Shown: in pieces, positions 1 through 64,000 of the stretch
Layout of the letters: every line of letters begins with the position of its first letter
Numbering within the stretch: position 1 is the stretch's first letter
Assembly: GCF_003014695.1 (NCBI RefSeq)
Contig: NZ_PYAS01000002.1
Location: forward strand, 1 to 64,000
Reading direction: 5' to 3'
From: Dyadobacter jiangsuensis
Lineage (GTDB): Bacteria; Bacteroidota; Bacteroidia; Cytophagales; Spirosomataceae
DNA: 64,000 bases
Notes under the pieces: generated by a model
Databases searched by the model: none
The model's input: the letters and a program-made list of their open reading frames with translations, nothing else
What the model was told of the DNA's origin: nothing
Position numbers and translations under genes: made by a program

Positions 1-2315
1 GCCCTGAGCGAATCGCAATTGAGGGGGTCCAGGGTAAGCACCGGCGGACATGGCCTGGTGGTATCCGAAGAAGAAACACAGAGTATCTGCGAGAAGTTAT
101 AGAGCACTGATGGCTTGATCTGGCTGTTGTTGTAGGAGCCGACCGTTTCCACTTTATAACAATAGGTAGAGTCCTTGAAAATGGTCACATTCACGGTTCC
201 GTCGGCGGCGTATTTGTCGGCCCCATCATCGACGTAGGTAAATGTCTGCGGCCCGGTGACGGATACTTCGGCAATGCGGTTGAATGTGCCGGGTTTCGTT
301 TTATCCTCGCGGTACACGCGGTGCACGCGGTTGCCATTGTCCCAGGGCACGAGCGCGGTCCATTTCAATCCTACCTGATTAGGCTGTGCAGCGGCTTGTT
401 CGAGCCTTACCGAGCTGGCGGTTTCGGTTTCGTCAAACTTGGTGAGCTGACCGTTTACGGTGGTATAATATTCGAGCTTGTAGTTGTAGGCATTGACCTG
501 TGTGTTCAGCCCTTTATCGACGAACAGGGTATCGGCAGCTCCTGGTGTGAGGTTTGTGTTGATGTCGGCAATTTTGGTGAAAGCGGTACCATTCTGTCCG
601 GTAGCCCTGTAAAGGCGGTACTGGGCGGGAAGGCCAGTTGCAGTGGCAGGTCTGATCCATTTCACGGTGATTTGTCCTCTTGTAGTGCTGGTAGAATCGA
701 CAGTCACGTTGGTGATGACCGGCATGGCCAATGGGAGGTTGAGGCAATACTCGGCGGAAGCAAGGCTTTCCCCGCCGCCGATCAGGTAACCCGGGTCGGT
801 AGGGCTGGCACCTGGCCGTGGGAACATGGCCACGATGCGGTAGGAATAAGAAACTCCCGCGCGTAGGCCTTCCCCGCCGTTATTGTCCAAGAATGTGGTC
901 TGGTTAATATCGACTCTTCCAATTTCTTCATACCCCGATCCGGCAGGAATGCCCGGGCTACATGGCTCTATGGGAATATCCGTACATCTTTCAGCCCGGT
1001 AGATGGCAATTTTGGCGCCGGGGATCTGGCATTTATAGGCATCCCAGTTAAGACGGTATGCTGTTCCCGTCGGATCAGCAACTGCAGTCCCTTTCAGACC
1101 CATTGGCTGAGGGCCGTAAACTCTGATATTCATAGTGGTCATATCGGCCAGCTTCTTGAATAGCGATGGGTTGGGGTAGGTAGGCGGAGGGCCGTCCTCC
1201 ACCTTGAACAGCACGGAGTAAGTGCCCAAACGGATGTGATCACAGGAAGTTTGCCAGGTGAAAGTTCCGTTTACAGTACCCTGCGCGCCCTGATTGGCAA
1301 CGGTGAAAGTCGCTACCGGAGGTTTGATTAGGGTGGGGTCATACAGGCCGCTGGCAGATGTCAATGTAAGCTTATCGCCGTTTTTATCGGTTGCGACAAC
1401 CTTTTGGTTAATCAGCGTCCCTGCCTCGACGCAAATATCAGGGATTGGTGTAATCACCGGCCGATCGTTGCGGGCGTCGTCGACGATGATCTGCATATCG
1501 CGGACGATCTGCCCGATAAGCACGCCATCGCGCCATTCTTCGACGATAAATGCTACATTATAATAGCCTTTGGTAACAGGCGCATCCCAGATCAAATCGC
1601 CCGTGACGTTGTTCAGACTGAATGTTGCCGGGGTAGCTCCGGTCTCGGTCTGGCCGGGCGGGGTTGTCAGGTTGGGATCATCATATATAAGGTTCATGCC
1701 CAATCCATTAGCCCCGGCTCGCTGGGGGACGAACATCCGATAGGCGATGCTGTCGCCATCGGCGTCGAATGCAGCAGGGTTATGGATGTAGCGTTGCCCC
1801 ACAGCCGCGAGGTCAATAGGAGCGTTGCGGAGAACGGGGGTTCTGTTCAAACCAAAAGCAGCATTGATTTCCAGGGTCGTACTTACATAAAAATTGAGAC
1901 TCTTAGTCGGCTTTGGCCCGATGTTCAGCACGTTTTCGTTACGGGCATCCGCTTCGGCAGAGATGCGGTAGGCGCCTACTGACGGGAACGTGTAAATGGC
2001 TATGTACACGTTTTGAGTGGTATTGTTGCCAATATCGACAATGGGAAGAATCCTGGGTGCTTCAACAAATTGAGGCTCTCCGGTGCCTTTCACATTATTG
2101 ATTGTGAAAGTGATCTTGGTCTGTGCATCAGCGGCACCTTTTCCACTAATCATGTCGAAATAGCCCGTAAGCTTGATCTCGTACGTGGGTGTGGTAAGCG
2201 ACAGCCTTGTGGCCGTGATTTCCCCCGCCCGAAAGTGTGTGGCAAAAGCCTGGCCGAACGGCGCTATAAGCAGCAGGATAACAGTCAGAATCCGGAAAAA
2301 TAGAGGTTTGGGCAT
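1..2315 (-). CDS. Large secreted adhesin-like protein, 3' end outside window
   Basis: Reading the minus strand from the ATG at 2315-2313 gives 771 codons without a stop down to base 1, so the C-terminus lies beyond the window. Residues 1-25 form a signal peptide (hydrophobic LTVILLLIAPF, cleavage after AFA). A short Ca-binding-like motif DADGDS lies at about 184 and DKNGDK at about 310, as in cadherin-like repeats. From about residue 410 onward come three fibronectin-III-like segments, with repeated phrases such as YRLYRA and YKVETV. This fits the large T9SS-exported proteins that end in a gliding-motility C-terminal domain, as in the proteins at 34931 and 37092. The missing end prevents confirming the sorting domain. 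It is probably a surface protein; substrate unknown. Confidence 0.8.
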   Translation of the reverse strand, partial: MPKPLFFRILTVILLLIAPFGQAFATHFRAGEITATRLSLTTPTYEIKLTGYFDMISGKGAADAQTKITFTINNVKGTGEPQFVEAPRILPIVDIGNNTTQNVYIAIYTFPSVGAYRISAEADARNENVLNIGPKPTKSLNFYVSTTLEINAAFGLNRTPVLRNAPIDLAAVGQRYIHNPAAFDADGDSIAYRMFVPQRAGANGLGMNLIYDDPNLTTPPGQTETGATPATFSLNNVTGDLIWDAPVTKGYYNVAFIVEEWRDGVLIGQIVRDMQIIVDDARNDRPVITPIPDICVEAGTLINQKVVATDKNGDKLTLTSASGLYDPTLIKPPVATFTVANQGAQGTVNGTFTWQTSCDHIRLGTYSVLFKVEDGPPPTYPNPSLFKKLADMTTMNIRVYGPQPMGLKGTAVADPTGTAYRLNWDAYKCQIPGAKIAIYRAERCTDIPIEPCSPGIPAGSGYEEIGRVDINQTTFLDNNGGEGLRAGVSYSYRIVAMFPRPGASPTDPGYLIGGGESLASAEYCLNLPLAMPVITNVTVDSTSTTRGQITVKWIRPATATGLPAQYRLYRATGQNGTAFTKIADINTNLTPGAADTLFVDKGLNTQVNAYNYKLEYYTTVNGQLTKFDETETASSVRLEQAAAQPNQVGLKWTALVPWDNGNRVHRVYREDKTKPGTFNRIAEVSVTGPQTFTYVDDGADKYAADGTVNVTIFKDSTYCYKVETVGSYNNSQIKPSVLYNFSQILCVSSSDTTRPCPPVLTLDPLNCDSLR

Positions 2316-2521
2316 GGGTAGGTTCGTTGATCGTTCGGCTATGTAACAACTCAACGAAACTCGTGTTTGAAAATGTGTGCTATTCGGTTACAAAATAGTT
2401 GGAGAGAAAGTGCTGATGCGTTCGCACTGAGCGTCTTGCTTTTGCAAAGACTAATCAGTCTAAATAATTCTTAATAATGATTATAAATAAACGGCGCGGT
2501 TTGCAAAAATGAAAGGGATTC

Positions 2522-2553
2522 TTTGTCTCGCTAACGTTTGTGATATACCTTTG
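2522..2553 (+). promoter_or_regulatory. Bacteroidota-type promoter of the sdhCAB operon
   Basis: TTTG at 2522-2525 is followed after exactly 20 bases by TACCTTTG at 2546-2553, matching the Bacteroidota sigma-ABfr consensus TTTG-N19-21-TANNTTTG. It sits about 55 bases upstream of sdhC, in a 291-base AT-rich gap where nothing else is visible. Transcription would start near 2560. Confidence 0.7.
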
Positions 2554-2606
2554 AAAGGTTCTAAATATACCTCATTTTTTTGCACTAAAACCATTCGTTT
2601 TTGATT

Positions 2607-3278
2607 ATGTCGTGGTTTTCACAAACGTTAACGAGCTCTATCGGTAAAAAACTTCTGATGGCTCTTACCGGACTTTTTTTGATCAGCTTTCTGGTAATTC
2701 ATGCCACTATCAACGCCATGATTTTCTACAATGATGGCGGCGAGACGTTCTCCCACTGGGGGCATTTCATGGGTACTAACCCGATTATACGTACGCTTGA
2801 AATAGGCCTGGTGGCGGGTTTTCTGATCCATATCATTGATGGTTTGATGCTCTGGAAAAGTAACCGCGATGCCCGTCCGGTGAAATATGCTGTCAACAAT
2901 GCAGCCGCGAACAGCACCTGGTACTCGCGCAGCATGGGCTTGCTGGGAACGTTGCTTCTGATTTTCCTTGTGATCCATACTTCTCATTTCTGGATTCCTA
3001 ACCGTTCCAATCAGTTTGCAACAGGCGAAGAACTGAACCTTTATCAGATGATGCTCGAAACTTTCCAGAATCCGGTGGTGGTACTGATTTACGTACTGGG
3101 CTGCGTTTCACTTTTCTGGCATTTGCTGCACGGTTTTAAAAGCGCGTTCCAGTCGTTGGGTCTTAACCACGTGAAATACAATGGTGCGATCTCATTCGTA
3201 GGAACCGCATTCTCGATCATCGTGCCGATCCTCTTTGCATTAATGCCGATCTCGATCTACCTCGGCTGGGTGAAGTAA
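2607..3278 (+). CDS. sdhC: Succinate dehydrogenase cytochrome b subunit
   Basis: This 223-residue protein has five hydrophobic membrane segments (about 15-35, 66-85, 110-130, 155-175 and 195-218). It is the single-gene, Bacteroidota/epsilon-type cytochrome b subunit that anchors succinate dehydrogenase/fumarate reductase and passes electrons to menaquinone. Histidines in the helices (HATINAM, HIIDGLM, HTSHFW, HLLHGF) are candidate haem ligands. The open frame begins with a TTG at 2601, but the ATG at 2607 (MSWFSQTL) is the natural start. It lies 49 bases before sdhA in the same direction, giving the expected sdhC-sdhA-sdhB order. No separate sdhD is present, as usual for this type. Confidence 0.93.
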   Translation: MSWFSQTLTSSIGKKLLMALTGLFLISFLVIHATINAMIFYNDGGETFSHWGHFMGTNPIIRTLEIGLVAGFLIHIIDGLMLWKSNRDARPVKYAVNNAAANSTWYSRSMGLLGTLLLIFLVIHTSHFWIPNRSNQFATGEELNLYQMMLETFQNPVVVLIYVLGCVSLFWHLLHGFKSAFQSLGLNHVKYNGAISFVGTAFSIIVPILFALMPISIYLGWVK

Positions 3279-3327
3279 TCCCGATAGCGTCTTATTTCTA
3301 AATTTTCGATTAAATAATATTTGATAT

Positions 3328-5316
<1,989 letters not shown>

Positions 5317-5393
5317 GAAACCCCCGGTGGCACGGATTTATGCCACGCTTAAAAGTTGTATCAGAAATAAAGAATATAGGTATGGAAGGAAAT

Positions 5394-6146
5394 ATGAGGT
5401 TGTCTCTGAAAGTGTGGAGACAAAGCAATACAGACGCAGCGGGAGGTTTCGAAGACTACAAGCTGGACAACGTTTCCCCTGATATGTCATTTCTTGAAAT
5501 GTTCGATGTACTGAATGAGCAGCTCATCGAAGAAGGAAAGGAACCAGTTGCATTCGACCACGACTGTCGCGAAGGTATTTGCGGGATGTGTTCGATGTAT
5601 ATCAATGGCCGTCCGCACGGGCCTCTGCGCGGGGTAACTACCTGCCAGCTGCACATGCGTTCGTTCAAAGACGGTGATACCATCGTGGTGGAACCGTGGA
5701 GAGCGCAGGCATTCCCGGTGATCAAGGACCTCGTTGTAGACCGTGACGCATTCGATCGCGTGATCTCTGCCGGTGGTTTCGTTTCTGTAAACACGGGTAA
5801 CGCGCAGGATGCTAACTCATTGCCGATTGCGAAAGAAGCGGCTGACGACGCTTTTGCAGCAGCAGCATGTATCGGCTGCGGCGCTTGCGTAGCGGCTTGT
5901 AAAAATGCTTCTGCGATGCTTTTCGTTTCAGCCAAAATCTCCCAGCTGGCATTGTTGCCGCAAGGACAGGCGGAACGCAGCATCCGCGCCGAGAAAATGG
6001 TCGCTCAAATGGACGCAGAAGGCTTCGGAGCTTGTACCAACACCGGTGCCTGCTCGGCAGAATGCCCTAAGGAAATCAGCCTGGAAAACATCGCCCGCAT
6101 GAACCGCGAGTACATCGGCGCGAAGTTCTCTTCTTCGGCGGTTTAA
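5394..6146 (+). CDS. sdhB: Succinate dehydrogenase iron-sulfur subunit
   Basis: About 250 residues. It transfers electrons from the SdhA flavin to the membrane subunit. The 2Fe-2S ligands lie in [10 protein letters not shown] (about residues 57-66), the first 4Fe-4S group in [11 protein letters not shown], and further ligands in [13 protein letters not shown] chose the ATG at 5394 ([10 protein letters not shown]) because GGAAGG stands 4-9 bases before it and because family members begin at this motif. In-frame ATGs at 5382 and 5340 are alternatives. The gap after sdhA contains a small GTGGCA/TGCCAC hairpin of unknown meaning. The operon ends here, followed by two hairpins. Confidence 0.94.
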
Positions 6147-6166
6147 AATATATCTAATGCAGTGCG

Positions 6167-6200
6167 CAGGGCAGTCGGGTTTCCGGCTGCCCTGTTTTTG
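6167..6200 (+). terminator. Rho-independent terminator after sdhB
   Basis: CAGGGCAGTCGG (6167-6178) pairs with CCGGCTGCCCTG (6183-6194) with one mismatched position, and is followed by TTTTTG. It starts 20 bases after the sdhB stop codon. Confidence 0.75.
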
Positions 6201-6228
6201 TTTTTGAGGGGTAAATAATTAGGCATAA

Positions 6229-6270
6229 AAAAGCGAAGCAGACGATCTCCCGACCGTCTGCTTCGCTTTT
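6229..6270. terminator. Bidirectional terminator between sdhB and the ompH-like gene
   Basis: A perfect 16-base inverted repeat (AAAAGCGAAGCAGACG at 6229-6244, complement at 6255-6270) with A-tracts and T-tracts on the outer edges. It can end transcripts from both convergent genes, sdhB and the ompH-like gene. Confidence 0.85.
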
Positions 6271-6286
6271 ATTTGAATTCAGAATA

Positions 6287-6907
6287 TTACTTCGCTTTGG
6301 TAGTATCAGCCGCAGCTGGCTTGCCTGAGCTTTTATATTCTTTGTTCAGACCGTCGATGATCTTCTTGGTGACATCCAGTGAAGGATTGGCGAACAGGAT
6401 ACCGCCGCCCAAAGAGTAGCCGAGAACGTATTCGTAGCCGTTTTCCTTGTTGTATTTATCGATATAAGAACGGATGTTTTTGTACAGTTCTTCGTTCTTT
6501 TTAGCCTCTTCCTGACCCAGCGCTTGTGCTGATTGATCGCGGTAGGCCATCAGGTCCTGCTGCTTTTTCATGAGCTGCGCTTCGGTTGAACGGGCTTGCT
6601 CAGGAGTCATGGTAGCTGCACGTTGCTGGAAGAATGCTACTTCATTTTGCAATGAGCGTCCTTTGGTAGTCAGCTCGTTTTCAAGCTGGAAATTCTTGTT
6701 TTCAAGCTCTTTTCTGGTATCCTTGAAGAAATCGTAGTTTTTCAGAAGCGAATCCACCTGAACGTAAACAGTGCGGCGGCCCTCCACTACTGCACCATCT
6801 GCGGCTGCACCTGCATCTGACGATTTGCTTGAAAAATGAAGGAAGAATAACACCGCCACAGCAAGCGAAAGGACGACGTTCCAGATCAATGAAGTATTGT
6901 TGTTCAC
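6287..6907 (-). CDS. OmpH/Skp-family periplasmic chaperone-like protein
   Basis: A 206-residue protein with an N-terminal membrane anchor or uncleaved signal (about residues 8-25, WNVVLSLAVAVLFFLHF). A long helical, charged region follows (about 50-160, coiled coil with ELENKNFQLENEL), then a short conserved end with YEYVLGYSLGGGILFANPS and an entry like DVTKKIIDGLN. The YVLG..GGGILF...DVT..I...LN pattern is the hallmark of OmpH/Skp proteins, which carry unfolded outer-membrane proteins across the periplasm. The C-terminus is a low-complexity Ala/Lys tail. It stands alone between two hairpins and a small membrane-protein gene. The exact client proteins are unknown. Confidence 0.85.
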   Translation of the reverse strand: MNNNTSLIWNVVLSLAVAVLFFLHFSSKSSDAGAAADGAVVEGRRTVYVQVDSLLKNYDFFKDTRKELENKNFQLENELTTKGRSLQNEVAFFQQRAATMTPEQARSTEAQLMKKQQDLMAYRDQSAQALGQEEAKKNEELYKNIRSYIDKYNKENGYEYVLGYSLGGGILFANPSLDVTKKIIDGLNKEYKSSGKPAAADTTKAK

Positions 6908-6992
6908 GTTTTTAAGGTTTATTGTTTTTGAACGAGCCGCAAAGATAATGATTTGTGTTTAAGTACAATGAATAAGTGGCGACCCGCAGCTT

Positions 6993-7358
6993 TTACGAGG
7001 TATGGGTCGAAAGTGGTACCGGATGCTTGCGGAAGATTTGTCGCACCCAATACCCGGCTGCCCCTGAAAAACCGCCTACAAGGCCTCCTATGAGGGCTGT
7101 TACCAGTAAAAGCAGGACGCCGTTCGGCAGCATGAATATCTTCGCAACGCGGTCGGACAGTGCGCCGTCGGAAATGAAATGCTGGTAATAGCCGTAAAGC
7201 AGCCAAGGCACGGCAATGCCGCCGAAACCCGCCCAAAACGACCCGGCGGATCTGGAAGGACGCCATAGCAGGATTACAAACGGGACAATCGCAATTACCC
7301 ACCACGGGGCGAATACTTGTAACAATGCCGACAGAATGGCTATAATAAGGAAATTCAT
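6993..7358 (-). CDS. Small integral membrane protein
   Basis: A 121-residue protein with about four hydrophobic segments (residues 2-30, 38-55, 75-95 and a Gly-rich GLVGGFSGAAGYWVRQ near the end). I place the start at the ATG at 7358 (MNFLIIAILS) because a GGAG sits just upstream; an in-frame codon at 7388 would add ten unlikely residues overlapping the upstream gene. It begins 10 bases after the acylase stop, so the two are likely co-transcribed. The function is not recognisable. Small proteins of this shape are common in Bacteroidota. Confidence 0.7.
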   Translation of the reverse strand: MNFLIIAILSALLQVFAPWWVIAIVPFVILLWRPSRSAGSFWAGFGGIAVPWLLYGYYQHFISDGALSDRVAKIFMLPNGVLLLLVTALIGGLVGGFSGAAGYWVRQIFRKHPVPLSTHTS

Positions 7359-7368
7359 AAGCTCCGGG

Positions 7369-9825
7369 TTAACGTTTTTGCAATACAAGACTGGACGCCA
7401 GGTGAGGTACTTTCTGATCCGGCGAGGTGAGGAATATCAACTCATTAAGCTCGCCCTTCTCCCATTTTTTTAACAGATTGAGATAATAGGGACTACCCGG
7501 ATTACCCGACTGCCCTCCCGGATAAATGCCGTAGGCTCGCGGTGTTGGCCCCAGTTCGACGACCATTCGCCATGAAGGCCCTTTTCGCTTCGTCATCGCG
7601 TTCACAATGCTGCTGCCACCACCCGTCACCAACGGAGGCGCATTGAATGGTTTAATGCTCCGGCTCAAATGCCTGATTTCAGCGTCTTTCACCTTCGACC
7701 ATTGCCATTCGGGGCTCATAGCGCCTTTTCGCTTGGTGAGCGTGTCAAGCGAGGCGTTGAAACTTTGATAAACCAGGTCGGGCAGTGTCTCTTTTTCGGG
7801 AGTATTCACATTATCGAACCACTTTTCATTCGGCTGTTTCAAAATCAGATATAATGTCCTGTCGCGCGACGGATATTCCATAGGCGCTTCGGGTGAAGAG
7901 AAATCGTCGTTCCAGATGGCCTGGCCCAGCAGCGGGAACCAGGTTTCAAAGATCGACGCGGCGATGGACTCGGGAGCATTCTGATAATTCCAGTTGGAAA
8001 GCAGGATATGGGCCGCTTTCTGTTTCGGGGTCAATGACCTTGTTTCGAGAATACCTAGAAGCTTGGGCAGCAATGTGCGCGCCAAAACGCTGAAATTGTC
8101 GTTTTGAAGCATGCGGAGGCTGTCGGCATTGGCGTTGGTCATCGCTTGCAGCCGCTCGTTAATGCGGATACCCCGCTCGGAAGGCGCAAAACTCCAGTTG
8201 ATATAATAAGGATAGGTAGTATCGGCGGAGGACTGGTTTGCACTGCTTACAAAACCTCTCGGCGGATTTTTCACGAACGGGTTCTGCTCAGCCGGGATCC
8301 AGCCGTGCCAGTCATCGGCAGGCGAGGAGCCGTCCAGCAGGAATTTGCCCTGTTCCTTATATTTCAAAGGCATTTTACCATTGACGGTAATAGCAATATT
8401 CTTCTCGTTGTCGGCAAATACGAAGTTTTGGGCGGGTCCCACATAGTTAGTCAATGCCTTGCGGTAATCGTCGTAGGTTTTAGCCTTGTTGAGCTCGTAA
8501 AAGGTTATGAAACTGTTGCCCGGTTCATGACCGATCCATTTGATCGCCAGATTGGGCAAATCGCCGAAGGTACCGTCCGAGTCAGTCACGGGTCCGTGAT
8601 GGGTGTAGAGAATGGTTTCCCGGTAGGGTTTCAGCTGGCCTTTGACATGGATGATTTCCTCCCGCTTGTGCGTCGGTTTCCATTGATTATCATGCCAATA
8701 GAAGTTCCGGTATTCATTTTTGAATTTGATTTTATATAAATCAAACACATCGGCATCCACGTTGGTAACGCCCCAGGCAACCCGCTCATTAAAGCCGATT
8801 ATCACACTCGGAATGCCCGGTAGCGATACACCGTACACATTCATGTCGGGTGAATGGAGTTGCACCTGATACCAGATAGACGGTAAAGATAGTTCGAGGT
8901 GCGGGTCGTTGGCCAGGATAGGATAGCCGGTTATGGATTTTTCGGCCCCCACCGCCCAGTTGTTGCTGCCGATCCCTTCTTCTTTGGGCGCCCTCGGAGG
9001 CAGTGCGGTAAGGGATTTTGCGGATAACAAATTGCTGTCGCCAGGTGCCATTGGCGGAACGGCCTTTGGAACGGGGAGTTTAGGGAAATCCCAGGCTGTA
9101 CCTGAGGGGATAATCGGGCTTTCCTGCAACATCGGGTAGTCGGGGAAAAGCTGTGCGATGGTTTCCCGGCCGTACTTTTTCAGCGCATTGGTCATAGCAA
9201 GCTCGTTGGAGCGCCCCGCAAGCGTGAGCGTCATCTGTTCGAGCATGTACATCGTATTAATCGGCTTCCAGGGCTCCGGTTTGTATCCCAAAAGTTTGAA
9301 TTCGATGGGATAATCCTTCGGGGCCAATTGCCGGATAAATGCATTGACGCCCGCCGTGTAGCCGAGCAACGCCTCCCGCGAGCGGGGATCGGTCATAGCT
9401 ACTTTGAGGTTAGCTTCTGCTCCGTAACCCATGCCCAGGCGACGGCTTTGCTGATCAAGGGTGAGTGTTGCCGGCCCCAGTATTTCGGAAAGCCGGCCTG
9501 CGGCGGCGCGGGTTTGCAGGTCCATTTGCCATAGCCGGTCCTTGGCGGTAATGTAACCCTGGGCGTAAAAAAGGTCGAAGTCGTTTTGGGCAAAAATGTG
9601 CGGCACACCGGAGTCGTCGAAGCGGATCGTCACCTCGCCGCGCAGGCTGTCGAGTTGCAGGGTTACGCGCGTTTTGGGATCGATCACTTCCTCACTGTTT
9701 TGCCATAACCCGCAAAAAGGACTCAGGAATGGCCCCAGTGCGGGTGCGGGTGCCCACGGCTTATCCAGCACATACACGAGCCCGGCAGTGATTGCGATAA
9801 ACAGAATTGCCTTTACGAACTTCAT
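7369..9825 (-). CDS. Penicillin acylase family (Ntn-hydrolase) protein
   Basis: An 818-residue secreted or periplasmic amide hydrolase. An N-terminal signal/anchor (about 3-20, FVKAILFIAITAGLVYVL) is followed by the alpha-chain region with GVPHIFAQN and GYITAKDRLWQMDL, both typical of the family. The autocatalytic cleavage site is visible as GIG-SNNWAVG, with Ser287 as predicted new N-terminal nucleophile of the beta chain, then ANDPHLEL. Family members include penicillin G acylases and acyl-homoserine-lactone acylases; the true substrate cannot be read from sequence. The start at 9825 (MKFVKAIL) gives a proper signal peptide, and an upstream in-frame start at 9960 would overlap cutC. It lies in a minus-strand run behind cutC. 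Confidence 0.9.
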   Translation of the reverse strand: MKFVKAILFIAITAGLVYVLDKPWAPAPALGPFLSPFCGLWQNSEEVIDPKTRVTLQLDSLRGEVTIRFDDSGVPHIFAQNDFDLFYAQGYITAKDRLWQMDLQTRAAAGRLSEILGPATLTLDQQSRRLGMGYGAEANLKVAMTDPRSREALLGYTAGVNAFIRQLAPKDYPIEFKLLGYKPEPWKPINTMYMLEQMTLTLAGRSNELAMTNALKKYGRETIAQLFPDYPMLQESPIIPSGTAWDFPKLPVPKAVPPMAPGDSNLLSAKSLTALPPRAPKEEGIGSNNWAVGAEKSITGYPILANDPHLELSLPSIWYQVQLHSPDMNVYGVSLPGIPSVIIGFNERVAWGVTNVDADVFDLYKIKFKNEYRNFYWHDNQWKPTHKREEIIHVKGQLKPYRETILYTHHGPVTDSDGTFGDLPNLAIKWIGHEPGNSFITFYELNKAKTYDDYRKALTNYVGPAQNFVFADNEKNIAITVNGKMPLKYKEQGKFLLDGSSPADDWHGWIPAEQNPFVKNPPRGFVSSANQSSADTTYPYYINWSFAPSERGIRINERLQAMTNANADSLRMLQNDNFSVLARTLLPKLLGILETRSLTPKQKAAHILLSNWNYQNAPESIAASIFETWFPLLGQAIWNDDFSSPEAPMEYPSRDRTLYLILKQPNEKWFDNVNTPEKETLPDLVYQSFNASLDTLTKRKGAMSPEWQWSKVKDAEIRHLSRSIKPFNAPPLVTGGGSSIVNAMTKRKGPSWRMVVELGPTPRAYGIYPGGQSGNPGSPYYLNLLKKWEKGELNELIFLTSPDQKVPHLASSLVLQKR

Positions 9826-9862
9826 ACAGAGGATGTTGATGTGCTTTTGCTTGAAAAAGGTA

Positions 9863-10594
9863 TTATTCCGAAACGGCCTGTACCATAGCCTCGACCAGTT
9901 CGAGATCCGAATACATGACCGATTTTTCATCCGGAATTTCCCCGGCCATTGAAATGCCATCCGGGAAGAATTTCTGACGTGCGGGGCGGAATTTTTTGGC
10001 AGTCAAATGCAATGCATGCACGCCGGCGGCTTTCAGCTCGGCCGCATTGTTGTGGTTTACGCCGCCGCCTGCCATAATTTCAATTTTCCCATCGGCTTCT
10101 CTGGAGAGCTTACCGAGCAGCTCCGTCGCCTGAATGGCGGAGGGCTTCTGACCGGACGTAAGAATACGCTCCGCGCCGGTGGCGATAATGTCTTTCAGCG
10201 CCTTCATCGGATCGGGCGTGAGGTCGAAAGCGCGATGGAAGGTAACTTTTAATGGTGCCGCATAATCGACGAGAGCCTTGGTGCGGGCCACGTCCACATT
10301 GCCGTCGGGCGTGAGTATGCCCAGCACGACGCCGTTGGCGCCCAGTTTTTTTGCCAGGTCAATGTCTTTTCGCATGATTTCTTCTTCAAAAAAATCATAG
10401 ACGAAGTCTCCGCCGCGCGGCCTGATCATCACATATAGTTGAATGTCAATGTTTTTTCTTACGATTTCGATCAGTCCGGCGCTGGGGGTAGTACCGCCTT
10501 CGCCAAGCCCGCCGCATAGTTCAATCCTGCCCGCCCCGCCGGCCTGCGCATTGATACAGGATTCCAGCGAATAGGCGCAAATTTCAATAGTCAT
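9863..10594 (-). CDS. cutC: CutC family copper homeostasis protein
   Basis: A 243-residue TIM-barrel protein. The start ICAYSLESCINAQAGGAGRIELC (split here as ICAYSLESC and AGRIELC), then MIRPRGGDFVY, TFHRAFD and ERILTSGQ, are the signature blocks of the CutC family. The family was named for copper tolerance in E. coli, but its biochemical role is uncertain. The stop lies 37 bases before the acylase start on the same strand, so the two may form one transcript. No copper-transport gene is adjacent. Confidence 0.92.
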   Translation of the reverse strand: MTIEICAYSLESCINAQAGGAGRIELCGGLGEGGTTPSAGLIEIVRKNIDIQLYVMIRPRGGDFVYDFFEEEIMRKDIDLAKKLGANGVVLGILTPDGNVDVARTKALVDYAAPLKVTFHRAFDLTPDPMKALKDIIATGAERILTSGQKPSAIQATELLGKLSREADGKIEIMAGGGVNHNNAAELKAAGVHALHLTAKKFRPARQKFFPDGISMAGEIPDEKSVMYSDLELVEAMVQAVSE

Positions 10595-10732
10595 GATATG
10601 GTATTTGTAATGGTGAGGGAAATTAAGAGTTTTTCGGGGAGAGGGGAAACATGGGGGTTACAAACTTTGTAAATCATTGAAAAATTACCAATCTTGTATA
10701 TTATTTACCAAAATGGGAATTATTTTTAGCTT

Positions 10733-11029
10733 ATGAGGATTATTACCCGTGGAACCCTTCGCGACTTTTGGGAGAAATATCCCGACGCAGAGCAGGAACT
10801 TAAATACTGGCACCAAAAGATAAAAAATGCAAATTATCAGGCTGCAAATGAAGTAATTGCAGACAATCCAAGAGCGGATACAGTGGGAAATAACAGGATT
10901 GTGTTTAACATCTGCAGAAACCGCTATCGTCTGATAACCATGTTTAAATACCAGGTGCAGCGCGTCTATATCCGTTTTATCGGCACACACAAAGAGTATG
11001 ATCGGATTACTGATATAAGGAATATATAA
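10733..11029 (+). CDS. higB: HigB family toxin (mRNA interferase)
   Basis: 98 residues matching the HigB toxin family: RDFWEKYPDAEQELKYW, then NRIVFNICRNRYRLI and VYIRFIGTHKEYDRI. These are RelE-fold ribosome-dependent mRNA endonucleases. The antitoxin gene starts 5 bases downstream on the same strand, in the toxin-first order typical of hig loci. A weak upstream match, TTTG at 10666-10669, could be the promoter, but the second box is poor. Confidence 0.9.
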   Translation: MRIITRGTLRDFWEKYPDAEQELKYWHQKIKNANYQAANEVIADNPRADTVGNNRIVFNICRNRYRLITMFKYQVQRVYIRFIGTHKEYDRITDIRNI

Positions 11030-11034
11030 GGGTT

Positions 11035-11412
11035 ATGAAGACATTGGAACAAATCAGAAGCGAATTGCGGCCGATCCGGTCGGAAGCGACTTACAGGGAA
11101 TACCTGGATATAATAGATGAGTTGATAGATTTTGAGGAGAACAGCAGGGAAGGAGAGCTACTTGAACTGGTTTCCATTCTGGTCGAGAATTACGAGGCAA
11201 AGCACTACCCGATAGAAGCGCCCGACCCACTCGAGGCGATCAAGATCAGAATGGAGGAGCAGGGATTGAAGCGGAAAGACATGATCGACTATTTCGGCAG
11301 TGCCAGCAGGGTGTCGGAAGTACTCAATAGAAAGCGCCCGCTAACCCTCGAGATGATCCGTAAAATTCACAAAGGATTAGGGATTTCCGCAGAAACTTTA
11401 TTAGCTGTATGA
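11035..11412 (+). CDS. higA: HigA family antitoxin, helix-turn-helix
   Basis: 125 residues. The N-terminal half is acidic and helical (about residues 1-70, IRSEATYREYLDIIDELIDF). The C-terminal half is an XRE-type helix-turn-helix: LKRKDMIDYFGSASRVSEVL, then NRKRPLTLEMIRKIHKGLGI. It should neutralise the toxin encoded just upstream and repress the shared promoter. The gene begins 5 bases after the toxin stop. The C-terminus LLAV ends cleanly. No neighbouring genes appear to belong to the module. Confidence 0.9.
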   Translation: MKTLEQIRSELRPIRSEATYREYLDIIDELIDFEENSREGELLELVSILVENYEAKHYPIEAPDPLEAIKIRMEEQGLKRKDMIDYFGSASRVSEVLNRKRPLTLEMIRKIHKGLGISAETLLAV

Positions 11413-11570
11413 ATTTCAAATTATTGATATTCAGCGCATTAATTGGGAGAAAAAAATAAATTTTGTAACCAGACAATTATTTTTCTTTTTTTTTGCTTTA
11501 AGCTTTTAAAAGATATCAAATTTTTTACTTTTGCAGAAAAGTAAAGTAACCATTAATAGGCGAAAATATT

Positions 11571-11792
11571 ATGTACTGGACTCTCGAACTCGCATCGTAC
11601 CTTGAAGATGCTCCCTGGCCAGCTACCAAAGACGAGCTAATTGACTTTGCAATCAGAACAGGCGCTCCGTTAGAAGTAGTTGAAAACCTTCAGGAGCTTG
11701 AAGATGATGGGCAGCCTTATGAAAGCATTGAAGAGATTTGGCCCGACTATCCCACGAAAGACGATTTCTTTTTCAACGAAGACGAATACTAA
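11571..11792 (+). CDS. DUF2795 domain-containing small acidic protein
   Basis: A 73-residue protein with a very acidic C-terminal half (DFFFNEDEY end) and an N-terminal block, YWTLELASYLEDAPWPATKD, followed by ELIDFAIRTGAPLEVVENLQEL. That block is the DUF2795 pattern, a small helical domain of unknown function that is widespread in Bacteroidota. The -7 element TACTTTTG (11526-11533) lies about 40 bases upstream, but no clear -33 box is at the right distance. A strong terminator follows, so it is a monocistronic, probably well-expressed gene. Confidence 0.85.
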   Translation: MYWTLELASYLEDAPWPATKDELIDFAIRTGAPLEVVENLQELEDDGQPYESIEEIWPDYPTKDDFFFNEDEY

Positions 11793-11796
11793 ATGC

Positions 11797-11825
11797 AAAC
11801 GGCACTCTATCGGTGCCGTTTTTTT
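11797..11825 (+). terminator. Terminator after the DUF2795 gene
   Basis: AAACGGCAC (11797-11805) pairs perfectly with GTGCCGTTT (11813-11821) over a 7-base loop and is followed by more T residues. It starts five bases after the stop codon. Confidence 0.85.
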
Positions 11826-11981
11826 ATGATATATGGTCCGCTTTTTTTACGTGACTCGCTCCCCATAATTTTTTAAATCTGACAAAAGGAATGTAAATTG
11901 TTAGCGTTAACAAATGAGGAGGACGAGGTAAGTTACCGAAAGTGATTTAGTCATAACTCATAATTTATCCATTCCAACCCG

Positions 11982-12635
11982 ATGGAGCTTCGATTGTTGA
12001 AAGAGCTGGTTAAGAAAGGTGAGGGGGAACATCTGGAATTCAAACTGAAATCCAATCACCCCGAGAAGATCGTCCGCGAAGTGGTTGCTTTCGCAAATTC
12101 AGGTGGCGGTAAGCTGCTGGTCGGAGTGGGTGACGACAAGACCATCAAGGGCCTTAAAGATGCCGAGGAGGATGAATACACGCTCTCTCGCGCCATCGAC
12201 AAGTACATTTATCCCAAAATCAGTTTTAAAAAGGAGCGCGTGGCCATCACGCCCGATCGCGATGTGCTTGTGCTGACAATCCCGCGCAGCGTCGATAAGC
12301 CGCATTATGTGGTGGATGACACGGGTGCGAAGCAGGCGTACATCCGCGTGGAGGACAAATCGATCCAGGCGAGCCGCGAAATGAAGGAAATCATGCGCCG
12401 GGGCCGCGGCGAGCGGGACGTCAGTTTTCAGTATGGGGAAAAGGAAGAAAAACTGATGAAGCTGCTCGACGAAAAGGAGTCGGTGACGGTGGATTTGTTC
12501 GCGACGGTGGCGGGCATTCCCCGGAAAATGGCTTCCAACACATTGGTAGTGATGGTGCTGGCCCGGATCCTCGAAGTGCACCCGCACGAAATGATCGACA
12601 AATTTACCATGTCGATGGCTTATCAGTCGAGCTAG
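11982..12635 (+). CDS. AlbA_2 (Schlafen-like) domain protein
   Basis: 217 residues. The start E-x-LEFK (HLEFKLKSN), then VVAFANSGGGKLLVGVGDD, is the AlbA_2 pattern, a putative nucleic-acid or ATP-binding domain. It covers about residues 1-120 and ends with AYIRVEDKSIQASREM. The last 70 residues look like a winged-helix domain (LLDEKESVTVDLFATVAGIP). Proteins of this type are often called transcriptional regulators without proof. Its last 32 bases overlap the end of the CLC gene on the opposite strand. The role is unknown. Confidence 0.8.
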   Translation: MELRLLKELVKKGEGEHLEFKLKSNHPEKIVREVVAFANSGGGKLLVGVGDDKTIKGLKDAEEDEYTLSRAIDKYIYPKISFKKERVAITPDRDVLVLTIPRSVDKPHYVVDDTGAKQAYIRVEDKSIQASREMKEIMRRGRGERDVSFQYGEKEEKLMKLLDEKESVTVDLFATVAGIPRKMASNTLVVMVLARILEVHPHEMIDKFTMSMAYQSS

Positions 12636-13893
12636 TTTTAGGCCCGCCGTAAACTTGCGAACGATAAATACTCGTGTGACCCGACAGGAGATACGAGACC
12701 ACGCAAGCTATGGCCACAAAAACGCCGCATTCGCTCCCGAACAGTTCGATGCCCATTAGTATGCAGGCAAGCGGGGTATTGGTAGCGCCTGCAAACACTG
12801 CTACGAAGCCCATTCCGGCTAGTAATCCCATCGGAAGCGGGATGAAATACGATAATGCATTGCCCAACGCAGCGCCGATGAAGAATAGCGGCGTGACTTC
12901 CCCCCCTTTGAACCCTGCGCTGAGCGTGATGATGGTGAAAATGATTTTTAATGCAAAATCATACGGGGCCAGCTGCGTTGTAAATGACTCCACAATCACC
13001 GGAACACCCAAGCCAATATAACGCGTTCCGATCAGCCACACGCCTACCGAGACGATTATCCCGCCGACCACCGGCCGCAACGGTGGATAAGCAATGTATT
13101 GTTTGAATTGCTGGGAGCAAAAATGAATGGTTTTACTGAAAGCCGCCGCTATCATGCCGAATGCTATTCCCGCAAGAATGGCGTAAATAATATTGATAAA
13201 CGACATTTCAGGAATGACCGGAATGTGGTAATGCGTGTGTTTTACCTGCCACAAATCGGTAACAAGGCTTGCAATGATAGCGGAAGCAAATGCAGGGAAA
13301 ATGGCGTCGTATTTTAATCTTCCTATCAAAAATACCTCCAAACCAAATATCGCTCCGGCCAGCGGAGTTCCGAAAACCGACCCGAAACCGGCGCTGATAG
13401 CCGAAATGAGCAGGATTTTGCGGTCATAGGCATTCAGTTTGCATATTTTACTGAATTGCTCGCCAATGGCTCCGGCCATTTGCAGTGCGGTTCCCTCGCG
13501 CCCCGCCGACCCTCCGAACAAATGCGTGGTAACCGTTCCGAGCAACACAAAAGGTGCCATTCTGAACCGGATGAACTCCTTTGGGTCGTGAATCGTCTCG
13601 ATGAGCAGGTTGTTTCCCCGCTCAACTTCCCTGCCGAAATAGTGGTAAAGCAAGCCGATCGCAAATCCGGCGACGGGCAATAGCCAGATGATCCAGGCAT
13701 TGGATTCCCTCACATTGGTGGCCCAATCGAGTGAAACAAGGAAAAAAGCGGAAGCTGAACCGATAAATGCGCCTATTACGGAGCAAATAACCAGCCATTT
13801 TACAATGTATAATGTAGAAGGGAATCGCTTGTTAACGTCGGAAAGCCGGCCTAAAAATGTGTTGGAGTTACCTGATGGTTTTTGAGCGGACAT
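12604..13893 (-). CDS. CLC-family anion channel/transporter, probably CLC-F fluoride exporter
   Basis: A 429-residue protein with about ten hydrophobic segments. Visible CLC signatures: GGSAGREGTALQMAG (with GREGT at 131-135, gating Glu133) and GSVFGTPLAGAIFGLE, then GGEVTPLFFIGAALG. The anion-site loop reads ERGNNLL (GNNLL at about 93-97) instead of the GSGIP of chloride-type CLCs. Asn or Met at this site and GREGT instead of GREGP are known features of the fluoride-proton antiporter subgroup CLC-F. The call is supported by the riboswitch-like leader at 13928-13981. It is predicted to export fluoride from the cytoplasm. Its 3' end overlaps the AlbA_2 gene by 32 bases. Confidence 0.88.
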   Translation of the reverse strand: MSAQKPSGNSNTFLGRLSDVNKRFPSTLYIVKWLVICSVIGAFIGSASAFFLVSLDWATNVRESNAWIIWLLPVAGFAIGLLYHYFGREVERGNNLLIETIHDPKEFIRFRMAPFVLLGTVTTHLFGGSAGREGTALQMAGAIGEQFSKICKLNAYDRKILLISAISAGFGSVFGTPLAGAIFGLEVFLIGRLKYDAIFPAFASAIIASLVTDLWQVKHTHYHIPVIPEMSFINIIYAILAGIAFGMIAAAFSKTIHFCSQQFKQYIAYPPLRPVVGGIIVSVGVWLIGTRYIGLGVPVIVESFTTQLAPYDFALKIIFTIITLSAGFKGGEVTPLFFIGAALGNALSYFIPLPMGLLAGMGFVAVFAGATNTPLACILMGIELFGSECGVFVAIACVVSYLLSGHTSIYRSQVYGGPKTSSTDKPSTW

Positions 13894-13927
13894 AGTAATA
13901 CCTGGTGATAATGAGCATTTTTCGTTA

Positions 13928-13981
13928 TACCAGGCGCCATCAGCTTTTTAGGGCGGTTAAATAGGAAGACACCATTTCCTT
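13928..13981 (-). promoter_or_regulatory. Fluoride riboswitch (crcB motif) upstream of the CLC gene
   Basis: Read on the minus strand, the leader contains GGAAATGGTGTCTTCC (13964-13979), then TTAACCGCC (13953-13961) and GCTGATGGCGCCTGG (13930-13944). These match the fluoride riboswitch consensus: a GAUGG-like loop with a closing stem, a pseudoknot-forming CCGCC, and the highly conserved UGAUGGCGCCU end. The distance to the ATG at 13893 is about 35 bases. The control is probably on translation or termination; I could not fold it. Confidence 0.85.
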
Positions 13982-13986
13982 TTTTG

Positions 13987-13994
13987 CAAAAATA
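13987..13994 (-). promoter_or_regulatory. Bacteroidota -7 element for the fluoride-responsive CLC transcript
   Basis: On the minus strand this reads TATTTTTG, matching TANNTTTG. It lies six bases before the riboswitch begins, so the RNA would start almost exactly at the aptamer. The expected TTTG box 19-21 bases upstream is only approximate. Confidence 0.5.
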
Positions 13995-14071
13995 GCAAAA
14001 AATCTACGTGTAAAAATAAATCGCCAACGCCCGCAGGCATTGACGATTTGAAAGAGCTCGACTTTCGGTGA

Positions 14072-14431
14072 TCAGAATGGCAGATCGTCCGATTCGTCTT
14101 CGGTGAAAGTGGTTACCGGAGGCAGTGGTGCGCCGCCCGCATTGTAACCGGCATTACCACCACTAGCACCTGCTTTCTCTACTTTCCATGCGCGTACTTC
14201 CGTGTACCAGCGGGAGTTGTATTCACGGCTTTCCACGTCGATGGAAGCGGTTACTGAGTCGTTCACTTGCAGGTTAGCCTGGTCAATTTTGTCTCCCCAA
14301 AGTGAAATACACACTTTTTTAGGGTATTGAGAAGGTATTTCAAGAATGAATTCCTGCTTGCGCCACATTCCGTTTTTTCCCTGGCCGGTAACTTCCGGCA
14401 GCAATGAAATGACTGTTCCTGATACTTCCAT
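14072..14431 (-). CDS. DUF3127 OB-fold protein with SSB-like C-terminal tail
   Basis: A 119-residue protein. MEVSGTVISLLPEVTGQGK, then WRKQEFILEIPSQYPKKVCI and SLWGDKID, and finally SREYNSRWYTEVRAWKVEK are the conserved blocks of DUF3127, a predicted single-strand-binding OB fold from Bacteroidota. The end, DESDDLPF, is the acidic tail by which bacterial SSB proteins dock partner enzymes. This suggests a DNA-binding accessory role, not replicative SSB itself. It stands alone between the CLC leader and the sulfur-amino-acid gene. Confidence 0.85.
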   Translation of the reverse strand: MEVSGTVISLLPEVTGQGKNGMWRKQEFILEIPSQYPKKVCISLWGDKIDQANLQVNDSVTASIDVESREYNSRWYTEVRAWKVEKAGASGGNAGYNAGGAPLPPVTTFTEDESDDLPF

Positions 14432-14510
14432 TGATAATATGTTTTTTTAGTGTCGTTTCAAAAATGGTTCCAAAAGTAAGGTTTTTGACCGTCGATTGCA
14501 ACGCTGATTG

Positions 14511-15656
14511 CTAATCGGTGCCGATGGCCTGGTCGAGATCGGCTATAAGATCTTCTACATCTTCTATGCCTACGCTGAGGCGTATCAACGTGTCTTTCAG
14601 GCCTATTTTTAATCGTTCCTCACGCGGCATGCCCCCGTGCGACATGCTTGCGGGGTGCGTACAAAGCGATTCTACGCCGCCGAGCGATTCCCCCAATGCA
14701 AAAACCTCCATTCGTTCCATCGTACGGACGGCTTTTTCATAGCTGTCGTCTTTCAGCTCAAAAGACACCACGCCGCCGAAACCTCGCATTTGTGCAGCAG
14801 CCAGTTCGTGCCCCGGGTGATCGGGCAGGCCGGGGTAATAGACCTTCCCGACTTTGGGATGGGCAGCGAGCCAGACTGCCACCTGCCCGGCATTCTCGCA
14901 ATGCCGCTGCATTCTTAAGTGCAATGTTTTAATTCCCCTTAACACCAAAAAGCAATCCTGGGGACCGGGTACCGCACCACTGGCATTCTGGATGAATTTC
15001 AATTGAGCAGCCAGCTCGTCATCGCTCGTGATTAAGGCGCCCATTACCGTGTCTGAGTGGCCGCCCAGGTATTTCGTGACCGAATGCATGACGATATCGG
15101 CTCCAAGATCCAGCGGGTTTTGCAGGTAGGGCGATGCAAACGTGTTATCTACGCAGGTTAACACACCCCGTTGTTTACAAACCTGGGCAATTTGTCCAAT
15201 ATCGATGATTTTCAGCAATGGATTGGTGGGCGTTTCCAGCCAGACGAGCTTCGTGTTTCCCGATAGCAGCCGATCGATTTCACTGACTTCTTCAATATCC
15301 ACAAACTTGAAAATGAGTCCCAGCGGCTCGAAAATGCGCTTCATGAGGCGGTAGGTGCCGCCATAGATGTCGCTGGGAGCGATGATCTCGTCGCCGGGTT
15401 TGAAAAGTTTCAGAACTGCGTCCGTAGCTGCGAGGCCGGAGGCGTAACAAATGCCGTGCTTGCCATTTTCAAGGGCAGCCAATGCTTTTTGCAATGCCGT
15501 GCGTGTGGGGTTGCTGCTGCGGGCGTATTCATAGCCTTTGTGCTTGCCAGGGCTTTCCTGAACGTAGGTGGAGGTTTGGTAAATCGGCGTCATAATGGCA
15601 CCGGTACTCGGGTCCGGCTCGACACCGGCGTGTATGGCTTTGGTGGCAAATTTCAT
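14511..15656 (-). CDS. metB: Cystathionine gamma-synthase/lyase family PLP enzyme
   Basis: 381 residues of the Cys/Met metabolism PLP-dependent family. [11 protein letters not shown] at about 42-52 and the PLP lysine in [11 protein letters not shown] (Lys195) are diagnostic. The end [20 protein letters not shown] fits synthases and lyases of this group; the two cannot be safely separated by eye. It makes or breaks cystathionine in methionine/cysteine metabolism. The ATG at 15656 ([11 protein letters not shown]) is preferred over an in-frame codon at 15686 that adds ten non-conserved residues. It stands as a single gene, with an inverted repeat just upstream. Confidence 0.9.
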
Positions 15657-15671
15657 TTTTAGCTTTGAAAA

Positions 15672-15733
15672 TTGCCACGAAGACACTAATTATCACGAAT
15701 GTAACTTAGAGCTTCTTCGTGCCTTCGTGGCAT
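15672..15733. repeat. Inverted GCCACGAAG repeat upstream of metB
   Basis: GCCACGAAGACAC at 15674-15686 pairs with GTGCCTTCGTGGC at 15719-15731 with one mismatch, separated by 32 bases that contain a further CACGAA. It lies between divergent genes, in a 166-base gap. GCCACGAAG-type repeats recur in Bacteroidota intergenic regions, as I recall. It is too far from any stop to be an obvious terminator. Confidence 0.6.
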
Positions 15734-15822
15734 AAAAAATATATTACTACAAAAGCAAGTTCACAAAAACCTTTTGTCAAAACAACTGGTTATTCAATTA
15801 GAAAAAGTAAAGCAGATTAGCC

Positions 15823-16509
15823 TTGGAAACGTCTACACCAAAAAGATTCTCACTTCCGGTCGTCGTAAGCCTATTGATGACGATCGTGCCATTGGTGACG
15901 ACCTCTATCATAACGGCGTGGGCTATCAATCATGAAAAAATCCTCCGTGAGCTGCCGATAGAATGGTGGCTGGGTGTGACGGTACTGCTTACCCTGGCCT
16001 CCGCCTCCGCACTCACACCACCTACATTCCTGGCATTGGTATACGGTTACTTCCTCGGCTGGTCCTCGATCCCGATGCTTTTTGTATTGAACATCGGTGC
16101 AATCGCTATTATATATGTATCGGCGCATTTCCTGCATGCCGCTTCTGTGAGAAGTTACCTCATTCAGGTTTACCCGCAGGTGGGAACGTTGCTACGCCGG
16201 TTTTACAAAAATGAATTAAGGCTGATCTTTTTTGCCAAACTATCTCCCGTACTGCCGTTCGCCATTACCAACCTGTTTTTTGCGATGGCCGGCGCGCGTT
16301 TCAAACAAGTACTTACAGGCGGCACACTGGGTATGATCCCGCGGACCGTACTGGCCGTTTGGGCGGGCAAGGAAGCGCAGGATATCCGCTATTTGCTCGA
16401 ACATCCGAATGAAGGATTAGCGACCAAATTGGTGTTGATAGCCCTCATTGTGATATCTACCGTCGGCATCGGATATTTCTTCAAAGACAAGAGTACAGTA
16501 GAATCCTAG
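15823..16509 (+). CDS. TVP38/TMEM64 family membrane protein
   Basis: About 228 residues with five to six hydrophobic segments. The central region (ALTPPTFLALVYGYFLGW, then FFAKLSPVLPFAITNLFFA) matches the VTT/TVP38 domain of DedA-like proteins, thought to handle lipids or protons in the inner membrane. The start is a TTG at 15823, because an in-frame stop lies 12 bases upstream and the first ATG (15877) would cut into the first membrane helix. It is separated from the metB-type gene by a divergent gap. The role is inferred only at family level. Confidence 0.85.
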   Translation: METSTPKRFSLPVVVSLLMTIVPLVTTSIITAWAINHEKILRELPIEWWLGVTVLLTLASASALTPPTFLALVYGYFLGWSSIPMLFVLNIGAIAIIYVSAHFLHAASVRSYLIQVYPQVGTLLRRFYKNELRLIFFAKLSPVLPFAITNLFFAMAGARFKQVLTGGTLGMIPRTVLAVWAGKEAQDIRYLLEHPNEGLATKLVLIALIVISTVGIGYFFKDKSTVES

Positions 16510-16634
16510 GATGGTTTTTGATGGCGGGAACACTCCTTTGATAATATCGTACAATAATAGGCTACAAAACGCTACAAAACCATCGGCTTCATCCTGTTTC
16601 TTTGTGGTAAAGTTATAAATACCCGAAAAGTAGA

Positions 16635-18218
16635 ATGAAATCCTTACCTTTCATTGATCTCGTTATTGTGATTGCCTACCTGGCAGGGATGGTTGCCGTA
16701 GGGATTTACTTTTCAAGGAAAAATACCAATGCCGAGCAGTTTACCAAAGCGTCGGGCCGTATTCCCGGCTGGGCGATCGGTATTTCCATTTACGCGACTT
16801 TTTTGAGCAGCAATACTTTCCTCGGCGTACCGGGTAAGGCATTCGGAAGCAACTGGAGTTCCTTCGTTTTTAGTTTGTCGATGCCGTTGGCCGCGTGGGT
16901 TGCTACCAAGTTTTTTATTCCTTTTTACCGAAGTACCGGCGAAGTTTCAGCCTATACCCACCTCGAACACCGTTTCGGACCATGGGCGCGGACTTATGCC
17001 GTGGCTTGCTTCCTGCTCACGCAGCTCGCCCGCATGGGGTCGATTTTCTTCGGGATTGCACTGAGCTTGCAGGCGCTGACGGGCTATCCGATGTCCACCA
17101 TCATGGTAGTCGTGGGAATCTGCATTGTTCTGTACACGGTAATGGGCGGAATGGAGGCGGTAATCTGGACGGAAGTGGTACAGGGCGTGATTAAAACCAT
17201 TGGTGCGCTGGTGATACTTTACCTGGTCGTGTCGGGAGTTTCCGGCGGGATGCCGAGCATTATTGAGATCGGTAAGGCTAGTGACAAATTCAGCCTGGGC
17301 ACGCTGGCGCCTGATTTTACCACAGCCTCGTTTTGGGTGATATTACTGTACGGGTTTTTCATGAACCTGAATAACTTCGGGATGGACCAGAACTACGTGC
17401 AGCGGTACCACACAACATCGTCGGCAAAAGAAGCTGCCGGTTCGGTATGGCTTTGCGTGTACCTGTACGTGCCTGTGTCGCTGATATTCTTTTTATTAGG
17501 AACCTGTCTTTTTGCTTATTACCAGGGCAATCCGGAATTGCTGCAAACCATCAAAATGCAGGTAGCCGCCGAAAAACTGCCGGGAGGGACTTCGGACGCG
17601 GTTGCTAACCTTGCCGCGACACTCACGCCTGCCGACTATGGCGACAAAGTGATGCCGCATTTCATGGTTACCAAAGTGCCGGTAGGTTTGCTTGGACTGA
17701 TCATCGCCGCGATCATGTCGGCTGCAATGAGCACGATTAGCTCGGGAATGAATGCCTCGGCGACGGTTTTCTCCGTGGACATTTATCAGAAGTATATCAA
17801 ATCCGACCTCACACCGCAGCAATCACTGCGCCTGCTTTACATTGCCACGACCGCTTTCGGTTTGCTGGGGATGGTTACTGGGATTGCGATGATCGGCGTG
17901 AAAAGCGTGCTGGATGTGTGGTGGATGCTCTCGGGGATTTTTGCGGGCGGAATGCTCGGGTTGTTCCTGCTGGGTATGATCTCGAAAAGTACGAGAAACA
18001 CCGAGGCGCTTACAGCCACTATTATCGGGATTGTAGTGATTGTCTGGATGACATTTTCGACTCAGCTTCCCGACACCTATTCCTATTTGCGAAACCCGCT
18101 CCACCAGAACATGATCATGGTGGTCGGAACACTGACGATCTTTTTGGCCGGCGTGCTGCTTACCAGGCTGAGACGTAAACAACCGGTTGAAAAAGAGGTG
18201 CTTTTGCACAGTAAGTAA
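16635..18218 (+). CDS. Sodium:solute symporter family transporter
   Basis: 527 residues and about 13 predicted membrane helices. The first helix, LPFIDLVIVIAYLAGMVAVG, leads to the SSS signature region around SGRIPGWAIGISIYATFLSS. The family imports sugars, sialic acid, amino acids or vitamins with sodium. The next gene (68 bases downstream) is an N-acetylneuraminate lyase/DHDPS-type aldolase, which suggests the substrate feeds that enzyme, perhaps an acidic sugar such as a sialic acid or a keto-deoxy acid. No kinase or epimerase completes such a pathway here. Confidence 0.9.
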   Translation: MKSLPFIDLVIVIAYLAGMVAVGIYFSRKNTNAEQFTKASGRIPGWAIGISIYATFLSSNTFLGVPGKAFGSNWSSFVFSLSMPLAAWVATKFFIPFYRSTGEVSAYTHLEHRFGPWARTYAVACFLLTQLARMGSIFFGIALSLQALTGYPMSTIMVVVGICIVLYTVMGGMEAVIWTEVVQGVIKTIGALVILYLVVSGVSGGMPSIIEIGKASDKFSLGTLAPDFTTASFWVILLYGFFMNLNNFGMDQNYVQRYHTTSSAKEAAGSVWLCVYLYVPVSLIFFLLGTCLFAYYQGNPELLQTIKMQVAAEKLPGGTSDAVANLAATLTPADYGDKVMPHFMVTKVPVGLLGLIIAAIMSAAMSTISSGMNASATVFSVDIYQKYIKSDLTPQQSLRLLYIATTAFGLLGMVTGIAMIGVKSVLDVWWMLSGIFAGGMLGLFLLGMISKSTRNTEALTATIIGIVVIVWMTFSTQLPDTYSYLRNPLHQNMIMVVGTLTIFLAGVLLTRLRRKQPVEKEVLLHSK

Positions 18219-18286
18219 TTACGAGTCCGGTGTGTGAACCGGAATTTCAGAAGGATTTTTCTTATTAGTATTTAAAACCATACACG

Positions 18287-19267
18287 ATGTCATCTGTAAC
18301 GTCTTCCGCCGCGTCGTTGCCGCAAGGCTTCATTCCTGTCATGCTTACCCCTTTCCTGGAAACCGGCGAGGTGGATTATGAAGGATTAAAAGCATTGACG
18401 GACTTGTACCTTGAAGCGGGTGCAGCGGGGCTGTTTGCCAACTGTCTTTCAAGCGAAATGTACGAGTTATCGGTGGAAGAGCGGTTGAAAGTGACGCGCA
18501 CGGTAGTGGAACACACAGCAGGTCGCGTGCCCGTTGTTGCGACAGGAACCTTCGGAGGACCAATCCCGGAGCAGGCGCAGTTCGTTAAACGTATATATGA
18601 TACCGGTGTGCAGGCGGTGATTGTAATTACCGGGCTGCTGGCGGACGAGGACGAATCGGATGAAGTATTTATCCAACGGGCAAAGGAGCTGATCAGCCTT
18701 ACTGCGGAGGTTCCGCTCGGTTTTTATGAATGTCCCGTGCCATACAAGAGGCTGATCAGTAGTGAAGTCCTCGCGGAGCTGCTGCCTTCGAATCGCATTA
18801 TCTATCATAAAGACACCTGCCTGGATATCGAAGAAGTCATTCGGAGAATCAAGGTGGCCGAAGGCTATCGCTTCGGGCTTTACGATGCTTACATGGTGAA
18901 TGCAACGGCCTCACTCAAAGCGGGCGCTGCCGGGCTGTCATGTATTCAGGGGAATATTTATCCGGAACTGATCGTCTGGATTTGCAAAAACTATAACAAT
19001 GCGGAGCGGCAGGAAGACGTGAAAGCGTTGCAATCGTTCTTCGTCGAGTCGATGGACATCGTGCATTCCGCCTATCCGATCATTGCAAAATATTGCCTCC
19101 AAAAAAGAGGTTTTCCCATCTCGACGTACACGCGCCGCGATGTGGGCGAGCTGACCGCCGATTTGCAGGAACGTGCCGACCAATTACTGGACGAAGTGGA
19201 CCGGATCCAAGCTGCGCTCGGAATTCCGAGTGTATTTAAAAAGGCTCTTGAAGTACCATTGAAATAA
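18287..19267 (+). CDS. Dihydrodipicolinate synthase/N-acetylneuraminate lyase family protein
   Basis: A 326-residue TIM-barrel aldolase of the DHDPS superfamily. The Schiff-base lysine is Lys175 in IIYHKDT and the proton-relay tyrosine is Tyr147 in GFYECP, both in the expected positions. The usual GTTGE loop near residue 50 is replaced by NCLSSEMYEL, so it is not a standard lysine-pathway DapA; a sugar-acid aldolase role is more likely. It follows the SSS symporter on the same strand and may metabolise its substrate. Confidence 0.88.
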   Translation: MSSVTSSAASLPQGFIPVMLTPFLETGEVDYEGLKALTDLYLEAGAAGLFANCLSSEMYELSVEERLKVTRTVVEHTAGRVPVVATGTFGGPIPEQAQFVKRIYDTGVQAVIVITGLLADEDESDEVFIQRAKELISLTAEVPLGFYECPVPYKRLISSEVLAELLPSNRIIYHKDTCLDIEEVIRRIKVAEGYRFGLYDAYMVNATASLKAGAAGLSCIQGNIYPELIVWICKNYNNAERQEDVKALQSFFVESMDIVHSAYPIIAKYCLQKRGFPISTYTRRDVGELTADLQERADQLLDEVDRIQAALGIPSVFKKALEVPLK

Positions 19268-19298
19268 CCCAATCGGATCAAACCCTAAATTTTGAGCT

Positions 19299-19622
19299 AT
19301 GACTTTTCCTAACCAGCAAATTTTGGATCGGGTAACCGAGGGGGATGAAGTTGCATTTACGCAACTCCGTTCATACTTCCATGTCGCTGCATTTAAATTT
19401 TGTGCCGTTCTCCTGAAAGACGAAACAGAGGCGGAGAATGTCATCAATTCCGTTTTCAATAAAATCTGGAACGAGCGGCTTGACTTACAGACCGAAGGTA
19501 ATTTCCAATCCTACCTTTTCAGCAGTCTCAAAGATCAGATTTTTGGGGAGATGCGAAAATACAGTGATCCCGCTGCACGTAAACAGTATCTAGATCGTAT
19601 ACAGTCGTTTCGCGCCAGCTAA
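19299..19622 (+). CDS. Sigma-70 region-2-only protein (ECF-like, region 4 missing)
   Basis: 107 residues. The text EGDEVAFTQLRSYFHVAAFK, then LLKDETEAENVINSVFNKIW and GNFQSYLFSSLKDQIFGEMR, is the core-binding and -10-recognising region 2 of ECF sigma factors. After FGEMRK the protein runs only about 20 more residues (DPAARKQYLDRIQSFRAS) and ends, so the helix-turn-helix region 4 is absent. About 150 downstream bases show no continuation in any frame. It may be a degraded sigma gene, or a regulator that binds core RNA polymerase without promoter recognition. It follows the aldolase gene by 31 bases. Confidence 0.75.
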   Translation: MTFPNQQILDRVTEGDEVAFTQLRSYFHVAAFKFCAVLLKDETEAENVINSVFNKIWNERLDLQTEGNFQSYLFSSLKDQIFGEMRKYSDPAARKQYLDRIQSFRAS

Positions 19623-19772
19623 TATGGCTGTCTAAGAATAGCAATATTAGTATTACACTATTTAATAGTATTTTTTTAGCATTTTGTCGATTGGACAGGA
19701 TGGATTATTAAAAAATTTTCTTTTAAATTGAGCAATGGCAGCCAACCTAAACCCTGCCAGCATTGATTTAAA

Positions 19773-20648
19773 ATGAAACCGCATTTCCATAAGGTCCCTA
19801 TTCCCTCGAGGACTTCGTTCAGCATCCGTCATGACAAAGATTCTGGCTTCGGCACGGTTTGGCATTACCATCCCGAGCTCGAACTTCACTATCTGGTCAA
19901 AGGAAAAGGGGTAAGATTTATTGGAGACAACATCAGTAACTTTTCGGACGGAGAGTTGATTCTGTTGGGGGAAAATCTCCCGCACACCTGGCGGGTGGAA
20001 GAGGGAGCCAGTAATACGACCGTGGAGGTGGTTATTATCCACTTTTTGCCCAATTGCCTGGGCAGCGAATTGCTGTTGCTGCCGGAGGCTTACCAGATCC
20101 CGAAATTATTTGAACGTGCGAAAAGAGGCTTGCTGATACGCGGCGAGGCCAGGGAGAAAGTGATTCGTCTGATGCATTCTGCTGTGGACGCTGAAAATCT
20201 CGACAGGTTGATCGCCTTGCTTTCGATTCTGAAAATCCTGGCAGAGGCAACAGAATATGAGACGATAGCTTCGGCACATGCATTCTATAAATCCAATGAT
20301 GCCGAAACGCTGCGGTTGAATAAAATTTACGCCTATACGCTTTCCAACTACCGCAACGATATTTCCTTGCAGGATGTCGCGTCGATCGCCAACCTGGGCA
20401 TTACTTCTTTTTGCAGGTATTTTAAATTGATGACCAAGAAAACCTACAACGATTTTCTGGTGGAGATCAGGATTAGCCAGGCTTGCCGGTTCCTGATTGA
20501 AGATAAAATGGCTACGGAGGTGATCTGTTTCGAGTGCGGCTTCAACAATGTTTCCAACTTTTACCGGCATTTCAAGAAGGTTACCGATATGACTCCCCTG
20601 GAATACAAGCGGAAGTATCTTTACAAAGCCGCACCCGAAATGGTCTGA
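19773..20648 (+). CDS. AraC family transcriptional regulator with N-terminal cupin
   Basis: 291 residues. The N-terminal 100 residues form a cupin-type effector domain (WHYHPELELHYLVKGKGVRF, then GDNISNFSDGELILLGENLP). The last 100 carry the two helix-turn-helix units of the AraC family: SLQDVASIANLGITSFCRYF and ATEVICFECGFNNVSNFYRHF. PLEYKRKY marks the usual end. It could control the SSS/aldolase genes upstream, but no operator is visible. It ends one base before the DoxX stop on the other strand. Confidence 0.9.
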   Translation: MKPHFHKVPIPSRTSFSIRHDKDSGFGTVWHYHPELELHYLVKGKGVRFIGDNISNFSDGELILLGENLPHTWRVEEGASNTTVEVVIIHFLPNCLGSELLLLPEAYQIPKLFERAKRGLLIRGEAREKVIRLMHSAVDAENLDRLIALLSILKILAEATEYETIASAHAFYKSNDAETLRLNKIYAYTLSNYRNDISLQDVASIANLGITSFCRYFKLMTKKTYNDFLVEIRISQACRFLIEDKMATEVICFECGFNNVSNFYRHFKKVTDMTPLEYKRKYLYKAAPEMV

Positions 20649-21083
20649 TCATTTGTCGTGATTCTTCATCCACTCGTCCATTGAGAAACGTCCGGAGCCT
20701 ACCACTGCGAATGTTATGACCAGGATGAGCGTAATCATCGAAAGCCACAACTCGGAGTTGAGGTACGAAAAGCCGAGTCGGATATTGACAAAGAACACGG
20801 CGGTAAGCAGGATCGGTATCTGAATGATGGATGCGATTCTGGTCAGGCATCCCATTGCGATGAGGAATCCGCCAAAAATGTGCGCAAAAGCTACGTAGTG
20901 AACGGCGGTGACGGTGTACAGATGAAAGTCGAGGCCGGTAACCAGATGAGACAACTTGGTGGTATCGCTGATGAAGCTGATACCCTTAGCAAACAAAAAT
21001 ACTCCCAAAGCAATACGAACTATGTCCATCCAGGCCGGATGGTGCGTATCGCCCCAATGCTCGATTCGATCCATCATGTTCAT
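20649..21083 (-). CDS. DoxX family membrane protein
   Basis: 144 residues with four hydrophobic segments. The start WMDIVRIALGVFLFAKGISF and the central AFAHIFGGFLIAMGCLTR match DoxX-like proteins, four-helix membrane proteins sometimes tied to quinone or thiosulfate metabolism. The C-terminus is cytoplasmic and charged (MDEWMKNHDK). It is convergent with, and immediately abuts, the AraC gene. The function in this organism is unknown. Confidence 0.85.
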   Translation of the reverse strand: MNMMDRIEHWGDTHHPAWMDIVRIALGVFLFAKGISFISDTTKLSHLVTGLDFHLYTVTAVHYVAFAHIFGGFLIAMGCLTRIASIIQIPILLTAVFFVNIRLGFSYLNSELWLSMITLILVITFAVVGSGRFSMDEWMKNHDK

Positions 21084-21177
21084 AACTTCTCAAATTTTGG
21101 TTTCAAGAAAGTTACAGGTTTGAATGGACTATGTCAAGAGAAAATGGCTTTTTTCCAAGTCTCTTAAAGGCTAAAAA

Positions 21178-22473
21178 TCAATGTTTTTCGATGAGAGAAG
21201 TGTGTTTGGTATCCTTCATGCGGATGTAGACGATCAGTGAAATAAAAATGCAGATGGTCACATACCAGTAGTACCATGTTTCATGCCCCAGGTTCTTGGC
21301 CCACAATGCCAGGTATTCGGCCGTGCCGCCGAAAACGGCCACCGCGATCGAATAGGGGAGTCCCACACCCAGTGCACGCACCTCCACGGGAAACAGCTCG
21401 GCTTTTACAACAGCATTGATGGACGTATAACCGCTCACAATGATCAGCGCGGCCATCAGTAGCCCGAATGCAGGCCACATTTCGGTAGTATGGCTCAGCG
21501 TAGTGAGGAGTGGATAAGTGAAAATCGTCCCTAACACGCCGAAACCAATCAGTAGCGGCCGACGGCCAATACGATCGCTGATCGCTCCGAAAACCGGCTG
21601 CAATGCCGCAAATATAAAGAGCGAGCAGAAGGTGAGTATCGTAGATTGGTATTTGGTAAGCCCTACCGTGTTTACGAGGAACTTCTGCATATAAGTGGTG
21701 TAGGTGTAGAACGCCAGTGTACCGCCGGATGTAAGGCCAATTACCACCAAAACTGCCTTGGGGTGTTTCATCAGCTCTTTCAGTGAGCCTTCTTTCTTTA
21801 CTTTAAGATCTTTGGATTGAAATGCTTCCGTCTCGTTAAGATGCGCACGCAGGTACAATGCTACTAATGATAACATAGCCCCGATCACAAATGGAATACG
21901 CCAGCCCCAGTCATGCATTTGCTGGTCGGTAAGGAAGATATTTTGTAAAATCAGCTGTAAACCCAATGCAATAAGCTGCCCGCCGATGAGTGTCACGTAT
22001 TGGAAGCTGGAAAAGAACCCGCGTTTTTCCTCGGTCGCCACTTCGCTGAGGTACGTGGCGGAAGTGCCATATTCTCCGCCGACGCTGAGCCCTTGGAGCA
22101 GTCGGGCGATCAACAGCAGCAATGGCGCTGCAATACCGATGCTGTTGTAACTCGGCAGGAATGCGATGAGCAACGATCCCAACGACATGAGTAGCACCGA
22201 AACAGTCATGGCTACTTTGCGCCCACGGTTATCCGCCAGCTTACCGAAAACATATCCGCCGATAGGCCGCATCAGAAAGCCCACTGCGAAAATGCCTGCT
22301 GTGTTGATCAGTTGGACCGTTGGGTTTGAGTCGGGAAAGAATGTACCGGCAAAATAGAGGGAGAATGCGGAGTAGGCGTACCAGTCGTACCATTCGACAA
22401 GGTTACCTGCGGAACCCCCGATAATGGCTTTGAGGCGCCAGCCGGTGTCGTCTTTGTGTAAAGTTTGCTCCAT
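21178..22473 (-). CDS. MFS transporter, metabolite:proton symporter type
   Basis: 431 residues with 12 membrane segments. GNLVEWYDWYAYSAFSLYFA near residue 24 and FLMRPIGGYVFGKLADNRGR match the KgtP/ProP/ShiA group of the major facilitator superfamily, which import dicarboxylates, osmolytes or shikimate. RLLQGLSVGGEYGTSATYL is another family block. The substrate is not deducible; a 2-oxoglutarate-like organic acid is the nearest guess. It lies 24 bases upstream of the hydrolase gene's stop on the same strand, so the hydrolase gene is transcribed first. Confidence 0.9.
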   Translation of the reverse strand: MEQTLHKDDTGWRLKAIIGGSAGNLVEWYDWYAYSAFSLYFAGTFFPDSNPTVQLINTAGIFAVGFLMRPIGGYVFGKLADNRGRKVAMTVSVLLMSLGSLLIAFLPSYNSIGIAAPLLLLIARLLQGLSVGGEYGTSATYLSEVATEEKRGFFSSFQYVTLIGGQLIALGLQLILQNIFLTDQQMHDWGWRIPFVIGAMLSLVALYLRAHLNETEAFQSKDLKVKKEGSLKELMKHPKAVLVVIGLTSGGTLAFYTYTTYMQKFLVNTVGLTKYQSTILTFCSLFIFAALQPVFGAISDRIGRRPLLIGFGVLGTIFTYPLLTTLSHTTEMWPAFGLLMAALIIVSGYTSINAVVKAELFPVEVRALGVGLPYSIAVAVFGGTAEYLALWAKNLGHETWYYWYVTICIFISLIVYIRMKDTKHTSLIEKH

Positions 22474-22497
22474 AAATCGGGATTAGGTTTTCCCAAT

Positions 22498-23292
22498 TTA
22501 CTTAAATAAAGTGCAAATCCATGCGGCCGCGTGCTCTACCAGACGGGTATGGCCGCTTTTTAGTTCAATGTATTGTTTTTCGGGAAGCAGCTCCGCCAAC
22601 TTTTGTACTGCTTTGGGTTTCAGCAAACTATCATAAACGCCTGCGAAAAGGTAAATCGTTACGCCATTTGCATTCGCTGTTTTGACCAATGCCGGAATAT
22701 TAAACCGCAGATCCCGGAATGCTACCCAGGAACGGTAAATGGTTTGCCTTTTCTCAGGCGTGTTCAAGACTTGCTGCGTGAACCGGACAAGGCTTTTGCT
22801 GGCCAGTTTCAGCGTCCTGGCCACACGAACACCGGGGAAAAAAATGCCGGGATGCCGCATTAACCATCCATACATCCATCGCGCGGGCGGGATGCGTGTC
22901 GCGAGCGCGTACATAGGGTGCTCGGATACACCGTCGGGTGCAATGAGGAATGCATTATCGATACTTTCTGGAAATGCTTCGAGCGTAGCCAATGCAAAGC
23001 GCCCGCCAATGCTGAAACCGGTAATGTCGAAGCGGGTGATGTTGTTTTGGTTTAGGAAATGTTGAATGCTGTTTTTCCACTCTGCTTTTGAAATGACTTC
23101 GAAAGGGGCATTGCTCTTTTGCCCGTGGTACGGGAGGTCGAATGCGTAGATGGTGTAATGCGTGCCGAGAGGAGTAAGGATTGGCGCAAAACACGATGTC
23201 CCGTCTTGCCCAATTCCGTGGAATGCGAGGAGAATGTTCGGGCCGGAGCCGAGTTTGTGAAAAGGGAGATTTTTTGAATAATGGTCACTCAT
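22498..23292 (-). CDS. Alpha/beta hydrolase
   Basis: 264 residues. The oxyanion block LLAFHGIGQDG lies near residue 22 and the nucleophile elbow is GFSIGG with Ser94. A late SGHTRLVEH supplies the probable catalytic His. The substrate is unknown. Its start overlaps the last eight bases of the upstream toxin gene, so it is probably translated from the same message as that TA pair. The MFS gene follows 24 bases later. Confidence 0.88.
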   Translation of the reverse strand: MSDHYSKNLPFHKLGSGPNILLAFHGIGQDGTSCFAPILTPLGTHYTIYAFDLPYHGQKSNAPFEVISKAEWKNSIQHFLNQNNITRFDITGFSIGGRFALATLEAFPESIDNAFLIAPDGVSEHPMYALATRIPPARWMYGWLMRHPGIFFPGVRVARTLKLASKSLVRFTQQVLNTPEKRQTIYRSWVAFRDLRFNIPALVKTANANGVTIYLFAGVYDSLLKPKAVQKLAELLPEKQYIELKSGHTRLVEHAAAWICTLFK

Positions 23293-23548
23293 AGGCTTCC
23301 CGGCGATGTTTTACTGCCGATACTTCTACAATCCTGATATGGTCCTCAATGCAGTAGAGTATCCTGTAATTTCCTACCCGAACCCGGTAAGTGTTTTTTG
23401 TAGTGACTAACTTTTTACTGCCAGAGGGCCTTGGCTCGTTGGCCAGCAGGCGAATGGCCGGGACTATTTTTTTGACTTCCTGTACCGGAAGCTTTTTGAT
23501 ATCTTTTTGAGCCGAACTATTAATGATGACTTCGTAAACTTCATTCAT
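23285..23548 (-). CDS. RelE/ParE superfamily toxin
   Basis: 87 residues. YEVIINSSAQKDIKKLPVQE, then PRPSGSKKL, TKNTYRVRVGNYRILYCIED and VEVSAVKHRREAYE are the full RelE/ParE pattern. It is expected to cleave mRNA at the ribosome or act on gyrase, neutralised by the small protein encoded just upstream. The ATG at 23548 is preferred to the TTG at 23551. Its 5' end overlaps the antitoxin stop by eight bases, the standard TA arrangement. The 3' end overlaps the hydrolase start. Confidence 0.9.
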   Translation of the reverse strand: MNEVYEVIINSSAQKDIKKLPVQEVKKIVPAIRLLANEPRPSGSKKLVTTKNTYRVRVGNYRILYCIEDHIRIVEVSAVKHRREAYE

Positions 23549-23732
23549 CAAATTTTCCCTCGGCTTTTAATTGTTGCACAAATTCTTCAAAGGGAATTGA
23601 TTCTTCATGTTTCCTTTCTTCGACCAGTAGCGCATCCAGAATATCTTCCACTATCTGACCATGTTTTTTCAGATCGATAATCACTTCGGTCTTGTGCCCT
23701 TGCGCGTCGGTATTGTATCTGACTCCGGTCAT
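23541..23732 (-). CDS. Antitoxin of the RelE/ParE pair
   Basis: A 63-residue acidic protein: YNTDAQGHKTEVIIDLKKHG then QIVEDILDALLVEERKHEES. The N-terminal strand (EVIIDLKKH) resembles a Phd/RelB-like DNA-binding part, and the acidic C-terminus can wrap the toxin. The family is not certain from sequence alone, but the position directly in front of, and overlapping, a RelE-type gene makes the role likely. About 40 bases separate it from the terminator behind prfB. Confidence 0.8.
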   Translation of the reverse strand: MTGVRYNTDAQGHKTEVIIDLKKHGQIVEDILDALLVEERKHEESIPFEEFVQQLKAEGKFDE

Positions 23733-23775
23733 GTAAATTGAAGTTTGAATAGGAATATTAAATTTAAGCTAAAAC

Positions 23776-23830
23776 AAAAAGACCTCCAAACGCCCTGCTC
23801 ACTGAAACAGCCCGTTTGAGAGGTCTTTTT
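23776..23830. terminator. Terminator after prfB
   Basis: AAAAAGACCTCCAAACG (23776-23792) and CGTTTGAGAGGTCTTTTT (23813-23830) form a long inverted repeat with one bulged base and a 20-base loop. The A/T outer edges let it serve both directions; it ends the prfB transcript seven bases after the stop codon. Confidence 0.8.
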
Positions 23831-23837
23831 GATTATC

Positions 23838-24912
23838 TTAGGCTTCCATCAAATACGCCTTGATGAACGCATTGATATCACCGTTCAACACCGCTTCGGT
23901 ATTCGAAGTCTGGTAATCGGTACGGTGGTCTTTGACGCGGCGGTCGTCGAGGACGTAGCTGCGGATTTGCGAGCCCCATTCGATCTTGCGCTTCGAAGCT
24001 TCCACTTCGGCACGAGCCGAGTTACGCTTTTCGAGCTCGATCTGGTACAGGCGCGATTTCAACAATCGGATCGCAACCTCCTTGTTCATGAGCTGCGAAC
24101 GTTCCTGCTGACAGGCGATGATGATGCCCGAAGGCTTGTGGTGCAAACGTACCGCGGTTTCCACCTTGTTTACGTTCTGTCCACCAGCGCCACCCGAACG
24201 GTAAGTGTCCCAGGTAATGTCGGCCATATTCACCTCGATCTCGATATTGTCGTCTGCGAGCGGGTACACATACACAGAGGTAAATGAGGTATGCCGGCGT
24301 GCATTCGAGTCGAATGGCGAAATGCGGACGAGGCGGTGTACGCCGTTTTCCGATTTCAGGTTACCGTAGGCATATTCACCGTCGATTTCGAGGGTCACGG
24401 ATTTCACTCCGGCCACATCGCCATCCTGCAAATCCACCTGGCGCACCTTGTAGCCATTCTTCTCCGCCCACATAATGTACATCCGCATGAGCATGGAAGC
24501 CCAGTCTTGCGACTCGGTACCACCCGCTCCCGCATTGATTTCGATCACGGCAGGCAGTTCGTCGCCCTCTTCGCCCATCATTTTCCGGAACTCGATTTCG
24601 TCGAGTTTGTCGGCGAGTTTTTTGCCTTCGTCGTCCACCTCTTCTTCGGTGGCTTCGTCGGCTTCATAAAATTCCCAGATCGTGTCCAGGTCGTCGCGCA
24701 GGCGCGCGAGTTCCTCGTAACCATTGGTCCAGAATTTCAATCCGCGGATCTCTCTCATGACTTTTTCCGCGCGGGTCGAGTCATTCCAGAATTCCGGCTG
24801 AACAGTTTGCTGTTCGAGTTGTCCTAGCTGTTGTTTCCGGTTAGCGTAGTCAAAGATACCTCCCCAAAGCCTCTACACGGGCTTTCAAGTCTTTCAATTG
24901 CTCTGCAGTCAT
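23838..24912 (-). CDS. prfB: Peptide chain release factor 2, made by programmed +1 frameshift
   Basis: The reading frame starts at the ATG at 24912 ([20 protein letters not shown]), meets TGA after 20 codons, and continues in the +1 frame ([11 protein letters not shown]) to 23838, 357 residues in all. Release factor 2 recognises UAA and UGA and releases the peptide. The GGQ motif ([14 protein letters not shown]) and the SPF stop-recognition motif (RISPFDSN) are visible. The frameshift is the classical autoregulation by UGA. The downstream terminator is at 23776-23830. Upstream lies the decamer array. Confidence 0.97.
24849..24865 (-). other. prfB programmed +1 frameshift site
   Basis: On the minus strand this reads GGGGAGGTATCTTTGAC: an internal Shine-Dalgarno-like GGGGAGG, the slippery CTT, then TGA followed by C. 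When release factor 2 is scarce, the ribosome slips from CTT TGA C to continue in the +1 frame. This is nearly the E. coli sequence. Confidence 0.95.
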
Positions 24913-24970
24913 TGAATTTTTTGAATTTAAGTTAAAAATAAATGCTTCGCTGTCAGGTTTTGGCGGGGGT

Positions 24971-25100
24971 GGTCAAGTTTGGTCATGAATTGTCATGAGT
25001 AGTCATGGGTTGTCATGAGTGGTCATGAATTGTCATGAGTAGTCATGGGTTGTCATTAGTAGTCATGAATTGTCAGGTGTGGTCATTTGTTGTGACTGTT
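24971..25100. repeat. Decamer array A, GGTCATGANT-type, 13 units
   Basis: Thirteen successive 10-base units run from 24971 without a break (ggtcaagttt, ggtcatgaat, tgtcatgagt, agtcatgggt, and so on). Nearly all contain GTCA at positions 2-5. Four units form a 40-base higher-order unit present twice (24981-25020 and 25021-25060, one base different). Unit identity drops toward the prfB-distal edge. It lies downstream of the four-helix-bundle gene and 58 bases upstream of prfB. Confidence 0.95.
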
Positions 25101-25112
25101 ACCTGTCTTGAA

Positions 25113-25475
25113 TCACCGCAGGCCTTTGCCTATTGTTTTGATGTAGTTGTTAAGTTTAACTGATAACAACTCACAAAGTTGGTTCAATTCTGTGAATTTT
25201 TCCCTAGAAATCAGATTCCTGTTCAATGCTTTGGTAAGCCAGGTTACTGTTTCCCTTAAAGAACCCCTAGAATAGTAGCAGAAGTTCAGATTCTCTTTAT
25301 AATGGTATCTTCCAAAGCCCTCGGCGATGTTGGCAGCGATAGAATCGGAAGCGCGGATCAGTTGTTTGCCAAATGCGTCTTTCACAAAATAGCTCCAATC
25401 GTCTACTATTCGCCATATTTCGTCGCCAATCACCATTGCCAGCTGGTATACTTGCAGTTCTTCCAGTTTCATCAT
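25113..25475 (-). CDS. Four-helix-bundle protein (S23 / 23S rRNA intervening-sequence family)
   Basis: 120 residues. KLEELQVYQLAMVIGDEIWR, then SDSIAANIAEGFGRYHYKEN and FCYYSRGSLRETVTWLTKAL make up the four-helix-bundle family first seen as the ORF inside 23S rRNA intervening sequences of Leptospira. The Avd protein of diversity-generating retroelements has a related fold. Members bind nucleic acid in a few studied cases; the cellular role is unknown. ATG codons at 25475 and 25472 are both possible starts. The gene is bracketed by two decamer arrays and sits between prfB and lpdA. No reverse transcriptase or rRNA is nearby. Confidence 0.9.
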   Translation of the reverse strand: MMKLEELQVYQLAMVIGDEIWRIVDDWSYFVKDAFGKQLIRASDSIAANIAEGFGRYHYKENLNFCYYSRGSLRETVTWLTKALNRNLISREKFTELNQLCELLSVKLNNYIKTIGKGLR

Positions 25476-25557
25476 GCAGCCCGTTTGTTACCACATTGAT
25501 ACGCCAGAATCTCCCTTTGGTAACAACTTGTAATAACCTTATCAGCTTCACAACAAA

Positions 25558-25645
25558 TGACTTCCTGACTATACTTGACCAGACCTGACTAATTCCTGAC
25601 CACACTGACAACATCTGACCAGACCTGACTAATTCCTGACCAATT
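25558..25645. repeat. Decamer array B, TGACC-type (inverse of array A)
   Basis: About nine TGAC-bearing units at roughly 10-base spacing run from 25558 to about 25645. A 27-base stretch starting TGACCAGACCTGACT occurs twice, exactly 40 bases apart (25576 and 25616). Read on the minus strand the units become GGTCA, so the array is inverted relative to array A. It ends about 15 bases before the lpdA -7 element TACCTTTG (25661-25668). Confidence 0.93.
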
Positions 25646-25714
25646 TCTAACGATAATTATTACCTTTGCGTCAAAATTTTGTCAACCCATTTCGTACAAT
25701 AAAAATACCGGAAA

Positions 25715-27112
25715 ATGGCTCAAACATATGATGTGATTGTAATTGGTAGCGGCCCCGGGGGTTATCCCGCAGCCATTCGTGCTTCCCAATTAGGACTTAA
25801 AGTTGCTATTGTTGAAAAAGAAAGTTTAGGAGGAATTTGCCTTAACTGGGGTTGTATTCCAACAAAAGCGTTGCTGAAAAGTGCTCAGGTTTTCGAGTAC
25901 ATCAAGCATGCAAAAGATTACGGTATCAATGTAAGCGACTCATCGGCTGATTTCGGAGCGGTGATCAAACGCAGCCGCGGTGTTGCCGACAGCATGAGCA
26001 AAGGGGTGTCGTTCCTGATGAAAAAGAACAAGATCGACGTCATCATGGGTACCGGCAAAGTGAAAGGCCAAAAGACGGTTGAAGTAACAGACAAGGATGG
26101 CAAAAAAGTGGATTACACCGCTTCAAAAGGTGTGATCATTGCAACAGGTGCACGCGCACGCGAGTTGCCGAACATCAAACTCGACGGTCAGAAGATCATC
26201 GAATACCGTAAGGCGATGAGCCTTGAAAAACAGCCTGCTTCCATGCTGGTAATCGGCTCAGGTGCGATCGGAATGGAGTTTGCATACGTTTATAACTCAA
26301 TGGGAACCAAGGTTACCGTAGTGGAATTCCTCCCTAACCTGGTTCCGGTTGAAGACGAAGAGATTTCAAAGGAAATCGCGAAGCAATACAAGAAGATCGG
26401 TATCGAAACTTTGGTAAACTCTTCGGTAGAAAAAGTGGATACAAGCGGCAAAGGTTGCAAAGTGACCGTGAAAACTCCTGAAGGCGAGAAAACTTTCGAA
26501 GTAGATGTAGTGCTTTCGGCGGCAGGTATTGTTTCAAATATCGAAAACATCGGTCTGGAAGAAACAGGTATCAAAACGGAGAAAGGTAAAATCGTGGTTA
26601 ACGAGTGGTACGAAACCAGCGTTCCTGGATTCTACGCAATCGGTGACTGTACGCCAGGCCAGGCATTGGCACACGTGGCCACTGCCGAAGGGATTATCTG
26701 CGCCGAGAAAATCGCGGGGCACAAAACCGAAGCATTGGATTACGGCAACATCCCTGGATGTACTTATTGCCAGCCGGAAATCGCATCGGTAGGTTTCACC
26801 GAGAAAAAGGCGAAAGAAGCAGGCTACGATATCAAAGTAGGTAAATTCCCATTCAAAGCGTCTGGTAAGGCGGTAGGAGCAGGCGTTACCGACGGTTTCG
26901 TAAAAGTAATCTTCGACGCGAAATACGGCGAGTTCCTCGGAGCGCACATGATCGGCGCGAACGTAACGGAAATGATCGCTGAGGTAGTAGTTGCCCGCAA
27001 GCTGGAAACTACTTCGCACGAAATCATGCGTTCCGTACACCCGCACCCAACCATGTCGGAAGCGCTGAAAGGTGCTACTGAGGCGGCTTATGGCGAGGCG
27101 ATCGATTTGTAA
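25715..27112 (+). CDS. lpdA: Dihydrolipoyl dehydrogenase
   Basis: 465 residues. The FAD-binding GSGPGG lies at 11-16. The redox-active disulfide is in GGICLNWGCIP (Cys42 and Cys47). The second nucleotide site is GSGAIGMEFA and the C-terminal active-site block is HPHPTMSEA. It is the E3 subunit of pyruvate, 2-oxoglutarate and branched-chain 2-oxoacid dehydrogenases and of the glycine cleavage system. The gene stands alone; E1/E2 genes are elsewhere. A -7 element TACCTTTG at 25661-25668 precedes it, but no proper -33 box is seen; decamer array B fills that place. Confidence 0.97.
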   Translation: MAQTYDVIVIGSGPGGYPAAIRASQLGLKVAIVEKESLGGICLNWGCIPTKALLKSAQVFEYIKHAKDYGINVSDSSADFGAVIKRSRGVADSMSKGVSFLMKKNKIDVIMGTGKVKGQKTVEVTDKDGKKVDYTASKGVIIATGARARELPNIKLDGQKIIEYRKAMSLEKQPASMLVIGSGAIGMEFAYVYNSMGTKVTVVEFLPNLVPVEDEEISKEIAKQYKKIGIETLVNSSVEKVDTSGKGCKVTVKTPEGEKTFEVDVVLSAAGIVSNIENIGLEETGIKTEKGKIVVNEWYETSVPGFYAIGDCTPGQALAHVATAEGIICAEKIAGHKTEALDYGNIPGCTYCQPEIASVGFTEKKAKEAGYDIKVGKFPFKASGKAVGAGVTDGFVKVIFDAKYGEFLGAHMIGANVTEMIAEVVVARKLETTSHEIMRSVHPHPTMSEALKGATEAAYGEAIDL

Positions 27113-27116
27113 GAAT

Positions 27117-27149
27117 GACCGCCGACGGCTGACGGCCGACCGCTGAACG
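27117..27149. repeat. GC-rich heptamer array after lpdA
   Basis: Five consecutive 7-base units follow the lpdA stop: gaccgcc, gacggct, gacggcc, gaccgct, gaacgcg. All start GAC or GAA. The same unit type recurs at 27842-27917 and within the tRNA-derived repeats at 60003-60158. It is not a typical terminator; the real one follows at 27188. Confidence 0.85.
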
Positions 27150-27187
27150 CGGGCTGTCGTTTGTTGGAAGTAACAATATTGAATGCG

Positions 27188-27224
27188 CAATGCCCGGGAG
27201 TTATTCCGGGCATTGTTTATTTTT
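27188..27224 (+). terminator. Terminator after lpdA
   Basis: CAATGCCCGG (27188-27197) pairs with CCGGGCATTG (27206-27215) and is followed by TTTATTTTT. Confidence 0.85.
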
Positions 27225-27249
27225 ACATAAACTACTGCTCAACATTCCT

Positions 27250-27864
27250 ATGTCTGCAAACGCATTAACCAGACAACATTCCGAGAATCTGGAAACATTT
27301 CTGCGCTTAAACAACGTGGCAGACAAATTACATCGTGGAAATCCCAACGCTACAAAGAAACGATCAATGGATATCAGCAGTGACGACGTTTTACAGCTTT
27401 TGAGAAGTTTAAACCAACATAAGGTCAAATACCTGTTGGTAGGGGGAATGGCCGGAGTCGTTCATGGGCACATCCGGACGACACTGGATATGGACTTGTG
27501 GATTGGTAATACCCGTGAAAATACGGAGGCGTTCGTACGCGCTTTGCGGGAGAACGAGGTGGTTGGAGCGGAGCTTTTGACGACAATGCCTTTGATATTC
27601 GGATGGACGTCGGTACGATTCGGGAAATCTGGTTTCGAACTGGATTTAGGACATTCGTTAAAAGCTTTCGCAGATAGCGACTTCGAAGCTTGTTATGAAA
27701 GAGCATTGGTGGCGGACTACGACGGTGTGCCATTTTCCGTTATCCATCTGCGCGATCTGATTACCGAAAAAAAGGCAACTGCAAGAAAGAAAGACCTTGC
27801 CGATCTGGAAGAATTGCAGCGAATCTGGGAGGAGGATTACCGACGGCCGACGGCCGACAGCTGA
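27250..27864 (+). CDS. Nucleotidyltransferase-fold protein, AbiEii/DUF6036-like
   Basis: 204 residues from the ATG at 27250 (MSANALTRQHSE); an ATG at 27367 (MDISSDDVLQLL) is the alternative. The core LLRSLNQHKVKYLLVGGMAG, then the GHIRTTLDMDLWI motif (Thr, Asp-x-Asp-like), is a minimal nucleotidyltransferase pattern with the metal-binding acidic residues DMD. FTDSD-type and LDLGHS segments follow, and a KKKDLADLEEL end. Similar proteins pair with HEPN or AbiEi partners in toxin systems, but no partner is adjacent. The last residues (RRPTADS) are encoded by the heptamer repeat. Confidence 0.75.
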   Translation: MSANALTRQHSENLETFLRLNNVADKLHRGNPNATKKRSMDISSDDVLQLLRSLNQHKVKYLLVGGMAGVVHGHIRTTLDMDLWIGNTRENTEAFVRALRENEVVGAELLTTMPLIFGWTSVRFGKSGFELDLGHSLKAFADSDFEACYERALVADYDGVPFSVIHLRDLITEKKATARKKDLADLEELQRIWEEDYRRPTADS

Positions 27865-27917
27865 CCGCCGAAAGTCGGTACACACGATCGGCCGTCGGCG
27901 GTCAGTCGTCGGTCGTC
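27842..27917. repeat. Inverted heptamer array forming a long hairpin
   Basis: Left arm 27842-27871 consists of units gacggcc, gacggcc, gacagct, gaccgcc. The right arm 27888-27917 is the inverted equivalent, pairing 24 of 30 positions over a 16-base loop. The stop codons of both convergent genes fall within its arms: TGA at 27862-27864 for the nucleotidyltransferase-like gene and TGA (27918-27916 on the minus strand) for the deacetylase. It probably ends both transcripts. Confidence 0.85.
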
Positions 27918-28914
27918 ATTTCACCTTCTGCCTCCGCTGCATCGCCTCCCGCCACGTAGTTAGTATAATTCCTTCCTTCTCAATATACTTTCGCAACTCC
28001 GGGTCGATCATCGCCAGGAAATCGCCTTCGCGGGTGGGCCAGGAGTCGGAGATTTGCGGGAAGACTTCGGTGTGGACCGTGCAATGCATGATGACCATCG
28101 TGAGGCCGGGTTTCAGTTTACCTATCGCTTCGATGTATTTTGCGGTTTTGTATTGCTGCAATGCTTTTGCGGATTTGTCGCCATTTTCGGGGCCCTTCCA
28201 TCCGTAGCTGGTGTTTTCCAGGTCGTCCAGGACTGGCAAGCCTGCCGCCCAAAGCTGTTTGCCGACGTTTTGAGTCATTTCAAACTGCTTGTCGATCATT
28301 TTTTCCTCGCCCCTGATAGCGGTATTGTGGCCGCCGGGAAACATCACAGGAATCTTTTCCTGCATTCCTACTTTCAAATACCTTTCCAAAAACTCGGGCG
28401 TCGCGAACAGCGTGCCCATATGCGAATCGAGGTGCGTAGGCTCGAAGCCCATCGTGCGTGCGCGTTCCAGCTGCGCGCGGATTTCGGTTTCGACTTCGCC
28501 CGGAGAGGCATTTTTGACAACATCTGCTACACCGCGCCACAATGCACCTTCCGGATCGGTAAGTCCTTTAACCTGGTTCTTGCCGGCCAGCGGCCCCCAG
28601 CGATAGTCTTTCCATTCCGACGTCATGGTCAGGTGCAGCCCCGCATCGATGTCCCTGTTTTCTTTCCAGTAATGCACAAAACCAGGCACCCAGCCGCACG
28701 GCATCATCACACTCAATGAATTGGCAACACCTTCGCGAATGGCTTTGATAGCGCCCTGGTTGGACTCGTAGGACATACCCACATCGTCGACGTGGATAAT
28801 GAGCACCTTTTTGCCTTTGGGATACCCGAGTTTTTCGGCGTAGGTAGGTTCTGTTGTCTGAGCGAAAGCGCTTCCGGACAATAGGATTGCAAATAGCAGT
28901 GACACTTTCTTCAT
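27916..28914 (-). CDS. ChbG/HpnK (YdjC) family carbohydrate deacetylase
   Basis: 332 residues with a signal peptide (about 1-18, LLFAILLSGSAFA). The metal-binding Asp-Asp lies in HVDDVGMSYESNQG (Asp43, Asp44), and the second ligand block LDSHMGTLF contains His and Ser of the YdjC family. These enzymes remove acetyl groups from chito-oligosaccharides or hopanoid precursors. The export signal suggests a periplasmic glycan substrate. A single gene, reading towards the heptamer hairpin; the next gene is divergent, 53 bases away. Confidence 0.88.
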   Translation of the reverse strand: MKKVSLLFAILLSGSAFAQTTEPTYAEKLGYPKGKKVLIIHVDDVGMSYESNQGAIKAIREGVANSLSVMMPCGWVPGFVHYWKENRDIDAGLHLTMTSEWKDYRWGPLAGKNQVKGLTDPEGALWRGVADVVKNASPGEVETEIRAQLERARTMGFEPTHLDSHMGTLFATPEFLERYLKVGMQEKIPVMFPGGHNTAIRGEEKMIDKQFEMTQNVGKQLWAAGLPVLDDLENTSYGWKGPENGDKSAKALQQYKTAKYIEAIGKLKPGLTMVIMHCTVHTEVFPQISDSWPTREGDFLAMIDPELRKYIEKEGIILTTWREAMQRRQKVK

Positions 28915-28967
28915 AAGCTCATTATTTGGTTATGTTTGCAGTTGCTCATTAACAGACTATACCCCTT

Positions 28968-29609
28968 ATGAAGAACTTCGTACTAGCGTTTTTACTGCTT
29001 TTTTACACGGGCCAGTTATCCGCGCAAAATGTGTCGGCGAGGGCGATCGTGAAGAAGGCTCTTTTGAAAACTACGGGCGGTAAGCAAGTGAAAAGTTTTA
29101 AACTCGTTACCACTTTCGACCGCTCAGGTACAGCTGCCTTAAAACAATCACAACGCAGCCCGATGCGCGATTTGATGGAGTCACTCATGAGCATTGCCCC
29201 CGACTCAGTTAAAGAGCAAATGGCCGCCGAAATAAAGCGCGTCAGCGAAACCCTCGATCAGGATTTGATAGCGATGTACGAGCGATTGGTAGATGTTTCA
29301 ATTGTCGATTTGAGCTTAAAAAGGGCTGTTCACCTGAGAACAGGCCTAACAAGTACCGAGGATACGAGTCGAACTGTGAAGGAAGTTCGCAAGGGTGAAA
29401 TGGCCCCGTTTATACTTAGTAATCCAGCATTATTGCTTGAATATATGGCGGTCGATACCGTTGAACTGCACTACACGGGAACGGCCGCTGTGGAGAATGA
29501 GGATCAGCACATTGTACAGGTAAAGACTGGTGACAAATGGATCGATGGTGATGATCGGGAAGGAAAGCCAGCTCGTGTCGCAGATTGTCATTCCGCAGGT
29601 AGATACTGA
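28968..29609 (+). CDS. 5' fragment of the frameshifted secreted protein
   Basis: 213 residues starting MKNFVLAFLLLFYTGQLSAQ. It has a signal peptide, then helical text up to residue 190. The last 25 residues (DDREGKPARVADCHSAGRY) are out of frame and meaningless. See the pseudogene entry for the joined reading. Confidence 0.6.
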   Translation: MKNFVLAFLLLFYTGQLSAQNVSARAIVKKALLKTTGGKQVKSFKLVTTFDRSGTAALKQSQRSPMRDLMESLMSIAPDSVKEQMAAEIKRVSETLDQDLIAMYERLVDVSIVDLSLKRAVHLRTGLTSTEDTSRTVKEVRKGEMAPFILSNPALLLEYMAVDTVELHYTGTAAVENEDQHIVQVKTGDKWIDGDDREGKPARVADCHSAGRY

Positions 29610-30498
29610 CCCGTTGATGGGAAAAGGGCCGGTGCATTATAAAGACATCCGTACGTTCAGAAATTACAAGAAGATATCCAACATGCTGCTACCGGCCGAT
29701 TTGGAGGAAACGAGTACGAGTTTCGGTATGACCGTTAAGCAAAATTTGGCTTGGAGTCACATCAATGAGCCATTTCCCGATTCCACATTTGCCCGTGAGC
29801 CAACGCCGGAGGAGAAAGCCCAATTCAGGTTTACGGATATTGGTAACAGCCTTTTTGTAATGGAATTAACCGGGGGGAATTTTGGGGGTATGCGTACACT
29901 TGTCGTGGAAAGCGGCCAGGTCATTGATCTCTTTACCGGATTCGTTTACAATGAAGTGATTATCGCTAAAATGAGAAGGGCTCTTGCTGACAAGTTTCCG
30001 GGAAAGAACATCCGGAATATCTTTGGCGCTCAGGCAATTTCCTGGGTTCAGTCCCTTTCAGATCTGTTTGATTCCGGTACGCAGTTGCATTGCCCCAAAG
30101 GGTTGGGCGTAATGTCGGAAGATCAGCTACATAAGTATAATGCGAAGGAAGACTCAACCTGGCGCGCCCGGCTTTCAGATGGTACCTTGCATCCTTTCGA
30201 CACCGGTTTTGTGAAGGACGGCTACCGGATTGTTATGCTTAATTCGAACCCGAACCCTAATTATGAACAGTGGCAGGTATGCTATTACCTGAGTAGCCAA
30301 AAGGCGATTTATGTAAATGGATACCTCGGAGAACCCGAAAAAGGGCGGAGTGCGACATCCTGGGAAAAACGATTGTATGAGATAATTACCCGTGACGGAT
30401 GGGCGGTTGAAAAGATAATATGCCCGAATGCACTCTCACATACGGCACCGCTCGCAATGAGCTATGAAGAGCTGCGACTGAGAGTCACTGCACAATAG
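29530..30498 (+). CDS. 3' fragment of the frameshifted secreted protein
   Basis: 322 residues from a GTG at 29530; the genuine coding sense begins about residue 7 (MVMIGKESQLV). It includes TSFGMTVKQNLAWSHINEP, then NLFT-like blocks and the end AMSYEELRLRVTAQ. No known domain is recognised. It overlaps the 5' fragment by 80 bases, which is the region of the shift. Confidence 0.6.
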   Translation: MTNGSMVMIGKESQLVSQIVIPQVDTDPLMGKGPVHYKDIRTFRNYKKISNMLLPADLEETSTSFGMTVKQNLAWSHINEPFPDSTFAREPTPEEKAQFRFTDIGNSLFVMELTGGNFGGMRTLVVESGQVIDLFTGFVYNEVIIAKMRRALADKFPGKNIRNIFGAQAISWVQSLSDLFDSGTQLHCPKGLGVMSEDQLHKYNAKEDSTWRARLSDGTLHPFDTGFVKDGYRIVMLNSNPNPNYEQWQVCYYLSSQKAIYVNGYLGEPEKGRSATSWEKRLYEIITRDGWAVEKIICPNALSHTAPLAMSYEELRLRVTAQ

Positions 30499-30554
30499 CC
30501 CTATTATTTTCGCGTTATTTGCCAACATTTTAACGCATCCCCTGACATTCCTGC

Positions 30555-31535
30555 ATGGCTAACTCGCGCAACCTGTTAACCTGTCTGCTATTGTGCCTGA
30601 TCATTCCGGCACAAGCCCAGCACTTTTCCCTAAGTCGCCTTTTTTATCCGAACCTGACGCTGAAAGCGGATTACACGGTGCCTGCGAGCCTCGACGGCAC
30701 ACGGGATTATGGTCTTTCGAGGACAGGTTTTTTCGGGATCATTCCCTTGCAGAGCGAGGTACAGCTGGGGTACAGCCTGCGCAAAAAATTCGACCTAAGA
30801 GCAGTTCATACCGTCGCCATTGCTCAGTATACCCAGATACAGCCAACATTCGACGGCAAGAACGACCCATCCAACGGCTATAAAACATTATCTCTCGGTG
30901 TGATCCGCTTGCAAGCGAGTATTCAGGACCGGCTTTGGGTTTATGGCGGCGGATTGGGTATGACGGAGAGCAATGAGACGTTTTTCAGCCCGCAGCCATT
31001 TTTCTGGGGCGGGGCGGCGAGAATGCACATTCTCGGGCTTCGTACGCAGTTTATGTATGGATCGGTGCTGGCCTATAATCAGAAGCTGCGTTTTATTCCG
31101 GTATTGGGGGTAAATAAGGGGCTGGGTAAACATTGGCGCGTTTCCGCATTGCTGCCGTTTATGGTCAATGCGAATTACAAGGCTACCAAATGGTTCAATG
31201 TCGATTTCCTGGCGGGATTAAATGGTTACAGCGGTGGTTTTCAGGTGCAAACACCGGAGGAAAAGGCCTTGCGGCGCGAGAATTACCGTCAGATGAAAAC
31301 CGGCGTTGCTGCCAATGCGCACTTGTTTTCGGTGCTGAATGTGTCGGTGGAGGCGGGTGTGACCACATTCAGGCAGCTGCGAACATTTAACAGCGCCCGC
31401 GAAAACCTCACGTCCTACACACCCGCAACCACGCCTTACATAGGCGCGAGCATACGTTACATCACGAGCCGGTCCAGTCTTTCGTCGAAATTCATGCGGC
31501 GGATGAGCCTGGGAGAGGGTGGTATTAACTGGTAA
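30555..31535 (+). CDS. Outer-membrane beta-barrel protein, DUF6268-like
   Basis: 326 residues with a signal peptide (LLTCLLLCLIIPAQAQ, cleavage near residue 22). The body alternates short amphipathic strands with aromatic ends (YGGGLGM, FIPVLGVNKGLGKHWRV, FNVDFLAGLNGYSGGF), as in outer-membrane barrels of Bacteroidota. The closing strand ends YIGASIRYIT, with a charged tail (FMRRMSLGEGGINW) after it. Cargo is unknown. It is 56 bases behind the frameshifted gene and may have belonged to the same transcript. Confidence 0.78.
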   Translation: MANSRNLLTCLLLCLIIPAQAQHFSLSRLFYPNLTLKADYTVPASLDGTRDYGLSRTGFFGIIPLQSEVQLGYSLRKKFDLRAVHTVAIAQYTQIQPTFDGKNDPSNGYKTLSLGVIRLQASIQDRLWVYGGGLGMTESNETFFSPQPFFWGGAARMHILGLRTQFMYGSVLAYNQKLRFIPVLGVNKGLGKHWRVSALLPFMVNANYKATKWFNVDFLAGLNGYSGGFQVQTPEEKALRRENYRQMKTGVAANAHLFSVLNVSVEAGVTTFRQLRTFNSARENLTSYTPATTPYIGASIRYITSRSSLSSKFMRRMSLGEGGINW

Positions 31536-31600
31536 GTTTCAGGCCGAAATATTTGTAAATTAGCCAGGAAACTTACTTCATTCACCTAACTAACAGCGCT

Positions 31601-32044
31601 ATGAGGACTTTCGGGCTTTTTCTACTCGTATTTCTGATCGGATTTGTCGCTTGCAAGAGCAGTAAAACCGCCAAAACAACACAAACAGCCATGTCTGAAA
31701 AAGCTACGCTGGAAGGAGAATGGGAGTTGAATTACATCATACTTCCGGGGAGTTCCTTCGAAGAACTTTACAAGGAGAAAAAGCCGGTCATAAGGTTCGA
31801 CCTCACTGAGCAGAAGTTCAGCGGGAACACAAGCTGCAATTCATTTGCCGGAAAGCTCAAAACGGACGGGCCTAAAATCGACTTCAACGAGCCTTTCATG
31901 ATGACCAAAATGTTTTGTCCCGGTGAAGGAGAAAACAAATTCGTAGAAACACTCAAAAAAGTGACGACCTATTCGGTGAGCGACGGAAATACATTGAACT
32001 TCATCTCCGGGGATATTGGCGTGATGCGTTTCACCCGGAAGTAG
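31601..32044 (+). CDS. META domain lipoprotein
   Basis: 147 residues. LFLLVFLIGFVACKSSK gives a lipobox with Cys at residue 18. The remainder is a META/HslJ-type domain: LEGEWELNYI, then FSGNTSCNSFAGKL and MTKMFCPG, and the end TLNFISGDIGVMRFTRK. The domain is common in outer-membrane lipoproteins linked to antibiotic tolerance or heat-shock protein HslJ. Its partner is unknown. It converges on the heptose-kinase gene with a 5-base gap. Confidence 0.85.
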   Translation: MRTFGLFLLVFLIGFVACKSSKTAKTTQTAMSEKATLEGEWELNYIILPGSSFEELYKEKKPVIRFDLTEQKFSGNTSCNSFAGKLKTDGPKIDFNEPFMMTKMFCPGEGENKFVETLKKVTTYSVSDGNTLNFISGDIGVMRFTRK

Positions 32045-32049
32045 GCGCG

Positions 32050-33027
32050 CTAAACCAGCCGTTTCGCTTCCGATTTCAATAGATCTTTATCAATAGGTAC
32101 CACACCGACCATCTCGCATACCAGCCCTCCGCCGAGGTTGGAAATGGCTGCTACGCTTTTGGCGGGAAGCCCTAATGCCACGCAGCAGGCGGCAATGCTG
32201 ATGACCGTGTCCCCAGCGCCGGAAACGTCGGCAATCTGGCGGATATGCGCCGGAAGTTTGTGGGTTTCGTTATTGAAATCAATGAAAACGCCTCTTTCCG
32301 ACAACGTGATCAATGCGCCGTTGACTTGAAGCGTATCTTTCAAATGCTGCACTGTCGCTTTCAGCTCGTCGAGGTTATCCACATTGAAATCCACTTTTAA
32401 ACCTTCGCGGAGCTCTTTCAGATTGGGTTTGAAAAGCGTGACGTGGTTATAGGCCAGGAAATTGCGCTTTTTGGGATCGACAACCGTCGGGACATTATTC
32501 GCATTGGCGAATGCAGTGATTTCGGCGATGGATTCGGGCGTAAGCACACCTTTGTCGTAATCTTCAAAAATGATTACCTGGCAGGAAGGGATCAGCTCCT
32601 TAGCCTTCGCGATCAGTTTTTCAGTTTCTGATTTTGAAACCGGCTTGTCGGTTTCGGTATCAATCCGGACCACCTGCTGGGAACCGGCGATAATCCGTTC
32701 TTTAATGGTGGTTATGCGGTCGTCGCTTCGGATCAGTCCTTCGCAGTTCAACCCTTTCTCTTTCAGGCTGTTTTCGAGCAGGTCGCCGGGGCCATCGGTG
32801 CCGATAACAGAGCAGATAATAGCTTCTGCACCGAGTGATTGTACATTCAACAGCACATTGCCTGCGCCGCCCAGCCGGTATTCCCTTTTTTGAACATTGA
32901 CCACCGGTACGGGAGCTTCCGGAGATATTCTTTCAACTTTTCCCCAAACATAGGAATCGAGCATTACATCGCCGATTACCAGTACACGAAGGGTATCAAA
33001 TGCTTCAAAAACCTGATCGATTGTCAT
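32050..33027 (-). CDS. hldA: Heptose-7-phosphate kinase (PfkB family), single domain
   Basis: 325 residues. LGGAGNVLLNVQSLGAEAI and the end ADVSGAGDTVISIAACCVA form the PfkB sugar-kinase signatures. FEDYDKGVLT and VDPKKRNFL match the D-glycero-beta-D-manno-heptose-7-phosphate kinase of LPS inner-core synthesis. Only the kinase half is present; E. coli HldE fuses it to an adenylyltransferase. The ATG at 33027 (MTIDQVFEAF) is chosen over the TTG at 33054. It sits next to a GNAT and ribBA on the same strand. Confidence 0.88.
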   Translation of the reverse strand: MTIDQVFEAFDTLRVLVIGDVMLDSYVWGKVERISPEAPVPVVNVQKREYRLGGAGNVLLNVQSLGAEAIICSVIGTDGPGDLLENSLKEKGLNCEGLIRSDDRITTIKERIIAGSQQVVRIDTETDKPVSKSETEKLIAKAKELIPSCQVIIFEDYDKGVLTPESIAEITAFANANNVPTVVDPKKRNFLAYNHVTLFKPNLKELREGLKVDFNVDNLDELKATVQHLKDTLQVNGALITLSERGVFIDFNNETHKLPAHIRQIADVSGAGDTVISIAACCVALGLPAKSVAAISNLGGGLVCEMVGVVPIDKDLLKSEAKRLV

Positions 33028-33069
33028 GTAGTTATGTGCTAAAATTGCCGGCAAATCTGCGGTAAAAAA

Positions 33070-33498
33070 TCAGACTTTGGCAACAAAATGCAGGCTGGCA
33101 ACCTGAAATCTTTTATTGAGATAAAGCCGGTGCGCGTCCGTCCGGGCCGCATTTACGCCCGAATCGAGATGGATTTCATTGAACCGTTCTTTCCGGGCAT
33201 ATTCCGTGATCCAGTCGAGCAGCATTCCTGCGTAGCCCTTGCCGCGCTGCGTCGGCAAAGTCGAAAGATCGTCGATGTAGATGTATTTTCCACGAAAAAG
33301 ATTGTAACCGGTTTCAAAAACGGCCACTGCGGCGGCATCGGGGCTGCCGTCTTCGATGAAAATGATTTGCCGGTTATCGGCGAGGGTTTGCTTGATGGCG
33401 TCGGTATAAATGTCGTCAGTCAGCAATGGCCGCAGCGCCTGGATAGCGCCGCGGCATTTGAGGATATCTGCGTCTGTTCGGACGGTTTCGATCGTCAT
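33070..33498 (-). CDS. GNAT family N-acetyltransferase
   Basis: 142 residues. The acetyl-CoA-binding motif A is [20 protein letters not shown], followed by [20 protein letters not shown] and a strand ending FVAKV. The substrate is unknown. Its ATG overlaps the ribBA stop by four bases (ATGA), so the two are translationally coupled. The gap to the heptose-kinase start is 42 bases. Confidence 0.9.
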
Positions 33499-34748
33499 AG
33501 TCCTTTGTTATGTCCTACGATGGTCAGGTTGCTCAGATTGTGACCCATTTTGTCACGTTTGGTGAGCAGGTATTTCTCGTTATAGGGGTTGGCCGGGATT
33601 TCGATTCCCACCGAATCCACGATTTCAAGGCCGTAGCCAATTAATCCCGCACGTTTCTTAGGATTGTTGGTAATGAGCTTGATTTTGGTGAGTTCGAGAT
33701 CACGCAAAATCTGCGCACCTACACCATAGTCGCGGTCGTCCATTGGGAAGCCCAGTTCCAGGTTTGCCTCCACAGTGTCGCGGCCCATTTCCTGTAACTT
33801 ATAGGCCCTTAGTTTATTTAAAAGACCAATTCCGCGGCCTTCCTGGTTCATGTAAACGATCACCCCTTTACCGGCCTGATCCACCATTTCCATGGCGGCG
33901 TGCAGCTGAGGACCGCAGTCGCAACGGCATGAGCCGAAAATATCTCCCGTAACGCACGACGAATGCACGCGCACGAGTACAGGCTCGTCTTTTTCCCAGG
34001 TTCCTTTTACCAATGCAAGGTGCAAATCCCCGGTATTGATCTGGCGGTAGGCGATCAGGTCGAAATGGCCCCATTTGGTGGGCATATCGACGCCGATTTC
34101 ACGTTTGATCAGCGATTCTTCCCGAAGACGGTACTCGATCAGGTCCTTAATGCTGACGAGTTTCAAGTTGAAGCGATTCGCGATTTCGCGCAGTTGAGGC
34201 AGGCGCGCCATCGAACCATCTTCATTCAGAATCTCCACCAAAACACCTGCCGGTGATAGTCCGGCCAGACGCGGGAAATCGATCGCCGCTTCGGTATGGC
34301 CGGTGCGGCGAAGCACACCGCCTCTTTTGGCTTTCAGCGGGAAAATATGTCCGGGGCGGCCGAGATCCGTTGGCTTGGTGTCCTTGCTGACAAGCGCCTG
34401 GATGGTCTTGGAGCGGTCGCTGGCCGAAATACCGGTGGTACAGCCGTGCCCAAGCAAATCGACGGAAACGGTGAATGCAGTTTCGTGCAGGGCGGTGTTG
34501 TTGCCTACCATCATTTCCAGTTCAAGTTCGGCGCAGCGCTCTTCGGTAATGGGCACGCAGATAAGTCCGCGGCCTTCCCTCGCCATAAAATTGACTATTT
34601 CCGGCGTTACCAGTTCGGCAGCGCAGATAAAATCACCTTCATTTTCACGGTCTTCATCATCTACAACGATGATAAGCTCCCCTCTTTTGATTGCTTCGAT
34701 GGCGTCTTCGATAGAGTCCAGCGCAATCGGGTTCGTATTGTTACTCAT
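33495..34748 (-). CDS. ribBA: Bifunctional DHBP synthase/GTP cyclohydrolase II
   Basis: 417 residues and two domains. The RibB part (about 1-205) contains [14 protein letters not shown] and [14 protein letters not shown], and makes the four-carbon riboflavin precursor. The RibA part (about 210-410) has the zinc-binding [14 protein letters not shown] region and [16 protein letters not shown], and opens GTP. It supplies both precursors of riboflavin. No FMN riboswitch is seen; a -7 element, TACCTTTG on the minus strand, lies at 34799-34806. The GNAT follows with a four-base overlap. Confidence 0.96.
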
Positions 34749-34930
34749 TAATCGGGTTAATGAAAAAATAGTTTTAAACTAAAACTCGTTTTTACTCTGC
34801 AAAGGTACGTTGATAATGTCGAAAGTTCTATTTTTGAACGTCCGTTACAGATTGAACAAAGGATTTGCATGATCCGTTTCACGGGAGCAAACCCGGCTGG
34901 CACACCTTGCGGGAACCTACTTTACTCAAT

Positions 34931-36904
34931 ATGAAGCATAAGCTACTGATCGCATTTCTCCTTGGCATTTTTTCGCTTGTTATTCAGGAAGTTTCCGGTC
35001 AGGGCGCTAGTGCGAGGACAGAAGCTACACAGAGCTTTTGCGGTACTACGGGCGGATTTACCGTGACACCGGAAGTCGGTTGCGCGCCGCTGACGGTGAA
35101 TGTGAAAAATAAGGTGCCGAAACCGGAGAACCTTACCTATGCTTTCCGTTTCGACCGCAACCAGAATACTCCCCCCAGTCTGAGCGAAACCACACAGGAT
35201 TCTTCCTATACCTATCCTACGCCGGGCACTTTCACGATTTTACAGTACGGCAGTGCAGGTGGTACCGGTTTCAGTGCGTGTAAGGACGTGGTCGTAAAGG
35301 AAACGCGGGGGCCGAAGGGAGAACTGATAACCTGCACTAACGGCAAGGCGATGGTCACGCTCGGTGACGATCCGGTGACGAAGGCATATGATATCGTGAC
35401 GATCAACTGGGGCGATGGCGCGACATTGAATGTCAATGTGAAAACAAGTACCACAGCTTTTTTCGAACATAGTTATAATCCCGGCAACCTGCCAGCCATT
35501 ACTTTGAAAGGGTCTTACGCCAATAGCGTGTGTAATACCGAAGCGAATACCACCACCCTGACAGCCAACGGATCGCAATCGCTCACCGGTATCCGGATCA
35601 GAACCGTAGAAATGCCGGAAGATGGGAATGCGAAAATCATTTATGATGGAATGGAGGGAATCGAAACCAAGGTTTACATCGCCAAGGGAGACGGAGAATT
35701 TGTTTTTACCAACCAAAGCAGGAAAACCGGCGGGGTACAGTCGGTATCAGTCCCTCTGCTGGATCCGAAGGCTGTATACCGCTTTCAGCTCCGTTCGACG
35801 GACATTTGCGGTAATGTCATTACAAGCCCGATTGTAAGCAGCGTTGCGATCAAGGAGGGAGGCCTGTCGCTCGACGAAATCATCTCCCTCGAATGGGAGA
35901 CGGAGTCAAATACCGATGGAGTGGTGGAGTTTCAGTTGAAACGGAACGGCGCCGTAATTTTCACTACTCCCGACAAGCGTTCGTATGAAGATACGGATGT
36001 CAAATGCGGGAATACCTATCAATACGAGATCGTCACCATCATCAACAACGATGTCCGATCCTATTCGGCACCCATTAGATTGCAGCCTAAGAGTTCGGCT
36101 CCGGGCGACATTACCAATGCGTTGGTTACGGTGAAGGACAACAATACGATCGGCACCAAAGTGGAGCTTTCGGGCGAAGGGCTTACCAGCGAATACAACC
36201 TGGTTGTGGAGCGCGCAATGCTTGGCAGCTCGAACTTTGAGGTCGTTTCCCCTCCCAACAACCAGAGTTTGCAATGGGATGATACAAACGTAAGCACTTC
36301 GCAGAGTTCCTATTGCTATCGTTTCCAGTACGAGAATGCCTGTAAAATGAAATCTCCGTCGTTCAGTACGCCGGTTTGCTCCATTTTGCTTGCAACCAAC
36401 ACGCCGGATATTGTCTGGAATCCCGAGGCGCCGTTCATCAGTACCGTTGAGACCTATACCTTGCAACAGGTCGATGGGGGAGGAAATGTGGTTAATGAAA
36501 CCGCGAAAGGCCTTTCTACCAGTCATACCCTCGATCTTGCCTCCCAATCCGATTTCGGTTACCGGATCGAAGCCAAATCGTCCGATGGTAATTTTACGAG
36601 CGTATCCAATTTGCTGAATTTCAGGAGTGAAGCGATTCTTCTCGTTCCCGATGCATTTACACCGAACGGCGATGCTTATAACGAGCGCTTCGAAGTGAAG
36701 GCTTATTTCGTTAAAGATTTCAAGATGTCTGTTTTCAGCCGCTGGGGCGAGGTGGTTTACCATTCCGAGGATATCGCCGAAGGCTGGGACGGAAACATCA
36801 AGACCGGCAAAGCTCCGGGCGGTTATTACCTCTACAAGATCGAAGCGACCAATGCTTCCGGCCAGACTGTGGTCAAAAATGGGAGCTTTCTCCTAATAAG
36901 ATAG
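34931..36904 (+). CDS. Secreted protein with gliding-motility-type C-terminal sorting domain
   Basis: 657 residues; start at the ATG at 34931 (MKHKLLIAFLLGIFSL, signal peptide about 1-22), not the earlier frame opening at 34865. A PKD-like domain (VGCAPLTVNVKNK, then YTYPTPGTFTILQYG) occupies about 35-110. Several FN3-like domains follow. The C-terminal 90 residues (VPDAFTPNGDAYNERFEVKA, then FSRWGEVVYHS and GGYYLYKIEATN) are the CHU_C domain that sends proteins through the type IX secretion system. It was probably duplicated to give the next gene. Likely an adhesin or cell-surface matrix protein. Confidence 0.9.
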   Translation: MKHKLLIAFLLGIFSLVIQEVSGQGASARTEATQSFCGTTGGFTVTPEVGCAPLTVNVKNKVPKPENLTYAFRFDRNQNTPPSLSETTQDSSYTYPTPGTFTILQYGSAGGTGFSACKDVVVKETRGPKGELITCTNGKAMVTLGDDPVTKAYDIVTINWGDGATLNVNVKTSTTAFFEHSYNPGNLPAITLKGSYANSVCNTEANTTTLTANGSQSLTGIRIRTVEMPEDGNAKIIYDGMEGIETKVYIAKGDGEFVFTNQSRKTGGVQSVSVPLLDPKAVYRFQLRSTDICGNVITSPIVSSVAIKEGGLSLDEIISLEWETESNTDGVVEFQLKRNGAVIFTTPDKRSYEDTDVKCGNTYQYEIVTIINNDVRSYSAPIRLQPKSSAPGDITNALVTVKDNNTIGTKVELSGEGLTSEYNLVVERAMLGSSNFEVVSPPNNQSLQWDDTNVSTSQSSYCYRFQYENACKMKSPSFSTPVCSILLATNTPDIVWNPEAPFISTVETYTLQQVDGGGNVVNETAKGLSTSHTLDLASQSDFGYRIEAKSSDGNFTSVSNLLNFRSEAILLVPDAFTPNGDAYNERFEVKAYFVKDFKMSVFSRWGEVVYHSEDIAEGWDGNIKTGKAPGGYYLYKIEATNASGQTVVKNGSFLLIR

Positions 36905-37091
36905 GATTTTTTCAAGACAATCTTTCCCGGGATAATACTTTTTTAATATGCCCGTTTAATAGGTACGCGTTACTGCCACCCCTAAATAGCTTATTTTTGC
37001 TATCGCGTTTTTGAATTCGTTATGATTCCCGGAAACTTATTGTTTTATCTATCGTCTTTGAAAAAAGGTCAGGGTTAAATATGCCACACTT

Positions 37092-39014
37092 ATGAGAATA
37101 ACACTACTATCCTTCTCTTTCTTTTTCCTTATACTTTCAACCATTGCTTCGTATGGGCAGGGGCTGTGTGACCGCGGCGGAGGCGATTTTGAACTTGATA
37201 AATACGAGGGATGCGCACCGTTGACCGTCAATATTACGAATAAGGTTCCCAATCCGATCTTAATTGGTTATAATGGCAATTATGACGGCAAATCGTTGAA
37301 TCCCAGCTTTGTAGAGGTTTCTTTTACGGTTTACAACAATCCCGGAACATTTATTTTTTTACAACAGGCGGCAATTTCCACCGGTCGGGTGTATGCGTGT
37401 AAAACGGTTAAAGTCAGCGAAACGCGGGGAATCGGTGCGACCTATTCCTCTTGTGGCGGCGGAAAGATCATCATGGTTCTGACAGACGATGCGATCCTGA
37501 GAGCTTATGATGAAGTTGAAATTAAGTGGGGCGACGATGAAACTGTCAAATGGCAGAAAGGAGATGCGCTTAGATTTGAACATACTTACACGAGCGTTGC
37601 TACCAGCCCAACAGTGATGATCACAGGCTTGTATGCAGCTGGGAAGGCTTGCAACAAAGGCGCTACCGCCAACCTGGCGATCAAATTTGATCGCCCCCAG
37701 CTTAATGAGATTCAGGTGAGTGCCGTGGACATGCGTATTGATGGCACGATTAGAGTAACTTACAAAGGAGTTGCCGGAATTCCAACCAACATTCAGTACA
37801 GTCCGGATGGAAGTACATACGTTACTTCCGGAAGACGTTCATCGGGGGGGACCCAGCCTTACGATATTAAGGGAATGAATCCAGGGCAGAGTTATAAGGT
37901 AAGGCTCTCGTCCGAAGACCTGTGCGCAGGCAGCACCGAAACGGTGCCGGTAAGTACGATGACAATGACAGGAACTTCTGCGGACGGGTCCAATACGCTG
38001 AAATGGAATCAGTATCCTGATGCGTCTGCATTTGACGGTTATGATCTGCTTCGCGACGGGATAGTCATTAAAAGTTTCACTGCGATCGGTGAAACAACTT
38101 ACACCGATAATGATGTAGAATGCGGCTCATTCGCTGAATACCAGATTATAGCGAAGTTGAAGACTGCAACGTCCACGTCGGCGCCTGTGCCTTTGAAAGT
38201 AGCAACAGGTAACGCCAAACCACTCAGCGGTGGCTCTGTTTCGGTGCTGGATAAAAGCAGCGTGGCTATCAAAGCGGAGGTTCCCGGCGCGGGCCCGAAT
38301 ACCTCGTACGAATTAACGATCGAGCGGGCAGAGGCGGGTAGCACATTGTTCAAGAAAATCATCACGCTTTACAACCAAAGCGATTACATTGACAACGCTG
38401 CCAAAACGGAGGAGCTATCTTATTGTTACCGCATGAGTTATGAGAACTCGTGCGACCAGAAAGTACCCGCATCGGAACCGATTTGCACCATTCTTTTGAG
38501 TAAAAAATTGACAACGCTTAACTGGACCGGCGATAACCCGATCCTGGGTGGTTTTGAGGATTACACGGTTGTTCAGACCGCATCAGGAGGAGCTTCTGAG
38601 GATATTCCTGTGCAGAAGAATACCAGCTACACGGTGAAAATGAACAATCAGAGTGCCCTGGAATATAATTTCCTGGTAAGGGCGGTTTCGCAGGATGGCA
38701 GTTTTGAGAGTTTATCGAATATCATCAACTATCGCCGCAGCGCGGGCGTTTTCATTCCCGACGCATTTACCCCGAATGGCGACGGTTATAATGATATCCT
38801 GGAAGCGAAATCGGAGCAATTGCAGTCATTTAATATGTCGGTAATGAACCGCTGGGGAGTGGTCGTTTTCCACTCCGACGACATTGCCAAAGGCTGGGAT
38901 GGAACTTTCGAAGGAACCAATGCGCCTGTGGGTTATTACTACTACAAGATGACTTTCGTCGACGACATCAATCAAACTGTTGAAAAAAGCGGTACTTTTA
39001 TGCTTTTACGGTGA
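37092..39014 (+). CDS. Paralogue: secreted protein with gliding-motility-type C-terminal domain
   Basis: 640 residues with a signal peptide (LLSFSFFFLILSTIASYGQ). It matches the preceding protein in layout: the PKD-like block YEGCAPLTVNITNKVPNP, FN3-like repeats, a YCYRMSYENSCDQK segment parallel to YCYRFQYENACKMK, and the CHU_C end (IPDAFTPNGDGYNDILEAKS, then NRWGVVVFHSDDIAKGWDG). Export by the type IX system is expected. It follows the paralogue by 187 bases without a visible terminator. Tandem paralogues of this kind often differ in ligand. Confidence 0.9.
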   Translation: MRITLLSFSFFFLILSTIASYGQGLCDRGGGDFELDKYEGCAPLTVNITNKVPNPILIGYNGNYDGKSLNPSFVEVSFTVYNNPGTFIFLQQAAISTGRVYACKTVKVSETRGIGATYSSCGGGKIIMVLTDDAILRAYDEVEIKWGDDETVKWQKGDALRFEHTYTSVATSPTVMITGLYAAGKACNKGATANLAIKFDRPQLNEIQVSAVDMRIDGTIRVTYKGVAGIPTNIQYSPDGSTYVTSGRRSSGGTQPYDIKGMNPGQSYKVRLSSEDLCAGSTETVPVSTMTMTGTSADGSNTLKWNQYPDASAFDGYDLLRDGIVIKSFTAIGETTYTDNDVECGSFAEYQIIAKLKTATSTSAPVPLKVATGNAKPLSGGSVSVLDKSSVAIKAEVPGAGPNTSYELTIERAEAGSTLFKKIITLYNQSDYIDNAAKTEELSYCYRMSYENSCDQKVPASEPICTILLSKKLTTLNWTGDNPILGGFEDYTVVQTASGGASEDIPVQKNTSYTVKMNNQSALEYNFLVRAVSQDGSFESLSNIINYRRSAGVFIPDAFTPNGDGYNDILEAKSEQLQSFNMSVMNRWGVVVFHSDDIAKGWDGTFEGTNAPVGYYYYKMTFVDDINQTVEKSGTFMLLR

Positions 39015-39069
39015 GGAACTATTTCCGTAAAATAAGTTTTTTCAAGTTTTAAACTTAATAAGTACAGCT

Positions 39070-39417
39070 ATGTTTGGAAATATGGCGGACATGATGGGCC
39101 TCATGGGCAAAATGAAGGACCTTCAGTCGCGTATGAAAGAAGCACAGGAGCAACTGGTATACATCACCGAAACCGCCGAATCGGGTGGGGGAATGGTGAA
39201 GGCTACGGTTGATGGTAAAAGAAAGCTGCTTAGCCTGGATATCGATAAGGATATCATTAATGCTGACGATAAGGAAATGCTGCAAGATCTCATTGTAGCG
39301 GCAGTGAATAAAGCCAATGAGAACATCGAATCCAAAATTCAACAACATCTGCAAAAGGTAACGGATGGCGTGCTTCCCAATATTCCAGGGTTGGATTTGG
39401 GCAGCTTTATGAAATAA
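39070..39417 (+). CDS. ebfC: YbaB/EbfC family nucleoid-associated protein
   Basis: 115 residues. MKDLQSRMKEAQEQLVYITE and GGGMVKATVDGKRKLLSLDI, then DLIVAAVNKANENIESKIQQ are the YbaB family pattern. The dimeric tweezers-like protein binds DNA; in many bacteria its gene follows dnaX and precedes recR, but neither is near. Here it stands between the gliding paralogue and a glycosyltransferase whose start is 11 bases downstream. Confidence 0.92.
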   Translation: MFGNMADMMGLMGKMKDLQSRMKEAQEQLVYITETAESGGGMVKATVDGKRKLLSLDIDKDIINADDKEMLQDLIVAAVNKANENIESKIQQHLQKVTDGVLPNIPGLDLGSFMK

Positions 39418-39428
39418 CCGAATACCGA

Positions 39429-40457
39429 ATGACTCCCTCTGTTGCGATTGTAATCCTGAATTATAACGGTCAGCATTATCTCGAAAAATTTCTTCCAAAA
39501 GTCATTGAGCATTCCGGAAGCCACGCGATCTGGATTGCCGATAACGCCTCGACAGACCATTCGCTCGAATGGCTGAATACGCATTACCCGGAGATAAATA
39601 CACTCACGATCAGCGAAAACAAAGGCTATGCGGGAGGTTATAACGATGCGCTGAGACGCGTTCAGGCCGATTATTACATTCTGCTTAATTCCGACATTGA
39701 GGTTACTGAAAACTGGATTACTCCTGTAATCGCGTTCATGGAGTCGGACCCGCTTATTGCTGCCTGCCAGCCCAAAATACGTGCATACGACCTGCCTACG
39801 CACTTCGAGTACGCCGGCGCGGCGGGTGGTTATATGGATTACCTCGGTTATCCTTTCTGCCGCGGGCGCATTTTCGATACCAGGGAGGAAGATCTTGGCC
39901 AATATGACGATGAAAAGGATGTGTTTTGGGCCACGGGCGCCTGCCTTTTCGTACGTTCGTCGGCATTTCACGCCGCTTCGGGCTTCGACGAGTCGTTTTT
40001 CGCCCATATGGAGGAGATCGACCTTTGCTGGCGGCTGCTGAATATGCGGTTTCGCATTACCTATTGCGGCAAGTCCACTGTTTACCATGTCGGCGGCGGG
40101 ACATTGCACAAATCCAATCCGAAGAAGACGTTCCTGAACTACCGCAACAACCTGATCATGCTCTTCAAAAACCTGCCGAAAGGCCGCAGGTGGAAAACGG
40201 TGTTCATCAGGCTGGTGCTCGATGGCATTTCCAGCGTGCGGTTTATGGCCACAGGGGCGTGGCCCGACGTTTTGGCGATTGTAAGGGCGCATTTTGCTTT
40301 TTATGCGATGATCCCGGAGCTAACACGTAAGATTCCACGGACCCGGTACCGGGCGCCGCTTTATTACAGAAGTGTTGTTTGGGAGTATTTTGTGCTCGGG
40401 AAACACAAATTCGGCAAGCTCACCGGCATCGAACCGATTAAAGCTCCCAGATTGTAG
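39429..40457 (+). CDS. Glycosyltransferase family 2
   Basis: 342 residues. The nucleotide-sugar binding start VAIVILNYNGQHYLEKFLPK, the DNASTDHSLEWL block and the metal-binding LLNSDIEV are GT2 (GT-A fold) signatures. FFAHMEEIDLCWRLLNMRFR supplies the catalytic ED-type motif. A C-terminal hydrophobic stretch suggests membrane association. It probably adds rhamnose or a similar sugar to a cell-surface polysaccharide. It is coupled to ebfC by position, and overlaps the pspC gene by 20 bases at the 3' end. Confidence 0.9.
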   Translation: MTPSVAIVILNYNGQHYLEKFLPKVIEHSGSHAIWIADNASTDHSLEWLNTHYPEINTLTISENKGYAGGYNDALRRVQADYYILLNSDIEVTENWITPVIAFMESDPLIAACQPKIRAYDLPTHFEYAGAAGGYMDYLGYPFCRGRIFDTREEDLGQYDDEKDVFWATGACLFVRSSAFHAASGFDESFFAHMEEIDLCWRLLNMRFRITYCGKSTVYHVGGGTLHKSNPKKTFLNYRNNLIMLFKNLPKGRRWKTVFIRLVLDGISSVRFMATGAWPDVLAIVRAHFAFYAMIPELTRKIPRTRYRAPLYYRSVVWEYFVLGKHKFGKLTGIEPIKAPRL

Positions 40458-40659
40458 GACTGTTATGCCGGCGCCAATGCTGGTGCAAGTCCATCCAGAA
40501 TGCCAGTACAAGGTACAGGATAATGGGCGAGCCGAAGGTCATGAAAGTGGCATAGATGAAGTATTTCCGGATGCTGCTCGCCGGGAAATTGAGCTTTTCT
40601 CCTAGTTCTGCACAAACTCCAAATATTTGGTTTTCAACGAAATACCTAAACTTGTTCAT
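40438..40659 (-). CDS. PspC domain protein, short
   Basis: 73 residues: a PspC-type core with GVCAELGEKLNFPASSIRKY followed by one strongly hydrophobic helix (IYATFMTFGSPIILYLVLAFW) and a short basic tail. PspC proteins sense envelope stress in E. coli; this one is only the single-domain form, common in Bacteroidota. Its 3' end overlaps the glycosyltransferase gene by 20 bases. It starts at the edge of the long gap upstream of the cold shock gene. Confidence 0.85.
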   Translation of the reverse strand: MNKFRYFVENQIFGVCAELGEKLNFPASSIRKYFIYATFMTFGSPIILYLVLAFWMDLHQHWRRHNSPTIWEL

Positions 40660-41011
40660 ACCTGCTTTTTTATAATTGCCTCATAATTAGCGATTTTCGC
40701 CCGGATATGCAATTTTGCCGTGTGAAATTTGCTTTAAATGAGCCAAAAAGGCAAAATACCGCTTGCTCGTTAAATTTTCAAATTCTTTAATCAAATAAAT
40801 TGTTTTACAAACAATTTTTGTTTCTTTGTGATTGAAGAATTTGTAAGTTGTTCATTATAATCAAGATGTCTTCGGGAGAATTTCCAAAATTTCTTTTGCT
40901 AATGCGTTGAGCCTCCCTCAATTATTTGGTATAGCCATTTCGACTTTTAACTGAAACGCCTACATATCTTCTGTATTTTCACCTTATTTCAATTTTTTTA
41001 TTTCAACTATT
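40660..41011. other. Gene-free gap of 352 bases between pspC and csp
   Basis: The stretch is AT-rich and has no coding sense in any frame. Starting near 40800 the text TTTGTTTCTTTG and AATTTGTAAG could contain promoters for both divergent genes, but neither fits the two-box consensus well. The right half would be a long leader of the cold shock gene; such leaders often act as temperature-sensing RNA. I see no clear repeated or structured motif. Confidence 0.5.
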
Positions 41012-41206
41012 ATGCCAACAGGTACTGTAAAATTTTTCAATGAAGCTAAGGGATACGGCTTCATCGTGGAAGACGACACAAAAAAGGACATTTTTGTCCA
41101 TGTGACAGGATTGGGAGGACTTACTATCCGTGAAAATGACCAAGTAGAATACGAAGTCGTTGAAGGAAAAAAAGGACTTAACGCTGTGCAGGTAAAAAAG
41201 ATATAA
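41012..41206 (+). CDS. Cold shock protein, CspA family
   Basis: 64 residues. GTVKFFNEAKGYGFI and DIFVHVTGLGG are the RNP1 and RNP2 motifs of the cold shock domain. These proteins melt RNA secondary structure and chaperone mRNA. A long untranslated leader precedes it. A bidirectional terminator follows 21 bases after the stop. Confidence 0.95.
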   Translation: MPTGTVKFFNEAKGYGFIVEDDTKKDIFVHVTGLGGLTIRENDQVEYEVVEGKKGLNAVQVKKI

Positions 41207-41226
41207 TTGTATTTTTTTTGCAAGAG

Positions 41227-41264
41227 AAATTAAAAATGCCGCTAGTAAGCGGCATTTTTAATTT
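41227..41264. terminator. Bidirectional terminator between csp and lysS
   Basis: A perfect 16-base inverted repeat (AAATTAAAAATGCCGC at 41227-41242, complement at 41249-41264) with a 6-base loop. It serves the two convergent genes. Confidence 0.9.
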
Positions 41265-41269
41265 ACAAG

Positions 41270-42985
41270 CTATTCCACCCAGGACTTCACGTCGTCCAGC
41301 AGCGGCATTTTTTCATCTATTTTGAGCTTTTTGCGCATTCCCCCCAAATCGTTGAAGATTTTGTTTGGATTCGCACTTTTCAGTTGCTCGATCGTCAGAA
41401 TATTCATTTTCTGCAAAGCTGGCACCCACACCGCAGGTACGCCCGCAGTCACGTAATCAGCCTCTTTGGCAACCTCCGCTTTCTTTTCAGGGCGCATTTG
41501 CGGGAAGAAAATCACTTCCTGGATGCTGGCATTGTCTGTCAGCAGCATAGTAAGGCGGTCGATACCGATACCAATACCCGCGGTCGGCGGCATACCGTAT
41601 TCCAGCGAGCGGATAAAGTCGTCGTCCATCTCCATCGCTTCGTCGTCACCCTTTTCTTTCAGGCGGAGCTGGTCTTCAAAGCGCTCTTTCTGTTCGATCG
41701 GGTCGTTCAACTCGGAGTACGCATTAGCCACTTCGCGACCATTCACAAACAGCTCGAAACGTTCCACCATCCCTTTTTTGGTACGATGCTTCTTGGTCAA
41801 CGGCGACATTTCAACCGGGTGGTCGATAATGAAAGTAGGCTGGATGATGTTCGACTCCACTTTCTCTCCGAAAATTTCGTCGATCAGCTTGCCTTTGCCC
41901 ATGCTTTCGTTCACTTCCATTCCCCATGCACGGCATTGTTCGCGGATTGCGACCTCGTCCAGCGTTTCCACGTCCAGGTCGGTGTATTGCTTGATCGCGT
42001 CGGTAATGCTCAACCTCGGGTAAGGGCCTGCAAAATCCAGCTCTACATCCCCGAATTTCGCTTTGGTAGTGCCATTCACGGCCAAAGCCACTTTTTCGAG
42101 CACTTCCTCGGTCATATTCATCATCCAGAGGTAATCCTTGTAAGCCACATAAAGCTCCACAGTCGTGAACTCAGGATTATGCGTACGGTCCATTCCTTCA
42201 TTACGGAACAGTTTTCCGAATTCATAAACACCTTCAAAACCACCCACGATGAGGCGTTTCAGGTGAAGCTCGGTCGCGATACGCAGGTACAGGCCTAAGT
42301 CGAGCGCGTTGTGGTGCGTCGTGAACGGACGTGCGGCCGCACCCCCATGAATGGATTGCAATACCGGCGTTTCCACTTCCAGCCAGTTGTTCGAATCGAA
42401 ATACGAACGCATGGTAGTGATGATCCGCGCACGTTTGATAAATATGTCGCGTACTTCCGGGTTCACGATCAGATCCACGTACCGCTGGCGGTAACGTAGT
42501 TCGGGATCGGTAAAACCGTCGTGTACATTGCCGTCCTCGTCGCGTTTTACGACCGGCAACGGGCGGAGCGATTTGTTCAGGATCTTGAACTCCTGCACGT
42601 GGACGGAGATCTCACCGGTTTGTGTCGTGAAAACAAAACCCTGTACGGCAATGATATCGCCGATATCGAGCAGTTTCTTGAAAACGGTGTTGTACAAAGT
42701 CTTGTCTTCGCCCGGACAAAGATCGTCGCGGCGGAAGTACAGCTGGACACGTCCTGTGGCATCCTGGAACTCGGCAAATGCAGCGCTTCCCATAATGCGG
42801 AAGCCCATCAGCCGGCCGGCCATCGTCACGTTTTTATAGTCGATCTTGTTGTTTTCGTAGTTTTTAAGAATGTCGGCCGCGTAGGCATTTACGACAAATT
42901 CTTCCGCAGGATAAGGCTCAATGCCCATTCGCATGAGTTCCTCGCGTTTTTGACGGCGCAGTATTTCCTGTTCGCTCAGTAGCAT
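41270..42985 (-). CDS. lysS: Lysyl-tRNA synthetase (class II)
   Basis: 571 residues. An OB-fold anticodon-binding domain occupies about 50-160. The class II motif 2 is FRNEGMDRTHNPEFT and motif 3 is GIGIGIDRLTMLLTD. It charges tRNA-Lys. About 75 C-terminal residues after motif 3 go beyond the compact E. coli enzyme and contain a helix-hairpin-helix-like stretch (AVWVPALQKMNILTIEQLKS); such extensions are typical of Bacteroidota. A minus-strand -7 element TAGTTTTG lies at 43034-43041. The stop is six bases from the terminator. Confidence 0.95.
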   Translation of the reverse strand: MLLSEQEILRRQKREELMRMGIEPYPAEEFVVNAYAADILKNYENNKIDYKNVTMAGRLMGFRIMGSAAFAEFQDATGRVQLYFRRDDLCPGEDKTLYNTVFKKLLDIGDIIAVQGFVFTTQTGEISVHVQEFKILNKSLRPLPVVKRDEDGNVHDGFTDPELRYRQRYVDLIVNPEVRDIFIKRARIITTMRSYFDSNNWLEVETPVLQSIHGGAAARPFTTHHNALDLGLYLRIATELHLKRLIVGGFEGVYEFGKLFRNEGMDRTHNPEFTTVELYVAYKDYLWMMNMTEEVLEKVALAVNGTTKAKFGDVELDFAGPYPRLSITDAIKQYTDLDVETLDEVAIREQCRAWGMEVNESMGKGKLIDEIFGEKVESNIIQPTFIIDHPVEMSPLTKKHRTKKGMVERFELFVNGREVANAYSELNDPIEQKERFEDQLRLKEKGDDEAMEMDDDFIRSLEYGMPPTAGIGIGIDRLTMLLTDNASIQEVIFFPQMRPEKKAEVAKEADYVTAGVPAVWVPALQKMNILTIEQLKSANPNKIFNDLGGMRKKLKIDEKMPLLDDVKSWVE

Positions 42986-43195
42986 CTTACAGCAATGGAT
43001 TGGTAAATGGAAGTAGGTATTCCAAAAGAGTGCGCAAAACTACTACATTTTGTGCTGAATAGCGAGTAAAGCGGCCGTTAAGATGCTGTAATGGCCGGTG
43101 GGACATTATTTCTGGCACGCTATTAATGTCTTGCTTATATTGTAGATCGGAGCGAACTGTTCCCTTTCATCAACAGCGCTAAACCTCTTCGTTAG

Positions 43196-45697
43196 ATGTC
43201 TCAAAAGGTCTTAAAAGTCATTGGTATCGTCGCTCTGGTTTGCGCCCTGCTCTTTGGGGCGATCGAACTCTGGGTTTATAAAAACAGGGAAAAACTTTTC
43301 CTGAGCGCTAAGGAGCTGATCAATGAAAACCTTAACGGAAACCTCGAAATAGCCGATTTTAAATTCAGGCCATTCTACGGCGGCTTGGGGCTGAACTTCA
43401 CACTATACGATATTAAGCTCACCGACACGCTTTACAACGTTCATCACAAACCGTTTCTTGAGGCCGGTAGAATTCACGTCGCGATCGATCTCCGTCGCAT
43501 TCTGTCGGGCGATATACAGGTAAGAAACCTGGTGTTGGAAGATGGTGCGCTCAAAATGTTTGTTCAGCGGAACGGGTATTCCAATGCCTCCATTTTCAAA
43601 TCGGAAGCACAAAAGAAAAATAAGTCACAAAAAAGGGACCCCGACGAAATTCTTCAAAAACTGGGGAATATCCGCTTTGTCAACTTTGCGGTCGCGTATT
43701 CCGACTCGGTAAAGGAAAAATACTACGGGGCGCTTTTTCATGACGCTACGAACATCGTCGAACGGACCGATTCGAGCACGAATGCCAGCTTTACCGGATC
43801 AGTGCTTTTCAATGGGTTGACGTTCAGGGTGGAGAAAGGTGGTTTTCTGATGAACCAGGAAACGACGCTGGCCCTGGCTTTGGGTTATGACGAAGATGAA
43901 AAGAAACTTAAAATTTACCCATCGACCCTTGAAAGCGCGACGCACGATAAGATTGGAATCAATGGCGTCTTCGATTTTTCGGATACGATCAAAATATTCC
44001 ACCTTAATTTCGAGGCAAAGGGAATAGCCGTGAAAAATGCATTGCCATTGCTCAATCAACGCCTGCAAAAGCAGATCGATTCGATCGGTATTCAGACGAA
44101 TGTGGATACGCAGGTCAAGATAGCCGGAATTTTAGGTCGGCCGGGACTCAAACCACAAGTAGATGTGCATTTTGAAACGGATACTTTTCGTTACAATCTT
44201 CCGGTAGGCGTGCTGCGCAAAATGAAAGCTTCCGGCACATTCACAAACCGCGCAGACACGACCAAGCTTGCTGACGTATTCAATTCGAGGCTGATAGCGC
44301 CCAAGATAACCGGCTTTTTTGAGACAATACCGTTTGCATTCAAGCTCGTGGTCAACAATTTCCGAAACCCGCGCGCTCAAATCGACGGCCGCATCGAGGC
44401 CGATTCCACCAATTTGGGCGCATTGCTCGATCCCGGACGTTACCGATTCAAAAACGGCTCAGCGAAGATCGACTTTCATTTCAGCGGCAGCCTGAAAAAG
44501 TTTTACAATGCCGGTAAGGACAATTTCGATGGCAAAGTCTCGGGCAGGGTCTCACTCAAAAACGTCGCGATGGATTATCTCCCGCAAAAGGTGCGGATCA
44601 GCAAAATCAATGGTGATCTGACATTTAATGAAAAGGTGATGGTAATGCCTAATCTCCGGTTTTATGACGGGCAGAATATGTTGTTCGTACGCGGGACATT
44701 GGTGGACCTCATACCATACCTGTTTGGCTCACCGAAGCCGTTGCGCGCGAATGTGGATATCAATATCCCCGACTGGCAACTCAATTGGCTCGAAACCTTG
44801 CTGGCGGCAAAGGGCAGCAGCAGGCCCCAAGCCCGAAAATCGCTTAAACTCTCCGAGCTGCTCGATAATGCGATCGATAAGATGGAAATCGTGGCCAAGC
44901 TGGATGCGAAAAAGTTGCGGTACAGGCATTTCACCGGCCGCGACGTGAAGGGCCAGTTTACGATCAGCAACAACGCGGTCCGGATCGAGTACTTTACGTT
45001 AAAAGCATTTGGTGCAGGAAATGTCCGGCTCTCAGGTGAAATGGAAAACTCAGGTTCCGGAAAACTGCCGCATTTGGCGGTTCGGGGAAAAATCGCGAAT
45101 GCAGATGTGCATTCCGTTTTTTATTCGTTCGATGATTTCGGCCAAAAAGCGCTTACCCATCAGAATCTGAAAGGCATACTCAACACCGATTTCAACTTTG
45201 AATCCACCCTCAATAACAATGTGAAGCTCGTACCATCGAGCATGAAAGGCCTGCTGAGGATCGATCTGACGAACGCTTACATTATCAACTTCGAGCCGTT
45301 TATGAAAATGAAAAAGCTGATTTTCAAAAGGCGGAATTTCGAACGTGTCAAATTTGCCCCGATCCGTAACGACTTCCGACTGACCGGGCAGGAAGTGGAA
45401 ATAGCGCCAATGGAAATTGAATCCAATGTGCTGACGCTCTACATTGACGGTATTTATAGTTTCGGTAATAAAACCGATATCAATATTCAAATCCCGCTTA
45501 GTAACCTCAAAAAGCGTGATTCAACCTACGTTTTGGACCCCAATAATCCCGAAAAAAGGGAAGGCTCGAAAATATTCCTCAGGGCGGTCGATGAAAACGG
45601 AGAGGTCAATATCAAACTCGCCTTCCGCAGAAAGAAGAAGGATAAATCGAAAGACGAGGAGTCCGAGGTCAAAAAGCTGGAAGATATCGAGCGGTGA
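43196..45697 (+). CDS. AsmA-like envelope protein
   Basis: 833 residues. A single N-terminal membrane anchor (IGIVALVCALLFGAIELWVY, about 9-28) is followed by a beta-rich body with the AsmA-type start LNGNLEIADFKFRPFYGGLG and repeated strand text. The late part (ADVHSVFYSFDDFGQKAL, then LKGILNTDFNFESTL) is the AsmA C-terminal region. AsmA-like proteins form long hydrophobic grooves bridging the inner and outer membranes and are linked to lipid transport. The C-terminus is highly charged (KKKDKSKDEESEVKKLED). It converges on the response regulator with a three-base gap. Confidence 0.87.
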   Translation: MSQKVLKVIGIVALVCALLFGAIELWVYKNREKLFLSAKELINENLNGNLEIADFKFRPFYGGLGLNFTLYDIKLTDTLYNVHHKPFLEAGRIHVAIDLRRILSGDIQVRNLVLEDGALKMFVQRNGYSNASIFKSEAQKKNKSQKRDPDEILQKLGNIRFVNFAVAYSDSVKEKYYGALFHDATNIVERTDSSTNASFTGSVLFNGLTFRVEKGGFLMNQETTLALALGYDEDEKKLKIYPSTLESATHDKIGINGVFDFSDTIKIFHLNFEAKGIAVKNALPLLNQRLQKQIDSIGIQTNVDTQVKIAGILGRPGLKPQVDVHFETDTFRYNLPVGVLRKMKASGTFTNRADTTKLADVFNSRLIAPKITGFFETIPFAFKLVVNNFRNPRAQIDGRIEADSTNLGALLDPGRYRFKNGSAKIDFHFSGSLKKFYNAGKDNFDGKVSGRVSLKNVAMDYLPQKVRISKINGDLTFNEKVMVMPNLRFYDGQNMLFVRGTLVDLIPYLFGSPKPLRANVDINIPDWQLNWLETLLAAKGSSRPQARKSLKLSELLDNAIDKMEIVAKLDAKKLRYRHFTGRDVKGQFTISNNAVRIEYFTLKAFGAGNVRLSGEMENSGSGKLPHLAVRGKIANADVHSVFYSFDDFGQKALTHQNLKGILNTDFNFESTLNNNVKLVPSSMKGLLRIDLTNAYIINFEPFMKMKKLIFKRRNFERVKFAPIRNDFRLTGQEVEIAPMEIESNVLTLYIDGIYSFGNKTDINIQIPLSNLKKRDSTYVLDPNNPEKREGSKIFLRAVDENGEVNIKLAFRRKKKDKSKDEESEVKKLEDIER

Positions 45698-45700
45698 CGG

Positions 45701-46411
45701 TTACTCCCGCTCGTTGCTGAACATGTAGCCTACCCCCTTCAAAGTTTTGATATAATTATCGCCGAGCTTCTCGCGCAGTTTGCGGATATGCACGTCGACG
45801 GTCCGTTCGAGTACATAAATATCCGCGCCCCAGATCTTTTGCAGAAGCTCATCGCGGCTAAAAACCTTATTCGGCGTCTGCGCGAGGAAGAAGAGCAATT
45901 CAAATTCTTTTTTAGGCAAAACAGTCGACTTCTCGCCGCCCTGGGTTACTGTATAATTCTTCCGGTTGATCGACAAATCGAGGATTTCGATTGTATCGCC
46001 CGACTCCGCTTTTTGCGCTTCGCGACGGAACAATGCATTGATACGGCTCATCAATGCACGCGGCTTGATAGGCTTTGTAATGTAATCGTCGGCACCCACC
46101 TCGAACGCCGCCACCTCCGAATACTCCTCGGAACGGGCTGTCAGAAAGAGAATGTAGGTGTTTTTGATATCCGGGTTTTGGCGCAGAATCCTGCCGGTTT
46201 CGATGCCGTCGAGTTGAGGCATCATGATATCGAGGAGGATGAGGTCCGGCACGAATGCCTTGGCGATGTCGATGGCCTTCTTCCCATTGGAAGCAGTTAG
46301 TACCGAATAGCCTTCCTTGGTTAAGTTATATTCTAGCAATTCAACTATGTCGGAATCGTCGTCAACTACCAGTACTTTCGGAGCCGAGTTTGCAGATTTA
46401 GCAGTGCTCAT
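45701..46411 (-). CDS. OmpR/PhoB-type response regulator
   Basis: 236 residues. The receiver domain begins VLVVDDDSDIVE; the phospho-acceptor is Asp61 in LILLDIMMP and the conserved Lys is in YITKPI. The effector is a winged helix (KEFELLFFLAQTPNKVFSRD, then RTVDVHIRKLREKLG). No histidine kinase gene is adjacent, so its partner is elsewhere. It resembles the regulators in Bacteroidota that respond to phosphate or envelope signals. Confidence 0.93.
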   Translation of the reverse strand: MSTAKSANSAPKVLVVDDDSDIVELLEYNLTKEGYSVLTASNGKKAIDIAKAFVPDLILLDIMMPQLDGIETGRILRQNPDIKNTYILFLTARSEEYSEVAAFEVGADDYITKPIKPRALMSRINALFRREAQKAESGDTIEILDLSINRKNYTVTQGGEKSTVLPKKEFELLFFLAQTPNKVFSRDELLQKIWGADIYVLERTVDVHIRKLREKLGDNYIKTLKGVGYMFSNERE

Positions 46412-46498
46412 TGTTTTGATGATTAAAACACGATTCGAAATTAGCAGATGTGATGTTCACATTACATGAGGAAATCTAATATTAACATAAACATAACA

Positions 46499-47308
46499 TC
46501 AGCGAAAAGTAGTTCGATAGACTCCGCCCTGCTCGTTGGTGATCAGCATATCGGTATTGTTCAAAAATTCGATGGCCTCGGTTTGCTTCCTTGAAAAACG
46601 GAAACAGCCCTTTGGTTTGCTGAAATCGATGTTGTCACCGGCCGTTTCGAACAGCAATACTTTCCCATAAGTCAGCAACGCGAATGTTTTACCATCCGGA
46701 CTGATGGCCGCCGACGTAACCTGCGCATTGATGCGGATACTGTCGCTGGCCGCGATGGTATGCTCGCCTGGTTGCGTGGGGAGGCGGTACATTTTCACCC
46801 ATTTGTCCTTGCCCCAGTTTTTCGAAAAAAGATACAAACTTCCCTGATGATAAAAAAAAGCCTCGCAATCGGTGGGCGCCGACTGGTAGCGAAAAGTAAT
46901 GCGCTCGCTGTTATTACTTTCGGGGTTGAAACGATAAATGTCGAGAACCTTGCGCTGTGAGGCATTGTTTCCGAAATCGCCGATGTAGAGATTGCCGTTG
47001 TTGTCGTGTGTCAGATCTTCCCAATCGATGTTTTTGGCATTAGGAACGGCTTTTGTATCGAGTAGTTTGCCGTTCAGGTCGAACAGGTAAAGTTCCGGTT
47101 TACCGCCGCTGTCGTTGTGTGTCCAGAAAGTGTCAGGCTGCTTGCCGCTAGCCAGTCCCGAACTTTCCGAGGCTACTGCGGGAAGCTTTCCTATTTTGCT
47201 ATTTTTGTAATGCGCTTTAACTTTCTTAAAATCATTGGTTCTGTGATCGGGTTGACAGGTACAGAACACCGTTTTGACCGCTAACCACAGATATATCAAC
47301 TTGTTCAT
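46499..47308 (-). CDS. SdiA-regulated-like secreted protein (beta-propeller)
   Basis: 269 residues from the ATG at 47308 (MNKLIYLWLAVKTVFCTCQP). It starts with a possible lipobox (FCTC). The body has propeller-like repeats: ESSGLASGKQPDTFWTHNDS, then KNIDWEDLTHDNNGNLYIGD and YRFNPES, ending ITNEQGGVYRTTFR. The pattern resembles SdiA-regulated and esterase-like beta-propeller proteins of unknown function. A minus-strand -7 element TATCTTTG lies at 47336-47343, about 20-30 bases upstream. The start codon shares two bases with that of the divergent transporter. Confidence 0.75.
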   Translation of the reverse strand: MNKLIYLWLAVKTVFCTCQPDHRTNDFKKVKAHYKNSKIGKLPAVASESSGLASGKQPDTFWTHNDSGGKPELYLFDLNGKLLDTKAVPNAKNIDWEDLTHDNNGNLYIGDFGNNASQRKVLDIYRFNPESNNSERITFRYQSAPTDCEAFFYHQGSLYLFSKNWGKDKWVKMYRLPTQPGEHTIAASDSIRINAQVTSAAISPDGKTFALLTYGKVLLFETAGDNIDFSKPKGCFRFSRKQTEAIEFLNNTDMLITNEQGGVYRTTFR

Positions 47309-48521
47309 GAATTCAACGTTGCGTCCTCTTCCAAACAAAGATAACGAAACCCCCGTGTACTTAAAGCTCGCCAGCTCGCTTGTGGCGCTCATTGCGACGG
47401 TATATATTCTTTACGTACTCCGCGAAACGATCATCCCGCTGGCATTCTCGATCTTGCTGGCGATCCTGCTGCACCCGGTTTGTGCATGGCTGGAAGTGCG
47501 GAAAGTACCGCGGATAGGGGCTATTCTGCTAAGCATTCTTGCGCTGTTTACGGTAATTGTGATCCTGGTTTACGTCGTTTCGATGCAAATAGGCAGTTTT
47601 GCGGAAGAGCTTCCCCGCATTACGGAAAAAGCGGAGGCAATCCTGGACGAAACGCTCACAATGGGCGAACGCTACCTGAACATCAGCCGCACCCAGCAGG
47701 TAAGTGAAGCCAAGAAATACCTGATCAATGCATTGAGTGAAGGCCGTGCCGTGCTGCTAAATACGCTTGTGACCACAACCGGCGCTATTTCCACCTTCGT
47801 GCTGATCCCGCTGTATATATTCTTCTTTCTGCTCTACCGCGATTTTTTCAGGATGTTTGTTCACAAAGCCATCCGCAGCGTTCCGAACGAGGAATTGAAT
47901 ATGTTGTTGAAGAAAATTTATGAGGTGATCCAGAGTTATCTCTCCGGTTTGTTCCTCGTGATCCTGATCGTGGGCGTGCTCAACAGCATTGGGCTGCTGA
48001 TTTTAGGCGTTCCGCATGCGATATTCTTCGGGTTCCTGGCTGGTTTCCTGATCCTCATACCCTACATCGGCATCCTGATCGGCTCAATATTGCCGGCTTT
48101 GTTGGCCATTGTAACCATGGATTCGCCCTGGTACGCGGTGGGGGTAATAGGGGTAATGAGTTTCGTGCAATTTCTGGAAGGAAATCTCATCACACCGCAT
48201 ATTGTGGGCTCAAAAGTGAGCGTAAACCCCTTAGCGGCGATCGTCGCATTGTTTCTGGGCGGACAGCTCTGGGGGCTTTCCGGTTTGATCCTAGCCTTAC
48301 CGGTTACCGCCATACTTAAAGTGATCATGGACGCTGTTCCAAGCCTCGAACCTTACGGATTCCTATTGGGAGAGCCAGTGCACGAAGTAGCGGAAGAAAA
48401 GGCGGATATGGCCAGAGAGCAGGCTGCCACAAAGGAATTCAAGAAAAAACCCTATCGCCGGCACCGCAACAGACCGAAGAAAAAGCCGGAAGGTGATGTG
48501 CCTCCTGCACCTGCTGGATAA
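47307..48521 (+). CDS. AI-2E family transporter (TqsA/PerM-like)
   Basis: 404 residues from the ATG at 47307; an in-frame TTG at 47274 adds 11 unlikely residues. Seven to eight membrane helices: LVALIATVYILYVLRETIIP, then GLFLVILIVGVLNSIGLLIL and the LEGNLITPHIVGSKVSVNPL block that defines the family. Members export autoinducer-2 or other solutes, or act as Na+/H+ antiporters. The C-terminus is a long basic tail (KKPYRRHRNRPKKKPEG). A plus-strand -7 element TATTTTTG lies at 47200-47207, inside the divergent gene. Confidence 0.87.
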   Translation: MNSTLRPLPNKDNETPVYLKLASSLVALIATVYILYVLRETIIPLAFSILLAILLHPVCAWLEVRKVPRIGAILLSILALFTVIVILVYVVSMQIGSFAEELPRITEKAEAILDETLTMGERYLNISRTQQVSEAKKYLINALSEGRAVLLNTLVTTTGAISTFVLIPLYIFFFLLYRDFFRMFVHKAIRSVPNEELNMLLKKIYEVIQSYLSGLFLVILIVGVLNSIGLLILGVPHAIFFGFLAGFLILIPYIGILIGSILPALLAIVTMDSPWYAVGVIGVMSFVQFLEGNLITPHIVGSKVSVNPLAAIVALFLGGQLWGLSGLILALPVTAILKVIMDAVPSLEPYGFLLGEPVHEVAEEKADMAREQAATKEFKKKPYRRHRNRPKKKPEGDVPPAPAG

Positions 48522-48530
48522 GTTACCGGG

Positions 48531-49013
48531 TTATTTTTCCACCGCTACTTTCTCCACACTGATACCCACACTGATGATAAACGGCAGCGGGTTCTGGCGC
48601 ATGGACTGTGAAATCGTAAATGTGTAGGTACCTGAGCGGGGGAAGCGGTAATTTTTCAGGAAAGGGATTTTATGGTCGAACAAATCGCCCAGGCCATGGC
48701 CGTACGGTTTGCCGGTGGTTTCATTGGAAATAAAAACCTCTTCGAGCGTATTGGAAATAACCTTTCCGTCGGGCCCGGAGAAGTTGCGGGTGATGTAAAG
48801 GTTGTAATAAGGGTATTGCAGCGCATTCCGCAGCACATAATACAGGTTATAAGCCTGCGTGGTGTCGGTGATCTCTACCTTGAACGAGGGCTTATTTTTA
48901 ATATACCAGAGTCCGTCATCAATATCCTCGTGGGCTTTGTAGACGACATTTTTATCACAACCTGATAAAAGGGACACAAAAAAAACGACGACAGCCAGTC
49001 GGATGAACTTCAT
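48531..49013 (-). CDS. gldH: Gliding motility lipoprotein GldH
   Basis: 160 residues; start at the ATG at 49013 (MKFIRLAVVVFFVSLLSGC), with the lipobox Cys at residue 19 (LLSGC). The body, YKAHEDIDDGLWYIKNKP, then YYVLRNALQYPYYNLYITRN and ETTGKPYGHGLGDLFDHKIP, matches GldH, a lipoprotein needed for gliding in Flavobacterium johnsoniae. It supports the presence of gliding/T9SS machinery. It is separated from the transporter by a nine-base convergent gap. Confidence 0.88.
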   Translation of the reverse strand: MKFIRLAVVVFFVSLLSGCDKNVVYKAHEDIDDGLWYIKNKPSFKVEITDTTQAYNLYYVLRNALQYPYYNLYITRNFSGPDGKVISNTLEEVFISNETTGKPYGHGLGDLFDHKIPFLKNYRFPRSGTYTFTISQSMRQNPLPFIISVGISVEKVAVEK

Positions 49014-49059
49014 GAAAGACTCTGATATGTTGAATTGCAAAAGTACCTGTTTATCGTTT

Positions 49060-49560
49060 TTATAAACTGGTTTGTTCCGTAAAATAACGACTCAGCCATG
49101 AATTCGAAGCCGGAATTTTCCATCGATTCATCCACTGGGCCTTGGTAGCTACCTGGTTATCGAAAACCGTGGTGGTCGGCAGGATCGTTTCGTTGATCAC
49201 CGCCTGCTTGATCTTCGGTACGGGGATGGTTTTTACCTGGTCGTTCTCGTCGACGTATGCGAGCGAGCGGTCGAAGAAATCGATATTCATCCGCTGCCCG
49301 ATTTCCTGCAACCAATGCACCGACTTGTCGATCGAGCAGCCGCTCGGCAGCTCGTCGCGTTCGTCCACGGCGATCACAATGAAGCGGTGTTCAAATATTT
49401 TTCCGGATGCGGTGAGTGGTTTGCCGTGTGCTTCCCAGGTGTCCAGCGAAGCCTTGAGCGTTTCGGTGATAATTCCTGTTTCTTCCGAGGTGAGTTCCCT
49501 GTTGGCCTGATACACCCAGACCCGGGATTGAAAATCGATATCACTAAAAGGGATGTACAT
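49060..49560 (-). CDS. Conserved Bacteroidota protein, often mislabelled 'ABC transporter ATPase'
   Basis: 166 residues. The text FQSRVWVYQANRELTSEE, then WEAHGKPLTASGKIFEHRFI and VDERDELPSGCSIDKSVHWL, is strongly conserved in Bacteroidota. There is no Walker A or ABC signature, so the common 'ABC transporter ATPase' label has no basis here. The SGCSID centre suggests an active or metal site. Function is unknown. It is 46 bases upstream of gldH on the same strand. Confidence 0.8.
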   Translation of the reverse strand: MYIPFSDIDFQSRVWVYQANRELTSEETGIITETLKASLDTWEAHGKPLTASGKIFEHRFIVIAVDERDELPSGCSIDKSVHWLQEIGQRMNIDFFDRSLAYVDENDQVKTIPVPKIKQAVINETILPTTTVFDNQVATKAQWMNRWKIPASNSWLSRYFTEQTSL

Positions 49561-49650
49561 GGTTAAAAAGGGTTAAATGCCGGTCAAACGGTTTACTGTA
49601 TGGGTACCTTAAAACAACCGTGCTAGCAGCATAGTTCTGACAATAGCTGG

Positions 49651-50448
49651 TTACAAACCTTTTGCCTGGGCGATGAGTTCGGCCAGGTCGTATACTTTCA
49701 CCGACTGTTCTTTTTCTTTGTTTTTAACGCCATCGGTCATCATGACCATACAAAACGGGCATGCCACGGCTATCGTATCGGCGCCGGTTTGCAAAGCTTC
49801 CTCGATCCGTTCGATATTTACGTCCTTTTTGCCGGGTTCGGGTTCTTTGAACATCTGCCCGCCACCCGCGCCGCAGCACAAGCCTTTGGTACGGCAACGC
49901 TTCATTTCGACCAGATCCGCATCCAGCGCTTCCAGCACATGCCGGGGCGCTTCGTACACATCGTTCGCACGGCCAAGGTAACACGAATCGTGGAAAGTAA
50001 TCTTTCTCCCTTTGAACGCCTCGCCTCCCTGCAAGCGCACACGCCCGGCATCGATCAGTTGCTGAAGGTATTCCGAATGGTGCAAAACCTCGTAATTCCC
50101 GCCTAATGCCGGATATTCATTTTTAAGGGTATTAAAACAATGCGGGCACGCCGTGACGATCTTTTTGACATTGTACATATCCAAAACCTGGATATTCGAC
50201 ATCGCCAGCATTTGGAATGTAAACTCGTTACCCGCTCGCCGGGCAGGGTCGCCGGTACAGCTCTCTTCCGTCCCGAGTACCGCGAATTTCACCCCGGCAC
50301 TGTTGAGAATCTTCACAAAAGCGACCGTCACCTTTTTATAGCGGTCGTCGAACGAGCCGGCACAGCCTACCCAGAACAAGACTTCGGGAGTCTCGTTGTT
50401 GGCCGCCATTTCGGCCATTGTAGGTACCCGGTATGCGATCTCACTCAT
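49651..50448 (-). CDS. CCG-domain Fe-S oxidoreductase subunit
   Basis: 265 residues. Two CCG-type cysteine blocks: the first begins WVGCAGSFDDRYKK and continues to ACPHCFNTLKNEYPA, the second is HDSCYLGRANDVYEAP to GLCCGAGGGQMF. Such domains bind the unusual [4Fe-4S] clusters of heterodisulfide reductase, glycolate oxidase and LutA. It forms a two-gene unit with the upstream Fe-S membrane protein, 13 bases away. It would accept electrons from an unknown donor and pass them towards quinone. Confidence 0.87.
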   Translation of the reverse strand: MSEIAYRVPTMAEMAANNETPEVLFWVGCAGSFDDRYKKVTVAFVKILNSAGVKFAVLGTEESCTGDPARRAGNEFTFQMLAMSNIQVLDMYNVKKIVTACPHCFNTLKNEYPALGGNYEVLHHSEYLQQLIDAGRVRLQGGEAFKGRKITFHDSCYLGRANDVYEAPRHVLEALDADLVEMKRCRTKGLCCGAGGGQMFKEPEPGKKDVNIERIEEALQTGADTIAVACPFCMVMMTDGVKNKEKEQSVKVYDLAELIAQAKGL

Positions 50449-50461
50449 ATTTTCAATGCAT

Positions 50462-51820
50462 TTATGACGCTGTTGAATTGCCTTCTGGGCCGCTATCCGT
50501 CACTGCGGAAGCCCAGTTGAATCGGTCGCCGGGCGAAAACTTCCACGGTGCCTGGTTGGTATCGAGGTTTTGGAACATCATATTCCACGATCCCGGCGCG
50601 TGCGCTTCGTCCATGACCTTATGCCTGCGCAATTGCAGGATAATGTCTAGCGGATTGATTAGCACCGGGCATTCCTGCACGCATGCATTACACGTCGTAC
50701 ACGCAAGGAGTTCTTCCTCCTGGATGTAATCGCCAAGCAGGCTTTTGTTATCATTGACAAATTTCCCCTTGTTCGCCAGCATATTACGGCTTACGTCTTC
50801 CAGGCGGTCGCGCGTGTCCATCATGATCTTGCGGGGCGACAATTTTTTACCGGTGATATTAGCCGGGCAAGCGGCAGTGCATCGCCCGCATTCGGTGCAG
50901 GAATAAGCGTCCATCAGGTTTTTCCAGGTCAAATCCGCCACATCCTTTGCGCCGAAACGTTCCGGAACCACGGCATCTGCCGGCTGTGTTTCCAAACCCA
51001 GCATGATTTTCACCTCCTGGGTAATTTCAGGCATGTTCTTCATCTCGCCCTTGGGTTCCAGCCGCGAGAAATAGGTGTTGGGGAACGCCAATGCAATGTG
51101 CAAATGCTTCGAATAGGTGAGGTAAACCGCAAAAACGAATATTCCCAGAATGTGCACCCACCATGCAATGCGCTCATAGGCGATCAATGCACCTTCGCTC
51201 CAACCCGAAAACAGAGGTTTTAACCATTGACTAATCAAAAAATCGCCTGCAACCGGGTAATGTGCGCTGCCAAGGTCCTGTAAAGCACTATCGGCGGCAT
51301 TCATAGTGAGGATCGCTATCATTAAAACGATTTCAAAAACCAGGATCAGCTTGCCGTCGAGCTGAGGCCAGCCGGTCATTTCGCGATGGCGTGAGGGTTG
51401 GAAACGCTCCACTTTGAGAATACTTCGCCGGATCAGGAAAATGGAGCAGGAAATAAGCACACCCAATGCAAGTAGTTCAAAAAAGCCGATGAGGACGCCG
51501 TAAAAAGAACCTAGCGGCCCTGCAAAGATCCGGTGCGTGCCCAAAATGCCGTCCAGGACGATTTCCAGCACTTCGATGTTAATCAATATAAACCCGGCAT
51601 ACACCGCGAAATGCAGGAAGCCGATCAGCGGACGATCGAACATCTTTTTCTGCCCGAAAGCGACCCGCATCATAATCGATAGCCGTTTGCCGGGCTGGTC
51701 AGTCCGGTTCTCCTCCTTCCCGAGCCGGATCGTCCTGCCGATAATGCCGACCCGCCGGGAAATCAGCCAGGCTACTGCACCGAGGGCAGCTATGAAGATG
51801 GTTTGCTGTATAATCGCCAT
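50462..51820 (-). CDS. Membrane-anchored 4Fe-4S electron-transfer protein
   Basis: 452 residues. The N-terminal half has five to six membrane helices (the first at about 3-20), similar to nitrate-reductase gamma or HdrE-type cytochrome b units. The C-terminal half carries two 4Fe-4S sites, CTECGRCTAACPANI and CTTCNACVQECPVLI. It probably passes electrons between the menaquinone pool and the CCG protein encoded next, 13 bases downstream. No flavin dehydrogenase gene is adjacent, so the substrate remains open. Confidence 0.9.
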   Translation of the reverse strand: MAIIQQTIFIAALGAVAWLISRRVGIIGRTIRLGKEENRTDQPGKRLSIMMRVAFGQKKMFDRPLIGFLHFAVYAGFILINIEVLEIVLDGILGTHRIFAGPLGSFYGVLIGFFELLALGVLISCSIFLIRRSILKVERFQPSRHREMTGWPQLDGKLILVFEIVLMIAILTMNAADSALQDLGSAHYPVAGDFLISQWLKPLFSGWSEGALIAYERIAWWVHILGIFVFAVYLTYSKHLHIALAFPNTYFSRLEPKGEMKNMPEITQEVKIMLGLETQPADAVVPERFGAKDVADLTWKNLMDAYSCTECGRCTAACPANITGKKLSPRKIMMDTRDRLEDVSRNMLANKGKFVNDNKSLLGDYIQEEELLACTTCNACVQECPVLINPLDIILQLRRHKVMDEAHAPGSWNMMFQNLDTNQAPWKFSPGDRFNWASAVTDSGPEGNSTAS

Positions 51821-51988
51821 TGCGAAATAGGGCTGGTTTAGTATGCAAGCATACTAACAAAGTATGATAAAAATGTAGTTCGGCGCAAATGGAACAGGTA
51901 TAAATTAATGTATGGAAAGATTAAATGACATATAATCAGGATGATACGTAATTTAGAAAAACTATTTCAAAAATATTTGCCAAAAATA

Positions 51989-52019
51989 TTTGCAAAGCCA
52001 AAACAGACATCTATTTTTG
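51989..52019 (+). promoter_or_regulatory. Promoter of tRNA-Phe
   Basis: TTTG at 51989-51992, 19 bases, then TATTTTTG at 52012-52019. This fits the Bacteroidota consensus. The tRNA starts 26 bases downstream. Confidence 0.8.
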
Positions 52020-52045
52020 CAGTCCCAAAAGGTACCAACTGAAAC

Positions 52046-52118
52046 GGTGATGTAGCTCAGTCGGTAGAGCAATAGACTGAAAATCTATGTGTCGGCGGTT
52101 CGATTCCGTCCATCACCA
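52046..52118 (+). tRNA. tRNA-Phe (anticodon GAA)
   Basis: 73 bases; GGTGATG acceptor stem pairs with CATCACC, discriminator A. The anticodon stem-loop reads ATAGA-CTGAAAA-TCTAT, giving GAA. The T-arm contains GGTTCGATTCC. CCA is not encoded. A strong promoter precedes it and a terminator follows. Confidence 0.97.
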
Positions 52119-52132
52119 CTCCAAAATGCATT

Positions 52133-52170
52133 ACGCCTTGACAGTCAAATGTCGAGGCGTTTTTGTTTTT
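52133..52170 (+). terminator. Terminator after tRNA-Phe
   Basis: ACGCCTTGACA (52133-52143) pairs with TGTCGAGGCGT (52150-52160) with one wobble, followed by TTTTGTTTTT. Confidence 0.85.
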
Positions 52171-52276
52171 AGTGCTTTCAGATTTGAAAAAATAGGGGAT
52201 CGGCTTGAACGGGTTTGAGTGATTTTTGTTTAATACGCTATAAAAGAGCCAAATCCGACATTTCCTGCTAGCCGTC

Positions 52277-53260
52277 ATGACATTTGAATTTACCGCCGGA
52301 GCCGGCTTCGATTTTCTGAAAGGGTTTTCCGAACAATTTGGTGCACACGTCAGCGGAAATAAGCTGGGGATACCCGGGCATATGGGGCAGGGAAATATCA
52401 GGAGAATCGATTTCAGCGACAATTTTAAACTGCTCATTCATCAGTACACTTTGCATGAGGATTTTGTGCTTAGGCGAAGGGCGCCCGAGGCGGTGAGCGA
52501 TCTGATCACGATCATTTTTTATAATTCTTCACTCCCGAATAATCAGTTGTCTAACCGCGAGGTGAGTTTTACTTGTACCAAACTCAATACGGCTTCGGTA
52601 GAAGTTTCGTCAAATGACCTCAATTCGGAGATTCGGTTTCCGGGCGGGCGGGAGATTTATTTTACTGTGGTGGGCATCAAGGCGGCACTACTTGCCGAAT
52701 TGCTCGGGCCCACCGATCCGAATGAGTTGATCGACAGGGTAACGAATGGGAACAGCACTTTTTTGTACCATTTAATGATGGTTCCTGAATTTGAAAAGGC
52801 GCTCAAAAGCCTCGCCGAAGCCGACGAAGCCGATCCATTGAACCGGTTTTTCTATAAAGTGAAGGCCCAGGAGTTGCTTTATCATGTTTTTTCGAAGCTA
52901 GCGAAGCGGGAGAATAAGAAACAATGCCACCTCAACAACCAGGATGTGAGCAGACTGATGACGGTCCGTGACGCCCTGGTGGCCGACCTCTCGGAGCCTC
53001 CTCAACTGCGCGATCTGGCAAAGCTCGCAAACATGAGCGAGACCAAATTGAAACAGCTTTTCCGGCAAATCTTTGGCGACAGTATTTATAATTATTATCA
53101 AACGGTGCGGATGGATGAAGCGGCGTCGATGCTGCGCCATCCCGGGGTGTCGGTTTCACAGGTGGGCTACCAGCTGGGCTTTTCCAACCTGAGCCATTTC
53201 AGCAGGCTTTTTGCCAAACATCACGGCAAGGCTCCCAAGCGCTATCAATCTGGCGGATAG
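52277..53260 (+). CDS. AraC family transcriptional regulator
   Basis: 327 residues. The C-terminal 100 residues hold the two helix-turn-helix units: PQLRDLAKLANMSETKLKQL and GVSVSQVGYQLGFSNLSHFS. The end KHHGKAPKRYQ is typical. The N-terminal 200 residues are a helical sensory part without a known domain name. The ene-reductase gene follows 82 bases later on the same strand and is the likely target, but no operator was seen. Confidence 0.9.
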   Translation: MTFEFTAGAGFDFLKGFSEQFGAHVSGNKLGIPGHMGQGNIRRIDFSDNFKLLIHQYTLHEDFVLRRRAPEAVSDLITIIFYNSSLPNNQLSNREVSFTCTKLNTASVEVSSNDLNSEIRFPGGREIYFTVVGIKAALLAELLGPTDPNELIDRVTNGNSTFLYHLMMVPEFEKALKSLAEADEADPLNRFFYKVKAQELLYHVFSKLAKRENKKQCHLNNQDVSRLMTVRDALVADLSEPPQLRDLAKLANMSETKLKQLFRQIFGDSIYNYYQTVRMDEAASMLRHPGVSVSQVGYQLGFSNLSHFSRLFAKHHGKAPKRYQSGG

Positions 53261-53342
53261 GACTATTAATTTGCCATTTCCGAATATTTTGTTCCTTCTC
53301 TGGAAAGTAGTTTTGCTCTATCAATTTAATCTGAAAAAGAAA

Positions 53343-54422
53343 ATGAGCAAGTTACTGTCTGAATACCAGAAAGATACCTTTGAATTGAAGAACCGTCTGG
53401 TCATGGCTCCTATGACGCGGTCGAGAGCTATCGGCAACCTTCCCAATGACCTCATGGTGCAATATTATGCACAGCGCGCCGGCGCCGGGCTGGTTGTTAC
53501 GGAAGGAACCGCGCCGGCGCCCGAAGGATTGGGTTATGCACGGATCCCCAGAATTTTCAGCGATGCGCAAACCGACGCATGGCGGAAAATAGCCGATGCG
53601 GTACAGGGGCAGGGAAGCCGGATTTTCATGCAACTTATGCACACCGGGCGTATCGCGCATGTGCATAACCTGCCCGCGGGCATCCGCGTGATCGGAGTGT
53701 CGGACATCCCGGCTGCCGGGCAAATGTGGACCGACGAGGAGGGCATGCTCGACCATTCGGTACCGGAAGCATTGTCGACCGCGGGCGTGGAAGACGTTAT
53801 CAATGAATTCGTAAAAGCCGCAGAGAATGCCGTGGAGGCGGGTTTTGATGGGATTGAGCTGCATAACGCGAATGGCTATCTGCTTGAACAGTTCCTGAAC
53901 CCGAATGTGAATAACCGGACGGACCGTTTTGGCGGCTCCATTGAAAACCGTTCGCGGGCGGTGCTGGAAATTGCTCGGAAAACCGCCGCAGCAATCGGAA
54001 AAGACAAGGTAGGCATTCGTTTCTCTCCTTTTGGGACCTATAATGACCTGCTGCCTTACGACCGGGCGGAAGTTCAGAAAACGTACGAATATCTGGCCAC
54101 GGAACTGAACGCGATCGGAATTACCTACATTCACATTTCGCTAACGCCGGATCTTGATAATGAGACTCTGCAAATTATCCGCCGGCAGTTTTCGGGGACC
54201 ATTATTTTGTGTAACGGCTTTACATCTCAAACCGCCGAAACTGCGCTGGGCGAAGGTATTGCCGATCTGATCGCATTTGGTCAGCCGTTCCTCGCCAACC
54301 CGGATCTGGTAACGCGGATTGAAACCGGCGCCGCATTGAATGCCCCTGACTACAAGACATTTTACACCGCGGGAGAGACAGGTTACATCGATTATCCTTC
54401 ATTGACGCTAGCCGATAAATAA
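53343..54422 (+). CDS. Alkene reductase, Old Yellow Enzyme family
   Basis: 359 residues. The start FELKNRLVMAPMTRSRAIGN, then GFDGIELHNANGYLLEQFLN with the catalytic His/Asn pair, and RTDRFGGSIENRSR form the FMN-dependent OYE family pattern. It reduces activated alkenes using NAD(P)H; it may detoxify electrophilic compounds. The true start is the ATG at 53343 (MSKLLSEYQ); the open frame begins 132 bases earlier, inside the AraC gene. A -7 element TAGTTTTG lies at 53308-53315, with a TTTG only 16 bases upstream of it. Confidence 0.93.
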   Translation: MSKLLSEYQKDTFELKNRLVMAPMTRSRAIGNLPNDLMVQYYAQRAGAGLVVTEGTAPAPEGLGYARIPRIFSDAQTDAWRKIADAVQGQGSRIFMQLMHTGRIAHVHNLPAGIRVIGVSDIPAAGQMWTDEEGMLDHSVPEALSTAGVEDVINEFVKAAENAVEAGFDGIELHNANGYLLEQFLNPNVNNRTDRFGGSIENRSRAVLEIARKTAAAIGKDKVGIRFSPFGTYNDLLPYDRAEVQKTYEYLATELNAIGITYIHISLTPDLDNETLQIIRRQFSGTIILCNGFTSQTAETALGEGIADLIAFGQPFLANPDLVTRIETGAALNAPDYKTFYTAGETGYIDYPSLTLADK

Positions 54423-54455
54423 TCCAGAGGAACCATAAATCGGCCTTTTTAAATG

Positions 54456-54483
54456 AAGCCGCGCTTTATCGTGCGGCTTTTTT
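54456..54483 (+). terminator. Terminator after the ene-reductase gene
   Basis: AAGCCGCGC (54456-54464) pairs with GTGCGGCTT (54471-54479) with one wobble pair, then a T-run. Confidence 0.8.
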
Positions 54484-54649
54484 CTTTCCGTCCCATCGCG
54501 TAATTTGCCGGCGGCTCAATGGCCTCCCTCTCAGAAAATTCACGGACGACTTACCGTCGTCATCCCGGCACCTGATATCGTAACCTCACCCGCAGGAAGT
54601 ACCTGTGCGGCCTATCTGTATTTAAAGGCTTCGACAACTCAGAGGAATC

Positions 54650-55300
54650 ATGCATTATTCCAGGGAGCAACTAATTGTACTGTTTACATATCTGCCCGTG
54701 CTCGTGGCAGCGGTAATGGCTATGATGCGTTACCGCAAGGCCGACCGCCCCATGAAACTCCTTTGCTGGCTGATCTTCTTTGCATTGCTCATCGAGAGCA
54801 TTTCGCGCATTTTCTGGTTTTTCAAAGTATCCAACCTGTTTCTGTGGCCTATCTACATTACCGTGGAATTTGCATTGCTGACATGGATGTATAGCCTGGT
54901 CCTCGATCAAAAGTGGCTGACGGCTTCGCGGGGCTGGATGCTGGGGATATTTACGGCTATTGTTCTCGTGCGTGAGCTGGGGCAGCCCGGCCAGTCGGTA
55001 TGGATCGATAATGCGGGGCGGTCGATTGAGAGTGTAGTAATCATTATTCTGGCACTTGCTTATTTCTATAAAGTTTTTCAGGAATTGAAAGTACAAAATC
55101 TGTTGCTCGAGCCTTTCTTTTGGGTGTCGGCGGGGTTACTGCTTTTCTTTTCGGGTAACTTCCTGATTTTCATATTTATGAATTTCATTTTGCTGTATTC
55201 TAAAAATCTGAATGACCAGATTTGGGTGATCCATGCGCTGATGAATTATATGCTGTACATTACTTACGCCATCGCATTATGGGTAGGCCGGGGGAAATAG
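54650..55300 (+). CDS. Seven-helix-like membrane protein linked to the next histidine kinase
   Basis: 216 residues with six to seven hydrophobic segments: residues 8-25, 37-55, 62-80, 95-112, 125-145, 155-180 and 190-212. The sequence shows no known family signature. Its last 22 bases overlap the histidine kinase gene, so the two are translationally coupled. I infer a sensory membrane module, because the kinase itself has only one short membrane segment. The gap before it (54484-54649) shows no features. Confidence 0.75.
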   Translation: MHYSREQLIVLFTYLPVLVAAVMAMMRYRKADRPMKLLCWLIFFALLIESISRIFWFFKVSNLFLWPIYITVEFALLTWMYSLVLDQKWLTASRGWMLGIFTAIVLVRELGQPGQSVWIDNAGRSIESVVIIILALAYFYKVFQELKVQNLLLEPFFWVSAGLLLFFSGNFLIFIFMNFILLYSKNLNDQIWVIHALMNYMLYITYAIALWVGRGK

Positions 55301-56064
55301 AGTTTGCGCAACTGCTTTTCGGTGGGATCGGCATTATGGTGATGATGGCCCTTGCGATCGTCATTTTTGTGCTGCTTTACCAGCGGAAGTTGCATTTTCA
55401 GCAAAGCCGGCTGCACCAGATGGAGATGAGCCACCAGAAAAGGATTCTTGAATCGATCGTGGCCTCACAGGAGAACGAGCGTGAGCGCATCGCGCGCGAC
55501 CTGCACGACGAGATTGGCGCGTCCTTGTCGGCGGTCCGTTTGTTTGTGAACCAGATCCAGTACGAAAAGTCGCCGGAGGAAATGAAGGGTCTCGCGGCGC
55601 GCTCAGGGCAGATTATCGGAGATGTGGTGAAAGATGTAAGGCAAATTGCTCATAATCTGTCGCCGGTAATTATTGAAAATTTCGGTTTCGCAGGCGCTGT
55701 AAAAATCCTGTTAAACCGGATGGAGGATGCGGGAATGGATATCCATTGTACGATCGACGACCCGGCGGAGGTACTTTCGTCGTACCAGCAGTTGGTCTTG
55801 TACCGCATTATCCAGGAGGTGATCGGTAATGTGGTGAAACATGCCGAAGCCAGTGAAATTATGTTTGATTTGCACCATACCGGCTCACAGCTGAGTTTGC
55901 TGATGAGCGATAATGGCAAAGGGTTTGATATGCATTCCGGCCCGAAAGCCGCAGGGATGGGAATGAGCACGATCCGTACCCGAACCGACCTGTTAGGCGC
56001 CAAACTCGAACTGAGTTCCGCTCCCGGTGAAGGCACCCGTTTTAAAATTGAAATGCCCGTTTAA
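55279..56064 (+). CDS. Sensor histidine kinase, LytS/NarX-like (HisKA_3)
   Basis: 261 residues. One membrane segment (about 10-33), a coiled linker, then the dimerisation domain with ERERIARDLHDEIGASLSAV and the phospho-acceptor His76. The HATPase part contains IIQEVIGNVVKHA (N box), DNGKGF and GMGMSTIRTRTDLLGAKL. It has no own sensor domain and overlaps the preceding membrane-protein gene by 22 bases; the response regulator follows 20 bases downstream. The three genes likely form one signalling unit. Confidence 0.92.
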   Translation: MGRPGEIEFAQLLFGGIGIMVMMALAIVIFVLLYQRKLHFQQSRLHQMEMSHQKRILESIVASQENERERIARDLHDEIGASLSAVRLFVNQIQYEKSPEEMKGLAARSGQIIGDVVKDVRQIAHNLSPVIIENFGFAGAVKILLNRMEDAGMDIHCTIDDPAEVLSSYQQLVLYRIIQEVIGNVVKHAEASEIMFDLHHTGSQLSLLMSDNGKGFDMHSGPKAAGMGMSTIRTRTDLLGAKLELSSAPGEGTRFKIEMPV

Positions 56065-56083
56065 CATTTTCTCAACGATCACA

Positions 56084-56752
56084 TTGAAACCGGTTAAAAT
56101 AGCAATAGCGGACGATCACAAGCTGTTCCGCCAGGGATTAGGCCAGATTCTGGCCCGGAACGAAGATTACCAGGTAGTTCTGGAAGCCGCTTCCGGCGAG
56201 GAGCTTTTGGAAGAAATAAGCAATGCCGAGCCCGACGTGGTGCTGCTGGACCTTTTCATGAAGGGAATGGATGGGAAAGAAGTTGCAGGTCTGCTCTTAA
56301 AGCAATATCCCGATATAAAAATCATCATCCTCTCCATGAACTACTCCCCCGAGCACATATTGCAGCTCATGCGTGTAGGCGTGCACGGCTACCTGCCCAA
56401 AGATATCGACCAGGCCATTCTCAGCGATGCGATCGGGCAGGTTGTGTCGAAAGGGTATTATATCAATGACGACATTGCGCAGGTAATGCGGCAGGGCTTG
56501 CAGGCGGGGGATATCAAACCGACGCGGAGCAAAGTGGCTATCCCTTCTTTGAATGTCGGCCTCACCGATCGCGAAATGGAGGTGCTGGCACTCATTTGCA
56601 AAGGATACAATACGGCCAAAATCGCGGAGGAGCTTTTTATCAGTTACCGAACAGTGGAAGGCCACCGTAAAAACCTGCTTGAAAAAACGGGGGCGAGCAA
56701 TTCGGTCAGCCTGGCGATATTTGCGGTGAAATATCAGTTGCTCGATTTCTAG
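56084..56752 (+). CDS. NarL/FixJ (LuxR-type) response regulator
   Basis: 222 residues. The receiver domain begins VKIAIADDHKLFRQG (Asp10, Asp11) with the phospho-acceptor Asp56 in VVLLDLFM. The output is a LuxR-type helix-turn-helix: LTDREMEVLALICKGYNTAK then ISYRTVEGHRKNLLEKTG. I take the TTG at 56084 as start because MKPVKIAIADD is the normal family beginning. An upstream GTG at 56027 lies inside the kinase gene and adds 19 odd residues. It is the partner of the kinase upstream. Confidence 0.92.
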   Translation: MKPVKIAIADDHKLFRQGLGQILARNEDYQVVLEAASGEELLEEISNAEPDVVLLDLFMKGMDGKEVAGLLLKQYPDIKIIILSMNYSPEHILQLMRVGVHGYLPKDIDQAILSDAIGQVVSKGYYINDDIAQVMRQGLQAGDIKPTRSKVAIPSLNVGLTDREMEVLALICKGYNTAKIAEELFISYRTVEGHRKNLLEKTGASNSVSLAIFAVKYQLLDF

Positions 56753-56766
56753 CCGGGTTATCGGTG

Positions 56767-57351
56767 TTAAATACGGGCAAATACCCGTAAATCGGTAATG
56801 CGGTCGCGATAAGTTTCCAGGAATTCGCAGAAGCGGGCGGTTTGCTCCTCCTGATAAGTCAGATCTGCCATTTGATCATACTCTTCCAGATAAACATCCT
56901 TAAAGTCGGTGATCACATAGCGGAGGCTTCTGATCCCTTTCGCACGTAATGCGGGCAGGTAAAAGTTCTGGTGACTTTTGGCGAAGCTGCCTTCGCGGTA
57001 GTTGCCGGTAGTTTTAATATCCACGGCCAGCATCTTTCCGATTACATCCACATAGCCGTAAATGAGGCTGTCGTTCAGCTGGTATTCGCAGTATACCTGC
57101 GTTTTCAGCATGGGACGGGGCAGGTACGACCGCACTTTTGACAATATCTCCGGATCGAATGTCTCTTCACCAATGCCTTTAATCACCGCGTCTTCGAAAG
57201 AGGAGCCACGAAACTGCGCTTCCGTTTGCGGCATCGGTACGCGGTTAATACGGTCGAGGAGCTCCTGTTCATTGATATAACCGCGCTCAAACCGGTCGAA
57301 GCAGCTTAATAGGGATGGGTAAAGTTTGTATTTAACAGTGGTAGAAATCAT
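56767..57351 (-). CDS. PD-(D/E)XK nuclease-like protein
   Basis: 194 residues. The strand pair YGYVDVIGKMLAVDIKTTGN has the D...(D/E)xK pattern (Asp in YVD, then DIK) of PD-(D/E)XK nucleases. An upstream Glu in FRGSSFEDAVIKG and a downstream AKSHQNFYLPAL helix fit a RecB/Cas4-like fold. No partner gene points to a phage-defence or repair system. It converges on the response regulator with 14 bases between stops. Confidence 0.7.
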   Translation of the reverse strand: MISTTVKYKLYPSLLSCFDRFERGYINEQELLDRINRVPMPQTEAQFRGSSFEDAVIKGIGEETFDPEILSKVRSYLPRPMLKTQVYCEYQLNDSLIYGYVDVIGKMLAVDIKTTGNYREGSFAKSHQNFYLPALRAKGIRSLRYVITDFKDVYLEEYDQMADLTYQEEQTARFCEFLETYRDRITDLRVFARI

Positions 57352-57374
57352 TGGTTAACAACGTTAATCGGCAT

Positions 57375-58157
57375 TCAATTTTTCTGTTGACCGAAATGGT
57401 ATTGCAGCGATACCGCAATGAAGCTGAAAGTATCGTTCGGCGTGTCGCTGTATGATTCGCTTTCTTCAGGGTTGATCAGCCGTCGGCCCGATGTGGCGTC
57501 CAGCTTGTCGGTCCGCACGAAATAGAAACGGTATTCGAATGCAATTTTTAATTTTTCTAACAAAACATAGCTCACAGAAGTGCCGAGCGGCAGTATGCCT
57601 TCCCGCGTTTTTTTTATTCCTCTCGGCCCTTTGGCTGGCCCCCAGCGCAGGAAAAGCGGGTTTCTGGCGCTTTGCTCACTGTTGGTGAAGCGTAACAGAC
57701 GGCTGTCGCTCAGATCATAGGCATTGGCACTGAACCAGATTTGTCCTAACCCGGCAAAAACCGAAACATGCGCAAGGCCGGGCTCTTTTTCGCAGAATTG
57801 CTCCGAGAGGTCCCATTTCACGAGGCATTCCGCAGTATTGTATTCATTCACAAACCAGGAATTGAAAAAGGCCCTTTTCTCGCCCCCAATACTTCCCGCA
57901 TTGTAGTCGAGCTGAATGGCGAATTGTTTGTTGAGCGATCTTCCGATCCCTATACCGGCGATCCCGTGCATGGCCTGGGCATTGAGCTCGCCGTAAAACT
58001 GTGTGAGGCCGCACCGGAGGTCAAGAAACCAGGGTTGCGTGGCTCCGCGGCGGTAGTTTTTCTTGTCGCTGATGCCATTCGGCGAGCGGTAACGGACAGG
58101 CTGCGCGAGGGTCATGCCGGCTAGTACACAGGCGGTAAGGAGCAAAATGTAACGCAT
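57375..58157 (-). CDS. Outer-membrane beta-barrel protein
   Basis: 260 residues with a signal peptide (about 1-18, ILLLTACVLAGMTLAQ). The text alternates short strands (WFLDLRCGLTQFYGELNA, then IAGIGIGRSLNKQFAIQLDY and VSVFAGLGQIWFSANAY), ending with FSFIAVSLQYHFG, a typical barrel closing strand. Such small barrels (related to DUF6089 proteins) are abundant in Bacteroidota. Function is unknown. It lies 23 bases upstream of the nuclease-like gene on the same strand. Confidence 0.78.
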   Translation of the reverse strand: MRYILLLTACVLAGMTLAQPVRYRSPNGISDKKNYRRGATQPWFLDLRCGLTQFYGELNAQAMHGIAGIGIGRSLNKQFAIQLDYNAGSIGGEKRAFFNSWFVNEYNTAECLVKWDLSEQFCEKEPGLAHVSVFAGLGQIWFSANAYDLSDSRLLRFTNSEQSARNPLFLRWGPAKGPRGIKKTREGILPLGTSVSYVLLEKLKIAFEYRFYFVRTDKLDATSGRRLINPEESESYSDTPNDTFSFIAVSLQYHFGQQKN

Positions 58158-58313
58158 GGCTGGAATTGATCAGGATGAAATGTTTGTTCACCCATTGATA
58201 CGTGCGCTTTTCGTTTTGGTCACCTTTTGTAGAACCAATAAGATGCCGGCCCGCCGTGCGATAACCGTAAATATCTGTTAGTTTTGCTTGTAGTTGAAAA
58301 ATACAATATAAAG

Positions 58314-59036
58314 ATGAGTGTAGTACCCTATAAAGATAAGGAAGGGACCAAGCGGGAGCAGGTTGCGGAGATGTTCGATAACATTTCACCCAAGTACGAC
58401 CTGCTGAACCACGTCCTGAGCGGCGGTGTAGATATATATTGGCGCAAAAGGGCCATTAAACTGCTCAAAAAGCAGCAGCCTAAGGTGATTCTCGATATTG
58501 CTACGGGCACTGGCGACTTCGCGATCGAGGCGCTTGCATTGAAGCCTGAGAAGATCATCGGCGTCGATATTTCGGAAGGAATGCTGGCCGTAGGTCGCGA
58601 GAAAATCGCGAAACTGGGCAAGCAGGACGTGATTACCCTGCAAAGCGGTGACTCGGAAAGTTTGGCTTTTGCAAACAATTATTTTGACGCGATTATCGTT
58701 TCGTTTGGAGTACGCAATTTTCAGAATTTGCTGGCCGGACTGACAGAGATGAACCGCGTGATGAAGCCGGGCGGAACTTGTGTGGTGGTCGAGTTTTCGA
58801 AGCCTAAGAGCTTTCCGTTCAAGCAGATTTACAATTTTTATTTCAAATACATATTACCAATAATAGGAAAAACGGTCTCGAAGGACAGCGCGGCATATAC
58901 TTATCTGCCCGAGTCGGTACAGGCCTTTCCGGATGGGGAAGCTTTTCTTGATATTTATAAAAAAGCAGGTTTCATAAATACCAAATGCATATCACTTACC
59001 TTCGGGATCTGTTCAATTTACGTCGGACACAAGTAA
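58314..59036 (+). CDS. ubiE: Demethylmenaquinone/ubiquinone methyltransferase
   Basis: 240 residues from the ATG at 58314 (MSVVPYKDKEGTKRE). The SAM-binding motif is VILDIATGTGDFA (61-69 at its core), and VDISEGMLAVGREK and YLPESVQAFPDGEAF are UbiE/MenG signatures. In a menaquinone-using bacterium it performs the last methylation of menaquinone. A -7 element TAGTTTTG sits at 58279-58286. Its last 52 bases overlap the porT-like gene in another frame. Confidence 0.94.
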   Translation: MSVVPYKDKEGTKREQVAEMFDNISPKYDLLNHVLSGGVDIYWRKRAIKLLKKQQPKVILDIATGTGDFAIEALALKPEKIIGVDISEGMLAVGREKIAKLGKQDVITLQSGDSESLAFANNYFDAIIVSFGVRNFQNLLAGLTEMNRVMKPGGTCVVVEFSKPKSFPFKQIYNFYFKYILPIIGKTVSKDSAAYTYLPESVQAFPDGEAFLDIYKKAGFINTKCISLTFGICSIYVGHK

Positions 59037-59719
59037 TTATCGGCATTCTGGCGCTGCTGATGGCGGCGCAGGAGGCGCAGTCTCAGGGCATCGGGTACCG
59101 TCGCAAGCACCTCGAATACTACGACGACAAGCCGATCCATTACGGTATTCTTTTCGCGGTACCCTTTACGCGGTTCAATATCAAGCATAGCAACGACTTT
59201 GTGACGAAGGATACGGCATTTGCTATCCAGTCGCCCACGAATGCGGCATTTCGCATGGGATTCACCATAAATGCCTATCTGAACGAGCATTTCGACCTGC
59301 GCACAACGCCTGCTGTTTCGCTGTATGAGCGGCATGTGAAATTCAGCTATCCCAATGGTACTGAGCGGACTGAAAAACGGGAGTCGACCTGGATTGAAGT
59401 GCCGCTCTTGCTAAAATACAAATCTGTCCGGCGGGTTAACTCGCGCATGTACATGATCGCGGGCGTGACGCTGGGGATTGAGACCAATGTAAAACGAAAC
59501 CGTGGTGGGGGAGCAAATGCCCTCGATACCAAGTCGAGCGACTTCTCGATCGACTACGGCATTGGCTACGAACAGTTCTTCGAGTTCTTCAAATTCGCGC
59601 CGGAGCTGCGTTTTTCACATGGCTTGACAAATATGCTGGTACCGGGATCAAATTCTGTCGGCAATGGTATCAGCCGCCTGCGCACCCACACTGTTACGCT
59701 CTATTTAAATTTCGAATAG
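58985..59719 (+). CDS. porT: PorT-like type IX secretion/gliding protein
   Basis: 244 residues. A signal/anchor (VIIGILALLMAAQEAQSQG, about 17-35) is followed by a barrel-like body: YRRKHLEYYDDKPIHYGILF, then FRMGFTINAYLNEHFDLRTT and FAPELRFSHGLTNMLVPGSN, matching PorT/SprT. In P. gingivalis and F. johnsoniae PorT is an outer-membrane protein needed for type IX secretion. The gene starts inside ubiE, 52 bases before its stop; that order occurs in other Bacteroidota, as I recall. Confidence 0.85.
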   Translation: MHITYLRDLFNLRRTQVIIGILALLMAAQEAQSQGIGYRRKHLEYYDDKPIHYGILFAVPFTRFNIKHSNDFVTKDTAFAIQSPTNAAFRMGFTINAYLNEHFDLRTTPAVSLYERHVKFSYPNGTERTEKRESTWIEVPLLLKYKSVRRVNSRMYMIAGVTLGIETNVKRNRGGGANALDTKSSDFSIDYGIGYEQFFEFFKFAPELRFSHGLTNMLVPGSNSVGNGISRLRTHTVTLYLNFE

Positions 59720-59773
59720 CGTATACTGGTAATCAGGAGGTTAAAAAATATTTTAAATTTTTTTTCAAGAATA

Positions 59774-59805
59774 TTTGCAGAGTTCAATTTAGTCGCACAT
59801 ATTTG
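59774..59805 (+). promoter_or_regulatory. Promoter of tRNA-Val
   Basis: TTTG at 59774-59777, 20 bases, then CATATTTG at 59798-59805. This is one base off the TANNTTTG consensus. Both tRNA promoters in the window start with the same TATTTGCA context. Confidence 0.6.
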
Positions 59806-59842
59806 CACTCCCAAACGACGGGAAAACAAAAGCAAAAAGAAA

Positions 59843-59917
59843 GGGAGTTTAGCTCAGTTGGTTCAGAGCATCTGCCTTACAAGCAGAGGGTCGGGGGTTC
59901 GAATCCCTCAACTCCCA
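59843..59917 (+). tRNA. tRNA-Val (anticodon TAC)
   Basis: 75 bases; acceptor GGGAGTT pairs with AACTCCC, discriminator A. The anticodon arm is TCTGC-CTTACAA-GCAGA, giving TAC. The T-arm reads GGGGGTTCGAATCCC. CCA is not encoded. It is the intact parent of the degenerate copies that follow. Confidence 0.97.
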
Positions 59918-59918
59918 C

Positions 59919-59947
59919 AAAAAGCATCGAGCAATCGATGCTTTTTT
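59919..59947 (+). terminator. Terminator after tRNA-Val (copy 1)
   Basis: AAAAAGCATCGA, loop GCAA, TCGATGCTTTTTT. It is copied again at 60042 and 60181 as part of the tandem duplication. Confidence 0.85.
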
Positions 59948-59954
59948 CGTTTCT

Positions 59955-60039
59955 GGCCGCTCAGTTGGTTTAGAGCATAAGATTTACAAGCAGAGGGTCG
60001 GGGACGGTCGGCCGCTGCCGTTCGAATCCCTCAACTCCC
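59955..60039 (+). pseudogene. Degenerate tRNA-Val copy 1 with GC-rich insertion
   Basis: From GGCCGCTCAGTTGGTT to CAACTCCC it repeats the tRNA-Val text. The 5' acceptor strand is lost (GGGAGTT replaced), the anticodon stem is broken (AAGATTTACAA instead of CTGCCTTACAA), and a 17-base GC-rich block (ACGGTCGGCCGCTGCCG, 60004-60020) is inserted before the T-loop. It cannot fold as a tRNA. Confidence 0.85.
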
Positions 60040-60041
60040 AC

Positions 60042-60070
60042 AAAAAGCATCGAGCAATCGATGCTTTTTT
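60042..60070 (+). terminator. Terminator copy 2
   Basis: Same hairpin sequence as at 59919 (AAAAAGCATCGA-GCAA-TCGATGCTTTTTT), 123 bases further on. Confidence 0.75.
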
Positions 60071-60077
60071 CGTTTCT

Positions 60078-60178
60078 GGCCGCTCAGTTGGTTTAGAGCA
60101 CAAGATTTACAAGCAGAGGGTCGGGGACGGTCGGCCGCTGCGACGGTCGGCCGCTGCCGTTCGAATCCCTCAACTCCC
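60078..60178 (+). pseudogene. Degenerate tRNA-Val copy 2 with doubled GC-rich insertion
   Basis: Like copy 1, but the GC-rich block GACGGTCGGCCGCTGC occurs twice in a row (60126-60141 and 60142-60157). The acceptor end has become CTCCCGC. The unit is therefore 16 bases longer than copy 1. The copy would not fold as a working tRNA. Confidence 0.85.
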
Positions 60179-60180
60179 GC

Positions 60181-60208
60181 AAAAAGCATCGAGCAATCGA
60201 TGCTTTTT
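60181..60208 (+). terminator. Terminator copy 3
   Basis: Third copy of the hairpin (AAAAAGCATCGA-GCAA-TCGATGCTTTTT), ending with GCG instead of the longer T-run. Confidence 0.7.
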
Positions 60209-60215
60209 GCGTTTC

Positions 60216-60250
60216 TGGCCGCTCAGTTGCTCCGAATCCCTCCAATCTAC
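60216..60250 (+). repeat. Collapsed third tRNA-Val remnant
   Basis: TGGCCGCTCAGTTG is followed directly by CTCCGAATCCCTCCAA, so the D-arm is joined to the T-arm with the anticodon region deleted. It is the last recognisable piece of the tandem array. Confidence 0.65.
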
Positions 60251-60354
60251 TCCTAGTAATAAATCCTCCAACTATCAGCATAGATTCGGCAAAGCGTCAG
60301 CCGAAAACTCGCCTTACCTTGTTGCTGTAATTTTTCAATTAATCCATGGGAGTT

Positions 60355-60929
60355 ATGAGAACATTATTGCTGCTGGCATTGATGGGCGTATTCGCCTCGT
60401 GCAATGCGAAAAATGAGCCATTAACAAGCGATACAATGATGCAACAGGAAAATCGCTGCTATTGCTGGCCGTAATTGATAAGCAGGTTGAAATGGCCACG
60501 CTGCTGACGGAGAAAGGGGCGGATGTCAATTTGCAGGACAATATCCAGGATAGCCCGTTTCTGTACGCCGGTGCCAGCGGCCAAACGGAACTGGTGAAGC
60601 TTTTTCTAGCCCATGGCGCCCGGTTTGATGTTTTCAACCGCTACAACGGTACTGCATTGATTCCAGCGTGCGAGCGTGGGCATGTGGAAACGGTGCGGGT
60701 ATTGGCAAATACGAAGGGCTTCCCGGTCAACCATGTGAACCGGTTGGGGTGGACAGCCTTGATGGAGGCCATTGTTTTAGGCAACGGAGGTAAAAAATAC
60801 CAGGAAATCGTGCAGCTGCTGAAAGACGGCGGCGCGGATCTCGGCATACCGGATCACGATGGCGTAACACCATTGCAACATGCTCAAAACCGTGGTTTCA
60901 CGGAAATAGTAAGAATTTTATCGAAGTAA
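60355..60929 (+). pseudogene. Ankyrin-repeat lipoprotein with a frameshift
   Basis: The ATG at 60355 opens MRTLLLLALMGVFASCNAKN, a lipoprotein signal peptide (FASC). That frame stops at 60472. The ankyrin frame is open from 60417 and reads ...NDATGKSLLLLAVIDKQVEM. The switch must lie between about 60417 and 60440. A shift of one base (plus or minus) would restore a normal ankyrin lipoprotein of about 190 residues. Whether this is a genuine lesion cannot be decided by reading. Confidence 0.65.
60462..60929 (+). CDS. Ankyrin-repeat protein, frameshifted 5' end
   Basis: 155 residues as an open frame from a TTG at 60462. Ankyrin units are visible: DKQVEMATLLTEKGADVNLQ, then GASGQTELVKLFLAHGARFD, ERGHVETVRVLANTKGFPVN and the end DHDGVTPLQHAQNRGFTEIV. 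Four to five repeats probably mediate protein binding. The secretion signal lies in another frame upstream. Confidence 0.75.
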   Translation: MLAVIDKQVEMATLLTEKGADVNLQDNIQDSPFLYAGASGQTELVKLFLAHGARFDVFNRYNGTALIPACERGHVETVRVLANTKGFPVNHVNRLGWTALMEAIVLGNGGKKYQEIVQLLKDGGADLGIPDHDGVTPLQHAQNRGFTEIVRILSK

Positions 60930-60947
60930 ATGCCGCGAGGCGTCAAA

Positions 60948-62168
60948 ATGGAGAATCAAGCATACACCCTGAAAAACGTATTGTTGGAAACGGGTTTCGA
61001 ATATGAGGCGGGGGAGGTAGTGAATACGAAGACAGCCCTGTTTTGTATTGAGGTAGAGCATGGCAAAATAAAAAGCATTAAACCCAATAGCCCTAACATT
61101 GACGGCATAGACGCGAAAGGCAGGCTTTTGCTGCCGGCATTCAAGGATATGCATGCGCATCTCGACAAAATGCTGTTCGGATTGCCATGGCAGGCTGTTT
61201 CGGCTAAAAGGAAGACAGTAAAGGATATGATCGCCTACGAGCAGCGGATGATTCCCGAATGGCTCAAAACCGCTGTCGAGCGGACTGAAAAATTGATTGA
61301 CTTCCTGCATGCTTACGGGACCGACTTCATTCGTTCCCATTTCAATGTCGACCCCACTTCGGGGCTCGACTCCCTCTACCACCTGGAAGAAGCACTCCGG
61401 CACAAGCGCAAGAGCCTGGCGGCGGAATTGGTCGCGTTTCCTCAACATGGTATTTACTACACGCAAACGGAGTCGCTGCTGAAAGAAGCGGCCAAAATGG
61501 ATTCTGTGGGCTTTATCGGGGGCGTAGATCCCTATTCGATTGACGGAAGCATCGAGAAGCCGATGGACTTGATTACGCAATTGGCGCTCGACAATGGCAA
61601 AGGTATCGACCTCCATTTGCATGAAAGGGGAGATAGCGGTGTAAAGACGATCGAGTTCCTGATCGACAAGGCACTTGAAAACCCGCAGCTGAAAGGAAAG
61701 ACGTACGTCAGCCACGCATTCGCGCTGGGGCATATGAGCACGCCCGAAACAGAGAAAATAGCCGAACGCCTGGCCGCAGCCGGTGTGGGCATTGTGTCGT
61801 CGGTTCCGTTCAGAGGTACTATTATGCCCATTCCGACGCTTCGAAAGCACGGCGTGGAGGTTTTGATCGGGAATGACAACATACAAGACCATTGGAGCAC
61901 TTTCGGATCGGGGAATATGCTTCAAAAAGCACACCTCATCGCAGAGCTTTATGGCTACTCAACCGAATGGGAGCTGTCGCGAACACTGGCTTTTGCTACC
62001 CGTTATGTGCTTCCATTGGACGACAAAGGGGCGCAGCAATGGCCCAAAGCGGGAGATGATGCGGATATGGTGTTGGTAGCGGCAAGTTGTTCGGCAGAGG
62101 CGGTATCACGTATTTCAACGATTACTTCGTTGATCCACAAGGGAAATATTGTATTTAACGAGACGTAG
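60948..62168 (+). CDS. Amidohydrolase family protein, cytosine deaminase-like
   Basis: 406 residues. The metal-binding HAH lies in FKDMHAHLDKMLFG (His69, His71), followed by a His in HLHERGDS and another in SHAFALGH, then the Asp in GNDNIQDHW. This is the pattern of the cytosine deaminase/N-isopropylammelide group. I chose the ATG at 60948 because GAGG precedes it by 8 bases; an ATG at 60930 directly after the ankyrin stop is the alternative. The substrate is unknown. Confidence 0.85.
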   Translation: MENQAYTLKNVLLETGFEYEAGEVVNTKTALFCIEVEHGKIKSIKPNSPNIDGIDAKGRLLLPAFKDMHAHLDKMLFGLPWQAVSAKRKTVKDMIAYEQRMIPEWLKTAVERTEKLIDFLHAYGTDFIRSHFNVDPTSGLDSLYHLEEALRHKRKSLAAELVAFPQHGIYYTQTESLLKEAAKMDSVGFIGGVDPYSIDGSIEKPMDLITQLALDNGKGIDLHLHERGDSGVKTIEFLIDKALENPQLKGKTYVSHAFALGHMSTPETEKIAERLAAAGVGIVSSVPFRGTIMPIPTLRKHGVEVLIGNDNIQDHWSTFGSGNMLQKAHLIAELYGYSTEWELSRTLAFATRYVLPLDDKGAQQWPKAGDDADMVLVAASCSAEAVSRISTITSLIHKGNIVFNET

Positions 62169-62283
62169 CGATCGCGCGTAAGTGTAGCGTCTATTATAAA
62201 TTTTACAACTATTGGAATGAAACGAATAAAGTGATTACACAACACATAAAATACTTTTGTCGTGTATTTAAACTTTATCAAAC

Positions 62284-62760
62284 ATGACTGATTTCAAGAG
62301 AATTGTATTGGGTTTAGTGGTCATTTTTTGTGCCGCATTATTTGTTGGTTGCAGCGATGACCATGAGCCCCAGAAAGCATTAACACCCAGCGAAGTGCTC
62401 GCGAGCGTTGCCTGGGAAACAACAAATGCAAAAAATAATAAGGGCGAGAATGTGGTATTGACGGATGCGAATGTGGCCAACTTTGTAGGTTTCGCCTATT
62501 TCAAGGCGGATGGAACATTTACCATGTATAACCTGGACGATTCGCCCAAAATGCATGGTGATTGGACGGTTTCCGCGGATGGAAAAACCCGCACGATCGT
62601 AGCGAAGGATAATGCAGGCGCTGTTTTGTTTACACGCGTGGTAGACATTACGGTGCTCACAAAAGATGAATTTACGTACCGGATTTATCCCAACAATAGC
62701 GACAAATCGATCTATTTCGATATCGTTCACACGCCTACCACGCACGTGGAGCCAAAGTAA
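62284..62760 (+). CDS. DUF4822-like lipoprotein
   Basis: 158 residues; LVVIFCAALFVGCSDDHEP has a lipobox with Cys at residue 23. The body (SVAWETTNAKNNKGENVVLT, then AYFKADGTFTMYNLDDSPKM and GDWTVSADGKTRTIVAKDN) matches small DUF4822-type lipoproteins. The role is unknown. A -7 element TACTTTTG lies at 62252-62259, and a hairpin terminator follows. Confidence 0.8.
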   Translation: MTDFKRIVLGLVVIFCAALFVGCSDDHEPQKALTPSEVLASVAWETTNAKNNKGENVVLTDANVANFVGFAYFKADGTFTMYNLDDSPKMHGDWTVSADGKTRTIVAKDNAGAVLFTRVVDITVLTKDEFTYRIYPNNSDKSIYFDIVHTPTTHVEPK

Positions 62761-62790
62761 TGGGTGAAGATATTTAGAGTTTACTCTGAT

Positions 62791-62818
62791 AAATGGCAGC
62801 CATTTCGGCTGCCATTTT
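62791..62818 (+). terminator. Terminator after the DUF4822-like gene
   Basis: AAATGGCAGCC (62791-62801), loop ATTTC, GGCTGCCATTTT (62807-62818), giving a perfect stem with a T-rich end. Confidence 0.8.
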
Positions 62819-62921
62819 CATTTTGGAAGTAAAACAAATAATGGATATATAATTTTACTTTATATTTTGTTTTCTATAACAAAGTCATTACCATTGCACA
62901 TCAACAAAATCATAATGCGTT

Positions 62922-64000
62922 ATGGAAAACAGTCGGATTATACGTGCCCTTTCCGGTGTGACAGGGTTGCTTTTGATGATTTGTGTGTTGTGGGGCTGCG
63001 GGGACAGTTCTGAAATGGTAATACGTGGCGATTTCCGGGGTGGAAATACGTTCCTGGAAGGCAAGAAGCTGTATTTTGGCAATGCCGAAACTCGCAACTT
63101 TGTCGATACCGCCGTTGTACGCGAAGGGAAGTTTGAATTTAAGGTTAAAACTGATGAGGGTTTTGTGCCGTTTCGGGCGGCTATTGTATTTGAAACGGGT
63201 AATCCCGATTGGCCGCATCAACTGGTTGGCTATAAAAATCCCTACTTCAAGAAGACGAGCGAAAGTAATTTCTATGCCGAGCCGGGTGTAATGGAGTTGC
63301 AACTCGATACGATCCAGGTATTTACTCCAAAAAATAAGGTCGTTACCTTTAAAATGGACAAAGTAAACCGGCAAACGGAAGTACTATTCCGCCATTACGC
63401 TTTTAAAGGCAATACAAAGGACAAAACTGATAACTCTGATTATAATGAATCGATCGTTCGAAAGCATCCCTATTCACTCGACTTGTTACGTACACTGAAT
63501 TATAGCAAAACGTCACTCGAAACTCGCGAAGCCAAACATCTGCTTTCACTTTTCGATCCCGAGCTGCATTCAAACCCAGGTTATATTGCCTTAAAAACCT
63601 ATTTCGAGTACGAAAACAAAACCGGCAGTGATTTTCCAACAGAAGTTGCATTAAAAACGACGGATGATAAGTCGGTCAGCGAAGTGCTGGTAGATTCCTC
63701 CAAACATAACCTCATTGTCTTTTGGGCAAGCTGGTGCGGGCCTTGCCGGATGGAAATTCCGCAAATTAAGAAACTCTATGAAAGCAAAGGAGCGGATTTG
63801 AATGTCGTCAGCATTTCCGTCGATAAGGATCAAAATGCCTGGAAAAAAGCCATGGAAAAAGAGCAAATGCCCTGGAAGCAGTTCCTCCTGCCCGTGGGAG
63901 AGACTTATGCGATGCTGGATAAGAAATACAACTTGCAAACTATCCCGATTTGGGTGCTGCTGGACGGCAATGGAAAGGTGGTCGATCAGCACGTAGGGTA
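62922..64000 (+). CDS. TlpA-like thioredoxin-domain lipoprotein, 3' end outside window
   Basis: 359 codons open to the window edge. The start MENSRIIRALSGVTGLLLMI leads to a lipobox-like region (WGCGDS, Cys about residue 26). About 30-140 looks like a DUF4369-type beta domain. The C-terminal thioredoxin fold contains VFWASWCGPCRMEIPQIKKL, with the redox pair Cys272 and Cys275. It is expected to act as a periplasmic or surface disulfide reductase. The end is truncated at VDQHVG. An upstream -7-like element was not clear. Confidence 0.9.
   Translation, partial: MENSRIIRALSGVTGLLLMICVLWGCGDSSEMVIRGDFRGGNTFLEGKKLYFGNAETRNFVDTAVVREGKFEFKVKTDEGFVPFRAAIVFETGNPDWPHQLVGYKNPYFKKTSESNFYAEPGVMELQLDTIQVFTPKNKVVTFKMDKVNRQTEVLFRHYAFKGNTKDKTDNSDYNESIVRKHPYSLDLLRTLNYSKTSLETREAKHLLSLFDPELHSNPGYIALKTYFEYENKTGSDFPTEVALKTTDDKSVSEVLVDSSKHNLIVFWASWCGPCRMEIPQIKKLYESKGADLNVVSISVDKDQNAWKKAMEKEQMPWKQFLLPVGETYAMLDKKYNLQTIPIWVLLDGNGKVVDQHVG

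Follow-up and report, generated by a model that had tools for sequence, protein, structure and literature searches.

In Dyadobacter jiangsuensis, a small gene of the 23S rRNA intervening protein (IVP) family is situated between two inverted arrays of a short repeat unit that is also dispersed over the rest of the genome, and the gene and the arrays form a linked system, in cis and in trans. On balance we think it probable that this feature is a gene-bearing copy of a repeat system, composed of an IVP gene and its cognate inverted arrays, in which the IVP would act in trans. The DNA analyzed (hereafter the window) is a stretch of 64,000 nucleotides, positions 1-64,000 of contig NZ_PYAS01000002.1 in assembly GCF_003014695.1, from a genome of 8.27 Mb in 47 contigs.

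Results

The IVP gene (25113..25475, minus strand, i.e., leftward and on the same strand as prfB) encodes a four-helix-bundle protein of 120 aa. In profile scans PF05635 was its sole Pfam match (1.8e-28) and TIGR02436 its sole NCBIfam match above the cut-off (2.6e-28); both denote the S23 family, named "23S rRNA intervening protein", which bears out the relationship to the protein of 23S rRNA intervening sequences (IVS) proposed in an earlier, sequence-only reading of this DNA. The left neighbour is prfB (release factor 2, 23838..24758, minus strand, TIGR00020 4.7e-135) and the right neighbour is lpdA (dihydrolipoyl dehydrogenase, 25715..27112, plus strand, TIGR01350 3.7e-170), both also assigned by synteny. 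Among close matches the IVP is 95% identical to the protein of D. fermentans JDP9, 94% to that of D. beijingensis and 92% to that of a Dyadobacter MAG. An AlphaFold model has four helices (mean pLDDT 93.5), and its best Foldseek matches are 2gsc and 2rld (E 2.5e-5 to 2.4e-4), both solved structures of the S23 family, followed by Avd (4dwl, E 0.024) and DGR ribonucleoprotein entries (TM about 0.7-0.8, E 0.02-0.13 and 7-9% identity for these Avd/DGR matches). PDB sequence matches to designed TPR proteins were taken as chance. The median dN/dS of the IVP was 0.07 at prfB–lpdA (20 pairs) and 0.05 at a second locus, leuC–leuD (leuCD; 7 pairs), with G042, G014, G013, G038 and G029 (leuCD) omitted for stops, frameshifted (split) or short matches; the protein thus does something, and it is under purifying selection.

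The gene is framed by two arrays. Array A (about 24951..25095, plus strand) is made of tandem GTCA-N6 decamers with 20- and 40-base higher-order repeats and was identified by Tandem Repeats Finder (TRF), a repeat finder and the genome-wide pattern, its GTCA units running by eye from about 24952 to 25095; array B (about 25548..25643, minus strand; TRF and repeat finder) is the same decamer inverted, so that it reads TGAC on the plus strand. The innermost units, at 25082..25095 (plus) and 25548..25561 (minus), are the two arms of a perfect 14-base inverted repeat with 100% complementarity. TRF reported periods 10 and 20 in array A at 24982-25086 and period 40 at 24951-25077 and 24982-25093, and in array B the repeat finder detected two 38-base copies (89%) spaced 40 bases apart; a 40-base higher-order repeat is therefore present in both arrays. 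The inverted framing and the 40-base repeat, both claimed from the letters, were thus confirmed.

Several other elements were observed in the window. A 9-base inverted repeat, TTGTTACCA/TGGTAACAA (25485-25493 and 25518-25526), lies directly upstream of the IVP start codon and is seen by eye in some relatives too, e.g., G003. A ParE-type toxin gene (PF05016, 3.9e-12) and a small upstream ORF adjoin prfB at 23285-23732, and PF05016 matches adjoin prfB in several relatives as well. A DUF2204-type nucleotidyltransferase gene (27190-27864, PF09970 1.4e-5) is bordered by short GACCGCC-type arrays (27116-27920), with both orientations on the right side, and may be another inverted-array cargo. A 123-base tandem repeat (59897-60229, 2.6 copies, 90%) starts within the 3' end of a tRNA-Val gene (59843-59918).

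The genes prfB and lpdA are neighbours in all 48 Dyadobacter genomes compared, with an IVP gene between them in 21; the other 27 provide the adjacency without the module that the sequence-only reading had proposed to look for. GTCA-unit pairs are present at this locus in 19 of the 21 genomes with the gene and in one of the 27 without it (166 vs 1 pair matches), and 18 of the 21 gene-bearing genomes hold both orientations of the unit. The gene and the inverted arrays are therefore nearly always jointly present or absent here, in keeping with the claim that they are one unit. The two exceptions, G002 and G035, have an orthologous IVP gene with a TTCG decamer in both arms instead. A simple insertion between prfB and lpdA, as had been suggested, fits poorly, because, by eye, little of the spacer from the prfB start to the lpdA promoter is common to filled and empty alleles. 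Element-free alleles exist and differ by replacement; no target duplication was noticed in these alleles by eye, and neither an intermediate nor an excision product was seen. On the species tree, IVP presence at prfB–lpdA requires 15 changes vs 15.9 for random labels.

By eye, the empty allele (e.g., L155, L168 and L171) often holds a different, CTGAGCGnAGTCGAAG-type hairpin, together with a conserved stretch that includes a CAAAGGTA box and is not seen in the filled allele; we take this box to resemble a Bacteroidota promoter. The prfB–lpdA arrays of G014, G038, G040 and G042 (L200, L197, L198 and L193, respectively) appear to be nested, the arms containing additional small palindromes; in some IVP copies of these genomes the reading frame is shifted or interrupted by a stop, yet the arrays remain.

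IVP loci in general have inverted flanks. Across 104 IVP loci, the window and its orthologues included (8 of 112 were omitted for short flanks), the median inverted flank alignment score was 18, vs 11.5 for 206 other ORFs taken from these loci as controls, and a score of at least 16 was reached by 73/104 and 20/206, respectively; flank tests covered most of some 110 Dyadobacter IVP matches. With 300-base flanks, 27/32 Dyadobacter IVP loci vs 0/29 ParE loci reached 16, and with 500-base flanks 27/32 vs 3/29 (1 of 30 ParE loci omitted); among further hand-picked IVP loci with 350-base flanks, 18/20 did so. The ParE control speaks against inverted flanks being a general trait of small accessory genes, but 15 of 29 GxxExxY loci (L323-L352) also reach at least 16 (8/11 at leuCD, all 11 being one orthologous site, and 7/18 elsewhere; 1 of 30 omitted).

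By eye, the array units differ between IVP lineages, with unit lengths read as 7, 8 and 10. Helical phasing is therefore an unlikely cause of the 10-base unit. The earlier expectation that the decamers flank homologous genes thus stood as regards inverted arrays, which are often present (73/104), and failed as regards a universal GTCA decamer, since other lineages have other units. The array type follows the protein: among 89 elements (loci with an arm score below 16, a stop or short flanks were omitted), cross-arm inverted similarity rose with IVP identity (rho 0.37, 3714 pairs that are non-orthologous in that their outer flanks have no blastn match, a definition that can miss distant orthologues). 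None of 300 permutations equalled this value, and the controls gave 0.12 for direct orientation and 0.02 for shuffled arms; six pairs above 80% identity lay off the trend.

At leuC–leuD, readable in 47 of the 48 genomes, 21 alleles are empty, 13 hold an IVP gene and 13 a GxxExxY gene (PF13366, PDDEXK_3). All 13 IVP genes lie between inverted arrays, nine of the GGCT type and four of the AAGC type, and 8/13 reach a flank score of 16. The GxxExxY genes occupy exactly the position that IVP genes have in other species and lie between inverted ACACAGAG-type arrays, e.g., L304 and L318; the family assignment was confirmed by profile scan for the copy of G038. In G045, the fetched contig end has no leuC match, and leuC–leuD was scored as lacking the IVP or left out, depending on the test. 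On the tree, the leuCD states cluster (12 changes vs 21.4).

In the D. jiangsuensis genome, four GTCA units in register occur 470 times (215 + 255) and the backward-read pattern not at all (0 + 0), so the arrays are not due to chance. Forty array stretches were fetched from places among the matches listed, and 8 of the 40 had no paired array; from these stretches and the window, 34 pairs were extracted, with the GTCA arm on the left and the TGAC arm on the right. The loop spans 0-73 bases in 30 of the 34 pairs, 211-234 bases in three and 452 bases in the window pair; the loops of all 33 pairs outside the window are too short for an IVP-size gene, and only the window pair has a gene in its loop. 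The three longer loops (L209, L220 and L222) hold a 211-234-base repeat with a GCCTGACGGCATTT-like palindromic core, unrelated to the IVP. The opposite arm order (TGAC left, GTCA right) was not found within 5 kb in this genome and was found once in another (G003:C1:711126-711199), in both cases among the matches listed. The other two IVP genes of the genome have no GTCA arrays and flank scores of 15.0 (L001) and 26.5 (L002). As most of the copies examined hold no gene, the arrays are not specific to the gene module, and array abundance without such a gene, which the sequence-only reading had named as evidence against itself, was found to that extent.

The array copies sit near ORF ends, 22 between tandem, 9 between convergent and 2 between divergent ORFs (n = 33, ORF calling). 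Their arms have the motif in common and not its variants: the arm-to-arm self-match was 31.2 vs an expected 31.4 (p 0.81), and 245 of 500 unit-order shuffles matched or exceeded the observed value. Base-by-base arm pairing in the array copies of this genome was rejected on this ground, with neither self-match above expectation nor an effect of unit order. A fixed inner boundary unit, GTCATT[TG][GA]TTGT, was likewise rejected (4/68 inner, 6/393 middle and 1/68 outer units); a weaker TT preference was detected at the inner unit (19/68 vs 41/393, p 3e-4). At two further sites with a GTCA array in this genome, some relatives have, by eye, arrays of other types in about the same place, and array sites therefore seem to be reused.

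The number of arrays in a genome was compared with IVP presence after subtraction of the IVP's own locus. The median of net GTCA matches was 41 in genomes with the prfB–lpdA IVP vs 2 in those without it (one-sided p 6.6e-5, kinship uncorrected), and in independent sister pairs GTCA arrays were commoner with the IVP in all 13 untied pairs (1 tie, p 1.2e-4); single-gene trees gave 15:1 (leuD only) and 11:1 (prfB only). GGCT arrays were commoner with the nine GGCT-type leuCD IVPs in 7/7 pairs (p 0.008), although net GGCT counts are low (1-22) and this pattern also gives matches when read backwards; the result was 7:0 on the leuD tree, 6:0 on the prfB tree and 7:1 on the leuD tree with AAGC-type leuCD IVPs scored as absent. 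The TTCG pattern has no copies in G035 and only 4 in G002, despite their TTCG-armed IVPs, and was too rare for a third abundance test.

The swapped tests were not significant in sister pairs: GGCT-type leuCD IVPs vs GTCA arrays gave 4:2, and prfB–lpdA IVPs vs GGCT arrays 9:4 (unpaired p 0.04, which ignores kinship). GGCT arrays were also commoner with the four AAGC-type leuCD IVPs (2:0 pairs; unpaired p 0.03, again ignoring kinship). Because the latter two comparisons lean the same way as the matched ones, the type-specificity of the link between IVP and arrays is not clean. GxxExxY presence at leuCD did not predict GTCA or GGCT array numbers (3:4 and 3:4 pairs), and genome size was rejected as a cause of array numbers (6:8 pairs). 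Two genomes that lack a prfB–lpdA IVP are nevertheless rich in arrays (342 matches in G044 and 97 in G026), which recent loss of the IVP would explain.

An RNA-processing element, as had also been proposed, found no support. On the gene-sense strand, G·U mismatches in the arms of IVP loci did not outnumber A·C ones (160 vs 190, p 0.12; 19 loci above and 38 below), and the duplex energy of the arms did not differ between sense and antisense. Compared with 20 shuffles, the sense transcript has the better fold (z -4.0), a value that inverted repeats alone give. A stem selected in the transcript was rejected on the mismatches and the strand-specific duplex energies, and the lack of a G·U preference in the sense RNA therefore points to DNA.

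Discussion

Three known systems resemble the feature in part. Excerpts of PMC2817692 and PMC3116915 describe the RAYT as a gene between two inverted copies of a dispersed palindromic repeat, with a repeat type that coevolves with the protein, and state that RAYT presence correlates with the abundance of the cognate REPs, on which RAYTs are proposed to act. The IVP gene is likewise flanked by two inverted copies of a genome-dispersed repeat; its array type coevolves with the protein lineage (rho 0.37 vs 0.12 and 0.02 in the controls), and its presence correlates with cognate array abundance (13:0 with 1 tie, and 7:0), with some cross tests leaning alike. The two systems differ in that the IVP is an S23/Avd-like four-helix bundle with no tyrosine transposase domain of the IS200/IS605 kind. 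Its repeats consist of short units in paired tandem arrays, in contrast to REPs, which are palindromes of 20-40 bases (according to an excerpt of PMC3733652); moreover, purifying selection acts on the IVP, while fast evolution is reported for RAYTs.

The 23S rRNA IVS shares with the feature a PF05635 protein between complementary ends (as given in an excerpt of PMC4990558). However, neither the window copy nor any of its 20 orthologues is inside an rRNA gene, their place being between prfB and lpdA; the arms are short, degenerate tandem arrays, which are found gene-less across the genome as well; and no RNA-level (G·U) signature was found in the arms of IVP loci. The DGR protein Avd has a fold in common with the IVP (4dwl and DGR ribonucleoprotein entries, E 0.02-0.13), a similarity of PF05635 also noted in an excerpt of PMC10053308, but is only 7-9% identical to it, and no reverse transcriptase was present among the six proteins scanned (the IVP and five neighbours). 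We rate the IVP/array system as a kind of its own, since it has a RAYT/REP-like logic without the protein that defines that kind, and an IVS-like protein without the place or the RNA signature of the IVS; were the kind defined by logic alone, the system would belong with RAYT/REP. No description of IVP genes with cognate dispersed arrays was found, by title or abstract, among the literature matches listed, which were mostly open-access.

In the mechanism that we favour, the flanking arrays and the copies between other genes, each consisting of an array, a short loop and the inverted array, would be the substrate, and the IVP would be a trans-acting factor that keeps its array family present, the role proposed for RAYT with REP. 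The IVP would recognise the array unit in DNA, and the palindromic form of the arrays suggests a hairpin in single-stranded DNA. We know of no catalytic site in the four-helix bundle, and we therefore infer that the IVP would promote array copying or retention together with an enzyme encoded elsewhere; by analogy with Avd, its partner may be a polymerase or reverse transcriptase. The correlation is no proof that the IVP acts on the arrays.

The same facts could be read with the IVP as a mere passenger, the arrays being spread by an unlinked enzyme, e.g., an IS200/IS605-type (RAYT) transposase, with the IVP riding inside some copies. The arrays can indeed carry other cargo, as the GxxExxY genes between arrays of another type at leuC–leuD in 13 genomes and the different 211-234-base repeat in three array loops indicate, and a bundle without a known catalytic site would fit such a role. 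A passenger, however, should neither foretell how many arrays a genome has nor vary with the array type from locus to locus, as the IVP does. Purifying selection on the IVP also speaks against this reading, and GxxExxY, the one other cargo at leuCD, was no predictor of either array family counted (GTCA 3:4, GGCT 3:4). We hold this explanation to be unlikely. It is, in our estimate, quite unlikely that the arrays are chromosomal binding sites (terminator, insulator or nucleoid) used by the IVP as a DNA-binding protein and kept by selection where an IVP exists, a reading that expects the same correlations as the favoured one. The position of the arrays near ORF ends and rarely between divergent ORFs (2/33, ORF calling), the two sites where, by eye, the array is retained but is of different types in different species, and the purifying selection on the IVP would suit such a host function. 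It accords less well with the patchy prfB–lpdA gene (15 changes vs 15.9 for random labels, though leuCD states are clustered, 12 vs 21.4), with net array numbers that range from 0 to 601 between species of one genus, and with unit lengths read as 7, 8 and 10, which do not fit one helical phase.

It appears very improbable to us that the element is a free-standing IVS, whose transcribed arms would form a stem from which RNase III cuts out the loop with the gene, as happens in 23S rRNA. The protein family is the same, in Coxiella complementary sequences border the IVS and RNase III cleaves it (excerpt of PMC4990558), and the IVP genes lie on the prfB strand in 21 genomes and on the leu operon strand in 13; the transcript also folds well (z -4.0), but this score is explained by the inverted repeats alone. 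The balance of G·U and A·C mismatches (160 vs 190, p 0.12), the like energies of sense and antisense duplexes and the dominance of gene-less copies all argue against it.

Returning to the favoured reading of an IVP acting in trans on its cognate arrays, we suggest tentatively, as something we find less probable than its being untrue, that IVP/S23 proteins at large drive a repeat class of their own in Bacteroidota and neighbouring phyla, with a unit recognised per lineage and inverted arrays maintained with or without the gene; on this view the 23S rRNA IVS would be a special case, an element of this class inserted into an rRNA hairpin, and Avd would be a relative that came to serve a reverse transcriptase. 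PF05635 is described, in excerpts of PMC4990558 and PMC11270868, as a widespread family whose function is not known. A link between IVP and dispersed repeats would give this family a testable substrate, would show REP-like repeat dynamics under a protein that is not a transposase, and could account for how rRNA intervening sequences arose. The array sites moreover contribute to intergenic change between close species.
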